A stretch of 64,000 nucleotides of DNA, from positions 179,293,745-179,357,744 of the forward strand of contig NC_135497.1 of assembly GCF_052857255.1 (NCBI RefSeq). The letters run 5' to 3'. Numbering within the stretch: the first letter of the stretch is position 1; each line of letters starts with the position of its first letter. The DNA comes from Amblyomma americanum. Taxonomy: Eukaryota > Arthropoda > Arachnida > Ixodida > Ixodidae. This document shows positions 1 through 64,000 of this stretch, in pieces. Both the position numbers and the translations under genes were made by a program. The notes under the pieces were generated by a model. It made no database searches and was not told the DNA's origin. It worked only from the letters and a program-made list of their open reading frames with translations.

Positions 1-4
1 TTTC

Positions 5-307
5 ATTTACTCAAGTACGGTTTTATGGTTTATGGGGGTTTAACGTCCCAAAGCAATTCAGGCTATGAGAGACGCCGTAGTGAAGGGCTCCGGAAATTTC
101 GACCACCTGTTCAGGCTATGAGAGACGCCGTAGTGAAGGGCTCCGGAAATTTCGACCACCTGGGGTTCTTTAACGTGCACTGACATCTCAGAGTACACGG
201 GCCTCTAGAAATTCGACCACCGCGGCCGGGATCGAACCCGCGTCTTTCGGGCCAGCAGCCGAGGGCCATAACCACTCCGCCACCGCGCCGGCTATTTACT
301 CAAGTAC
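5..307 (-). mobile_element. Ruka-type tRNA-derived SINE with target-site duplication
   Basis: On the minus strand a tRNA-like head starts near 293 (A-box-like ggtggcggagtgg, B-box-like gggttcgatccc). The body follows with the tick-SINE words cagtgcacgttaaagaacccc and ggtggtcgaaatttccgga, and the tail reads gggacgttaaacccccataa. The element (19-293) is flanked by a perfect 14-bp repeat, atttactcaagtac, at 5-18 and 294-307. It holds an exact 53-bp tandem duplication (57-109 and 110-162) that other copies here lack. The exact TSD suggests a fairly recent insertion. The family name comes from memory of tick SINEs. Confidence 0.88.
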
Positions 308-1060
308 AATCAAAGGTTCCAGTCTGCTTGGCTATAGTACTTCACGTGTAATGTTGGAGGCATTTCACTCAACGCGTCTGCTGCCCCAGCTGTTTGACTC
401 CGCGTGCTTTGCCGTGGAAACCGGCGCGGACAACGTTAACAATTTAGACGATCGCGCGAGTTAATCTTCGTTCGTGTATGTGCCGCGGCGCTAGGACATG
501 GCTACACTGAAGCAGCACCCACCCTGCGTCCTTGTTTTTGTCCCAGTTTTCTACCGCTTCAGCTGACGGGAGAAGTTTGCGTGATTGCTCTACTGTTCAC
601 TGATCACAGTTCACATAGCTGCGACGATGCGGACAAGTAAAAAAAAAATCCAGAAGCAAGCGCACATGTTCTGCAAGTGTTGTGTACAAGGAGGTGTGCT
701 TAGGACTATTTAGGGCCGGGCAGAGCGAGCGAACATTTTCCTCGTTTGTGTGCGTCAGTTCATTAGGGTGGCGGCAGACGGAAGTAAATACGCATGTGCT
801 GTACAAGAACTAAGGGCTCGTGGATTTCCTTTTAACTACGCTCATATTCATAGCTTGCTTCTTTTTTCCGTGATACCGACGTTAATGACCGCTTTCGCGG
901 AACGTGACAGCAAAAAAAAAAGTCAAGTTCTGCACCAAACGAGATGCACGTGCGTACGACAAAGGGGCGCAAGGTTCACTAGCATATCAGTTCCAATTAA
1001 GGCTGCCTTTCTGTGCGTGCTTGCACCCTCAGAGGCGTTTGTCCCTCGCAAAAATTTCTT
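308..1060. other. No recognisable feature
   Basis: Only short open frames with no protein family I recognise, and no repeat structure that I can see. Small oligo-A runs occur near 637-650 and 910. Confidence 0.5.
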
Positions 1061-1292
1061 TAGATAGTCTATAGATTCCTGTCTATAAAGTTTACAGACC
1101 ATCTATAGACAAGCCCTAGAGAACAGTCTATAGGCAATAAAAATCCTATAAACAGTCTATAGACAATCTATAGATTTATGGCCACACACTTTTAGTAGAC
1201 TTATCTATAGACAGTCTATAGACTATGAATAGAAAAAATACCTATAGGAAGGCAATAGAGTATATAAGAAGACTATAGACTATCTATAGACC
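1061..1292. repeat. Cluster of GTCTATAGAC-like palindromic motifs
   Basis: About 230 bp hold a dozen or so variants of tctatag/ctatagac. Two are perfect copies of the palindrome gtctatagac (1155-1164 and 1214-1223). Spacing is irregular, so this is not a simple tandem array. It could be a degenerate satellite or a palindrome-rich part of a transposon. Confidence 0.7.
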
Positions 1293-4200
1293 CTTTTTAG
1301 ACCAAGGGATGGGTAAGAGCGTAAACTGGTCGAATTGTACATATTGCTGTCGAATTTCTTCCGGCTTTACGTGGTCGTGGATTAATCACAATAGTAATAT
1401 AAAAAGTGTAGCGGTGAAAGACCTGTACACGATGAATCATTCTTCGCCCCGGAGCCGCTGAATAGCTGCATCCACTGTGAGCACGCGTTTCCTGCTCGCG
1501 ATCAAGGATTTCACGCTTGAAGAGCCGCACCGGCCCAAGAAAACTGACAGGATCGCCGGCAGACTTCAAGGCCAGCGCCAACGGCAGTTCACAACCGCTT
1601 CTCGTCCTCAGCACCATTGTGTTGGCAAGGTGTGCCATTGCCGAGAGGCCGTGCAATGGCGTAATTTGCCGGCAGCCGCCCTGGAGCGTCGCCAGACAGG
1701 CTGCCCGCTGGTCGTGCGCCGGTTGCGCAGTGGGAGTGCCGCGGCACATGACCGTGGTGCAAAACATGGCTCAAGGGCGCCTGCACACCCTGTCTCCAAC
1801 CGCTTCCCCTTGAACGGCGCCTATACGCACCGCCCTCCGTGCCTTCCCGACTGACTGAACAATAGCTTTCACTGTCTGCGCTGGGCTGCACTGAGAGCTA
1901 ATGATCGTATTGCACCGCTTGCTGTCAGCGCGCAGAATAACCAGCGGTTTCCGCCGCAGCCCATTTAGAAGGCTTCAAACCGTGTATTACGCAAGATTTC
2001 TGGCTGTCTCATCAGCAACTCACCTGATCAACCATTCCTGTTGCCCAATATATGACATAAACGAGCCAGCCGATAAAAGGCCGACATGCGCTAATGTACT
2101 ATAGTAATCGTTCTTACGGAACGCTTTCACTAGAGCTTCAAAACCACGAATACAAAACTGAATCGACATACTGCAGGGCAGTGCGCGACTGTCCGGTACA
2201 GCGTATATATATAGCATATCAGCCCCTGGGGTGGTATAATGCAACGATTCCACCAGCAATTCCATGCCATTTTTGAATTTCCCGCCCTTCACCACTGACC
2301 CAAGTGACGTCACGCCGCATGCTCCCTCTTGGCTCTGTTCATCACTCTTCCTTAACATGCTCACGTAAGACAGCGCATCTGCAGATTTGCGGTTGTGCCT
2401 ATAGATTCAGTTCGCGCGTTTTGTGTTCGGGCGGGTGTGCGTCTTATGGTATCTCACAGTTTGTTGTCACTGCATGTGGACGGCACCAGCAAATCGGGGA
2501 CCGAACTGCAAAGGTTGGTCAGAAACTGCGCGAATGGGTGGAAATTTCGCTGTCGTACGCCGGATGGGCGTGAGCCAGTCACGAACTGTTCCTACGTGTG
2601 AACTGATCTGATAGTTCAGACCCTTACCCGCTGGCGCGAGCGGCTGCAGTTTCAATTTCTGTGCCAATAAAATGTAGGACAGAGCATAGCCCTCAACGTG
2701 TAGCGAATCGTCACTGCGTTTCCGCTGCCGGTCTCGAACGATGCTAAAAAAAAGACAATTCGGAGCCGCGTTTTGATTTTTTGAAGCAGGTTCAAATCGG
2801 GAAACTCAGGTTGGCACCTTACAGCAGTATACGACTTTACTACGCACGCGTGCAGCATTTCGCAGTTTGCTGCCAGTGAAGTAGAAGCGATTAAGATAGT
2901 AATTACTCACTGCCATCCACCGGAGTGATAGCTCCCTTAATTGAAATTTACTTTATTTTTGGAGATTCCCTCTCAATATAATGGACCGAAGTGGAAGCGA
3001 CACCTCGCGCCAACAGTGCAGCAGCCGAGCTGTCAAAGCATGTCGCGCTTAATACGGTATGTGACTGGCGCACGCCGGTCACTTCGGTCGACACTCGATA
3101 CAGCTGCAGCGGCGGTCAATCCCGCACCCCTGCTGCGCACCGGCAGCTTTCAGAGTTCGGCCCCGGCACGTTTAGCTGCCACGTAGCGCCAATAAATTGT
3201 CACACAGAGCATGCACGCGTGCAAATGGCATGGCAGTGTGACGTAAGACAAACAAGTGCAATGTTGGGGCAGACGAAAAGAAATGGAAAATAAAGTGCCC
3301 CGGCCAGCACCGCGGAGTTTTGTGACGGGCAGAGTATACAACGACAGCTGCAACGCAATGCATATCTCTTAGCTAACGCTTTAATTCCTCTTTATGGCAA
3401 TCAGGTCATTTTCGAGTCTCTGCTGCGCGCCGCGCTGCTATCGCCCGACCATATATGCATATGCATGCCAGTTCAGCTGTGCGAGGAAATTATTGATGTT
3501 CAGGTGGCAATTAAAGCTCCTGGACTGCGAGGGGCGTTGCTGTGAACAACTCCGGTGTTTGTTCTTCTCTGGTTCTTTAACGCCTCCCAGCAATTCAGCC
3601 GCTACACGAGCGTTCTGCACCGCGTTCTCATCAAAATACAGCCGCTCTACTGCCAGGCGTAGAATCTGCAGCTTCTAGCTCAGCAGCAGCACAAAATAGC
3701 CGCCGAGCCAGAACTATGCAGAGCATTTTTTTCTCTTTCATGTCATAAGCTTATTAGCGCACGACAATAATCTATCGCTTCAGTTGTAATCACAGTGCCG
3801 AAGCTTTTGATAAACAGTCATCGCTTTTCTCAGCAGATAAAAATCGTATTTGGGAGTAAGCCGAATATAAGCGTAACATAAGACCAAACTAAAGCTGCGT
3901 TAAGTGAAACACGTGTCAGATAACACACCGAGCGCCGGATAACAACGAAACACGCTTAACCAGTGGTCAGGTGCCTAAGCGTGAATCGTTTGCATTGCGT
4001 CTGCTGTAACCATGGCGACGCGAAACCTCCATTTTCACTCGAGCGCAGCGCACCGAGCGATGTCATTCTACCAGCAAATCGTGGCGCTGCCATTCGAAAG
4101 TTACCTCTCCATAATGTGATCTGCAATGCGACACGAGACGAAACGAATTCATTTAACATGCTGCCGTTAGCGCGAAGACGTTAAGCAGGTCACCTCCATT

Positions 4201-6611
4201 AGAACGAATTTATGGGCAAACCTGGCGGAACGTGGTGGTAAAAAAAGGCGGCTGTATGCAGGGACAAGGGTTTGTAGAACAGGTGCTGTCCTGCCTAGCC
4301 TAGTTCTTCTGTTTTGAGCTAGTCGCCCAATGGCCGTTCTCGTTTCCTCTTTATCTTGTCTTTTCCATTGCGCAAATAACGGCAGCGACGGTAACCGTCG
4401 CTAGAAACAACTGACGGCAACCGCCTAATGTGCCCTGCCGTCAGAAGAAAAAAAAATGCCGGTGGCAGACAAGCATAGTTTGCTCGATTAAGCACGCGGA
4501 ACCAGAATCCGCTATCGATTTTATTTGTCATCGTATCCGAAAAAAGAAATCCCAGTCGAGAAACATCAACAACCGCTATGGAACACGTCACAGACGCGTG
4601 CAGCGCAGCAGCGCGGATATTTCGCAAGCAGCGTCGAGAGAAGGCATAATGAGAAATGAGTACGAACCCATAGTCAGCGCCATCGACCATTCATAGGAGC
4701 AGACGATGACCGTTTGGCACACGCGGGGATCTCCGGCACGCGACACGATGCGTCACTCGCGGCGGGTATCCGTTGGGCACCTGAGAGGCACGCAAACACA
4801 CCAACACCGCGCCGCTGTCTCCGGGCCATTGGGTAACGGCACGTGCGCAGCTGCCAGCGCCGCCGCACTTTCCCCGTACGCACCGTGGGCTGAGCCGCCG
4901 CCAAGGTTGAAACATGACGTCGGCCGCGCGACAAGAGCTCGCCGGAAGGGTCAATGCGCACGCCCGGCAGATGGGAGGCACCTGCCGCGGCGCGCGCTGC
5001 TTCCTCTCACGGCCTGACATTGGGCCGCCGCGCAGCGAACGGACGACGCTCCGCGCTGCGCACGCAACTGAACACCGGGGGTAGAAGATAGTATGCCGCG
5101 CGGGCTTGGCACGGTACGATAGCGGGAACGGGACGACGAACTTATCAGCAGTCTCAAGTCCCTTTCTCAAAACGCCAAACATTGCAGTGCCTGCTCTGCG
5201 ATTCCTCCGTTAGTCGGTCTTTGCGCGGCCCAAGGACGGATGAAGTAATACATCCAGACTGTACAGTAACGGAAGCTCAGTGTCATTGACAGTGGGAGCG
5301 CATGGAAGAGCGAGCAGCCAACGCAACGCCGGCTGGCCGCCTTGCGCAGCTGTCCGGTAGCAACTCTTTTCTAGGAGCTGCCGCCGCATATTGCTATGTA
5401 ATCACCAGGGCCGGGACTACAGTTCAGCGACAGAAGCGTTTCGAGCTAAGGTTTCAGAAAGAAAAAGAAAAGGTTATTTCGTAATTTCTCAGAACATTTT
5501 CGCAGAATTAGTATACCTATTACGTTGGAAAAAATGAGAGTATCATATCAATCCATCAGCACGACTCCTGTGGCTGGTGCTGCCCTAATGTTCTGGAAAG
5601 CTGGACGTCGTAAATGCATTTAACATGTAAAAGTAGATTTTGGAATCATCCGTGCCCACATCGATGATGAAGTAACTTGCTTGCTCATTTTTTAGAACAC
5701 CCAACCCACGGATTAATGGACTGGGGTCACGGATATTGTTATCCGTAATCATTTTTACACGACGCAAGTCAAAGCATGACTCTATTATTCAGAAATTTTC
5801 ACCTGCATTGTCAACCACAGACTTAAGAATGCAAGATATTCTTTAACACTTTTCAGCCTTTTGTCAGTGTATACATAACCTGCAATACGCTTCTAACAGG
5901 AAGAAACTGAGCAGCATTTACTGATACCTTTGGAAGGAGTTAACTCCAAAGAGAGGAAGGAGGGAGTGTGGAAGGAGTTTCAAAGCGGCTCAGGCATTGA
6001 ATACGAAAAGGAAAAAAAGAATACTTGCTGCACGCCAACCAACGGCGCCTACCAACCAAATTGTGAAATAAGCGAGAAAGCGGTAAAATAAACGCTGGAA
6101 CTGACAACTGGAGTGTTCACTTATTCCTTTATGTAATCAAGATATGGCATGACCGCCAGATTTTAAGATACGTACTACTGCACTAAACCTTTATTCTTTT
6201 TACCATGAAGAAGAAATTGCTCGAGATGAGTTTATGTCGCTATGCCTCCACTCCCCGTAGAAATGCCACATGAGTGGGAGGCGCTCTCATCCTCTCCATC
6301 GACGAAGTCTCTCTTCCGGAACGAAGCTTGCACAGGCGCGCAGTACATTCCTTCGATTTCAGGCCAGGCTGGCTTGCCTCTTTGCACATTTGTGTTTTTT
6401 TACCGCAATTTGCCGCAGTCATGCTACACGGCCTTGAATGGGACGGCGGCATGATTGTCTCCGTTTGTTTGTTTCTCTCTTTGTCGATAACTTTGAATTC
6501 GTACTGAGAACTATTAATTAAAAATATGCATATTTTTGAAGCCGTTTACTGATGGCTATTGTCCGATAATGCAGTCTGCACGTAGTATAGCGTACGTCAG
6601 ATGTCCATAAT
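1293..6611. other. Unannotated DNA with GC-rich patches
   Basis: No gene or repeat family is recognised. GC-rich, CpG-rich patches lie at about 1470-1860 and 4690-5110 and create long overlapping open frames on both strands, which is typical of composition rather than coding. An AT-richer frame at 5585-5788 on the minus strand reads smoothly for about 67 codons but matches nothing I know. Confidence 0.4.
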
Positions 6612-6836
6612 TAGACACCTTTAGCATACCGTGTTACCGGTACCGGAGTACCGGGAGGCCGCCCACCGCCAGTGCGCATGTAAAGATCGCCTTGAGAGTG
6701 CCAGATGGCGCCAGGTACCCGACAGCTACGTGCGCGCCTGCAGTTAGCGACCAATAAGAGCGTGCGAACTGGCGGTGGGCGCGCTCCCGGTATTCCGGTA
6801 ATGGTAACACGATACACGGTATGCTAAAGGTGTCTA
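6612..6836. mobile_element. MITE-like element with ~70-bp terminal inverted repeats
   Basis: The left end tagacacctttagcatacc and the right end ggtatgctaaaggtgtcta are exact inverse matches. The inverted repeat continues inward for about 67-74 bp (6612-6678 against 6763-6836) with a few mismatches and a short indel. The spacer is about 84 bp with no coding capacity. The size and long inverted repeats fit a non-autonomous DNA transposon. No long TSD is obvious, so I do not assign a superfamily. Confidence 0.75.
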
Positions 6837-7699
6837 TTGTTGCTTTCTTAAAGACAGCAAGTACTCGTCGAATAGATTGCTACGCGATGGTTTTACGGGC
6901 GTGTGACTGCGTTTTTAAAGGCTTGACACAGCAGCCAGAATGAGACAGCAAGAGCGCTCCGCGATGCCGACACACCTTTTGGAGAGTGTCTGTCTGCAGT
7001 TGCGATGCAAAATTTGACGTCAGTACTTTAATTAAAAAACCATGTGCAGTCCTCGCCGAGCAATACCTTGGGCATCGCACGATCGTGATTACTAGGAAGC
7101 ATCAGATGCGTATTCCAGAAGCGAACTGCCATGAAAGCTGCAGCCAGCTTTCAGGTCAGAAGCTCGTCGGTGCACTCGGCCGGCTCGCTGCCACGAATGC
7201 CGAGCACGTAAGGCACTTGATATGGTTCACAGAGAGGACCTAGTGCACGGTCAATAGCATCACGAAAACCGCGGTGCTGTGCAGATGCGGATGGACCGGG
7301 CCGACACGTGGGAATTCGTATCACTTCATTGCCGGGGAAAAATGCCCAGTCAACCGTGTCGCGAGTGTTTCCATCAACTGCGCAAGTGCCTCCAGCCCGA
7401 TCGATAGCAGCAAAGCATGAAAGACGTGGGCGACGTTAGTGCACCCAGACTCGACAGCGGTATCGTCCTCGTTGCAGTGTCTCCCAAGAATTCACCAGGA
7501 TCATCCCCGCCGCATTCGACCGCACATCGCCCAGCCCGGTTGTCGGCGGCTTCAGCTTAGTTCTGATGCAGACTAAACAATTAATCACTGACATCGCGTC
7601 CGAGAATCAAAGCGAGCATCATCACGCTCTTTCACTGCGAAAATGTCACCAAATAAATACGCATAACGACTGCAGCACCGTCAGCTAGCGCAGCCCTTT
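6837..7699. other. No recognisable feature
   Basis: No open frame with a family signature and no clear repeat. Confidence 0.5.
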
Positions 7700-7953
7700 G
7701 CCGGCGGCACTGGGGATCGTACCCCGCACGGGAGGTGCGGGGTTCGATCCTCATGCAGTGCCGCCGGGTACCCACCGGTGATACAGTGGGTACAAGCTTT
7801 TCCCTGGTCTGGTGCTAGGCTTATTTAGGGTGAAATGCCTGGGAAATGGGTCATTGACCCCACCTTGAGTAGAAGAAAAGACCTTGTGTCATGGCGCTCT
7901 TTGGCCACAGATGCCCTTGTGCCATAGAAATTCCATCATCATCATCATCATCA
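7700..7953 (+). mobile_element. tRNA-derived SINE, second family, head replaced by a foldback
   Basis: The body (gggtacccaccggtgatacagtgggtac, then a gggaaatgggtcattgacccc-like stretch, aagaccttgtg, and a (atc)n tail at about 7933-7952) matches the reverse complement of 50638-50958, so the two are one family. The B-box region ggttcgatcc is present. The upstream A-box half is instead an inverted copy of the B-box half (7702-7729 against 7735-7767), forming a hairpin. No convincing TSD. Confidence 0.75.
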
Positions 7954-8150
7954 GCTTCGTGCGCCATTGCTGGAAAAAAGTGCTAGGGTTTTAACGTAGT
8001 TAAACCGAGCAGACGTGCGAAAGAATGTGTTTAGGTTGGTTGGCTCATGGTTTTGCTTTTCTGGATCGTCGGCACGCCTGGCGACGGTATTAAATGACTG
8101 AGGTTAAGTTCTGATATAGGTTACGCTGGTCTCATCTGTTCGCACCGCAG
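7954..8150. other. No recognisable feature
   Basis: Short spacer between two SINEs; nothing recognised. Confidence 0.5.
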
Positions 8151-8450
8151 ATGGAAGTTGATGAAGACCACGATGTGCAGTGCACAAAGCGAGAGTGTGA
8201 TCGGCTGCGTCGATATCATAGTGCCCTCGTGCAGTGGCCAGCAAAGCTTATCTGTACGCGCCGCCGCGGGTTCCAGATCTAGTCGCGACAATATTTATTT
8301 TACTTCTGCATGGGCTGTTGCTATCCTAGGTTTTGCTAATGTTACCTTCAAGGTCAAGCTTCACACAAACTCAGTGAGCCGGTTAGACCTCGTGAAGTAT
8401 TGCTTTCGCGCTAAAAAATTATCCATTCACCCCGTCGAAGGCACGTTCAG
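8151..8450 (+). mobile_element. SINE-like repeat, fourth type (plus copy)
   Basis: This shares an ordered series of blocks with the inverted copy at 49490-49778: atggaagttgatgaagac, the word tcgtgcagtggccarc, a tRNA-like gggttc block, caatatttattt, and gctttcgcgctaaaaa. The start at the shared atggaag is the point where the two copies begin to align. Two copies in opposite orientation show that this is a dispersed repeat. Its tRNA-like middle suggests a SINE, although the short peptide frames inside are not credible genes. Confidence 0.6.
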
Positions 8451-8998
8451 CGCATGAGTACACACAGAGCACGGCTACGTCGTCCTTTCTGCAAAAAAAA
8501 AAAGAGCGTAACATTTATTGCGCTAGAACACTGTTTTTCCTCAACAATAGATTTCCGTGAGTACGGTAAACACTTGGTCTGGCTGTCACATATATATTAG
8601 TGACACGGACAGAATACGAAGGCCGCGGCCACAGGACGCACGGACGGTGAAACTGGAGGAAAAAAAGGCATACCGGAAACTTTGGCCTTCTTACCGCTCG
8701 TTCGCGTGTGAGCTCCGTCATTAACGAGCAGCTGTAGTGTTTCCATTATTTCATTCGTTTGCCCTGTTGCGTTCACCTCCATGTCGTGAAAAGTCTATCC
8801 TTATTCTGACGCTTTAAAGAGACGCGGTAAATATGTGGCGAAGCTCTTTCAGGAAGCATACTATACAAATGGCCTGCGCTCAGTTGCCCCACGGGGATGC
8901 GACTAGCTTCTGCCGAGCCACGCTGTAGCGGCTGCTGTTACCATCTGCTGATGGCGACTGGTGGGAGGTCCAGAAAGCTGCCATAATTAATTATTATT

Positions 8999-9047
<49 letters not shown>

Positions 9048-9365
9048 GACATGTTTATTTTCGCCACTGAATACAGAGGAGCGAAAATAGGTGGCTGGAG
9101 AAAAAGATGATCTATCGCCAGCTTGACGGCGCTCCAGCCACCTTTACATCAGGAGCAATGGCGAGGCATACAGTGCACATCTGAAACACCATTGTTTTTT
9201 TTTTGCTTTTTTTCAAAGGCCTATCTTGCAGTACAACTGCACTTGCAAAACGAAATGGAAAAAGGAAAAAAAAGGATTCATTTTTATACATGTGCACAAC
9301 ACAGAGATGATGAAATAACGCTGAAAGACTGAAACAGAAGGGGAAAACGGACATGAAAAACAACA
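8451..9365. other. Spacer with (TTA/AAT)n microsatellite
   Basis: No gene. A trinucleotide array at about 8985-9047 switches from ttatta to taataa phase, giving a small inverted microsatellite. The following 9049-9365 may be the 3' UTR of the minus-strand LINE next door, but I cannot confirm that. Confidence 0.45.
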
Positions 9366-10100
9366 TCAACATGGTTCACCCGCAAAGAGGTTGGCGATGT
9401 GTATACGCTGGATTGAAATGACATCCACGCTATGGAAGTCGAAATAATTTAAAATGGATGGTAATGAATGTCTAATTCTTTCGGTACCGTAGCCAGTACG
9501 CGAAAAGGGAACAAACCATGGTGGCTGGTACCGAAAAGAGTAGGTTTTTGTATTGTTTGTAAGGTGTGCTAAATTTAAAACTGTTTCTGATCTTCCTTGC
9601 ACTGCTTTTCTGTAAGCGCATAGGAGTTTGTGTGTGTAAATATTATTTGCTGTCATAACCTTGTGTTTTCGGAAAAGTGGTTGTGTATGTTCAAGCCTAG
9701 ACTTGTTTTCTATTGCACGGATTGCTTTCTTCTGAAGGAATAAAAGTTTGGTAATGTTACTGGCTGTGTGTGACGTTTTCGTCTCTGAAAAAATGGCCTT
9801 ACTGTCCCCTGTGGAAGTAGCGTTACTGATGGCCCAGCTGTTCGTCCGAATGTATAGTTCCCGCGACGAAAGCATTTCGAAGCGTAAAGTGTTGGGCAAG
9901 TTGGTCAGACATGCTTAACGGAATAATGGCGCAGATCAAGTGACAGGACAGCAGCAGGCGCTTGTGTGTGTTTGTGCTCTCCTGCTGTCCTGTCACTTGA
10001 TCTGCGCCATTATTCCAGAAAGCATTTCTACGTCCGAACTCCCTCGCTAAGCCGAGCAAACAGTTGACACCGCATTGCAATACAACACACAGACAGGCAC
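9366..10100 (-). pseudogene. CR1/jockey-like LINE reverse-transcriptase C-terminus, split by a hairpin insert
   Basis: The minus-strand frame from about 9870 down to 9366 resembles the C-terminal region of arthropod CR1/jockey-like LINE polymerases: a KLLFLQKKAIRAIEN-like start, TANNIYTHKLL, then PWFVPFSRTGYGTERIRHSLP before the stop. No RT catalytic core (YADD) is present. At 9879-10017 a 139-bp hairpin element has landed within or at the 5' side of the fragment. The upstream part (10029-10100) does not stay open, so the LINE was probably already decayed. Superfamily placement is from memory of motifs. Confidence 0.65.
9868..10028 (+). mobile_element. Short Penelope-derived hairpin element with TSD
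   Basis: The 139-bp insert (9879-10017) lies between exact 11-bp repeats gaaagcatttc (9868-9878 and 10018-10028). It starts with an 18-nt leader, then caagttggt (a variant of the tag CTAGTTGGT), then a cat..ttaa word. A perfect hairpin follows, with 35-bp arms 9920-9954 and 9982-10016 around a 27-nt loop. There is no coding capacity. The tag links it to the Penelope-like elements at 41348-42024 and 56910-60111. Confidence 0.85.
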
Positions 10101-11576
10101 CTTCGAGGATTCGATGCTCGTGCTTAACGCCTGCGTGTCCTCTAAAGGTTTTGGTGCTCGGACGTTATCCCAGTTCTGTTTAAGACAATGCGTACTTTGG
10201 CGCGCGTTATAATGGGAGCCTTTCGCCGTCACCAGAAGGTTAGAACAGACAGACATCATATAAATCACATATAACGGGTGTTTGTTTTCTTCTGAAAACT
10301 TTCTCGTGAAAGAAACGATGCAACTTGTACCACTATGAAGCATTCCATATGTGTTTAAAGGCGTGCGCAACGCATAACTGAGATTTTTTCTTCTGGATTT
10401 CGACGATTATAAGCGGGCGTTATACGCCGCATGCAAAGCAATTGCCGCGTCCCTGGTAACAAACTATACTCTGTTTCATACGTCTGACGTAACTCTCCCA
10501 GAGCACGAAGACGGGACGACCGAAAAAACACAACACAGTCAGAGTAGCACTCTTGTTTGCGTAGCCTGCATCCGCGACCAAAAAGTAGTGCGTTCCTTGT
10601 GGTGAGCGAAACATAGTAAATACTTTGCCTGCAGGCTTACGACATGACACATTTGTCATGAGCTTAAATACCCTGTTATTGCTGACGACACGCTGTCGTT
10701 TTCTCGTGACTTAGACCACTCGGCCACAAAACAAGCGCGGAGTAACACGCCTCCCCTTATTTTTTTCACGCGGACTACATCAGTAACCTCCGTAGCGTTG
10801 CACCTGATGTACGAAGCGGAGTATGAGTATACGCTCGCGAGAGGCATCCGGCCGTTCACTGCATGCATGCTTCGCTGTCACATGGTGGTGTTCTTTGTCT
10901 AGGCGTTCGTGTAACGACTTAAGCAAGGTTCGTGGCTTCGATGCATCAGTTGCTGCCTGGTTAAGCGTTGAAGCACACGAAAACAACCGGTCACGCGATC
11001 CTGTTTCTTCCCTGACCGACGGGGAACACAACTGGGAACACACTGCCTGGTGCGTTTCGCTTTAATTTGCCGTGTTTTTATTCCATCTTTTATTTGTATT
11101 GTACCTGGATTAATCATCTTGCCATCTCATGCAGGCTTGAAACATGGCTTTATTCCAGCTGATGAGAACGAACAAACGTAACTTACACGTTATAACAGCC
11201 GGAACGGTCAGTAAGCCTCCAGAAAATCGATACGATTAAGCACTACAGACGAAGGATTAGCAGAAATTATTTGAACTAATCGTCGTGCCATCTCATGCAG
11301 AACGGTAAACAAATATGCTGTTAACCGCACTGTAAAAAGTTTGCTTTCGCAGCCCTGTTTGTTTTATGGGTCTTTTCAAGGCAGGTTTGCAAGTCTTAAT
11401 AGCGGTACAATTACGGTCCTGTTCGACCTATGAGGTACGGTGCTCAGCGATACAAACGTGCTGCATGCGATTCATTTGACGATGTGTGCCGCTCGTTGAG
11501 ATTTTTTTCGGTACTTATCTTTAAGCTCCGTAAAATCATTTGTGCACCACCAATAATTATGCGGAATTTACAGGAT
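10101..11576. other. No recognisable feature
   Basis: No supported gene. The longest frames are under 110 codons and match nothing known to me. A ggccgagtgg A-box-like word occurs near 10715 (minus strand) without a matching B box. Confidence 0.45.
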
Positions 11577-11690
11577 CAACAAATGGTACTGCGCACACAG
11601 AGACAAGGACGAGAAGGTTAACACAACAAGCGCAGTTAACACAGCGCAACAACCTTCCTTGACTGTGTCTGCGCAGAACCCTTTGTCGAA
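11577..11690. repeat. Diverged inverted repeat, possible old hairpin element
   Basis: The left arm around 11577-11626 (words actgcgca, cacag, caagga, aaggtt) and the right arm around 11651-11690 are imperfect inverse matches. The loop contains aacacaacaagcgcagttaacacagcg. It resembles the stems of the Penelope-derived hairpins but lacks the CTAGTTGGT tag, so assignment to that family is tentative. Confidence 0.45.
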
Positions 11691-14262
11691 ATGTCTGACC
11701 GACTCGCACAACAACGCTCTCTTAATTTATTGGATGTCACGCGCTCGCATAACGCATTTCATCCCTCGACGACTGCTCTTGGAAAGTAGTTTCTCAGCAG
11801 TACGAGTGCATTCTGCGGTACGCAAAACCAGTTGATGCCGATGCGGTTCTTTGATATCCATTCCGAGAGAAGATTTTATTCATTGCACTAATGAAGCCAT
11901 ATGTACGGGAGCGGTGCCTGAGCGACGTTGCGCCTAGCGGTAGAACATCGCATCCAGTCGAGACGCGACAGTCAGTGCGGATCAGAGGCGTTTACAAAGC
12001 ACGGGTCACGTTTAAAAAAATTGAAAGAACGGCGCAGTCAGCCGCTGAAATGATTACCTATAGCTTGTAAAGTGAGCCCACTTCCACTTCGTAACTGCAG
12101 GTTTTGTTACTCCCGCCAGCAGGAGACACTTGGCAAGCATGTGGAGCAGCTGGTTCTCCCAAGCGCTCGTCCTGTCGTCAACGTGCTCACTTGTATACAA
12201 TGCCGCAGTTTTCTCTTTTTTTCCCTGTTGCCACAGCCGTAGTAGTCGTCGGGTGGCCGAACAAGCGGAAAATGGCAGCCTCGAAGCTCGGCCATCCTTG
12301 TAGCGACAGATGAAAGGCGGCAACTGCACTCCCGAGCATATACGCTTACGAAATGCGGCCGCTCGGTGACTTTCAGAGCCGGGTTTTGAGGCGGTAAACA
12401 AGGCGTCTACAAAAACAAACAAAAAAGGCACTAATGTGTTCCAGGGGTAAAGCCTATTTGGACAAGGCCGACGAAAATACCAAGAAGTCTTCGGAAAAGT
12501 GCAGACTCCTCCACTGCTTGCAAAAGCAAGAGATGTGCTAGCAATCGTGACATGCGCTATTCATGACGACGCCGTACATCTACGGTACACTTACGGACCA
12601 TGTTAGTAGAAACCGGCGAGCCCTATACTCTGTCATATCATTATCACCGAGACGCCAGAACACAGACATCCGTACAGGTGGCTGCACCCTATGACTCCAT
12701 TCTCGCGTAATGTAGATAAGTTCACTGAGTGATACCGGCGTTCGCACTGTCTGAAAGAGCTTATCGAATTTCGACCCATCAGCCAGCACTCGCGTTTTTT
12801 TTCCTTTTTACTTTAACCAAAAGGGTTCCTGAAACACTACCCACCCATTCCAATTTCTTTCGGTCTAGGTTTAATTATGATCTGCGGCTTAGGTTCCGTA
12901 ATGTTAGTTTAAGCTGAACTGCTTAAATTGAAATGCAACGATCAGCTGATATGTTTGCACTAGAGGAGAATACAGCATGCTCACTAGCTTCTTCCCAGAT
13001 GAAGATACGATTGGTCGAGGCTTGTGCGGGCTCCTTGTCATCCGCCGGGCATGCCCGTGTAGCAACCAGCGCACTATAATCAGGCACAACGAAGCGGCAG
13101 ACGCCCTCAACGGCGCCGACCGATTCTCATGACATATTCCCTTCGACCTGCTAGCGTGACATCGCAGGTGGATGGTAGATGAAAGCACGAGTTGATCGGA
13201 TTGGCAACGGCGTCTTGAAAATCGGTTGGTGCCACTGCTGGAGGGCCTCCTTTCACTTTCAGGGGCCCGCTTCGTTCTTCAGTTGTACCCGACTACAGCA
13301 GTGCTGAGAAAAGAGAAGTTCCAGAGACAAAGAAAGTACACCATCGCCTGAAGTAATTTTGTGGTAGCTTTACCACTTTCGTTAATACAAGTAACACTAC
13401 CTTGGAATTCAAAGGCTGCGCTGTGCATTATTGCCTTGTAGTACATTTTATTTGATTTTTTTTTTTGGAATGCTGCCGAATCAAGAGCCAGGCTTGCAAA
13501 TTCCCACAAGCACGTAGCATAAGCCCTGTCGTTGTTTGCACTATACACGTTTGAAGATCCCTTCGGCAACGTGTGTGAGCTTTTGGTCATTATCAAGGAA
13601 GACTAGTTCCTGTTGCCATCTTAGTTTTTGTTCTGGGCTGCACGATCTTCGCTACAGCCAGACTCTGCAGCTGTGTCCCCCACCACTACAATTTTTTTCC
13701 TTTACCCACTTTCTACAGTGTCTTCAATCTAAGAATATGCGACTAAAGCTCCATGTAAAAAGGCAGCCAGAGCCACCACTAAGGTGGCTACGACCTTATC
13801 TAACTGATCTGCACGAAGAAAGGTAAAGCACGTATAAACACGGAAAAGTTCTGCAGGTGCCTTCCCGTGCAAAAGAAGAGCAAGTGCCTTCTCACAGTTT
13901 GCTGGCACTGACGCGAAAGCCACAGCCCGGGTGATGGGATCACCGGCCAAGCTATCATTACATATCACGCACGAGAACCGTTCGTGACTCGGTCGCGGCC
14001 ATCACTTCAGCACTGATGGTAGTCCAGTGAATAAATAACTAAGACACCGGCCAGCCAAGGGCCGTTATAATGCGCGAAGGGCTTCGGAAATTCCGCTCTG
14101 ATTTCGTGGCGGCAGCTGCGTAGCTTCCATTCAGAGTTAATAAACTGTGAGTTGGAATGTAATTTAAAATTACCGAAGAAAAAAAAAGTAAATGCCACAT
14201 TCAATTGCTCAACGACTTGTACTGTGTAAGCACACACATTCCCGTAACAAAAGCAAAAGGCT
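11691..14262. other. No recognisable feature
   Basis: About 2.5 kb of mixed-composition DNA. All open frames are short and overlap frames on the other strand. I see no domain motif, tandem array or long inverted repeat. Confidence 0.45.
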
Positions 14263-14640
14263 CCCAAGAACAAAAAGAAAAAGAATTTTACGTGCCGAAT
14301 CTGCACCCGGGCTTTGAGGCACCCAGCCAGTATAGGGAAGGGCATTACATTAATTTCAACCACGTGGGATTCTTTCACTCAAGGCGGAAAGCTGGGCTAG
14401 TTGGTGTTTCATCATGAATTAAAAGACTAGCGCATATAACAAAGACACAGACCTGTCTACTTCTATGTCTGTGTCTTTGCTATATGCGCTAGTCTTTTAA
14501 TTCATGATTCTTTCACGTGCGCCGAAATCTCAATAAACACGCGTTTCTTCCACTCAACTTCTTAATTTCTGCCGCTTCAGCCGGGAATCGAACTCGGACT
14601 AGGCAGGAGAACTCCGTAGCCGCTAAGCCATCGCGTCCGG
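14263..14640 (-). mobile_element. Old Ruka-like SINE interrupted by a hairpin element
   Basis: On the minus strand a tRNA-like head starts near 14640 (A-box-like gcgatggcttagcgg, B-box-like agttcgattccc). The body follows with gcgcacgtgaaagaatc and, past the insert, gtggttgaaattaatgta and ggcacgtaaaattcttt. Removing 14379-14505 and one TSD copy restores a continuous SINE body. It is more diverged than the other copies and looks older. Confidence 0.7.
14368..14516 (+). mobile_element. Short Penelope-derived hairpin element with TSD
   Basis: The 127-bp insert (14379-14505) lies between exact 11-bp repeats gattctttcac (14368-14378 and 14506-14516). It has an 18-nt leader, CTAGTTGGT, then CATCATGAA. 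The hairpin arms at 14414-14452 and 14467-14505 are 39 nt each with one mismatch, and the loop is 14 nt. It has exactly the same length as the insert at 53752-53878, but its stem sequence is quite different. Confidence 0.88.
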
Positions 14641-16316
14641 TGAAATAACCCGCCAATGATAATGACAACACTGCGGAAACTGCTTTCAGGGGCAAGCCTA
14701 AATGTAGGCTGAGCAAATTCTCCCCACTGCACCACGCGACTTATGATGCCTATAGTCACCAGCAGAATAGGGCCTCGTCCGTTCCGGATCTTTTTTCCTG
14801 AAGGGTGTGCGTTGCTACCTTTGGAGGAGAGTTTTAATAAAATGCTGCAGCACGCCTGTTCTTATCCACAAACAGGCAGCGAAGGAGCCTTGTGTATGTG
14901 CGTGCGTGTGCGCTTGCGTGCGGGGGGGGGGGCTCGTGCCAGGATAGCATTTCAGCTAATGCAAGAACAATCGATATCAGATGCGACGTGGCTGCGTTTC
15001 AAATGCTGCATATGACGCAAATCAGTTCTGCTCCCATTGGTTAAGGTGCCGCATGCTGCAAGTTAGTGCGAACGTTAGGTGTCCCTCGTGCGTTACTCGT
15101 CTCCCAGACACGCGCTGTTTTCTGCAGTCTAAGCTGCTGTCGTGACTGGAATATCGTTGACTGGCCGTGTGGGACACCAAGGCCCGTATGTCAGGGTGAC
15201 TGCAGGAAAGAAAAGGACGAGGTTGACCGAGCCTGCTTCTTTCCTGCAACACGTAACAGGCGCTTGGAAGAAGCCGTATGCACAGTTTGATGCCTCGATA
15301 AAAGCGACGGTGTGCACCTTGCTCAGAGAGCTCCTTTTTTCAAGGTTGCGCCCGGGGCGATTCGACGCGCACGCCATCGGGTGGCTCACGCACGCGATCC
15401 CGTCGTGAGCGCGTCGACGTCCAATCTATAAGCGCTCAAAGGGTGCAGGGCACATCCCCGGCCATTCGCTCGCCACGCTGCCGTGAGCACGCCCGCCCCA
15501 TACACGCCTCTTCATAGGCTTTACACACAAGCGAGCATGCCCCCTTCTAGCATGTTTGATTTATGACAAAGGAGACGTAATAAAGGTCTGTACTGCTCGC
15601 AAAGCACACTGCCGCGCGACGTCGTCATTCATGCGTGTTTTTTGTCGTCATACCGCATGTTACGAGCATGTTGCGTGCGGCGATCGGAGAACTCTGCGAC
15701 ATGGTATTGAGATGTTGCACGATCTTGTCTCTCCGCGCTGGCGCACACTGACTGTACGCCGCCGTCTACCGTGGCGAGTGGAGAGGAAGCTGGGAGGCAT
15801 CGCCGCGATTCCAGGCATTTTCTGTCAACTGGTGAGCGCAATGTTCGCAACGGCGAGCATTACTCCACGTACCGCGACCAGCTCTGCGAAACTCGCTTAT
15901 TTGAAGGACATGAGCTTTCCCTGCTACGCTATGTTACTTCTGACTTCCTGCTTCCCATCTGCAGCTGCATGCATTCTATTTCATTCAGGCGTCGTAGGTC
16001 ATCTGGGTTTTCTCGTTATCTAGGCGAATTCCTGCTTCAAAAGTACCTGTATGTCGTTTTACGCGGGTACGAGGACAAGGTATTGTATGCGCGATGATTT
16101 ACCTGGGCACTGCTGCACTGCGCGAGTCTTTATAAAACTTGAGTCCTTGGCGTGAATGAAAAGCTTCTGACAAACTGATGCCTTAGTTCGCTCTCTATAC
16201 GTGTTGGCAACAAAAATGCGGGATTTGAGGCACCTGAGGCCCGTTTCTGCGCTTCCGACAGGAGCTCAGTGTGGGCAAGTTTTTCTTGTCGACGGTTAAG
16301 TTAGTAGAAGAAGAGC
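14641..16316. other. No recognisable feature
   Basis: No supported gene. A short poly-G tract occurs near 14922-14931. The frame at 15556-16023 (plus, 155 codons) has no recognisable motif and heavy overlap on both strands. Confidence 0.4.
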
Positions 16317-16600
16317 TGAGACAGACAGACAGACAGAAATACTTTATTTCGCAAGTGAGTTTTGGACCCTGCTGGGTCCCTGGGCCACTGCGCGGTCCCG
16401 CACTGAATAAGAACTGAGATGAGAATACACATACTGAAGCAGGCTACAAGGAAAATGTAGGTATCAAAAGGCGAATGTAGGTATTTCACAAGGCATTTTG
16501 CAAACAGTATTTTACTTTTTTCTTTTTTTATGATTCCCGCAGCAACCTGACTGTACACATGTGTACTTTTTGTGTGTATATAAAATGTCCTGTCCTGCAA
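16317..16600 (-). mobile_element. Probable LINE 3' end with (CTGT)n tail
   Basis: Read on the minus strand, the segment ends in gcgaaataaagtatttctgt followed by repeats of ctgt, with a polyadenylation-like aataaa just before. This layout is common for LINE 3' UTRs in ticks. No coding sequence is attached, so the LINE type is unknown. Confidence 0.4.
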
Positions 16601-16962
16601 AAACCTGTAGGGTTAGGCTATCAGTGTGTTTTAAATAAATAAATGATTTACCCTCAACCACATCTCATTCTTTTGTCTTGTACTACAGAAAAGACGTACT
16701 CTGCTCGTCATTAAGCGCGAGATACGGTTATCTCGGTAACAATCACACAACGCCTGCAAGCGTACTCCACGCCATATATCCCCAACACCTCTCTTTAGAA
16801 TTCATTCTTTTTGCCCCTATGCCATTGGCACCTACCGCCTGTGACATCAGTGCTGATAACTCCAGCAAGCGATGCCTGCCGCAACATTTGGTATCAAAAG
16901 CAGGGCTGACCGATCAGCAATAAAAGCACGCATAAGAAAAGTAGTTGTTACAAAACACACGT

Positions 16963-17063
16963 ATAATAGAGAGAGACGGGCTAGTTGGTGACTATTAGTA
17001 GAATGCATCTTGAAACCACGCAAACCAATTGCATCTTGAAACCGCGGTTTCAAGATGTATTCT
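16963..17063 (+). mobile_element. Tagged hairpin element, rearranged, no clear TSD
   Basis: CTAGTTGGT at 16981-16989 is followed 16 nt later by CATCTTGAA, matching the tag order of the other hairpin inserts. The stem is unusual: a perfect 26-nt palindrome at 17032-17057, plus an upstream direct copy of the left arm (17000-17017) that can also pair with the right arm. Flanks show no exact TSD. It looks like an older or rearranged member of the family. Confidence 0.6.
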
Positions 17064-17221
17064 AAAAAACATACCCTCCTCCACCGAGCCTTTTGCTCCC
17101 GGTTCACCTTCCGCGCCAACCTCTGTTTCCCACAAGTGGTACGATTACTCAAGCCGCAGTACAATGCTTCACGGCGCTTCAAAATTATTCGCGAAGAATA
17201 ACAGATGTTGTCGAAAAGCAT

Positions 17222-17223
17222 AA

Positions 17224-17294
<71 letters not shown>

Positions 17295-17296
17295 AT
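17222..17296. repeat. (AAAT)n microsatellite
   Basis: About 75 bp of nearly perfect aaat repeats. The long run of FIYL residues in one reverse frame (inside 17169-17717) is an artefact of this array. Confidence 0.95.
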
Positions 17297-17924
17297 GAAG
17301 CATGGATGCGTTTAATAACTCCACATTAACGCCATCGTATTTGTATTTGCTCTCTTCACTAACCCAAAGGGAAAAAATGCGCGCGGGGTGTGATGGGAAA
17401 GAAACGGGACAAAACGGTTTTTCGAAGGAAAGACCGTTTCGTGACTGGCCGGCGCACGTGTGCTGGCTAATCACCACAAGTTGCGAAACGACGTCAGCGC
17501 TGTAACGATCGCGAACCGTCGTTAATCGCATACGAGAACAGCTGTGCCAACTGCTCGCACGGTTTCCAGTCAGTAACCTGACAAAGCGGCACCGGTGGTG
17601 GCAAAGCTGTCGCTGTACTACGCAGGCCGTTGACGCGTGGCGCGGCCCGCCCGCATTGACGTAGAACACGGAAGTTTGGGATCGCATAGAAACAGCCGCG
17701 GCATACGCGTCTTTCATTCCGAAAGGTGCGGCGGACGTCCACGGAGTCTTTAAACGGAAGAGCGCGACACGTGGGCTTCATCGCGTAAGGGCAGCACGTC
17801 AACAACGTTCACAGATGCCCAGGAATTAACGGCTGATTAAGCGAACGAATGTATGATTTGAAAGAGAAGTGATCAGGCAATTTTAAACACCTCGTTATCT
17901 ACGATATAAACTTGGTGCTCGAAA

Positions 17925-18215
17925 TGGCAGATGACCACTAATATCAAAAAGTCTGCAGCAATGACTATTACACGCAAAAAGAATCCTTTAACATTTGCTT
18001 ATAGCATGAACAACAACTGTTTATCTGTCGTATCTAGTTGCAAGTACTTGGGGGTAATAATTACATCAGGTGTCAGGTGGTACCAGCATGTAACACACAT
18101 TTACAGTAAAGCACTGAAGAAACTTGGCTTTTTAAGGCGAACATTAGGAACTGCTGCAAACGCTCGTATACCGCTAAAAAGGGTAGAGATTTTCCATGCA
18201 GGACCAACGCATTTG
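17925..18215 (+). pseudogene. CR1/jockey-like LINE reverse-transcriptase fragment
   Basis: The plus frame carries a KSAAMTITRKKNPL-like segment, then SCKYLGVIITSGVRW, then HIYSKALKKLGFLRRTLG. This is the post-catalytic palm/thumb region of CR1/jockey-type LINE RTs. The catalytic core and the C-terminus are missing on both sides, so it is a dead fragment. A related but separate fragment lies at 26950-27935. Confidence 0.75.
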
Positions 18216-19371
18216 TTAGTGGTTATTTATTAATAAAGTAACAATGGAAGGAAAAGATGTTTGCTAGCCGCGGCATCTGCCGTCGAAACGTGAAGCACCT
18301 GAGCTGCGGCTAGCGGGAATAAAAGGACAGGGAGAGGGAAAGAAAGGGCGGAGCAATAGTGAGAAAGGACAACAATTCCTTTTTTCCCGCGCACGGTTTC
18401 CGAATAGAACGCATTACCCGCCAACATTGTTGATTGCCCAGCGGTTTCATCATTCCTTTGCGCACTTGCCCATAAAACATGACTTCATTACTGCCTCTCC
18501 CTGCCGAATCATTCCGATGGAAACAGTTTTCCGTGTTGTTTATTTTGCAGTTTATTCTTCAGTGCTTGATATCTTGTTTGCATTTTTTTTCTTTCACTGC
18601 GTTAAAAGCTCACTCCTGCCTAAGGACTGGCTTCAAGGCTGGCAGTACTTGTAAAATAAATAAATACCGAAGGCCATCAAAGTAAAAAAAAAAGTCACAA
18701 TCATAGTGGCGATGCTGAGTGAGCCTGCCAATAAATAAACTTTAAATAAAGGGAATGAAAAACAACCCGACGACGTGAGTAATTCTTTTTTTTTCTTGTA
18801 CTCCAGTAACTACAGGCATTTTCACTGCTGCATCGCTTTTGTGTAGCGCAGACTTCCGAGGCGCGGTGTATTCTTAAATTCATATTTCATTTTCGCCTCC
18901 AACTGCAGTGCGATGTACGAAAGTGCGTCGTTTCCAACTCCCCCACTTTTCTCCGCGGAAAGCACGAGGCACTCCAAAAGTGGCATCAACGTGTCTAAAT
19001 ATATAGCATAAGAAGTGAACCCACCCACTGCCGTTGTCGCGGACCCCACTACTGCACTTGGCACATGACTTGGCGATGTCATGTGAGGTACAGGCGCGAC
19101 CAAAAGTAAACGGAGCACGCTATTTGCCTTTAAACATTTTTCACTCGCTTCCTAATTGAGACTGGCAACTGTGGTATGTGCAGGCTAGTAGTAGACGATA
19201 GTTCGCTTTCTCATGAACAAATAATGTTTCCTCATGTCTTCTAGGAAAGGCGAAATTGCAATTAGAACGGAATGAAGTGCTCTGTTTACTCATGTCCGCG
19301 CCTGTACATAGCACTCGCGACATGCAGAGGTGGTTGTCAATCGCAGGAGGCCTTCTAGGCTATAGCCCTGC
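18216..19371. other. No gene recognised; one LINE-like A-rich end
   Basis: Near 18650-18665, acttgtaaaataaataaata resembles the 3' terminus of a plus-strand LINE, but no coding part precedes it. Nothing else is recognised. Confidence 0.35.
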
Positions 19372-19413
19372 AGCAGCTAGAGGCTGCATGGCACCATGCA
19401 GCCTCTAGCTGCT
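19372..19413. repeat. Perfect 20-bp inverted repeat
   Basis: The arm agcagctagaggctgcatgg (19372-19391) is the exact inverse of 19394-19413, with a 2-nt spacer. No tag or TSD is visible, so its origin is unknown. Confidence 0.85.
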
Positions 19414-19791
19414 GACTTCGTTAACATGGAAATCAGCAGTACTTCACTCGCGACATGCTGCTTCATGCTCTACGCAGTTATCGCTGAAGATGTTATCGAT
19501 AATATAGGCCCTGTTAGTCAGCTAAAAATGATATCATTATCATCATCATCACGCAGTTTATGCAAAATGTACGAAAAATTCCCCTCCCACCATTTTTATT
19601 ACTCTTGTAGCGCGCCAACCAAAACTGTCCAATTCCAGCAAATCTCCTGATCTCACCCGCCTGTCCAGGTCCGCCTTTGTAAGTTGCTCCGCGGCCGCTT
19701 AGAGCCGACACTAAATTAACATACCATAAAGAAGGCGGCGGTCAGCTACTATGTCAGATGGGCCAACTCCTATCTTGGTTAGGGCACAGAA
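19414..19791. other. No recognisable feature
   Basis: Contains a short (atc)n run near 19535-19550; nothing else recognised. Confidence 0.45.
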
Positions 19792-19964
19792 TAGAGAGAT
19801 GTAGCATAGTGGAGACGTAATAGCGTGGACGTATATACCAGATTACCGAACCCCAGCTGCGCACGCCCAGTAGCACCATTTGTCCCCGCTCCTTCCACTG
19901 CGCGCGCGTAGGTAATGCGGTGTACGTCTACACCAATAAGTCTCTGCTATGCTAAATCTCTCTA
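19792..19964. mobile_element. MITE-like element with ~50-bp terminal inverted repeats
   Basis: The left end tagagagatgtagcatagtgg and the right end (inverse tagagagatttagcatagca) match with few differences over about 48 bp, through a gtagacgtacacc-like inner part. Total length is 173 bp with no coding capacity. No exact TSD is seen, so the superfamily is undetermined. It is different in sequence from the MITE at 6612-6836. Confidence 0.6.
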
Positions 19965-22900
19965 ATGTTCTAGCTATACATAAAACTTTCCGCGACATCA
20001 ACAAGTTGCAAGAACAATTAGTGACACGAAACGTTATGCGCAGTGCTAAATCGCAGAAATTGACGTGCTTCGATAAGTGCAGCACCGGGTTTCTAATTGC
20101 ATGCACCAATCCACTCCGAGTTTAAAAGGTCACTTCCAAACAAGAAAAAAATACTCTAGGTCTGCTTCTCGTCGTGTCTATATCACAGATTTGATTCTTC
20201 ATATGTGGTGTTTCATTAGGAATATTTCAGTTTCTTTGATCTCTTTTTGAACTTGTGTGCAATACACTCAGTAATACGTCCCGTTAAACACATTCAAGGT
20301 GACATGGCTGAAATGGGGACACGGTTCGGAGCAGCATCTTATTCCCAGCCGGTTTGTCGTTTCTAATTGCGCACGGTCACTAAGGGTGGAAGTTAATTTC
20401 TGGCAACATAGCCAGCTCAGTGAGCATTGTACGAAGATTCTAAACACCGCGCCACGAAGGCACCTAACAGAATTGCGAAGTCAGTCTGTCGCCGCTCTGT
20501 TTCACGGGCGTGCCTTCTTTACCATCTTCCTTCCTGGACGTGTATTCACACTCGCTTCCCCCTCTCTCCCTCTCCAATTCTCCCCCCCCCCCCCCCCCCC
20601 ACTCGGTTTCGCCGGCGCGCCGCGCCGCCGGCAGCTGCTCCGCACCACGTGACCAGCCACGGCACCGCCACGGAGCGCAAGGGCGGCCACGCAGCTCAAG
20701 GAATGCCATGCTGAAGGCTCGAAGTGCTAGCGTGATGTAGCTTTCGCTACAAACAAATACAGAGGCTATTTAGAATGAGTGTTGTAGACCCGTGCTAAAT
20801 ATGCTTGCCAACATTACCCAGCGTCGGCGAAAACATCTTGGCGGGGCTCTCCGCTCGTTGCTATGGCAGCCAACGCTCATGGCATTGGCAGTCGCGTTAG
20901 TGGAAATGGTCCTTCATTAGACGTACGAAATGCATTTATTAGCGGCAGCTGAACAAACGAACAAAAGCAGCTGAACAAACAGATTGTCCGATACTGCTGC
21001 ACAACCTGTGATTGGGCGGCGGTTTCGTCATCGGATCGCTGGCTATATAGTAACCTTCAGCGCACAGGCTCTTGCAGAAGAGAAACCTTTCTCTTACACG
21101 GCGAAAAGTGTTGTCATTAGCTGACCCCTGGTTATAGCTTCGCCCGCAGACACCTAGCCGATCCTTCGGCCAATGCCCTTTGCCGAACAAATACTTTTAA
21201 TCGGGGGTGACTAAATCCTGAATGTAATGATTCTGGGCATAAAGCACGTAGCATACGAGCTGCATTAAAATGGGCAGCCAATCCGCATGCGAGGCTTTTC
21301 TTTAATGAGCCCCCCTCTCCTTCCGGCAGAGAGATGTACGAATTTGTGTGATTCATTTTTCATTTATTCCTTTTTCGTTGTTTTTGCTTTGCTGTGCAGC
21401 CTCGACGCGTATAGAGGCAGAAAAACACGCGCGTCACGACATCTGAATCGGATATCCACCAGTAAATTTAGCTATCGTGCGAGGAACAGAAAGAAAACAA
21501 GCGGAAAAGCAAAAAAAATCTTGTGAGGGGGTGTATAAGGACGGCTTACTCGTAGTTACGCTTATAGGCCCCTAAGGAGAAGCTGTGAAAAGCCTCAAAT
21601 TGTCATCTGCCCTCTAGAGAGAGCGCGCAGACCTATGAGAAACATCGAACCGATCGCATCAGGACTCGAAGGTTCTACTGGCCTGTACAGTCTAACGCGA
21701 CTTAAAGTTAATCACTTCAGGCTTGTCATACTCAGATTAAACTGATCAAACGTGGTTTGTTTTCGCAAGAGGGCTGCAACGAGTGCATCAGTTCAGGTAG
21801 CCGAAGGATTCCTCTTTCCTGCACAGTCTTGTTTGTTGCGGACTAAGTGGCCCCCACCGTAGCTAGGAAAAATTTGTTGGCCCGCTTCAGCCGCATCGAA
21901 TGCGATAACATTCAAATCCCGTTCGAATGTACCAGAGGTCAAGCGACGACCCTCAACGCTATCTGGCCGTTCACAGGCCATTGCCACAGCACGCCGTCCT
22001 CGGTGCAGGAAGTCGCAGCTGCGATCAGCATGAGCTTGAAGCACCGACCTCTCTTCTTACTTCAATGTGACGTAAGTTAACAAAGCTTGCGGAAAAAGCC
22101 ATCACGGTCAGTCAGCGATTCTTGTTAACTGCGGCATTTGATAGTCGTTTTGGTGACATTTCACCTCCTTTTCTAAATTTCCTTACATGTGCCTGGTCGG
22201 CAAACATCACTGCCAGTGCCACAAAGTTGATTTTTTTTCTAGTTGACAAGCAAAAATTACAGCTGTTACAATTAATGAGAAAACAATGCCATGCGTATTA
22301 CCGATTTCAAGTAATGCAGAAATTTCTACGGCTGGGGGTAGTATAAGGCTTCCAAATTGTCTGAAAAAGTAATATGTGCCAACTCGCACAGGATAACAGA
22401 GGCATACAGCAACCATATCCTTGACTCGTAACGCTTGAAAAAAAAAATCACCCTTTCTTTGTGCCTCGTGTTTCCTACAGGCATGCTTGAAAACTCGCAC
22501 GTAATTGCAGCTGATTCAAAGGCGTGTCCGCCAGAAAAACAGCACAGCGTGAAAGGAACATGTTCGGCCGCAAATATGATTACCATGACGTGCTTTATTT
22601 AGTTCATGTCGTTCTACCTCTTTATTCGCCACCACCTACCGTGTGACGCACAGGCTAGAAGAAAACGTGCCTCTCCAATTAGCTCAAGGCTTTCTCCAGC
22701 CGCACTGAAAGGGCGTCATTTCGTACCGAGATTCTGATACCAGCATGGGAGCGTCAGCTTTAGTCAAATATAAGAAAGCGAGCCCTCCGCCACGTTTCCT
22801 CCGATGGCCCTGAGCTTCCAGAGCATCCAACTCCGCATGCTGTCGTCATTTTTATTTTAATAATTTTGCGCGAGTCAACGCCACACCAACCCACACAATT

Positions 22901-23884
22901 GGAGCACCGTTGTGAACCTATCCGCCGTCGTCTGTATCAACCCTCTGCACTGCTAAGCCCGCGCGTGGGCCGGAGATTAAACAATAACCAGGACATGCAA
23001 GGGCGCTCGAGCGGAGGGAATTAGCGTAAAAGCCTAGCGCATACGCTGGACCCGCCGGGGCCGCCGCTGCAAGCGTAAAAGTGGCAACAAAATAAACGAA
23101 GGCTTTTCGGGGAGAGCGAGACGCGCGCGCCGTGGCGGCGAGCAACCTTGGCCTGCATAAACGCGCCAGCCAACCTTGGCGCGACGCGAACGCCGGCGCG
23201 GCGGACTTGATGGTGAATCGAGACCGTTCGCGCGGGGACGCAGAGGACTCGCGCAGCCCCCGCTATAGCTCTCCATTGTGCCGTAGTTGGTAGGAGAGAG
23301 GTATACGCTATTTCCGCTATTGTATACCTATAGCTGTTAATCTCGGCTAAACACTCTGCTCTGCACCGGAGTAGCGGCTAGAAAATCGTGATGTGCTCAA
23401 CAGCTGCTACCCCTTTAGTAGCATACTATGCATTATAATAATATATCATACAGTTGGCGTGATATATTCTATAAATAGGCAGACGAAATGGGGAAAAGAA
23501 CAGGCTGACGACTGCCGCTTGACGAAACACAATGCTTACCTTTCCTGAAAGGGAGCTGGGGGATGGGAAAGGATAAAGTAACAGTGAGGACAGAAGTAAG
23601 ACACTGCCGACGAGGCTCCAAACATGACGAGCACTTACAAAAAACAATACACTTAGAACAAACTAAAAGGATCAATACACAATACAGGTAGGATGAAGCG
23701 TAGTACCGGTACACTGAGCAGTACACAGGTGTCGGTGGCAAAAAAGGCATGAAACATCAAGTCTGGTCCACAAATCACAAACCGCAGCACACACTAGAGG
23801 AAGGCGGAATGCCATACTCTGCTGTCAAATGCGCATGTGCAGTGACACTGCAAATGTCACGGGACGCTTTTCAAGAGAAATTTA
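19965..23884. other. No recognisable gene; GC-rich patches and a poly-C tract
   Basis: About 3.9 kb without a supported gene. A pyrimidine-rich stretch with a poly-C run lies at 20540-20600, next to a CpG-rich block at 20600-20710. Another CpG-rich block is at 23030-23280. Either could be a promoter region, but no exon is visible nearby. Confidence 0.35.
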
Positions 23885-24095
23885 GCAGCAATTTGTTCCC
23901 CAGCGATTCCAAGAGAGTGGATTCCAAGGGAAGGCAAGCGTAGCAGGGGGCGGCAGAAAGTTAGGTGGGCGGATGAAATTAAGGAGTTGGCGAGGATACG
24001 GTGGCCGTAGCTGACAAAGGACAGGATTAATTGGAGTGATTTGGGAGAGGCCTTTGCCCTGCAGTGGGCGTAGTCAGGCTGATGATGATGTTCCC
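23885..24095 (+). pseudogene. RTE-type LINE 3' end
   Basis: The plus-strand reading has KRVDSKGRQA, then RGRQKVRWADEIKELA, then WSDLGEAFALQWA, followed by a (gatgat)-like tail near 24080-24091. This matches the conserved C-terminal end of RTE LINE proteins (GRPxxRWxDDI, then WxxLxEAFxxQW) and their short TGA-rich tails. Internal stops make it a dead 5'-truncated copy. The bodies of other RTE copies lie at 43335-47280. Confidence 0.7.
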
Positions 24096-25974
24096 AGCGC
24101 TTTTTTTCTTTCGGTGCCTTTGTTCGCTCCTATATGCATAAATGAATAGTCGCGCGATGGTTTGTACTGCTCGCGCTACAAGGTTCTCAGCCCATCAACC
24201 GCCCCGTAACGGCAGGTTAACCGCCAAAGTAATGCAAATGTTTCAAGTTTTCTAACTGTGAGTCACTACAGAACTATGTCCGAAGATCTTGCAGCAGTGA
24301 ATTTTCAGTCGATTAATTTAGCATCTTCACTTCCCTGATGCAGTTGTTTAATTGTGTTCCCTTTCTTGTGTTACTGGAGCTGGGAGGAGAGTATCATCCT
24401 TCACAACTTACAGTGTAAGTAGACGCCCGCCTAATTTGCATCCAGTATGGGAGCTAGGCGTTATGCGCATGATCGCAATGTGTATGCATTTTGCTTGCAG
24501 AAAGCTTGGCAAAAAGATCTGAAAAAATTCATACGGCGCCCACCCACAGTTTGACACATTGCTACCAGGACATACGAAGCGGAAGTGTTTGTTTTTTCTT
24601 TTTGTTCGCATTATTTAACACCGTGTCGTTTTGCGCGCACGTGCGATCTTCTTGTGCCGTCCGTGCTGAATCCCCCCCTCCCTATCTATGCCGCTGATGC
24701 TTGTTGCGAGGTACGGGCTGCGGACTCCGTGAAGGCTAGGAATTGGGTCTTTATTCAGAGATTTTGACCCAAAGAACAAAAGAGGGCCCCAGGCCCTTGG
24801 AAGGTACAGAATGGCTACCCGAGCAGCTGCTCTCTTCTGCTGCCGGAGGAAGACTCTCTTTGTCCGTTGACGGTCGCGTTTTCGAACGGCGTGGTCACGT
24901 GGCCAAGCTGCGGGTTCCAGGAAGGAAGCGTCCTTGGTGGCCGAATCCAGACCAACCCGAGTTCCGACGCGAGAGGAGTGGGGAACAGCCGTGCTTAGCG
25001 ACCCTCATAAACATGTCAAGTCCGTCTTCGGCTGAACATGAGCCCCGCGTCTGCGACGAGGCCGGCACCCTGCGGCTCCGAGGGCAGGCCGGAGCGTTCG
25101 CGGCACAAACTGTTTTTGGAGCTCGCGGGCCCACAGGCGAGCAGTGTCTTGCAACGCAACATGCTGCATCTAAACGTAACGCGTAGGGTGATTACTGCGA
25201 CACTAAAGCACTGTAACGTACGTTTGCTGCCCCTGTCTACGCAACAAATAGACCGCGCCAAGAATTCGCAAAGAATTATTGCATTATTTACTCTAAACCG
25301 CTATAGTGAATCACAGAGTAAGGAAAGTGAATGTCAGCGTGTGCTGTGCAATTTTCCAACGTAGATGTTTTTTTAACTTCTTTTTTTGCGTGTGAGGTGC
25401 TGACGGCGGGACAAGCAGCTGCGAGCCTGAGCGAAATATGACGCTACCTGCTTCCGGCCGCGTGATCTCCACATGAACACACTACGCGACAGCCGCCCGG
25501 AACGCAACATTTCGGCGCACTCGGACAAAAGGCCGGATAGAAAGCCGGTGCGCTGACAGAGAGCATGGAGAATGAGCTTCCGCTATAGAAACGACAGGCG
25601 TCAGATTGCCAGTAAGCGCACATTCTCTTGTCGATCTCTAAATGATCTTCCTGACAGTGACCTTGTGGACAAGTACGCGGCTCTCACGGCCGACCTCGAG
25701 CGAAGCACAGTTGTAGTTTCCAGAGTCGGTAGGCGCGTAGTCGGCGGTCGCAATGAGTCGTGTACTGGATCGATTCTGCGATGAGACCGAATAAATGCCT
25801 TGGCCACACAAAATCGTGGTGAAGCATCGCACCGACATCCCAAAAGGGACAGCGGGGGCCCGTATCTCGGCAATAGTTCATGTTGAATCCTGTCCTCGAT
25901 CTAGATATCAAGATATCCGTACGCAGAAGGAAACGCCAGCGAGATTTCAGCCATTTCTGATTCCTTAGCTTACT
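24096..25974. other. No recognisable feature
   Basis: No supported gene. The region at 24740-25190 is open in several frames on both strands because of its GC content; I recognise no domain. Confidence 0.4.
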
Positions 25975-26203
25975 TTATGAGCTTTAACGTCCCAAAGCGA
26001 CTCCGCCTATGATGGCCGCCGTAGTAGACAGCTCCGGAAATTTCGACCACCTGGGTTTCTTTAACGCGCACTGACATCGCGCAGCACACGGGCATCTAGC
26101 ACATCGCCTCCATCGAAATCCGACCGCCGCGGCCGGGATCGAGCTCATGTCCTTCGGGTCAGCAGCAAAGCACCATAAGCACTGAGCCACCGCGGCGGCT
26201 TTC
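25975..26203 (-). mobile_element. Ruka-type SINE
   Basis: On the minus strand it starts at a ccgccgcggtggctcagtg head, with the B-box-like stretch degraded to gagctcgatccc. The body has ggaggcgatg, gcgcgttaaagaaaccc, ggtggtcgaaatttccgga, and a gggacgttaaagctcat tail. It has the same tail type as 19-293 and 33077-33247. No clear TSD. Confidence 0.8.
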
Positions 26204-26611
26204 TGACCCCTTCAGCTGGAAAATTCGTGCGAAGGTAAATTGCGCCGAACAAATTCGTTATTTCTGAAACTCGACCAGTCTCTGCTGAGCTCCATCCTAA
26301 TCAGTTTTCTTTCGTGTCCTGCTAGCGCATAGTGGGTTCTAGTTTATTTACTAGCTTTTGAAATGCTTAGCGTATGGAGGCGAAGTAGTCACGACGGCAG
26401 TAAAGCTAGCAACGGCAAGGCGCATGCCAAAGGAAAACCTGACGCAGCTTTAAATAACTGCTCATGGACGAGACTTTTTATTCCACATGTATCGGAAATT
26501 CACCGTGCAGCGTGTTGGTTTGGTCGCCTGGCGCCATCAGCTACCAGCTTTCTGTTCTTCGGGTTCCTTTTCGCATTTAAGCGTCTGAGCATTGTGCTGA
26601 ACAATCATTAG
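26204..26611. other. No recognisable feature
   Basis: Nothing recognised. Confidence 0.45.
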
Positions 26612-26803
<192 letters not shown>

Positions 26804-26949
26804 TCCCCAGGCATGAGCTGAACTTAGCGAAATTACAAGCTTGAAATTTCTTAAAACATCAGCAGAAGCTGCAAGCGCGCTCTCAGGCAAATACCAAAAC
26901 AGCAACTAAATGTGCCTTCGTGCATGATCGTGCTACTGGGGCTGACGAC

Positions 26950-27935
26950 TTGCACTGATGTCTTTTCGATACAGCACTCACGTAGCCAAGGGCGCCTTTC
27001 CTGGTTTCAGAACCACATGGCCCTAAACCTCGCTGCAGAAGCCGTATCTAGGTGGTGTAAAGACTGGCAGATGGCTCTTAACATTATTAAGTCCGCTCTT
27101 CTCACGATAACCAGAAAAAAAAAAACATCAGTCGTCTTACTCTTACGTTGTTAACAACGCCGCCCCTCTCACATGAATTAACAGGCATAAATACCTCGGT
27201 GTAATAATATCTCATGATCTCAGACGGGATTCACATGTCACCTATGTCACATCAGACACCGTCAAAAGACTCCTGTTCCTCAAAAGACATCTTCAACAAG
27301 CTCCCCCTACAACAAAACTGATTGCATACAACGCCTTCGTACGATCGGTGCTTGAATATGCGAACGTTGCATGGTTTCCACATACTAAATATCTCATAAG
27401 AAAAGTGGAAGCTATTCAAAGAAAGGCAGTAAGATTTATGTTTAACAAATACAGGCCTACTGACTCACCCACTAAACTACTCAAGGAAGCCGGCATCTCA
27501 CTCTGGAAAAAAGAGCTAAACTTGCACGACTAAAACTAATTTACCAGCTACTTCACAATCAACTTAACCTTGATAAAACTAGGTACCTGATGGCCCCAGA
27601 GACAAGACCGACACGTCACAGACAATCATAAACACTAAAAGAGCCCTCCACTACGGGACCTCATTCTTCCTTTCTTCTTTCACTCTCTCCTTTATCCCTT
27701 CTCTTACGGCGCGGTTCAGGTGTCCAGCGATATATGAGACAGATACTGCGCCATTTCCTTTCTCCCCCCAAAAACCAATTAAAAAATTAAAAATTAAAAA
27801 ATATTTCGTACTGCCTCCCTGAAATACTCCTTTTTTACACTTACAATAAGAGAATGGAACACCCTTGATTATTCCATTACCAGCAGCACATCACTAGATA
27901 TCTTTACTCAGTTGGTAGCAAATTATCTTCACTCG
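26950..27935 (+). pseudogene. CR1/L2-like LINE fragment interrupted by a SINE 3' end
   Basis: Plus-strand frames read SRWCKDWQMALNI, KSALLTITRKKK, TVKRLLFLKRHLQQA, AYNAFVRSVLEYANVAWFP, then KAVRFMFNKYRPTDSPTKLL. This is the RT thumb and downstream region of CR1/L2-type LINEs. Frames are broken several times. The C-terminal piece (TIREWNTLDYS at about 27846-27880) is separated from the rest by a 5'-truncated SINE fragment at 27641-27807. Confidence 0.75.
27641..27807 (+). mobile_element. 5'-truncated Ruka-B SINE inside a LINE
   Basis: It starts at gagccctccactacgggac and continues ttacggcgcggttcaggtgt, then gagacagatactgcgccatt, ending in an A-rich tail. The same 3' half is found at 47736-48047 and 60709-61063. 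Its head and A/B boxes are missing. Confidence 0.8.
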
Positions 27936-29692
27936 TAATCAGATTACGATTGTGAGCCGTTGTTGGCAGCTTCCTTTTTATTGCCCTACCATTACTACAT
28001 CATGTGTTTCTGTGATTTTAATCTACACATATGTCCCACGTATTGAATATGAGATCTTATCTGCAACTAACTGTACATTACGACGATCATATTGCTGTAT
28101 CCCATGACTGTATTTCTATGTATTGAACGTTAATTAAGTGCGGCACTGTAGTCGCTTTTTATTGACCTTTTGTCCTTTTTCTTGATCACTTTTTGTGTCA
28201 ATAATTCATTAACATTGTTGTGCTTTTTACTATGATATATTTTGTTCCGAACGCCCTTCCTGTTAAAATCCCCAGTGGATTGACACTATCTCTAAATAAA
28301 ATGAAAAGGAATGTGTACGTGCTACGCAAGACGTGCAAGGAAATCGAAATTCGATCGGCACTACAACTTCAAGGGCTAGGTGGGAATTTCAATTTCGAAG
28401 AACGCCCGAGTCCATCCTGTGCGCTTGCTTTATTGGAATTCGCGACACAAGTTTTACGAAACTGCAAGATAAAAAATAAAACTTTTTAGCATACCCGTAC
28501 GTACCCCTACCAAGAAACCGCTGCAGAATTAGTAGCGTGCGCACAGTTAGCTTCTGAAAGCGTGGTGACCACTGCGGTATACATATGTTAAAATAATGCG
28601 ATAATGTTCTAGCGACAGTTTGAGCATATCGTTACCGAGGAAACAATAAACTTCACCTCCTTCCTTCCTTCCCTTCGGTCCTCGACTCCATATGCACTTA
28701 TGGATAATTACGCTTACAGAGCATGCGAATGCACTTATGTTTGAAAGTCTGGGTTAGATCAACGACGATAGTGACAAGACCAGCAGGAAGCAATAAATCA
28801 AATCGTTATTACACGTTTTATTCGATACCATATAATAGTGTACGCGCTTGAAATTCTACTGCAGTTTACTATGGCTTCCATTGAATGCACACAGAGCCCA
28901 ATCATGGAAACAGAGTGGCCATAGAGGAATAGTATGATGCTTCGATGCAAATTCAGAAATCTTTGCATGTGGCGTTAAAGAAAGAGTAGGTGTACAAAGC
29001 AAACGCAGCCATAAAATACCGCCGGTCCAACTTATAATACCAGAAGAACGCGAGAATCTGGGAATTCTCTTTTTTATTTGATTTCATTACTGCAACGTAT
29101 TTTGTGACATCACATGTATCGTATAACCTTTGCTGCCGTGAGCTCCTAGCTCAGCGCTTAGCCAAAGCTAGCCTCCCTATACCTCCTCCTTCTCTATTTT
29201 GTGTTTTATGGTTGGCGATTTAACAACTATCGTGACTTGTCTACCTTTTCACGACGCAATCGACAACACAAAGCATGACGAAACGAGCCACTGTTCGATA
29301 TTCTGATAGCTCAATGAAGTGCGGCCGAGGATAAGCCTGTAATATACGCTCGTCTTCGAACAAAAAAGCAGTAGAGGTGACGTTTCCTGCTCTGCTCACC
29401 CACCCCACCTTCCTTGTGCAGCATGCAGCTCCTAAACAACAATTGCGACACGCGTGTGATTTAGTTTCTTGGTACAGGTTGGGCAACGCTACCCCGGGCA
29501 ACGCAAAGCCCGCTGCGTATTTCCGGCACCAAAATCATGATGCGACACTGACTTCGAGGCTATATTACGAGTGAGCGCGACACCCTGTTTCCAAGCAAGA
29601 ACGTCTCTGCGTGGAGCGTCAATTCATAAGTTCACGAAGTTAACGTACCACGCTTCAGTTTTAAACCCACCGCACCAGCAATACCATGCCGG
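27936..29692. other. No recognisable feature
   Basis: 27936-28200 may be LINE 3' UTR. The rest holds no recognised gene. The plus frame at 28280-28489 is short and unassigned. Confidence 0.4.
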
Positions 29693-29800
29693 GAGCAAGT
29701 TGGGCATCAAGACGTGAAGAAATATGTAGTGCGACCAAGACGTGGAAAGATAGAACACACACATAGACACACAGCGCTGGCGCTTGGCGCCCAACTTCGC
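29693..29800 (+). mobile_element. Possible solo Penelope-element end
   Basis: caagttgggcatcaagacgt at 29697 resembles the tag seen in the hairpin elements (CTAGTTGGT then CATCATGAA). It is followed by gatagaacacacacatagac and cacagcgctgg, words seen in other element ends. The segment ends in cgcccaactt, an inverse of its start. There is no long stem. Weak assignment. Confidence 0.35.
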
Positions 29801-31547
29801 AATGCACTCTACCAAATGCCCAGCGTTCTGAGACCGCGGTGGAAACCCCGGTCTATATGCGCCTTAAAAGGTCACCTCGCGCCGGAGCGAAACCGGGATG
29901 CCATTGAAGGCGGCCTACACGTAAGCTGAGGGAGCTTGAGGTTTCATGATGCGGAGGCTGCAAAGCAGAAACTGCGAGCAAGCGAGGGAAAAGCGCTCGA
30001 ACTACGCGCTGCGAGCGCAGCATACGCAGTTGCAGGCCGCACAACAAAAGAACAAAAGAGCTCTCACCGTGAGACGCGAGCGTCGTGTTGTCCAGCGTTG
30101 CTGCGCTCCGGGTGTGCGCAGCAGACGACGCAGGCGCTCGGGATCGAAGCAGACGACGGTTCACGACACGACCGACGCCGTAAAACGACAGCAACACGCC
30201 TCGTACGCCGCCGGGTTGGCTTCGCGCGCTTGCGCACGCAGTGAAAATCAGCGGCGGCGAGCGAGACGCGAAGGTCGACGTGTTATCTTTCTCGGTTGCC
30301 TCGTTCTATAAACGAGCAACGCCGCGGACCCCGCGTTACCGGCGCACAACACATTGCGTCACTGCCTGATTGCGAGCGATGACGACGACTTTAGCCAGGG
30401 TCTCTGCTATCGGTGCCTTCCTCCGCGTCTCGCCGCCACACCCTTCTCTCTGCCTTCCTCCTTCCGTTCTCCGACGCACATGTTACGCCCCCGCCGAACT
30501 TTCCAACTAAAGCCGGACGCGCTGTCAGGAAGCCCTTTTCATCATTGTTTTACTGCTAGACATATTTGAGTCCAACGGCAGTGCACGGCGCTTCCGCCTC
30601 GATCAAGGCATGGTGCTTGTTTGCCAGCTCAAAAAGGACGCTCGTCGGTTTCGGTGTACAATGGGGTCCCCACCGATTGACGGAAGCTTGAATAAATTCT
30701 TTTGAAGTATTTTACTTCAAGTAAACTACATGTTCTACCCCGCAAAATGGCACAAGAGTTAAGAGAGTTGGATGGGAAAGTTGAAACGTCAGCGAATGAA
30801 TTGTTATAGCTCTGTATATCTGATTTTGTACGTGTGGTGAAAAAAGTATAAGAACGACTTAGACAATTGTTACGATTCTACAAAAATAAGCGCCGCTCGT
30901 TATCTCGCTCATCTGAGTGTAAAGAATGAAATATCAGCATTTACAGGACACGCTTCATAAGCAGGCACGGCACAAACCGCAAGACCTGTCCAGGATAGGT
31001 AACAGAATGGCCCACTGTAAACAGATTCCCACATTCAATGCAGCTTTACGTGTCTATAACTCGACTGTTACACCCCAACTAAATTGAACTAATTCAGAAT
31101 AAGATATCCAGACATAGAGGGTTTCAGCAACTATTTCGCCAATTTATGCAATGATGTTTTAACAGACTATAGCGCCTTTTCTGAAGGGGTTTACCAAGTA
31201 CCATTACTTCAAAAATTGCTTGTTATGTGAGCGGTTTGTTCTTTTCTGGGATCTTAGAGGAAAATTCAAAATGTACTCCGTCAAGGTGACCACCCGCAGC
31301 AAGACCGTGGATAGTGAGGGAGCATGTGCTACACACAGCCACAACACAATGCAGTACTATCCTGCTAAGGTGCGGTGAGAATTATGCACACATAGCTACA
31401 AGCAGGCATCACATAAACAAACGAGCAGCAGTCACACAACTGCGGAATGTTTAGCGCTAACACATATACCGAGCTAAACAATTCGTGTGCATGCGCGCGC
31501 GCGCGCTTTTCTAATTTCTGCATTCCCATAGTCTCAAGTAACACTTG
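29801..31547. other. No gene recognised; CpG-rich block
   Basis: 29830-30350 is CpG-rich and open in several frames on both strands, which may reflect a promoter-like region or just base composition. At 31125-31145, aactatttcgccaa matches the outer sequence of the Penelope tag region at 42013-42025, but no arm is attached. Confidence 0.35.
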
Positions 31548-31632
31548 TTGCTGGGCTAGTTGGTGCATAATTCTATGTACAACGTTAGCGCAAAAATAAG
31601 ACACATTCACAAGAAAGGTGGACAAGACCCAT
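31548..31632 (+). mobile_element. Solo Penelope-element end (single arm)
   Basis: ctagttggtgcataattcta (from 31556) carries the tag CTAGTTGGT and then CATAATT, like the end of the large element at 57011. It is followed by ttagcgcaaaaataagacac. No inverted partner follows, so only one arm is present. Confidence 0.5.
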
Positions 31633-32509
31633 AGTCTATCTGAGCAGCTTAATGTTACAGCCAGCGGTTCTTAGCCGTTGAGCAAGGATATTTTATTTGT
31701 AGTGGAGGTACAAACTGTGAGCGCATCTGCGAGAATCAAGTGGCACGTGTGTTTTTCAAAATTGCCACTTCAGTTCACGCTCATATCGTACGCGTGTTGG
31801 ATACGACCACTGACAAAGAGCCGAAAAAACTTAAACTGTCCCACGGGAGCGATTGTTGTGGCGCGTACACCCGTAGGAAAAGATAATTGGCGTTTTGATA
31901 ATCGTGTCACACTCCAAACAGTAACTGAGCGCGCAGTATGCGCACTTTCATTGCCTTATGGATGCAGCCTTTTGCGAGAGTGGCAGTCACGATATAGGTA
32001 AATAACGATGTCAATCCCAAATTGAATTCGCGTTACCGGTAAACCGGGTTTCTGTCTTCCCTCAATTGATGCATGCTTTTAACAGTGTTTTTTGCGCGTA
32101 AATTTTTTTCACGGCAAGATCCATAATTCAAAAAAGTATTTTCCGAACTGTTGATCGAGTTGGTTTTGTACTGTGGTCCAACATCGCAACGGCGCATGGA
32201 CAGACAATATAAGAAAGGACGCAACACAGCGCTCTATTCTTTCCGTTGCAGTACTGTTTAACCTGGAAGTATGAAGCCATTCGCGACAGTGAGTGAAAGA
32301 TATTCGTCCAATAACGTCCTTACTACGGGCTCAGTCACTGCACGCTGCAAACAAACTGATCACTGTAGAATCCTATTATCCTCTCTGGCACTGCATGTCA
32401 TGTCCTCAATAGAAGCAGCCTTACATGGCCTACTTATCGGCATGGTATACTGCATATTTGCGATAGCTCTCGCTGCAACAATGAGATTGTTGCTGTATGT
32501 GTACGCCCA
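31633..32509. other. No recognisable feature
   Basis: Nothing supported. ggacgcaacacagcgctc near 32217-32234 resembles Penelope arm words but stands alone. Confidence 0.4.
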
Positions 32510-32632
32510 CCGTAATGCAGTGAACCATGGCACTTTTATGAAAACAAAAAGCGACACGCAACACGGGATTCGAAGTATCGATTGCTTGGCCACAAAACGG
32601 ACGCGGTAACGACTACGCCACAGGCACTTTCC
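32510..32632 (-). mobile_element. tRNA-like repeat, possible SINE head
   Basis: On the minus strand cctgtggcgtagtcgttacc resembles a tRNA A box, and atacttcgaatcccgtg, about 45 nt downstream, resembles a B box. The acceptor and anticodon stems do not fold convincingly. I treat it as a tRNA-derived SINE head of a type not otherwise seen here. Confidence 0.4.
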
Positions 32633-33065
32633 TGTTGTCCTTGCTGCATGAAAGCGGACGTAAAAAAAAACACCAGCTTATACAAGGCATGGCTTGTATA
32701 AACAGGTTTTTTTATATATATATTTTTAATGTTTAATGCAGGTTACACGCACAAGCGCTCAAAAAGACAAGGGAGACAGAATAAAGAGAGACACACGAAG
32801 CGCTTACTTGCAACTGATTTTATTTCATGCGAAAAACAATTTTGTACTCTTGGTAATCACCTGCTCATGCTTACAAGAACATTACCAACGAGTGATGGCT
32901 GACACATTTTATCGGGCCACCCACCCACATCTCTTTCCCGGAGAACAAAATTGACGGAGCGCTTACACAACCATCGCCCGCTCGTGCTATCTCTAAAGCC
33001 TCCAGAATCACACGCGTTATTTGACATTTGCTTTTAAAAAGTACTTCACATCTGTGAAAAACGGG

Positions 33066-33258
33066 ACGACAGCCTTGGTTTGGTTTATGGGGGTTTAACG
33101 TCCCAAAGCGACTCAGGCTATGAGAGACGCCGTAGTGAAGGGCTCCGGAAATTTCGACCATCTGGGGTTCTTTAACGTGCACTGACATCGCACAGTACAC
33201 GGGCCTCTAGAATTTCGCCTCCATCGAAATTCGACCGCCGCGGTGGAACGACAGCCTT
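33066..33258 (-). mobile_element. Ruka-type SINE inserted in one arm of Penelope element 1
   Basis: The body 33077-33247 (minus) has ggtggtcgaaattt-like, cagtgcacgttaaagaacccc and gggacgttaaacccccataa words. It is flanked by an 11-bp TSD, acgacagcctt, at 33066-33076 and 33248-33258. The tRNA-like head is missing (5' truncated at ccaccgcgg). The matching place in the right arm (about 34263-34285) is empty. Confidence 0.88.
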
Positions 33259-33286
33259 CCTTGTTTTCTTGCTTTTGCTCTTGCAC

Positions 33287-33532
33287 TTAGACAATGTGCC
33301 CCCCTCTTTTGTTTTCCACGTTGCAATTAAGCTCTCCTAACCTCTCATTTAGGCATCTTCCTCTCTGCCCTATATAAAATTTGCCACATGTCAAGGGCAC
33401 CTTGCACACAAAGCCTTCAGCGCATCTTACAAACGGCTTTTTGTGCCTGATTTTGCAAGTGGCCTCTTCTCCTTGGTTTACAAAAGTGCTTTTTCTGCAC
33501 AGGGCGCTCAACTTATTTGGGGCAGAAAACAA
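33287..33532 (-). pseudogene. GIY-YIG endonuclease domain of a Penelope-like element
   Basis: An 81-codon minus frame starts with VFSAPNKLSALCRK-like residues typical of the RT-endonuclease linker. It continues FVCKVPLTCGKFYIGQRGRC LNERL, the GIY-YIG core with the conserved Gly, Tyr, Gly and Arg residues visible. In Penelope elements this domain nicks the target DNA to prime reverse transcription. The C-terminal half is lost where the inverted arm begins (about 33290). Confidence 0.78.
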
Positions 33533-33626
33533 AACGTTTATGTTTACCGTGTTGTCAATTTTTCTCAGCTTGTGTGATAGCCTATGCTTATATGGAATGA
33601 CAGCGAAATTTCTTTTGTCAGTTGTC

Positions 33627-33998
33627 TTATCCTTTGTCTTTTCCTTTTTTATTTCTCACAAGTCCTTCCACCACTGACACGAGCAAGTGAAACGGATTAC
33701 CCGCGTCTTGCAACCTTTTTGACTGCAGAAACAAGCTCTCCTCCGTCGCATGTCGGCATGACTTTTTAAGACAGTTATGAAACCCTAAACAAGCTATGTT
33801 TAGTTTTATGAGCTTTGAGTGCGCAGAACTGAAAGGCAACGGCATTTTTCCATCCCTAGGATGATAAATAAAGCATGTGTGATCTTCTAAAAACTTTAAC
33901 TTGGTATCAAGAAAGCGTATGCTATTGCCTTCAGGCAGCTCACGTGTGACGACCAGAGGAGATAAGCAATCCGAAAAATGATCTAAAATACGCCCCAC
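33627..33998 (-). pseudogene. Penelope-like RT C-terminal fragment
   Basis: A 123-codon minus frame. Residues 18-36 read VTRELPEGNSIRFLDTKLK, followed by YHPRDGKMPLPFSSAHSKLIK, the conserved region just past the RT core of Penelope-like elements. It then has LHNCL-like and SLFLQSKRLQDAG segments before breaking. The RT catalytic palm is missing upstream. The next domain (33287-33532) follows in the same direction in another frame, indicating decay. Confidence 0.78.
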
Positions 33999-34606
33999 GC
34001 CCTCATCGAGTGTAGTACAAGTGATGTCTTAAAAAATTTTAAAAATCATCAACAAAACGAAAGACCTTTAAAACTCCTAGCCTTCAAGACGGGCAAAAAC
34101 CCTTCGGTCACACTCAGCTAAAAAGATATGCATAAAATTGGAGCAACACTGGAGAGGTTAGGAGAGCATAATTACAACGTTGAAAACAAAGAGTGGGGGG
34201 GGGGGGGGGGGGGGCGCATGAGTATCCATTACCTGGAGTGCAAGGGCAAAAGCAAGAAAAGCAAGAAAGGCTGTCGTCCCGTTTTGCACAGATGGTAAAT
34301 ACTTTTTAAAAGAGAATGTCAAATAACGCGAGTGATCCTGGAGGCTTTAGAGATAGCACGAGCGGACGATGGTTGCATAAGCGTTCCATCAATTTTGTTG
34401 TCCGGAAAAGAGATGTCTTATCTTACATCGAGCACGTGGGTTGCCCGATAAAATGTGTTAGTCATCACTCGTTGGTAATGGTCTTGTAAGCATGCGCAGG
34501 TGATTACCAAGAGAATAAATTGTTTTTAGCATGAAATAAAATCAGTTGCAATTAAGCGCTTTGTGTGTCTCTCCTATTCTGTCTTCCTTGTCTTTTTGAG
34601 CGCTTT

Positions 34607-34810
34607 GACTGTCAGAATGGAAAACCAATTCTCCCACTCGCTGCCATTCTTTAGTTACATATACCTTATCAGTTGCGCGACATGCAGCTGCTTTCGTGTA
34701 TGCGCTCCCCGTTTTTTCATAGTAACAAGTGCTAAAGTAGTTTTCTAATGTATGTATACATACCGGGAGTCCCAAATTAATGTAACGAAGCTCTGAAAAA
34801 GACGGAGCAT
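34607..34810. other. No recognisable feature
   Basis: Short spacer; nothing recognised. Confidence 0.4.
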
Positions 34811-35206
34811 CCTAGGCGATTGTGAAACAAACTGAGCGCTGTTGGGAGCCGTCTGGCCTGTTCAGCAGTACTTTTTTCATTCTGAAAAGTTAGTTGATGG
34901 GTAAAAAATAGTTTTTAAATATTGGCTGCGCAAAAAGAAAGCGCAAAGTCGGAAGTTGTGGTTGTCTTGAAATACTGCAGACTGAAATGTATACAACAAG
35001 GTACCATTTACATCGTCCTAGGCGATTGCGAAACCAACTGAGCACTGTTGGGAGCCGTCTGGCCTGTTCAGCAGTACTTTTTTCATTTTGAAAAGTTATT
35101 TGATGGGTAAAAGATAGTTTTTAATTATTGGCTGCGCAAAGTCGGAAGTTGTAGTTGTCTTGAAATACTGCAGACTGAAATGTTTACAACAAGGTACCAT
35201 TTACAT
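34811..35206. repeat. Two-copy tandem duplication (~206-bp period)
   Basis: 34811-35013 and 35017-35206 are about 94% identical by eye. Both begin cctaggcgattg and share gttgggagccgtctggcctg and cgcaaagtcggaagttg. The first copy has an extra aaagaaagcgca-like stretch. No coding content. Confidence 0.9.
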
Positions 35207-37452
<2,246 letters not shown>

Positions 37453-38791
37453 TACAGGGTGTGTCCGAAAAATAATGCCAGTTAACATACTGCGAAGCGA
37501 CTATAGGTCGCAGAGCGCTAGGATCAGTTGGGATTGGTGGATGGGTAAGTTACGCTAACGCACGCGCGGTCGCTCAGTCGTTTGCGACCATGTGGAGGGT
37601 AAGGACAGGCTTTTCCGTGAGGCTCGTTTTCATCTTCCGTGCAAGCCGTAATGCAGCGTTCGTTGGAACAAAGTATTTTTAGCACGTTTTGTGTTAAACT
37701 CGGTATGTCCGCAGTGGAAACTTTCACTGTGATTAAGACGGCCTTTGTCGATAATTGCTAGTCGGAACGTCATGTCTACCGGTTAAACAAAGCCTTTTTA
37801 GGAGGTCGTGAAGAGGTCAGCGATGAAGCCCACGCTGGGCGGCCGTGAGCGACCATCATCGACGGAAATGTGAAGCGTGTGAGAGACCCTTTAACCTCAG
37901 ACCATCGTTTGAATGTCCGTTTAGTGGCACAGACACTGAACATTCCAAAAAGTGCCGTTCACGAGATTTTGACAAATAATTCGCAGATGCGAAAACTGTG
38001 CGCAAAGATTGTACCCAAGGACGACCAAAAATTGCCCCGAGTTGAAACGTGCCAGGAAATTCGGGACTTGAGAGAAGTGGACCCCCACTTTTTAGAAAAT
38101 GTCATCGCAGGTGGCGAGTGTTGGGTGTTTGAATACCTATACGACCCCGAAATATGCAGCAGCGAAACATGCAGCATGAGAAACAGCTAAGTGCCGAGTG
38201 GCCCACCTCGACGTCCCCTCGCCCGAAGAAGGCCAGAATGTGCAAGTCAAAGCTCAATACCATGCTCATTGTGTTCTTTGACATCAGGGGGCTCGTCCAC
38301 CATGAGTTTGTAGCTCACGGTACAACCATCAACGCCAAGTTCTAAGTGGAAGTGCTCAAGACGCTAAACAAAGGGCTTACCGCGTCCGGCTTGACATCGC
38401 GGGCGATTGGAAACTTGACCATGACAACTCGCCAGCCCACACTGCCTTCCTCATGACCCGCTTCTTGGCCGATTCAAAGGTGCCAATGGTCCCCAGTCCC
38501 CGTAGAGTCCTGACATGGCACCCCAAGACATGTTTTGTTTCCGCGATTGAAAACTCCCATGAAAGGACGTCATTTCGGGACAGTTTACAAAGTCAAAGAG
38601 GCTTACACCAAAGGTCTAAAGGAGATTCCGGAGGAGTCCTATCGTGACGACTTCGATGCCTGGAAATCTCCCTGGAAGCGATGTATCGACACAGGAGGGG
38701 CCTAATTTGAAATCTTTTAATGTGCTGTATTGATCTGATCAATGATGCTTTTAATCGACTCACTAGCATTACTTTTGGCACATACCCTGTA
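37453..38791 (+). mobile_element. Full-length mariner-family transposon, inactive
   Basis: The left terminal repeat, cagggtgtgtccgaaaaat onward (37455-37481), is matched inversely at 38763-38789 with about 6 differences. TA dinucleotides flank both ends (37453-37454 and 38790-38791), the target-site duplication of mariner/Tc1 elements. The length between TAs is 1335 bp, typical of an intact mariner. The single transposase frame inside is broken by stops and frameshifts. Confidence 0.88.
37710..38702 (+). pseudogene. Mariner transposase pseudogene
   Basis: The N-terminal helix-turn-helix region is readable (KAFLGGREEVSDEAHAGRP; then HRLNVRLVAQTLNIPKSAVH). The catalytic part has GGECWVFEYLYDPE, SPRPKKARMCKSKLNTML, FFDIRGLVHHEFVAHG, an HDNSPAH motif near 38416-38436, and a C-terminal LKEIPEESYRDDFDAWKSPW. 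The family uses a DD34D triad. The first Asp, normally in GDE(T/S)W, is Gly here (GGECW). In-frame stops occur near 37756 and 37845, and at least two frameshifts follow. This is a dead copy. Confidence 0.85.
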
Positions 38792-39317
38792 GGCAGGGCA
38801 GTAAGAGTTATGTTCTTGCATCTGATAGGCAAGGACGTTTGCTGGACGTGCCTTCTGTGGTTTGCATGCCAGGCGGTATGCTCTTACGTGGATATGAGAG
38901 CAAAATCAGGGCTTCCTTTGTTCGCCACGACCTGACATTCCCGCGGCAAGACGGAGGGTATAGTGGTGGAGGTTCGTGGCCATCATTTTCTGCGTGAATT
39001 TACGCAATCGCCGCCGCCACCATTGGAGGGCGAAGGTTGTTGTTTTTGACTAGAGATGGGCAGATGCCCGCGTTTTGGCGTTTGCTCCCTCATCCTCACC
39101 TTTAATACCTTGTCCCTGCCGCATCTTCAAAATTATTTCATAAAGTCTGACAGCCCTTTCTCGCACTCACCCTCATTTTAAGCCGTTTTAACATTCCAGA
39201 CTCTTTTTCAGTGTTGGCATGCGCCAAGATATAAGTAACAAAAGCATGCAAGTCCTCACACGCTATTTTTGGGACACAATTTAAAATGATTTACCAAGCT
39301 TGTGTGGATTGATAAAA
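38792..39317. other. No recognisable feature
   Basis: Nothing recognised. Confidence 0.4.
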
Positions 39318-40215
39318 GCTTATACTGTCATGCCTCGTTAATAAAGATACTTTGGTTCCCGCGCAAAACTGTCCATAAAGCGAGACATCCGTAATAACGA
39401 GTCAGGAAGAACAAAGATCCAGCTAGGTCTGCTTCTCTGCAAAGCAGGCATGTATCCAAAAGGTGGAGGAGCGGGTCTCGCCCCCCCCCCCACCCCCCGC
39501 CCCGAAACTGAGCTTAACCCTCTCCCCCCACTAGCCCTCCTAGAAGTTTGCTGTTAAGCATGCCCCCCCCCTCCTTTTCCGAGGCCCCTCCCAAAAAAAG
39601 TTCTGGCCACGTGCCTGCTGCAAAGTGGTGGGCACTGCAGTGGAAATTAGGCAAAATCTTGGAGGCTTCCACTGCATTATCCTCGTCGCCACAATACTTA
39701 AAACAATACGGTGCAGTTTAACATTCTATGACACGCGTGATGACGTTACATGGCGTGATGACGTGTCTCTTACTACGACTGTTCACATTCCACAACTTGG
39801 TAGTACATATACGTACTCAGTCGGCTGTATGCAGCTTTAAAGGTAGCGAAATCTATGCAATACGACAAATGGCAAGGCGCGTGAGCGGGCACCTAGAAAC
39901 TGTAAAGCCTGAAACCATACGAAAAAAGCCATGACTCACGCATTTGCACTTTCCAACAGCGTTCCATTCGTGTCCTGCACTCATCATGCAGGAAAGGAAA
40001 GATCTGGCTGGGGCAATGGAGATTTTGTGCTCATCGCGACAAAAATACATGGGTCCCAATAGGCTTTGCGCATCCCCCCCCCCCCCCGCCGTCCATTGAC
40101 CAGACAGCGAGTTTCCATATTAACGAGGCGTAAATACATTAAATATGTTTGGTTCCCTAGAAAAACTTTTCATAATTCGAGTCGTGCGTATTAACGGGGG
40201 CCGTACTAACTGTAC
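39318..40215. mobile_element. Possible Tigger/pogo-like DNA transposon remnant
   Basis: gtcatgcctcgttaataaag at about 39326 and the inverse-type attaacgaggcg at 40110-40123 could be terminal repeats. A block reading tttggttccc...aaaact...cataa..cgag..cgta.taacg occurs in direct orientation at about 39350-39400 and 40148-40197. Such 'cctcgttaata' ends recall Tigger/pogo elements. No transposase is visible. Poly-C tracts lie at 39480-39493 and 40074-40087. Confidence 0.35.
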
Positions 40216-40860
40216 ATTTAGGAGTAGATGCGAATCCGACGACACCATTTGGTTCGTACGGGCCTTGAACTACTTCCTGCGGCACTCCGAATACAACGGG
40301 CATTAGGGTAATTCTAGGTTACACAAACTGAAAAGCGTGCGTGATTTGATTTGTTGTTCCTTCCACGAAAAGTAGCCTCCTTTTGCCGCCATAAGAGCGT
40401 ACGAGGGAAAAAAGAGATAGAATGCTGCTGCCACCGGAGTTTCCTTTTGTTGTGCCGAACACATGCAGGAAAGAACAATAAAAAAAAAAGAGAAGTCCGT
40501 TTAGCTCGCCCCGCAAAATGTTCGTGGACATGCCGGCGCGAAATTACTCTATAGCCTCGGGTTGAGTAACGTGGACAATTTGTAAGGACCTGGCGATACT
40601 GCCTTCCATGTCAGTACCCATGCAGAGGCATTCCATTCCCCGGTGCATTATGTCAAATGCTTTTCAGAACTGGCGCTGCTCCTACTTGCTGGCAGCAATA
40701 ACTTTCGGCGGTCTTGCTTCTAGACAGGGCAAATGGGTAGGCTGGGCCAAGTGTAACCGTTAATATCCTGCGATTCATTCTGAAGAACTTTTTCCCGCTA
40801 CGACAAGGTTTACGTTCCAAGCATATAACCGGAAGGTAAATATTCGCATCGTGCAATGCA
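40216..40860. other. No recognisable feature
   Basis: Nothing recognised. Confidence 0.4.
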
Positions 40861-40867
40861 TTTTTTT

Positions 40868-41312
40868 TTTTTTTGCGGACGCCCCTGCTAAAGTGGTCGC
40901 AGCAGCCACAGTACGCACCAAAAACTCCGAAACCGCGGAGGAAGCAGCCATAGCCATGGCCATTGCCAACACAGACGCTGACGTAATCAGCGACTCCAAA
41001 TCGGCCATACATAACTTTGCGAGGGGCTGAGTTTCATCCGCTGCTCTCATAATTCCAGAAGGATTTCAACCCCGACGCGCACACTAGGGAGATAGATCTG
41101 ATCTGGGTCCCGGAGGTTCCCTCTTTTTCAGATCTCGTGGGTTCTCCCGCGCTCAAAGCATGGGAAGAAGTGCTGCTCAGCTCGGACCCGACCACGTAAG
41201 TGAAGGCTACCAAGCGAGCCGAAGAGGTCGCCGCCAGCCATCGACTGACAGCCGTCTGGCACCACAGACTATCCCCTAATCGCACCCTTTTGCTTATGAA
41301 TAAATGATTTTT
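40868..41312 (+). pseudogene. LINE RNase H and 3' end (I/R1-like)
   Basis: The plus reading has TVRTKNSETAEEAAIAMAIA, then VISDSKSAIHNFARG, an RNase H segment with the conserved D-S-x-x-A pattern. After a stop it resumes with AEEVAASHRLTAVWHHRLSP near 41217-41280 and ends gcttatgaataaatgatttt. The order RNase H, C-terminal tail, short 3' UTR fits an I-clade LINE. A related minus copy lies at 45545-46490. A poly-T tract abuts it upstream. Confidence 0.65.
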
Positions 41313-41347
41313 CACTCAATCACTTGCGGCACAATCCCTGCGGCTAC

Positions 41348-42024
41348 GAAGTGAACAGCACAATCTGAAACATACACAGTAGGACGAAGAATGAGACGAA
41401 CACAGCGCTGACAGATAACTCAAGGTCCTTTTCCGCGACATTCTGTTGACATTCCGCTGACATTCCGCGACCTGTTCTGCGTTGGGCAATATGTAGGACA
41501 GACTGGTGAGTGTCTTAATGAAAGATTAAAAGAATACCGTTACAGAGTTTCACAAGTTAAATCTGGTCACTTCGGCATTCACTGCAGAGGTTGTGAAGAA
41601 GCAAAACAGCAGAAAAAACAGGGCGTGCCACGGTATTGTGTTACCGCAGTGGTTGCAAGGAATCATTAGAGCTGCACGACAGAAATAATAGAGGCTCTGA
41701 ACATTAGAAGGCTGGCGAATTCATGCGTCAGCAGCCCTTGAATTGCACTACTGCACAAGGAGCTGTCACTTCTGGGGAAAGCTTAATCATTGTATTGCTC
41801 ATCCTGAGCATTCGTTTTGTTTGTGTTGGTTTTTTTTTTGCGCTCGGCGGATATGCTCTGAATTACTTTCGCGTCAACTGTGTATTTATGCCCGATGTCA
41901 TGGAAACAAACCTTCACTTGTTCAACGCCGTTTTCGTCTTTCGTCTCATTCTTCGTCCGACTGTGTGTGTCTCAGATTGCGCGCGCTGTTCACTTCATGA
42001 TGCTTCATAACCAACTATTTCGCC
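41348..42024 (+). mobile_element. Penelope-like element 3, small copy with tagged hairpin arms
   Basis: The left arm 41348-41400 and right arm 41940-41996 are inverse copies (shared gaagtgaacagc, caatctga, cacagt.ggacgaagaatga). Outside the right arm, read on the minus strand, stand tagttggttatgaagcatcatgaa: the same tag as in the short hairpin inserts. Between the arms lies a plus-strand GIY-YIG fragment. This copy therefore ties the tag-plus-hairpin structure to Penelope-like elements. Confidence 0.8.
41455..41790 (+). pseudogene. GIY-YIG endonuclease and C-terminus of a Penelope-like element
   Basis: The plus reading has CVGQYVGQTGECLNERLKEY, a GIY-YIG-type core (YVGQTG...LNERL). It is followed by SGHFGIHCRGC (zinc-binding His/Cys region), then TEIIEALNIRRLANSCVSSP and, after a frameshift, IALLHKELSLLG. 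These are the usual final residues of Penelope ORFs. The RT is absent, so only the 3' third of the ORF is retained. Confidence 0.72.
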
Positions 42025-43334
42025 AAAACTAATTAACTAAATACTGTTGGTACTTGTTCAATAAATTCGAGATAAAAGAGACGATTCGCTTTTTTTTTCA
42101 GGTTTTCTTCAGACATGGTGGAGGTGATCGTGAATGGTTGGATGAGAATTTTCTGTCTCCCCCTCACCTTCTCCCCGTGCACATTCCCTTCGCTCACCTC
42201 ATCCCCGCAGCACTGTCTCTGCCTTCCCTCACCCTCAAGTCAAAGCGTGAGGCTGAAGGCAAAGACTGGGGTGAAGACGCCTTCATGAGGTCGAGCTTTC
42301 GAGCCAGATATGGCCACCTTCACGAGGGCGTGTGGCTCTGACAGCGGCGGTGGCAGCAGAGAGGTCGCACCCCAGGCCGCCTATTCCTGTAGTTAAATAG
42401 CGGCGCGCGGAGGGCCGGTGTGCTTGTTATAGCTCTCTGCTATCTGCGAGTGGCTTGCAATCCATTCGACGGTAACGGCAATTTTATGGTTGAGATACAG
42501 CGCGTCATGCGCTCGGATACGTGTTGTAATAGTTGCTTGATTGTAGCAGCTAAGTAGTTCTGACGAGACCTATTCGGTACACAACAGCTACGTTGGTAGA
42601 TGGTGCCAGCGTGAGCTAGCGTCCTGGCTATCGGTCAAATATCTAGCCGTAAAATAAACGTTCCCTTACCTTAAAATGAACTTTGCATCCTTATTTGCAC
42701 AGAACAAACTGTAGAAACGTTCCGGCCGTCCTTGCTCATTTTTTTATTATATTGTTGAGCTCCATGTACTTTCTTCCACTTTTGCTGAAGAATTAAGCGA
42801 CAAAAAAAAAATCTCCGAGTGTTTTCTCCTCTGTTCGCTTCTCTTTTATTCGCGCAACCTTTCACTAATTTTGTCGGCATAACCACCAGGTAACGAGAGA
42901 AACCATATTTGTTCACTGCAGCCCCAGTGAATAATACAAACACAATTTCGGCAATAGCCAGAAAAGCTAATAATAAACGCGTTCCTTCAACTTGCTTTAA
43001 GGAGTAAGTCGAATGCACTGACTAGTGTCATCATTTCAGAGGGTTCATCTAACCACGAATGTTATCTGCACAAAGGAAGTCGTTGATATGCATTCCCTGC
43101 AAAGCCAGATGCTGATAACAATGAAAAAGTTCACTTGTTTTGGAGCCGCTCAATTCGTCGTTTAATGAGGGACAAATTGTTATGCATTTGTTTGCCCTAT
43201 GGTGCTGTTGTCGCTACTTACGCAATCTGTCACTTACGGTTTTCGGTCGTGGCATGGCATTTCTGTCCCATCTACGTTGGCTGGGAGGAAAGCTGTGGCA
43301 GTGCTTATGTCGGTCGTCGTGTTTAATTTTACTA
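42025..43334. other. No gene recognised
   Basis: 42300-42670 has an LTR- or promoter-like look (ttaaatagcggcgcgcgg, later aaaataaacgttccc) but no partner repeat. Nothing else is recognised. Confidence 0.35.
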
Positions 43335-43603
43335 CACAGTGGCCATATGACCAGAACATTGTGGTTGCTAGGCTTTGATTATATGAATACACCAATCAAC
43401 CCCGGCCTTCAGTCCCCAGCGGTTGCGGAGCAAATGACCACGGTGGCGGTCAGACCTTTGACGCAGCGGAGGGTCACAAGAATCTCTGGATTCAGACAGG
43501 TCGCCACTGGAAACTGGATCTGGCAACATATAACACCAGAGCCTGATCCAGTGAGGCTAGCCTACAAGTGCTGTTCGAGGAAAAATCGAATATTAAACTA
43601 GAC
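43335..43603 (+). pseudogene. RTE LINE, 5' part of the endonuclease ORF
   Basis: ccccggccttcagtcccc...accacggtggcggtcagacc...gtcgccactggaaactggatct...gaggctagcc...gtgctgttcgagga follows the 5' coding region of tick RTE LINEs. Its protein normally continues into ELSGIKWD...GLSEIRWTG. It stops abruptly at gaatattaaa (43597), and the continuation resumes about 1 kb later at 44620. Confidence 0.6.
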
Positions 43604-43619
43604 CGCTGCTATTTCTAAT

Positions 43620-44460
43620 ATATTGTAACAACATTTTCGATGTGGTTAAAGAACTTGTGCAGATTCGCATGACTGTATTCTCCTCAGTGAGATCCGGTCA
43701 GCAGATGATCAGGCAGTACTTTACACGGCCCTGACGAATATTCTTACATGATGTAATAGGTGGGATATAAAAGCAAACTCCAAAAAGACAGTCTTACTTC
43801 TCGCTACAAGAAAGCTTCACCATTTAAAATTCCTTTCTTTGCTTGGTGCAGAGCAAATCACTGAAGTAAACGATTATAAATATGGCGGAGTGACATTAAC
43901 CCACAACTTAAGCTGGAACCCTCACATTTCTAACACTTTTTATTCTGCCTTACGCAAACACTGCTTATTGCGCCACTAAAGATACACGAGTCCAGGTCAA
44001 AATACAGACATATTAAACCGTTATTATGCCTAAATTAGAATACGCGTGCATTGTCTGGAACCCGCACACTGTCATTAACATAAACGCACTTCAGCACATA
44101 TGAAGGAGAGCTGTCCGCTTCATTTTTACGAAGTACAGTCGAACTATTTCAGTCTCAGCACCAATGCAATGAAATTAATACGACCCCATGAAATATGGAC
44201 ACCTCGAATTATGGGCAATTCTTCTGGGCAAAAGATTTCTTCAATGCATTTACGCCTCGTTAATAGGGAGAACTCGTTGTCCTGACAATAGACCGGGTAA
44301 AAACGCCCACAGCCTATCGGGGCTTATGTATTTCTATCACGTTAATATCGACAAGCGAAGAGAGCAAAATCTCGAATTCCTCAATCCGAAGTTTTCTTTC
44401 CTGTATTTTGAAAGCAGGGCAGCAGCGAAAGGCAGTGCGGAAGTGCAAATGACTTAGTGA
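43620..44460 (+). pseudogene. CR1/jockey-like LINE RT fragment between two RTE pieces
   Basis: The plus frames read NSKKTVLLLATRKLHHLKF, then VNDYKYGGVTLTHNLSWNPH, SNTFYSALRKHCLLRH, and LEYACIVWNPHT. This is the KYLGVxLTxxLxWxxH region of CR1/jockey RTs. Stops occur near 43977 and 44030. It sits between the 5' part (ending 43603) and the next part (starting about 44600) of an RTE LINE, so it may be an insertion into that element. Confidence 0.65.
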
Positions 44461-44594
44461 TCACCCTTCATTTGTGCTCTCAAGCTTTAGTGCCCAGTCG
44501 AAACACCTTATGAATTGCCGTATTGCATGAATCGATGTGAAGAAAACTCTGCATCTTGGGCTCTGTTGCAAGCCGTATTCAACAGCTGTCAACC

Positions 44595-45120
44595 GACTAA
44601 GTTCAAAATCAGATAAATAGATGTCATGGGGCTTAGTAAGATTAGATGGACTGGTGAAGTATATACACTGCTAAAGGACTGCTCTAATGGTTTAGCAGAC
44701 AGAAGACATGTGGGATTTCTGGTCAACAAGGATATAGCTGGCAACATAAAGGAATTCTGCAGGATTAGCGAGAGTGGCAGTTAACGCAATTAAGCTCAAC
44801 AAGAGTGACAAACTGAAGGTTATACAGGCCTAAGCACCTATACCCAGCTATAATACCGATGAATTCGAGAGGTTTTATGAAGACATGGAACCGTACTGAT
44901 GGACGACTTCGATGCAGAGGTAGCAAGAAGCAGGCAGGAGGCCAGACAGTGGGGGACAATGGCATAGACTCTAGAAGTAGCAAGGGGAGTTAGTATCAGG
45001 GGGAGTTACTAGTAGCGTTTGCAGAACAAAATAGTTCACAGATCGTGAATACCTTCTTCCGCAAACGGGAGAATCGGAAGTGGGCTTCGGGCAGCCCGAA
45101 TGGCGAGAATAAAGATGAAA
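44595..45120 (+). pseudogene. RTE LINE, apurinic endonuclease domain
   Basis: The plus reading has GLSKIRWTGEVYTLLKDC, then HVGFLVNKDIAGNIKEFC, ISE-VAVNAIKLNKSDKLKVIQA, AP-YNTDEFERFYEDME, DFDAEVARSRQEA, and IVNTFFRKRENRKWASGSPN. This order matches the AP-like endonuclease of RTE LINEs. Several stops (for example YAP read as *AP, and the truncated end near 45119) show decay. The next part of the same type of element begins at about 46555. Confidence 0.75.
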
Positions 45121-45544
45121 AAGACTCTTGGAGAGAGAGAGAGAGATAAAGAAGAAAGGCAGAGATGCTAACCAGAAGGGTGTTCCGGTTGGCTACCCTG
45201 CACTGTGGAGGAGGGATGAGGGGACTGAAAAGAGAAATGCAGAATGGGTGTTAACGACCGGCGCGAACCCGTCGTCGGTCGAGGAGTCATCACTTGGCTC
45301 CGAGTACACCACAGCGTCCTGGCTGCTTTAGTCACTCAGGTAGTAGAGGTGCTTTCGCTGGGCGGGCGCTGCCGACCCACCGGGTTCTAAAAGAGGCCCA
45401 GCGGCCTCCGCGTCCATCGCCGTGACAAAAAGGGAGCGGCGCCTCCCTGGTTATGGCACAAATTACGAAAAAAAATGCAGAGTTGTGAAGGCAGCGTCCT
45501 GATACAGAACTTCTTCGTCTTCTGGCGCATCTTGTAATCGTGCA

Positions 45545-46490
45545 GTATGTAGAGCAGAGAGAGAGAAAACATTTATTTAGGTAATTAATTCGCAGGAGCC
45601 AGGTGGTCGGGGCCCCTAGTCCAGGGCTCCGCTGGCGGCAGCTAAACTTGCGGAATAGCTGGATTATCCAGGCTTGCTGGTCCAGGTTGTCGCTTATCAG
45701 GGCCTCTTCCCACTGCTCGTGTGTCGGGTGTGTCACTATTAATTTTTTTCTCCGGTTTGTCCTGGCATTCCCAATACATATGGTAGAGCTTGGGGCTTGC
45801 TCCCTACCAAGGACAATAACACGGGTATTGTGTGGGTCTGAGGTGCGAAATGTGAAGACTTAGATATGTGTTTGTTTGTATTCTCCTCCAGTCAGTGGCA
45901 TCTGAGGAGGACAGTCGTTTGTGTGGCGGTGAGAAATGTCGTCTCTCTAGCCTAAGGTGTTCTAGCCTGTCACCATACGGTCCTAGGAGAGGGGTGGGGG
46001 TAGGGATGGAGATCCTCCCGGTTTGTGAGAGCTCGGGCTAGAACATTCGCTAACTCGTTTCCGGCTAGGCCTTGCTGACCAGGTGTCCATGTTATTCTGT
46101 GTGAGTTTGAGAGTGTACTTAATAGTGTGCTCGCCCTTCGGTGAGGTTTTCCAGCAAGGTAGTCCCTGCAGGCTTGCTGGGAGTCCGTCACGACGTGCGA
46201 TGACTTGCCCTGTCGGCCTTGAGCCCTGATGGCGATGGCTATGGCCAGTGATTCCGCTTCCGCAGGGTCCTTGGCATCGATTGAAGCCCTAATGATTGGC
46301 CTCTTCTGGTTGTCGACCACAGCAATCGCGAATCTGCTTGGCTCGGCATAGACCCCGATGTCCACGTATACTGCTTCCGGGTCCTTTGATAGTTTTTTGC
46401 CAGTCCTTTGACTCTGGCTCTCCTCCTACCCTTCTGCCGCTCGTAGAGCATGTAGAGGAGCTCGGCAAAGTGAAATGTAGTGACCATTGA
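45545..46490 (-). pseudogene. I/R1-like LINE RNase H and C-terminus, nested in the RTE LINE
   Basis: The minus frame from about 46380 reads DIGVYAEPSRFAIAVVDNQ, RASIDAKDPAEAESLAIAIA, VVTDSQQACRDYLAG, and ITWTPGQQGLAGNELANVLA. This is an RNase H domain with its Asp, Glu, Asp and final His-replaced (GQQG for GHxG) regions visible. Downstream, THEQWEEALISDNLDQQAW (45676-45733) is the C-terminal segment, and the 3' UTR runs to about 45548 before an agag run. It lies antisense between two RTE parts. Confidence 0.75.
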
Positions 46491-46554
46491 ATGATTAGGC
46501 CTTCAATTACCTTAGAATAAAGGTGGATCTCGCTGCAGAACAGATATCTTTAAC

Positions 46555-47280
46555 CGAGGGTGACAACTTTAATGTTCAAGCGATGAATGAACGATTACGG
46601 AGTGAGCGGTAGAAGTAGGGGCAGGGTAGCTAAGCAAGATATTGGCAAGCTCTTTCAGAAGACGGAAGATATGATTAAAAAATGCCAAGCCATGAGAGCA
46701 TTTAACTCCACAGATAGAACTGGCAGAACTTCCAATGCTAATCAGTTAGCGTATGGTACGTAACCTACGTGAGGAAGTATAACTTGGAGAAAATCGAGCA
46801 AGCTTTAATCGGGATAGCCTGAATGTGGCCAAGAGAAAATTAGGCAAGGAAAAACCTAGATGTAAGCACGAAGAGACAAGGAGGGTATTGTTAGCAAGGG
46901 GGATAAGATAGTCAAGGTGGCCGAGGAATTCTACAGAGATCTCTGCAGTAGCCGAAATAGTCAGAAAGATAATTACGAATGCAATGATGTGGAAGAATTG
47001 CACATCCCGCTATTAAGGAAAGATGAAATAAGGAAAGCTTTAGAAGCAATGAGAACGGTGAAAACAACTGGTGAGGATCAGGCAATGCAGATCTGCGGAA
47101 GGACGATCGGGAGTGCTAGAAAAAATTGAAAAACTTGCCACTGTTTACGCAATGCCTCACGACCTCAAGTGTACCATAACCTTGGAAGAACGCTAACATT
47201 ATCTTAATCCGTGAGAAAAGGGACGTCAAGGGCTTGAAAAACTACAGACCGATCGGCCTACTCTCGGCTACCAACCAGGT
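46555..47280 (+). pseudogene. RTE LINE, endonuclease-RT linker and RT start
   Basis: The plus reading has VKVAEEFYRDLCSSRNSQKD, then HIPLLRKDEIRKALEAMRTV, and EKIEKLATVYAMPHDLK. After further damage it has KRDVKGLKNYRPIGLLSATN, the first RT block (KxGDxxxxxNYRPIxLLS) of RTE LINEs. The downstream RT with YADD is absent, because sequence changes at about 47280 to another LINE. Confidence 0.75.
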
Positions 47281-47329
47281 AACAAGGTTCTCTGCACAGA
47301 TAGCAAGCTCCATACCTGAGTGCACAACT

Positions 47330-47725
47330 AACTCCATTGTCATGCGTTGGTTTTATTCCCCGAGAAAGCCATGGATCACTGACAGGCTGGTGCGATCCAT
47401 AACCAATCATAAATGCCCTGTCACACCTATTTTCGCTCGTACAAAATCGTTTAAGACAGTTTTTTCCCACGCACAGTGGCTGGGTGTAATTCACTACCGC
47501 CTAGTGTTTTCGAGTCAACAAATTTTGCCGCTGAAGTAGAGCATCTTTTCTTGGTTGGTTAGAATTTGATACCCTTTTATACAGTGCTTTCTGTACTTTA
47601 CTGTGCTGCTTGTTTTTGTTATTTTGTTAACACCACTTTTGTCGTGATGTTGTTCAAGTCGCTCTTTTATTGCCCTTCTGCTAGGGCCAAAAAATGGCAT
47701 GCAGTATATTTGTAAATAAATACAT
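47330..47725 (+). pseudogene. CR1/jockey-like LINE C-terminus and 3' UTR
   Basis: SFKTVFSHAQW is followed, in a shifted frame, by NSLPPSVFESTNFAAEVEHL and a stop at about 47565. This is the usual end of CR1/jockey-type ORFs (WNxLP...F). A roughly 150-bp 3' UTR ends in gcagtatatttgtaaataaatac. The Ruka-B SINE starts only about 10 bp further on. Confidence 0.65.
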
Positions 47726-47735
47726 AATGTTCACC

Positions 47736-48047
47736 CGCCGCGGTGGCTCAGTGCTTAGGCGCTCCGCTGCTGAGCCGGAGTTCCCGGGTTTGATCCCGGC
47801 CGCGGCGGCCGCGTTTCGGTGAAGGCAAAACGCAAAGGCGCCAGTGTGCTGTACGATGTCAGTGCACGTTAAAGATCCCCAGGTGTTCGATATTATTCCG
47901 GAGCCCTTCACTATACGGCACTAGTTTCTCTCTTTCTTCTTTCACTCCCATCTTCCTCTCTTCCCTTACGGCGCGGTTCTGATCTTCACCGAGATGTGAT
48001 ACAGATACTGCGCTTTTAGTTTCCTCAAAAACAACAACAAAAAAAAA
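47736..48047 (+). mobile_element. Ruka-B type SINE
   Basis: The head ccgccgcggtggctcagtgc (A-box-like) and gggtttgatcccgg (B-box-like) are followed by gatgtcagtgcacgttaaag, the ggtgttcgatattattccgg block, and the B-type 3' half with ttacggcgcggttctga and gatacagatactgcgc. The tail is A-rich (to about 48047). The TSD is weak (gttcacc and gttcgcc). Confidence 0.85.
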
Positions 48048-49489
48048 ACGTTCGCCAGGTCCGAACAAGAGAAAGGCTCCGAATAAAGCTTCGAAGGTTT
48101 GCGCGGTGCCGAACCCTCGAAAGCGTAGGACTTCCGTTTAACATCTCTCTCAATCGCAGATTGACTCGATATCAGAGAAGCAGAGACGAAGTTAAATTAA
48201 ACACAATGACATGTAGCCATGGCATGTCCTTTGATTGTTGGCAGACTATAGATACGACAGTACTGCTTTTTGCACATCTGATTCTGCTGAGCCATTCTGT
48301 GGAAGGGAAGAGGCCCCCTCGCCCTCACGGCTTCCCCATGGTGTGTGCTGCTCGTATACCATTCCATCCCGACCGAGTAGTGCCGGGACGAATCTCAAGG
48401 GGGGACGCTCGCATGCTGTGTCCCCCTCCCCAATTTACGCCACTGCAGTAGTGCGCGCGAATCGTATACGCTTCGGAGTGAAGCAGTGACATGTACGAGC
48501 AGCCGTGAGCTCGAAACAAGCTCTTACAAAGCGTTGGTTGCACAGCTAACCCACGGTTTGCAGCTACAGCGTTCCAGAGATCTGTTTCGAACTCCGGAGG
48601 GCAACGACAAACGCCTCCAATGCACTCCGAAGCACGGTGCGTGCATGCTTTACTGACAGGTGTGCTGGAAGCTTCACTTGTTCTTTTCCTCTAATTTCCC
48701 AGCTGGTCAGTTCTGAGCCTCTTCTGACCTTCGCGAATGCGCAGTGAACGGTATACAAGCGCTCAAAATTGAACGCGTTTCGCAGGTGCTGGAGTTCTGG
48801 TGCTCCAGTGGTACAGTTACCGCAATCTTTACTGCCGCCTCGTCGTCGCAAATGTGAACCACTACTCTTGTCTGCCTTGCCAACAATGACGGGAGTAAGG
48901 ACGTGCGAGAATATTCCGGCCACGGCCTCAGATAAGGTCCTTCGTTGATCAGCATTTTTCATCGCGATGGAAGTCCTTGTCGATGCGCGGTGAGATAATC
49001 TGTACGCGAGGCAATCCTTGTCGTTAGCAGTCGCTGTCGCGACCTTTTTGTTTGTTTCTCTTCAACGTGGATTCGCTGGGAGCGATAAACTCGCCATTGA
49101 AGTGGTGGCCGAGGTCACATGTGTGTGCGAGGGCAAGGGCGAAGGAAGGTTGTCAGACTGGCAGTGCGGGTCGTTCAGCCCATGCAACCCGATCTCGACG
49201 GCACCGCGCAACGTTGTTGGATGCGGGATTTAACATCGGAGGGAGCACATGAAATTTGCCGTACAATTCCCTACAAAAAAGACACAAAGAAAGGGGGAGA
49301 AAATGTAGGGAGATCATGGCTTTTATTCAATGTTTTAACTAAGCCGCAGGCTGGTTTAGCTAGTGTTTTTGTTGCAACTTTATTTGGTTGCGTATATATG
49401 AATTGTTGGTAATATATTATTGTTGCATTTACTTTTCTTTAGTCTATAATTTCTGCATGTGCATGTAAGTGTTTCACGCACTTGTGTGA
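48048..49489. other. No recognisable feature
   Basis: No supported gene. Frames at 48564-48962 and 49018-49412 are unassigned. Confidence 0.4.
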
Positions 49490-49778
49490 TTTTTAGCGCG
49501 AAAGCCCTATTCCGATGGGTAAACCCCGACCAAGATGTTGAGACGTTTGTTGCTGTGTGCCAAGAGCATAGCTTAAATAAATATTGCCGCAACTGGGATT
49601 CGAACCCGTGGCGCGAACACATAAGCTTCGTTGGCCACTGCACGAGAGCACTGCATGTGCTATTTTTTTCTTTATTGAGAACACCATGCCATTGCCGGAG
49701 CCGATCATGCCTCGTGTTAAAACTGCAGCACACACTCGCGCTTGTACATTGCACATCGTCGTCTTCATCAACTTCCAT
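49490..49778 (-). mobile_element. SINE-like repeat, fourth type (minus copy)
   Basis: The inverse partner of 8151-8450. On the minus strand it starts atggaagttgatgaagacga. It carries ctcgtgcagtggccaacgaa, a B-box-like gggttcgaatcccag, then caatatttatttaa and ggctttcgcgctaaaaa. The tRNA-like middle is better preserved here than in the plus copy. Confidence 0.65.
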
Positions 49779-50625
49779 ATGCGGCGCGAAGAGATTACAT
49801 CAGCTTAACCTCGATCACAGCTTAACCTGAGTCTAATATCGCCAGACATGCCGAAGACCCAGCAAAGCAAAAAAAAAAAAAAACACTGGCCAATCAGGCT
49901 AAACACATGCTTTCGCACGTCTACTTGGTTCAACTGCGTTAAAACGCTAACATTTTCTGTATATTACATTTATGTATGCGTACAGGTGCATTTTCTTTTG
50001 TGCAGTAGGCTAATAGCTTTAGCCTATCGTAGTATATAATGGGCTGCATGTACGTGTTTCTGCATGATGTCTGATGGTAGGGGCCCAGCAAGGTGACCTC
50101 ATCTGTCCCATTTTGTTTAATCAACTTGGTAAGGCTTTAGCCCACGGCCCAAACATACTCAGCAATGTGCGTGTGCAAAAACAGAGAAGAGACGGAGCAG
50201 CGGTCGCCCTCATCCTCACTGCCACCTCCTCGTTGTCTTCCTCGCCTTCCGCCTGGCCGAACTTGTCATCATGCCCTCTTCGTTCCTGCAGCCTGCCTTC
50301 TCCCCCACATTTGAAATGATCGCGATGAAATTAAGCTTCGATACTGCCCCGCCCTCTATGCCCACTTATCGGTACATGATGAGGTGCCCGGAGAGTAGGG
50401 CGGCGACGATGTGACGACCTTCCCTACGCGGGTAGTAGAAAACCCTGGAATCGCTGCCCGTGCTCTTTCTTATTGGAAAAAGCACGGAAAGCGATCCTTT
50501 GAGGCCTGTGCATCTCGAAAACTCCCGTGAACGTAATATTTTGGGACATTAAGTCTCCAGGTTTTATTTTTTTAATATAAGGGTGCGCAGGTGCTTTGAA
50601 CAGACAGCCTAAAGATAAGACCATT
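49779..50625. other. No recognisable feature
   Basis: Nothing recognised; a short poly-A lies near 49869-49882. Confidence 0.45.
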
Positions 50626-50970
<345 letters not shown>

Positions 50971-51869
50971 TGAGTTCAGAATATGAGATATTATGACGTT
51001 ATTGTTACATCCTTATGTCCTTGGTTATTGTTCATTGTTCGCTCAATGTATGCTTGGAGCGTTTACCATTTCCTGTGATTATGACTGAGCGTTGTACATA
51101 GCTCATTTTCCATTTGATGTGGGAATTTCTGGCGCGTGCTGGTGTTCTTTGTATTGTGCATTGTGTGCTGTAACTGTGTTTTGATGCCTTGCGTTGCAGT
51201 GTAGTTCATTCCCTTATGCGGAAAGGAGATCATGTCACTTGAAGAGTTTCTGTAATCTTGTGGGCGTCGTCTGTCGTGCAGTATATAACTCCCCATTTGA
51301 ACCCCCCCCCCCCCCCACCCCCACCCCCGAATTGACAGACGGCGGTCCACCTGCGAAGCGGAGGCTTCGCCGATTCGCTCTTCTGATACAGGTGGTCTCT
51401 CTTACCGCTACACTTCGCTAATCCTTTATGAAGCATGTGCACTTCAAATTAAGACGCGCCAAACTTCCACATTGAATAAAGCGGCTGTGCGACACCGGCT
51501 GTTCGAACATGCGTGCAGAGGCAGGCATCCATTTTATAATGATTACGATTGCAAGCAGTTTGCGAGAGCGATAGGTGACACCGTCTAATGGGAACAGAAA
51601 GCGGTTCCACTCATGATGAGTGTGTGAAGCAAAGAGAGCGCATGAGACTTCTTTACCGGGTAGGTCGCCTATGTTACGATTGTTTACGTGAAAGGAGGGG
51701 AAAGGCGCATGTGCTGCAGTGTAACTAAGCATGCGGTTATGATATATAGTTGCGATGACCGTATAGAGGCGTCAGAGGCTTACTCAACAACCGCCTCTCT
51801 CCGTCTCGAACACTCCCTTTGGCACGAAATCGGGCATGCTGAGGCCCGAAGAGAGAGGGCTAAATTAGA
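50971..51869. other. No recognisable feature
   Basis: A poly-C/CCCCCA tract occurs at 51302-51327. No gene is recognised. Confidence 0.4.
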
Positions 51870-52440
51870 TGAACAAGATCATAATAACGGCGGTTTATTA
51901 CAGGCAAACTCACCGGTGGCAGACACGTCGGAAGACTTCACTGGGGGTGGTGGGTGGGCTGTCCTTTGGTTCATGGGGCGGTCGACCACCGCGGATTGGA
52001 GAAGGGGGGGGCGGCCGATCTGGCAGTATTAGTGGTTTCTTCGAGGTCCCTAACGCGAGTCTTATATTCTTACACCCAGGATCTCCGATCAGGTTTTCGC
52101 TTCTCCCACCTTTTGGTGTCCGCCAGTAAGGAAACGAAGTTTGAAAACAACGCGGCCAATTGCAGGCTTATCTTCGTGGCGTATTCTCGTTCTCCAAAAT
52201 TCCAAGAGCCTCCTGCGTTCCTCTGATACGAGGCTGCGAACAAGTCCGTTCTTCTGGCCAGGGCTCGGAGCTGGAGCGATCCTCCCGTGTCCAGTTCATG
52301 GCTATCGTCCTCCTCGCACACATAAGCACGGTCAAAGCTCACGGTTAAAAATGATAGCATGCTGCACAAAAAAGCAGACTCCATTCTCGTCTTTTTCCTT
52401 GGGACATTGGGGACAATGAAGTAGAAAAGAAGATGAAAAC
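51870..52440 (-). pseudogene. Unrecognised degenerate reading frame
   Basis: The minus frame from 52384 to 52070, then past one stop to about 51900, reads coherently: FAASYQRNAGGSWNFGERE, LLADTKRWEKRKPDR, then after the stop YKTRVRDLEETTNTARS. An upstream CPQCPKEKDE stretch in another frame hints at a CxxC motif. I do not recognise the family; transposon ORF1 or gag are possible. Low confidence that it is or was coding. Confidence 0.3.
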
Positions 52441-52899
52441 CAAAATCGTCCTCCGCACTGCTCTCCCTTAATGCGCGTGGGATATTACATAGCCGACGTT
52501 AATTAACGGACTTAGCGACAGCTTTTTAGGGAGAACTGACTACAAATTTAAGTTGTCCTGGATCGATATATTACTGAATTCTCAAGATAAAGATGTTATA
52601 AGGTAGAAAATGCCGAAAAATGAAATACAGGTGTCGCCATTCGCGGCCGGTGTCGCAAGTGAACTTCCTGCGTTGACACAGTTAGCGCGGATCGCAGAGG
52701 CTAGGGTACACCGCCATTCACTTCAAAAACGGTGATCACAGAGTTATTTTCGGTGTAGACGTCACGAGCTTGAATCCAGTGCCGCGAAAGTTTTAATTGG
52801 ATAAGTTTTAGAGCGCTGCATTTCTTTGCCCCGTGCCGCCGGGTTTGGAAGAATCACGGCTGCCGCGGCCCAATGTTGCCATAACAGTCAGCTCCACGA
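52441..52899. other. No recognisable feature
   Basis: Lies downstream (in element orientation) of the truncated gypsy RT. No integrase or RNase H motif is seen, so the element ends or is deleted here. Confidence 0.4.
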
Positions 52900-53286
52900 T
52901 TCTCCAGTCTTCTCGCGATCTCTTTCGTCGACCTCAATTTGCCAGTAGCCGCTCTTGAGGTCCATCGATGAGAAATATTTGGCGTTGCAGAGGCGGTCCA
53001 GTGTGTCGTCGATGCGGGGGAGGGGGTAGACGTCCTTCTTTGTTATGTTGTTAAAGCGGCGGTAATCCACACAGAATCGAAGTGCGCCGTCTTTCTTTCT
53101 CACTAGAACAACCGGTGCCGCCCATGGGCTGTTTGAAGCCTGGATGACATCGTGGCGAAGCATTTCTTCGACTTGGTGCCGGATGGCTTGTCGTTCTCGC
53201 GTTGACACATGGTAGGGGCTTTGACAGAGAGGTCTGACGTGTTGGTCCGTTATAATGCGATGTTTGGCAATTGGCGTTTGTCGCAC
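52900..53286 (-). pseudogene. Ty3/gypsy reverse transcriptase, N-terminal part only
   Basis: The minus frame has RQAIRHQVEEMLRHDVIQAS, SPWAAPVVLVRKKDG, RFCVDYRRFNNITKKDVYPL, and SSMDLKSGYWQIEVDE. These are RT blocks 1-3, including the first catalytic Asp in SSMDLKSGYWQI. It breaks off after DREKT at about 52907, before the F/YxDD block, so no active site is complete. Confidence 0.85.
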
Positions 53287-53308
53287 CTTCGGCGATGTCG
53301 AAAAACAC

Positions 53309-53740
53309 TCACTGTAGCTTTGAAGCAGATTCCGGATATGCTCTTGTCTGTTCCGATTGCAGGGCTGGGTTCATGTCGAAAGTGGGCGAGTTCTCTTGGT
53401 CAGGCGGATCTTCTGCGGAGGGGTCGGAGAAGGCGAAGGAGTCTCGTACGTCGGATATTTCGTCGAAGAAAGCAATCGTCGTTCCTCTGTTAATGTGCCG
53501 GGATTCTTCGCTGAAGTTAGTCAGCAGTAGTCCGGCCTGGCCATTACGGAAATGTGCGATGCCTCTTGCGATGCTGATTCCTCGGTCTAGAAGCAACTGC
53601 ATGTTAACCTCGATGATGGCTTCAGCGTTAATGGCTTTAGTGGTGCCTACGGTCACGATAACGCTTGATCGGGGTGGGATGCTCACTTCTTCCTCCAGGA
53701 CACTCAGGGCAACGTGATTTTCCCGAGTTTTCATCGAAGC
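53309..53740 (-). pseudogene. Ty3/gypsy pol linker region
   Basis: A 141-codon minus frame (EEEVSIPPRSSVIVTVGT; then ISIARGIAHFRNGQAGLLLT; NRGTTIAFFDEI) corresponds to the protease-RT linker of arthropod gypsy pol. It is in phase with the protease once the inserted hairpin and one TSD copy are discounted. A further frameshift separates it from the RT. Confidence 0.7.
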
Positions 53741-53890
53741 GATGGCTTCGTTAACACGTTTTGGCGGACTAGTTGGTTAAGCATCTTGAACAAACAGCGC
53801 GAACAAAGACGAGCACAACGTGTCGTTCGCTTTCTTGTCTTTTGTGCTCGTCTTTGTTCGCGCTGTTTGTTCAAGACACGATGGCTTCGT
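53740..53890 (+). mobile_element. Short Penelope-derived hairpin element with TSD, inside gypsy pol
   Basis: The 127-bp insert (53752-53878) lies between exact 12-bp repeats cgatggcttcgt (53740-53751 and 53879-53890). It has a 17-nt leader with ttggcgga, then CTAGTTGGT at 53769-53777, then CATCTTGAA. Perfect hairpin arms of 35 bp lie at 53784-53818 and 53842-53876, with a 23-nt loop. It has the same length as the 14379-14505 copy. Confidence 0.9.
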
Positions 53891-54365
53891 CCGTCGAAAG
53901 CGTGATCAGCTTGGATCGCAGGTCGATGATCGCCTGATGCTCATTAAGGAAATCCATACCCAAGATCACTTCGCGGGAGCATTGCGGTAGCACAACAAAG
54001 GTCAAAGGATAGGTATGTCCCTTGACAGCCACTCGCGCTGTGCATCGTCCTGATGGCGTAATGAGGTGGCCCCCTGCGGTGCGAATTTGTGGGCCGTCCC
54101 AAGCCGTTGTGACTTTTCTCAGCTGCGCAGCGAATGTTCCATTCATCACCGCGTAATCGGCTCCTGTGTCGACTAGAGCGGTAACTTTCCGGCCGTCGAT
54201 AGTCACTTCTAAGTCGGAGGTCCTGGCTCTTGCATTGCATGTCGCTCTCGGCGTCGGGTCACGGCTTCGTCGCGTATGCGAGTCGCGGGTGGGGCGTGTG
54301 GTCGAAGCTCTTCTGGGTGGCGGCTTCGTTTTCAAGGCAGCCTGCGTCGTGGTCGGGGTTGTCAT
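53891..54365 (-). pseudogene. Ty3/gypsy aspartic protease
   Basis: The minus frame has ALVDTGADYAVMNG (the DTGA active site of retroviral-type aspartic proteases) at about residues 64-77, and the distal VILGMDFLNEHQAIIDL block at about 134-150. The enzyme would process the Gag-Pol polyprotein. The frame is cut by the hairpin element whose TSD is 53879-53890. Upstream it shares the phase of the zinc-knuckle frame, with a stop between them near 54498. Confidence 0.85.
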
Positions 54366-54607
54366 TTTGTGCGGCGTCGGTGCAGCGAGATTAGGTTCTT
54401 CATGCGGCGTCGCGGGTGCAGCGTCTTCATGGGGCGTGGTCGGTGGAGGATCTTCGGCGTTTCGCTCGTGAGCAACCTCACCTCCAGAGGTTGCTGCCTA
54501 GTTTCCCCTACGGGGGCTGGGAGACCTTCCTCGTACCGCGGCTGCGTAGCTGCGGCGTGGCGACGCAAAGCGCGAGGTTGACGGCGATGGTGAGCGCGAA
54601 AAGCGGT

Positions 54608-55669
54608 TCAGCGTGTACTCCTCTCGACGCAGGTACTCGTCGATTTCCTGCGGATGTTGTCCGAAGCGTGGTCGTGGGGCGTTAACGGCAAATCCTCGAA
54701 AACCGATACGTCGGTACGGGCAGTGACGAAGAATATGGCCGGCCTCACCGCAATGGAAGCACAACGGCCGGTTGTCGGAAGTGCTCCAGGCGTCGCATTT
54801 CCTGCTACTTGAGCGTCGGTCATAGGCTGGGCGGGCGGGGGCTGGGAGGCGGCTTTGTGGAACAAGTGGCTCATCTCGGGGAGGACGTAGGGGTTGTCGT
54901 GGGGCTGAGCAGTCCGTACTGCAGCGGCGTAGGTCATGAGCTGGGGTTCTGTGGCCGTCGGGGTGCCAAGCGCCTGTTGCACTTCTTCCCGCTCCACATC
55001 CATCAGATTCGCTGCTTGTGGCTGCGGGGAGGATGACAGTAATCGGCGTAGCTCCTCTCGGATGATTTCGCGGATAACTTCCCGCAAGCTGTCGCTGGTG
55101 GTGGCCGTCGTGCCCGAAAGGATTGCACAGGCAGAGGAAAGGCGATTGTACTGCCGAGCTCGGACGTCGAGGGTCTTCTCGATCGTGCAGGCTTCTTGCA
55201 TGGATTCGTCGACTGTTTTTGGCGGCTGGCGGACGAGGCTGCAAAAGAGTTTTACTTTTACGCCGCGCATTAAAAACTGAACTTTCTTTTCCTCGGTCAT
55301 CTCCGGGTCGGCGCGGCGAAATAGGCGCTTCATCTCTTCGACGTAACCGCGGACGCGCTCATTCGGAAGCTGGATCCTGGACTCGAAGAGTCGTTCGGCT
55401 CTTTCTTTCCTCACGACACTGGTGAATACCTTCAATAGTTCTCTCTTGAATAGCTCCCATGTTGTAAGGGACGACTCGTAGTTTTCGTACCACGTGCGTG
55501 CGGAGCCCTGCAATGAAAAAAACACGTCTCCAATTTTCGCCGCATCATCCCACTTGTTGAATGACGCCACGCGCTCAAATTGATCCAACCATTCTCCAGA
55601 GTCTTCGCCTAGGGATCCATTGAAAGTTGTCGGCACCCGCGGTTGCTGCAGTATGATGGGTATCGACAT
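54608..55669 (-). pseudogene. gag: Ty3/gypsy gag
   Basis: A 353-codon frame. The N-terminal part contains the retrotransposon gag capsid region (GEWLDQFERVASFNKWDD; GSARTWYENYESSLTTWELF; then RVRGYVEEMKRLFRRADPEM at about residues 100-130). The last third (about residues 290-353) has drifted into the wrong frame. The CCHC zinc knuckle (CFHCGEAGHILRHC, about 54716-54757) is in a different frame within 54498-55244. One frameshift near 54830 therefore separates capsid from nucleocapsid. The start Met at 55669 fits the family start (MSIP-like). Confidence 0.82.
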
Positions 55670-55874
55670 CTTCGGCGAGGTTGCGGTGCCCGTAGCAGCG
55701 TCTTTTGCTGTCTGGTGCGGTCCGGCAGGGTCCCGAACTCAGGCTCCTCTTTCTGGAGACGTCAGCTGGCTAGGTGAGCTGCTCGCTAATCCTCGGGGGC
55801 GAAGCGCTGACGGCTGGCTTCACGACTTGAAGGGGCGTCCGGAACATGGAAGGCTACCCCGCACCTTTACCAGA

Positions 55875-56117
55875 TGTCACGTAGTGGTGACGGCAGTCGA
55901 AGCAGCGATGAAGACAGGCGAAAGGTCTTCTAAAAGAAAACTGTTTATCGGGCTGACTTGCACCCAAAATGGACTGAATCACTCGGCGGCAGCGAAGCGA
56001 CAAGCGTGCTCGGCGGTCGTCGAACAGAATCCCCGCCGCTGTCGGCCGTGCTCAATTTAAAGCTGATAGCGAACTTTCGAGAAAAAGCATGCAAAGTTAC
56101 TAGCACATTCCCGAACA
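55875..56117 (-). repeat. Candidate 5' LTR of the gypsy element
   Basis: Read on the minus strand it begins tgttcgggaatg and ends ctacgtgaca, a TG...CA frame of 243 bp, with a TATA-like gctttaaattgagcac inside and gataaaca later. Immediately after it, tctggtaaaggtgcgg could be a tRNA primer-binding site. No second LTR copy is available for comparison, so the borders are provisional. Confidence 0.4.
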
Positions 56118-56280
56118 ACGTAGAATCAGCTCTGCCTGGCTGCGATCAATCGAGATAAATCTAGTTGCGTCTTGCGTCGCAAACAAAGCGACAAAGTGGT
56201 GTGGCGGCAGATTTGAAAAAGGAACAAATACTGCAAATATTCGCCGCAATATCTCCCGCGACCTAACTTAGACTTGTCAT

Positions 56281-56905
56281 GTTAACCACATAAACTCTGC
56301 TAATCGCGCGTTAGGCTATTTACGTCGTAACCTTTCGGTCGCTCCACCTTCTATTAAACAGCTTGCTTTTCAACCTTTTGTGCGACCGAAGCTGGAGTAT
56401 CCTAATGGTATTTTTGACCCGCACTACATTAATCTTACTAACGCCCTCGAGTCGGTTCGGAATCGCTCGACACGCTTCATTCTGTCTAATTATTCCTACA
56501 TTGCCAGCATCTCCGCACTAAAAGCGCAAAAAAACTACCCCCCCCCCCCCCACCCCAGCTGAGCACCGTAGAATAGCACGTCTTAACCTTTTTCCTAAAT
56601 TTTTCCATTCCTTGCTTTTTGATAACCCCTACATAAAAAGAGCCCATCGCATTGCCCGCTTTAGCCATCAAAATACAGTGTATCCCCCAAAAGCCCATAC
56701 CGTGACCTTTCAGCAATCATTTTTCCTACGTACAGCACGAGACTGGAATGACCTTCCCACCGAAGTTGCCACTATCATCAACCCACAAGCATTCAAGAGG
56801 CTCATCGAAAACCTCTCATCATAATTTATTTCCTTTGTTTGCCATAACCACCCACTCCCTCATGTAATGTCTCAATTGAGACCTTTGAGGAAATAAATGA
56901 ATGAA
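56281..56905 (+). pseudogene. CR1/jockey-like LINE C-terminus with (AATG)n tail
   Basis: The plus reading has NRALGYLRRNLSVAPPSIKQ, FVRPKLEYPNGIFDPHY, RNRSTRFILSNYSY, then past a poly-C tract (56537-56551) a shifted frame with RIARFSHQNTVYPPKAHTVT and FFLRTARDWNDLPTEVATII. This is the RT thumb and final (T)xxDWNxLP block. A short 3' UTR ends in aaataaatgaatgaatgaaa at about 56890-56909, directly abutting the arm of Penelope element 2. Confidence 0.8.
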
Positions 56906-57633
56906 TGAAAGTAATATTGCTTAGTTAAGTTTTTAACTATATTTCTGCTAGAGCCCTTAATTACTGATAGCCGTGTCGCCCACCGCAATAAAGCAAGACT
57001 TTCTGACTGGCTAGTTGGTACATAATCTTTTTCGAAAGACGGTACGCTAAATAGACGTTCACAGGAAAACGGTAGAGACGACAGGACATAAGAGCAACTT
57101 TCAACTTTAATAACCTGCAAATGAAGCCAGGCGCGCTTATATAACCGCCGATATACAGAGACGGGCTGCATGAGAGCGTGAAGGAAACCAACAAACAGGA
57201 AGAGCAATAGGGCATGTCCAAGTGAGTCGGTGAACATGTCAATACGTGCCGAGGTTTGACAAAAACATGACAAAAAGAGCATTCGCATGAGTTGACAAAA
57301 ATGCTTAACGACATGAAAATTCGGAGGTGCATGAAATATAACAGTGAAAAGAAACAAGTACATAGCAACATGAAAATATGAATAACATAATGAAAAAACA
57401 AAACAGAGGAACATTAAATGTGGTGATGAAAAAAAAGAGATGGGAATAAAAACTGTTTAAAGAGTGACAAGACGCGATAAAAAGAACATTACAATTTCTA
57501 AAAGCAAACTAAAATAAAGAGCAGCTACTGGGTTTTATGAGGCTAGATGTAGCCATCTAAAAAGGACAGTTCATTCTTGGAAAGGTGAGCAGAAGGCGTG
57601 CTAACGCACTTGCGCACTTGTCTTTTTTTTAGG

Positions 57634-57733
57634 NNNNNNNNNNNNNNNNNNNNNNNNNNNNNNNNNNNNNNNNNNNNNNNNNNNNNNNNNNNNNNNNNNN
57701 NNNNNNNNNNNNNNNNNNNNNNNNNNNNNNNNN
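57634..57733. other. Assembly gap (100 N) flanked by a 91-bp exact repeat
   Basis: 57543-57633 and 57734-57824 are identical across the 100-N run. The opposite arm of the Penelope element has this block once, without a gap. The true sequence therefore most likely has one copy and no missing DNA. Confidence 0.95.
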
Positions 57734-57876
57734 CTAGATGTAGCCATCTAAAAAGGACAGTTCATTCTTGGAAAGGTGAGCAGAAGGCGTGCTAACGCAC
57801 TTGCGCACTTGTCTTTTTTTTAGGTCAATAAAAAAGGTCTTAAGTACTCCTCCCTCGGTCTTGTTTTGAGCCTTAG

Positions 57877-58431
57877 CTAGAAACTTAGTTTCATTAGATT
57901 TAGGGTGGCAGTTTTCGAAAGTGTATGCAGCGGGAGGTTTCCTCCAGATTTGCTCTTCAGGGTCATACTGTGCTTACGGGCGCGCTCACTGAAACATTTT
58001 CCTGCTTGCCCCACATGCACTTTGCCGCACGTCGAGTGGATCTCATGTATACACAACATTGGCAGTGAATTGTATGTACGCGGTTTGATGCTTGATATTA
58101 CGGGCGTTTTTAACGCGCTTTTTGGTCACCGTCGGACATAAATTGGTCGGTTAGCTGGGAGCCGAAAAAACCAGCTGAACCCCGTGTATAGACGCAACCT
58201 TCTTCAAATTGTGTGAAAGACCGTGCAGGTAAAGCATTACCTGCACAGGTTTCTGTTCTGTCTCGCGCTTATCGTGGTCCAATTTCTTAGTTTTTTTTTT
58301 TTTGCAAAAGGCTCTCAGATGTGCTGGTGTCCAAATGGGCTGGGTAACCTGCCGCTAAAATTTGCTCAATCTGGCACTCGAAGCTTTCACCTATCTTGTG
58401 GGTGCCTGATTTTTCTAATGCATATTTCATG
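57877..58431 (-). pseudogene. Penelope-like RT end plus GIY-YIG endonuclease
   Basis: Read on the minus strand: FECQIEQILAAGYPAHLDT, then HGLSHNLKKVASIHGVQLVF followed by SAPS and a stop near 58165. The endonuclease piece has YMRSTRRAA-like damage in one frame, and in the other IHSTCGKVHVGQAGKCFSER (GIY-YIG core with Gly-Gln-x-Gly and Arg). It stops where the left arm's inner edge lies. Frames are broken at least twice. Confidence 0.7.
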
Positions 58432-58978
58432 CAAAGAGTTAGCTTTCTTTTGTAGCCGTATGGCTGCGCTTGAGTGGATGGAAATGAGTAATTACTCCCT
58501 TATTACAAATCTACTCCACCTTGGGGGATTCCCCTGAACATTTGACCAATACTGTTCCCACTTCGAGTTATTGATCAATTCACTCTTGCCCTACCATAAG
58601 CTTGCCGTCCCGGTTAGCTCAGTTGGTAGAGCGACTGCTCCGGTGAAGCGGTGGTCCTGGGTTCGAACACCGGACCAAGACAAATTTTTCTTTAACTACG
58701 AAGTTTCTGGGAAAGCTGTATAGCTTTCTTTTGTAGCCGTATGGCTGCGCTTGAGTGGATGGAAATGAGTAATTACTCCCTTATTACAAATCTACTCCAC
58801 CTTGGGGGATTCCCCTGAACATTTGACCAACACTGTTCCCACTTCGAGTTATTGATCAATTCGCTCTCGCCCTACCATAAGCTTGCCGTCCCGGTTAGCG
58901 AAGTTGGTAGAGCGACTGCTCCGGTGAAGCGCTTGGGTGGATGTCAATGAGTAATTACTTCCTTATTACAAAGAGTTA
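58432..58978 (+). mobile_element. Dimeric tRNA-derived SINE (fifth family) with TSD
   Basis: The 527-bp insert (58442-58968) is flanked by the 10-bp repeat caaagagtta (58432-58441 and 58969-58978). Order on the plus strand: body part (58442-58606), tRNA-like head (58607-58679; ggttagctcagttggtagag as A box, gggttcgaacacc as B box), full body (to 58886), partial head (58887-58932), then a short body part. The bodies share tgtagccgtatggctgcgct and gagtaattactcccttatta. The Penelope reading frame resumes across the insert. Confidence 0.8.
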
Positions 58979-59315
58979 CTATGCCACACTTTAGCAGCTT
59001 AGAGTGGGCACTATCATTACTTATCAGACTTCTTCGAGTGTGGCTGATAAGACCAACAGACATGCGTATTTGAAGAAAAATAAGCTGTGGGTCAATAAAC
59101 TGAAGTCCATCATGATTTGCACACTCATGAGGGAGCTTAAGACCCCTAGATAAAGAACCAAAAGCCGCCAGAGTTTGTGCGACAAGTATATCTGGGTCAC
59201 AGTGTGTAAGTATATTTAAAAGGATAATATAGTCATAGTTGATGACTAGCTTTTCTAGCAAATCTGACGGAAACCTTCCGTTACACTGCAGCAGTTGCCA
59301 AAACTGCCACCCCAA
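58944..59315 (-). pseudogene. Penelope-like RT C-terminal fragment
   Basis: The minus frame reads FPSDLLEKLVINYDYIILLN, then SLSRGLKLPHECANHDGLQF, and NDSAHSKLLKCGIVTLCNKE, the post-palm region of Penelope RTs (LPxxxxxxFLDxxL, SAHSKLxKxGI). Only the end of the RT is present. The reading is then cut by the SINE cluster and resumes on the other side at 58431 downward. It overlaps the inner edge of the right arm. Confidence 0.7.
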
Positions 59316-60111
59316 ATTTCATGAAACTAAGTTTCTAGCTAAGGCTCAAGACAAGACCGAGAGAGGAGTACTTCAGCCCTTTTTATTGACCTAAAAAAAA
59401 AAGACAAGTGTGTTAGCACGCCTTCTGCTCACCTTTCCAAGAATGAACTGTCTTTTTTAGATGGCTACATCTAGCTTCACAAAACCCAGTAGCTGATCCT
59501 TACTTTAGTTTGCTTTTAGAAATTTTAATGCCCCTTTTATCTGGCCTTGCCACCCTTTAAACAGTTTTTATTTTCATCTCTCTTTTTTTTTTTCATCGTC
59601 ACCTTTAATGTTCCTCTGTTTTGTTTTTTCATAATGTTATGCATATTTCCATGTTGCTATGTACTTGTTTCTTTTCACTGTTATATTTCATGCACCTCTG
59701 AATTTTCATGTTGTTAAGCATTTTTGTCAACTCATGCGAATGCTCTTTTTACCATTTTTTTGTCAAACCTCGGCACGTGTTGACATGTTCACCGACTCAC
59801 TTAGACATGCCCTATTGCTCTTCCTGTTTGTTGGTTTCCTTCACGCTCTCATGCAGCCCGTCTCTGTATATCGGCGGTTATATAAGCGCGCCTGGCTTCA
59901 TTTGCAGGTTATTAAAGTTGAAAGTTGCTCTTATGTCCTGTCGTCTCTACCGTTTTCCTGTGAACGTCTATTTAGCGTACCGTCTTTCGAAAAAGATTAT
60001 GTACCAACTAGCCAGTCAGAAAGTCTTGCTTTATTACGGTGGGCGACACGGCTATCAGTAATTAAGGGCCCTAGCAGTAATATAGTTAAAAAGTTAACTA
60101 TACAATATTAC

Positions 60112-60708
60112 TTAACCAGCCTTCTAGTTAGCACGTCTTAGCTGTATTCTGATGTACTACACCGCTAACAATGCTGTGCCGAAAAAGCGCTCTTATAACT
60201 GAAAAAGCTTATTTTCTTTTAATTGCGAAAATTCTTAGGTGAAACACCTTGTGTATCCTCTATTCAACGTGTGAGAATTTGTACGGCTGTTTAAAAAAAA
60301 AATGTGTTTAGGACTTCCTCGGGCGGGGTTTCTCTTCTTTTTCCCGAACAAGACAAGTGGCAACGAAAAGGACTTCACTGGTGCTGAGGCTTTTACTGTG
60401 CACGCACAGAAGCTTCGACAAAGTAAGGGTTATAGTGGCAAAGTCCATAAAAAATAGCCGGTATCTACCTGGAATAAGCCTCCCAATCATGCTTGTTCAG
60501 GGAATAGTTTTTTTTATTGTAAGCGCACGTCCCATCTGATGCAAATGGCGATGATGTTTTTTCCACGCGTACACGCGCTTTCTTACGCATTCTCTGATAT
60601 CCCGTCAAAATGCCCCTCGTTGTTCCCACAGCGGAACACGGTTCCTTCCTCTTGCCCTTCTCGCACAGCTGTCCCACGTGAAAACAGTTGTAGCGCTTTT
60701 GCGAGACC
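60112..60708. other. No recognisable feature
   Basis: Nothing recognised. Confidence 0.45.
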
Positions 60709-61010
60709 TGCCGCGGTGGCTCAGTGGTTAGGGCGCTCAACTACTGATCCGGAGTTCCCGGATTCGAACCCGACCGCAGCGGTTGCGTTTTTATGGAGGA
60801 AAAATGCTAAGGCGCCCGTGTGCTGTGCAATGTCAGTGCACGTTAAAGATCCCCAGGTGGTCGAAATTATTCCGGAGACCTCCACTACGGCACCCCTTCT
60901 TCCTTTCTTCTTTCACTCCCTCCCTCCCTTATCCCTTCCCTTACGGCGCGGTTCAGGTGTCCAACGATATATGAGACAGATACTGCGCCATTTCCTTTCC
61001 CCAAAAACCA

Positions 61011-61061
<51 letters not shown>

Positions 61062-61063
61062 TT
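60709..61063 (+). mobile_element. Ruka-B type SINE with (ATT)n tail
   Basis: The best-preserved copy here. Head ccgcggtggctcagtggtta (A box), ggattcgaacccga (B box), then aatgtcagtgcacgttaaag, ggtggtcgaaattattccgg, the B-type 3' half ttacggcgcggttcaggtgt and gagacagatactgcgccatt, then ccccaaaaaccaatt leading into (att)n (61011-61063). Confidence 0.9.
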
Positions 61064-61194
61064 GTAAGGTTGTACTCTAGCGCTGCTCTAGCGATTTAGT
61101 GGACGTGGGTCTCCAGGACATAAAGAAGGCTATGGATAGCCACGTAGACGTCCACTGCCACCGCTCTTCGAAGAAGTAATCAGTGCCGCGGCGA

Positions 61195-61420
61195 CCGCAA
61201 TTCACCGGAGACGAAACTTCAAGACGCCACTGTGCGATGTCAGCGCACGTTAAAGAGCCTCAGGTGGTCGAAATTTGTTCGGAGCGTTCTACTGGAGCGC
61301 CCCTTTCTCTATTCCTTCTTTCACTGATGCCGCCCTTCTACCTTTCCCCACGGCGCGGTTGAGGTGTCCCCAAGGCAGGAGACAGTTACTGCGCCTTTCT
61401 TTCCCAAAAGCCAATTTTTC
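61195..61420 (+). mobile_element. Older Ruka-B SINE, head missing
   Basis: It shares gatgtcagcgcacgttaaag, caggtggtcgaaatt, cacggcgcggttgaggtgtc and agttactgcgcctttctttc with the copy just upstream, but is more diverged and lacks a recognisable tRNA-like head. The tail aaagccaatttttc lacks a microsatellite. Confidence 0.75.
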
Positions 61421-62651
61421 AAAGTTGCATGTTGGACGGCCGAGAAATAATGCCTTCTTACAACAGCAGCATGCATTCAGTTCCCTGCGAAGACAGTTTT
61501 GGTCTGAAGCCCTTGCGGCGATGGCGGAAAGCTCAGTCTACATGTTTTTTAAGTAGCCGCCACCGCATTCTCGCCAGCACCATACGTTCCGCTAGCTTGC
61601 ACGCATGACTGGAAAGAGAGATAGGCCGAAGATTCCAGAAGCTGTGTGACGGTTTATCGCAACCGAGCTTCTGAAAACTATCTGCTGTGACTGATTAGTC
61701 AGTATTTCTAATTCGGATCACGTTACGATCTCTTTACGCCAAAAGAGCTGCTGACTGAGGAAGGAAGACCAAAGATCTCTTTTCATACCTGTACGGGTGT
61801 GGCTTACAATATGAGTTTGTGTGATCGCGAACGGAGCTCACTCCGTTTTTCCCGTTGGCGCTAGCGCGAGTAGATTGAGACAGTCATATGGCGTAAGAGC
61901 CAGCTCGCATGAGGAAAAACACGTTTTCCTTGTGAATAGAAAGAATCGGCGGACAAACGTAAAGGTGAGGTGTGTGCGTGAGTATACGGGTGAAATATTC
62001 TGATTGAAATTCCTTGCATATAATTCCCGGCAGATACTGACGGCATGCCTATTGCGCCGCGCCAGCCCGTTTCACTTTTTATACGAGTCACTCCCAATCC
62101 TGACCCCATCAGCCAGCCCAATTTACTTCCTGCCTCTCGGTTGAGCTTACTGTTTTCACTGATAGCGAACCGCCGGGCGCTGGGTGCAAAGGTTATCAGG
62201 TCACACTGCCATCTGCTTGCAATAGCATCTCTCAATGCTGCGTTTCTTTCGCCTGCGTGTGTGCGTGCGTGCGTGTGTGTGTGCGCACACACACACTGGG
62301 CAAATTATGATATGTGGCCTGGCAGGTTTTAACCCTCGCCTCCCCTTGGCGCGATCAACTGCGGGACGATCACAGCTTTCCCGGCCCATACGCGCTTCTG
62401 GTCTGGTGGACAAAACATCCGACTTTTGACAGCGTGCTGCTGAAGGTACGATGTGTACCTAGGCGCCTGTAATCGGGAGAAAAATGCTGCGACGCATAAT
62501 GAGGCGTCTCTAATCGGGAGAAGAAAGGTGGCGGGGAATGATCGAACATGCAAAACTGTTGCGAAAGTGGGCAATTTCGCCCATTGGGAAACGCCCCTTG
62601 CTTGCTGTGAGCTTCTGTTGTGTGTGTGACGCAGCTGTCAGAGGGCAAGCA
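61421..62651. other. No gene recognised; (GT/AC)n at 62255-62297
   Basis: The dinucleotide array changes from gt to ac phase at gcgcac, forming a small self-complementary tract. Nothing else is recognised. Confidence 0.45.
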
Positions 62652-62816
62652 ATGATGGGCTGTTGTGTTCCCAGCTGTTTTGCCCGCATTAGAAAAGGAC
62701 AGCGGCTATTTCGCTTTGCTCGCGATAGCACGCGCAGAAAAAGGCGGAAATCGCAGGTCGAGCAAGACAGCTGGAAACTAACCCATAGATCCAAAGTATG
62801 CAAGCTAAGGATGTGA
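62652..62816 (+). pseudogene. THAP-type zinc finger fragment
   Basis: The frame starts with Met-Met-Gly-Cys and reads CCVPSC, then GQRLFRFARD, then VEQDSWKLTHRSKVC. This fits the THAP DNA-binding domain layout (C-x2-4-C, F-x-F-P-like, W near residue 45, then VC-x2-HF). Two features are off: the usual Trp after RR is Arg, and the last zinc ligand His is not encoded before the stop (CKLRM). A gtatgc at 62796 could be a splice donor placing the last ligands in another exon. THAP domains occur in host regulators and in P-element transposases; I cannot tell which. Confidence 0.55.
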
Positions 62817-64000
62817 AACGCTTTCATTCCAAAACAGTTCTTACTGGGAGCGGAGGTGTAATGCACTATTTTAACTTTGCATCCTCCATATTACTGAAAT
62901 TTTAGCAGCCGTCCAAGGCTACTTCTCGCACTCGATTTCATGACCACCGAAAACCTGAGTGCCAGTCTTTAGGAAATATGCAAATGCAGCTCGAATTAAC
63001 TAATTACCACTGTTGTACCCAGGAATCTTGGTGTCTGAGTTAACAGATTGCACTGGCGTATGCCACGCCCGTAGTATGAATGTAACAACTCTTCACAAGG
63101 CAGCGTCCTAATTGCTCGGCAGATTAGCTGCGAAAGATGATATACTTCAGCGTAACTTACTCAGATTCACTATTTAAAATGTCTGGCACCATCCTGTCTT
63201 GGAACATGAGATTTGTGGATTCCATGCGGTAGCGGCCGTTTTCTCTTCGAAGCAGGCCGCCGCTGCATTGCGCTCAATGCAACCGAAGGGGTGTGGGACC
63301 CAACATGCTGCCGTTGAAAGCGGTGTCTTCACCCTGAAAGCTGCGCTGGCCATCGAGGCACCCTATTGCCACCTAGAGTCACTGGATAATTATCCAGTTG
63401 CAGATGCCGTGGGAGGGTGCACCGCGGGAAAGCAAACCAAAAGGGGAAGCCGCGAGGCAGAGTCCCCCCCACACCTTAAATAGACCTACGCGCCTGAAAG
63501 TACATGCTATGGAGGAGTCTCCTGGTATTCATGCACTTGAGGCAGGTTTTGCAGCGGAGGTCACGTCTTCAGCGTCCACGGAGACTTCCGCGATGTTCCG
63601 AAGGCGACATGAAGGTCTCCGCTGGGACGACTCGCATGGCCCGTGGACTACATGTCAGCAGACCCGCGAAGAGAGGGCCGGCGGGAAAACTGCAGGCCAG
63701 GATTTTGCAGTAGTCGCCAGGGCAACAGCAGCCGGGGGTGACTGCTGACTGGTCTTGCCACAGCTGCCCCGGATGAATGCGGCGAACAGGATGCAGGCCG
63801 CTCCATCGCAGCAGGCGGCAGCGAGTCGATGTGCACCGGGCAGCAAGCCTGGGTGGTCCCACCGGATCTGCAAGATTGCCGAAACGCCCTCTGCGTGCCT
63901 TTAACATAGGTCACGGGAGGGGAAACGGCGTCCGCAAAGGCATCGTGGCACAACGCTTAACTCGCTAGCAAAACGTGTCGGCGACTGTGCAAAAGCAAAG
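62817..64000. other. No recognisable gene
   Basis: GC-rich from about 63230 to 63900, with overlapping frames on both strands (for example plus 63398-63748), none with a recognisable domain. Could include exon or promoter sequence, but nothing supports it. Confidence 0.35.

Follow-up and report, generated by a model that had tools for sequence, protein, structure and literature searches.

In LINE-1 twin priming, reportedly described by Ostertag and Kazazian in 2001, two target ends are said to prime one RNA and to leave an inverted segment. For Penelope-like elements (PLEs), the closest in vitro system is that of a lizard element, Anolis Poseidon (PAc), in which each of the two target strands is cleaved and extended and reverse transcription uses two adjacent internal start sites in the start of the ORF (PMC11167929). 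In that work, start choice is the same for both strands, the starts are not homologous to the target, and the stretch between them is the optional 30–40 bp tail (PMC11167929). Extension of both strands from either start by a PLE enzyme has thus already been reported, and the same 2024 study describes further steps of PLE integration as 'yet to be validated experimentally' (PMC11167929). In the rotifer Adineta vaga, Penelope carries a 31-bp tail on one of two inverted pLTRs and has target site duplications (TSDs) of 8–10 bp; head-to-head copies were attributed to self-priming, and antisense RNA was proposed (PMC3846280). Additionally, animal retrozymes consist of 150–300 bp tandem units and are proposed users of PLE machinery (PMC7761336).

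The window analyzed here, a stretch of 64,000 nucleotides from the tick Amblyomma americanum, contains hairpin inserts that are short insertions of PLEs of this species. The tick inserts differ from LINE-1 twin priming in having two fixed starts and an inverted segment that covers nearly all of the other, which produces a hairpin; the poly(A) 3' end and target-complementary priming of LINE-1 are absent. Similar to PAc, the inserts appear to reflect two adjacent starts near the ORF start, a tail between them and extension of both strands. The PAc reactions differ in that they took place in vitro and, as far as the sections describing them go, gave no joined products, began at ORF nt 111–118 and included a hammerhead (PMC11167929). 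Likenesses to Adineta vaga are the inverted pLTRs reaching the ORF start, the optional one-sided tail and the palindrome at some pLTR 5' ends, but the rotifer inverted copies enclose long elements, whereas the tick inserts hold 5' UTR and ORF start only and measure 127–139 bp in the window (PMC3846280). A literature search at the level of titles and abstract openings found no description of such hairpin inserts.

Hairpin inserts in the window

An earlier, sequence-only reading of the window had described three hairpin inserts. All three (c1, c2 and c3) are present, their coordinates are correct, and they are flanked by exact TSDs of 11, 11 and 12 bp, respectively. The features of these inserts and of other members in the window are as follows, with families A, B and C defined further below.

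9868–9878, no strand, left TSD of c1, GAAAGCATTTC
9879–10017, minus strand, c1 insert, 139 bp, with tail and start codon region at 9879–9919
9920–9957, arm 1 of c1, followed by the loop at 9958–9978 and arm 2 at 9979–10016
10018–10028, no strand, right TSD of c1
14368–14378, no strand, left TSD of c2, GATTCTTTCAC
14379–14505, minus strand, c2 insert, family B, 127 bp, with tail at 14379–14413
14414–14454, arm 1 of c2, followed by the loop at 14455–14464 and arm 2 at 14465–14505
14506–14516, no strand, right TSD of c2
16963–17064 (ends approximate), minus strand, c4, a decayed fourth hairpin member, family C, best flanking repeat with 9/11 matches
31535–31627, minus strand, sibling (s31) with a tail and without a hairpin, 10-bp TSD CCCATAGTCT at 31525–31534 and 31628–31637
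32753–34605, minus strand, decayed PLE copy, inverted ends 32753–33076 and 34267–34605 (86%), ORF pieces 33290–33655 and 33630–34028
53740–53751, no strand, left TSD of c3, CGATGGCTTCGT
53752–53878, c3 insert, 127 bp
53752–53783, minus strand, PLE tail of c3, PLE ORF start MLNQLVRQNVL, tag at 53769–53777
53784–53818, minus strand, arm 1 of c3, family A 5' UTR, putative cDNA with tail
53819–53841, plus strand, loop of c3, sense-like, part of arm 2
53842–53876, plus strand, arm 2 of c3, putative cDNA without tail, 100% match to arm 1
53879–53890, no strand, right TSD of c3
56909–60113, minus strand, longer PLE copy, inverted ends 56909–57633 and 59390–60113 (93%), tag near both ends

Arm-to-arm matches extend over 38 bp at 97% in c1, 41 bp at 95% in c2 (42 bp at 98% by a second inverted-repeat finder) and 35 bp at 100% in c3. 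By a search similar to that used for the TSDs, a direct repeat scoring at least 11 was found at 1/150 random window positions, with a right-hand range of 140 nt for random positions; for the inserts the range was 260 nt, with every TSD falling within 140. The stems had been said to differ strongly between copies. Within the window this holds, as cross-insert arms align at 63% with gaps and their alignment scores were reached by 49, 88 and 25 of 500 shuffles.

When the flanks of c3 are joined without the insert, a frame remains open for 219 aa across the site, beside an ORF with a retrotransposon gag domain, as expected of a clean insertion. The empty-site join was clear for c3, while those of c1, c2 and 31535–31627 provided little information. 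The frame interrupted by c3 is the downstream frame of a minus-strand retrotransposon at 53871–55738, which has its gag domain (PF03732) in 54608–55738. A permissive Rfam scan of c3 returned 28 matches, all below gathering scores and mostly microRNA-like, as expected of any long hairpin, and the RNA folds of four single cDNAs were no better than those of shuffles.

No TSD was found around the decayed PLE copy at 32753–34605, and none that was convincing around the longer copy at 56909–60113. Inside the longer copy, a 100-N gap (57634–57733) lies between two identical 91-bp stretches (57543–57633 and 57734–57824) and is an unmerged contig overlap. The window also contains a perfect 37-bp palindrome with a 4-nt loop that abuts a (TA)n tract (26612–26689), a perfect 21-bp palindrome with a 2-nt loop (19371–19414) and a MITE-like stretch of ∼225 bp with perfect 23-bp terminal inverted repeats (6612–6836).

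Tag, tail and PLE identity

The tag CTAGTTGGT reads ACCAACTAG on the other strand, in frame after an ATG, and is the start of a PLE ORF. An in-frame ATG is found 2–3 codons before the Q at 5/7 independent window sites, yielding the ORF starts MSDQLAQ, MKHQLAQ, MLNQLVR, MHQLAQQ and MYQLASQ; at the sites 16981 and 32156 there is no ATG 2–3 codons before the Q. The word CATC(A/T)TGAA, which the earlier reading had listed as part of the shared plan, contains the start codon. Genome copy L075, whose start reads KMLNQLARQNVLTQLIS and opens the longer frame KMLNQLARQNVLTQLISCSSG, carries both the tag as ORF start and reverse transcriptase (RT) frames. An RT ORF is tied to the same ends in L074, whose frame matches RVT_1 at 7.6e-9 and has 122 homologues; among the 120 listed, those with a species or product name are from ticks, and two are named Amblyomma americanum. 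Six of the eight long tick homologues begin M-(1–2 residues)-Q-x-A (MPYQLAQ, MNQLACI, MLNQQAQ, MNYQHAQ, MNHQHAQ and MNQPAQM), so that Q-x-A is kept in six and QLA is exact in two, while P0013 has QHAQ further inside and P0056 has a different start.

The PLE pieces of the window match L074 at 41–43%, or one another. Searches with the decayed pieces gave no PLE match in Pfam, NCBIfam or PHROGs, only unrelated weak matches in the PDB and nothing in a protein homologue search, and a structure model had a mean pLDDT of 39. PLE identity is thus reached via the intact genome copies and not the decayed window pieces, with no confirmation from a solved structure. The PLE ORFs searched had no Pfam match to a GIY-YIG endonuclease; a CGGQYVGQTGRCINKRLTEH stretch in L073–L075, spotted by eye, is one that we take to be GIY-YIG-like. 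The hammerhead is a motif reported in PLEs, here not regarded as obligatory for every member; Rfam detected none in the window, in s31 or in four loci, a search that a minimal motif could escape. The pLTR arrangement of PLEs is present, as inverted ends in the window and as tandem and inverted arrays in the genome.

Leader and tag together are the known PLE 'tail', and the stem is the 5' UTR of the PLE family. Four inserts of the window have clean TSDs (c1, c2, c3 and 31535–31627), and their tails end at ORF nt 34, 34, 33 and 34, respectively; the inserts end in ORF codons, without poly(A). On its own, the tag is no more frequent in the window than expected (22 matches with at most 1 mismatch vs 27 expected), and the tag pattern had 0 matches in viral contigs.

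Stem families, arms and ends

A pattern of tag plus word had 1349 exact matches in the genome, compared to 0 for the reversed pattern. We examined 75 rows, comprising 72 loci (L001–L072), which are the first listed of the 1349 matches and all lie on contig C1 up to ∼199.6 Mb, and c2, c3 and c4 of the window. The rows fall mainly into three families (A, B and C). Counted from the tag, c3 agrees with a family A copy and c2 with a family B copy at 50/50 nt each, and c4 with a family C copy at 45/50 nt. Thus, stem differences separate families and not individual copies. The proposal that each stem is private fails for two of the three inserts, c2 and c3, whose stems are the 5' UTRs of repeated families, and the 5' UTR sequences of families A and B also occur in copies without a hairpin. 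Ordinary copying from a master element had been discounted as well; copying from several PLE lineages accounts for the three differing stems.

In a first pass, inverted repeats of at least 20 bp within 400 nt were found in 40/75 rows, among which L009 and L010 are one insertion and L044, L045 and L060 belong to the weak or other-family rows. End mapping dropped seven rows (L010, L022, L021, L050, L062, L064 and L070) as duplicates, long or two-tailed copies, or arrays. The remaining 68 comprise 35 in which the family sequence recurs as an inverted second copy, 26 family members without one (four of them, L044, L045, L058 and L060, assigned by search word alone) and 7 from other families, where L025 and L042 also look inverted.

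Two of the dropped loci are head-to-head tandem arrays. L070 (C1:199576500–199581500) has at least 11 forward and then 19 reverse exact tags, mostly every 123 bp, and L064 (C1:186928300–186932500) has 3 forward and then 5 reverse tags, every 242 bp. The units of both start at a CAGCGCC box and reach approximately ORF nt 57 or 176; candidate origins are circular RNA, template jumping and DNA amplification. Both arrays resemble animal retrozymes in their short tandem units but, unlike these, hold PLE 5' UTR and ORF start (PMC7761336). The hammerhead per unit of an animal retrozyme was not detected, with no Rfam gathering-score match in L070, L064, L001 or L014.

A TSD of at least 7 adjoins arm 2 in 26/40 hairpin rows, and under this rule the other 14 have none. 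Lengths range from 8 to 14 and are mostly 11–12 (8 in 1 row, 9 in 1, 10 in 3, 11 in 9, 12 in 8, 13 in 3 and 14 in 1), while in a control that swapped in the flank of another hairpin 0/500 reached 9. TSD starts share a mean of 1.84 nt with the template in register vs 0.40 in the control, and at least 3 nt in 5/19 vs 6/179, an overlap that is favored by the caller's choice of the longest TSD; PAc starts, in contrast, are described as lacking target homology (PMC11167929). Target microhomology is too weak to be the sole rule for the second start.

Of the 23 family A hairpins, 16 have a second copy that begins no more than 3 nt from the ATG; the other starts lie 9–10 nt from the tag in 3 and 23–25 nt in 3, and one (L009) includes the full tail. 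The far end, 75–81 nt from the tag, falls at a box in 18/23 for the tail-less copy and 10/23 for the tail-bearing copy, where ends are the stop of an ungapped walk, so that indels shorten some rows. The box at this far end is GGCGCT (sense GTCAGCGCC), which we take to resemble the arthropod initiator TCAG. Four copies (L008, L011, L020 and L048) continue beyond the box, so the element itself does not end there. Three short, hairpin-free copies of family A stop at 71, 73 and 78 (L032, L024 and L069, respectively), and among the zero-loop hairpins 5/7 turn at 77 in the family A box, L014 turns at the family B box and L026 at 63. Three rows carry two tails (L009, L050 and L062); because the tag search sees only hairpins with a tail and is blind to those without, the rule of one tail per hairpin is partly built in.

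Arm identity within inserts had been proposed to exceed that between inserts, and this is confirmed for families A and B. The 23 family A hairpins have 8/1080 arm mismatches within inserts vs 477/23683 between inserts, and the 6 family B hairpins have 3/239 vs 60/1160. At a C/T site, 20/20 arm pairs carry the same base, compared to 0.58 expected if drawn apart; at another variable position, close to the turn, only 5/8 pairs agree (0.62 expected). The better match within inserts indicates that a single RNA, or near-identical RNAs, gave rise to both arms; two RNAs from one source copy could also fit.

Formation of the hairpins

With a probability of roughly 0.75, each hairpin is the 5' end of a PLE RNA inserted once, as two cDNAs made from both cut strands and joined head to head. 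This conclusion draws on sequence and on a genome sample from part of one contig (C1). Both target strands are cut ∼11–12 nt apart, as the TSDs show, and each freed 3' end would prime reverse transcription on one RNA. The insert ends show that one cDNA begins at ORF nt 33–34 and carries tail and tag, and that the other, which lacks the tail, begins at the start codon or directly beside it. Both would run upstream to the palindromic AGCGCY box, which in family A lies ∼62 nt before the ATG, where ends pile up, and which is the probable 5' end of the RNA; if the enzyme runs off its template, that 5' end would be the A of TCAGCGCC. Joining of the cDNA ends at the box, often through GCGC, would then leave a head-to-head inverted repeat between the TSDs.

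A more detailed version, which we put forward tentatively and at somewhat below even odds, has both strands priming one RNA from two fixed starts, with the box acting as a zipper that joins the cDNA ends. The leading RT, from the start codon, would run off the RNA 5' end and the trailing, tailed one would halt some way behind; this would account for the greater length usually seen in the tail-less cDNA. The palindromic zipper would replace ordinary second-strand synthesis at the 5' junction. The same reaction would also yield larger products, namely the long head-to-head copies and the tandem arrays arranged head to head. Long inverted copies also occur outside the window (L021/L022), and in L015, L022 and L040 the tail is joined, as judged by eye, to apparent sense PLE coding sequence; these three and the long inverted copies look like such larger products.

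Self-priming, in which the first cDNA (or an antisense RNA) folds back and copies arm 2 from arm 1, appears unlikely, although it has been inferred for Adineta vaga from palindromes at head-to-head junctions (PMC3846280) and corresponds to the snap-back synthesis suggested by the sequence-only reading. While it would account for arms that match better within inserts than across them, the loop should then always extend the tail-bearing arm. Instead, the tail-less arm is longer in 19/32 inserts of all families, equal in 8 and shorter in 5 (two-sided sign test, p = 0.0066), the 32 being the 35 rows with an inverted copy minus L009 (two tails), L066 and L067 (long). In family A alone it is longer in 14, equal in 6 and shorter in 3 (p = 0.013). 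The five inserts with a longer tail-bearing side (L007, L027, L028, L068 and c4) do fit self-priming. The loops of c1–c3 are sense-like: their plus strand contains 27 T and 1 A, a bias shared with the sense strand, and they align better as sense to reference tracts (4/5 for c1, 5/5 for c3 and 3/5 for c2). Additionally, nothing in snap-back synthesis would make it end at the start codon. The loop thus belongs mostly to the tail-less arm, and this bias argues, for the tick inserts, against self-priming, the explanation given for Adineta vaga (PMC3846280).

We regard as quite improbable that the RNA template was already an inverted repeat whose middle the enzyme skips, or that hairpins were cut down from the long inverted copies that do exist in the window and elsewhere (L021/L022). 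The hairpins have their own TSDs of the usual length and are therefore insertions, not deletions, and skipping does not predict second copies that, for most of family A, start at the ATG and end at the box. A DNA transposon of the foldback or MITE-like kind with homogenized arms can be given almost no credence despite TSDs of nearly constant length, as the ends are not inverted copies (an ORF-start tail on one is usually absent from the other, and c1–c3 have the tail on one end only and lack terminal inverted repeats at both ends) and the same end occurs on copies without a hairpin and on long copies reading into the RT ORF.

Under the preferred reading of two joined cDNAs, the tick inserts add a record in the genome of both cDNAs from individual events, a case against self-priming and a likely joint, the palindromic 5' box. 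Each short insert seems to preserve the pair of cDNAs made in a single event and to show in its sequence where they start, end and meet. As a single genome offers 1349 tag matches, the question of how PLEs integrate is open to counting.
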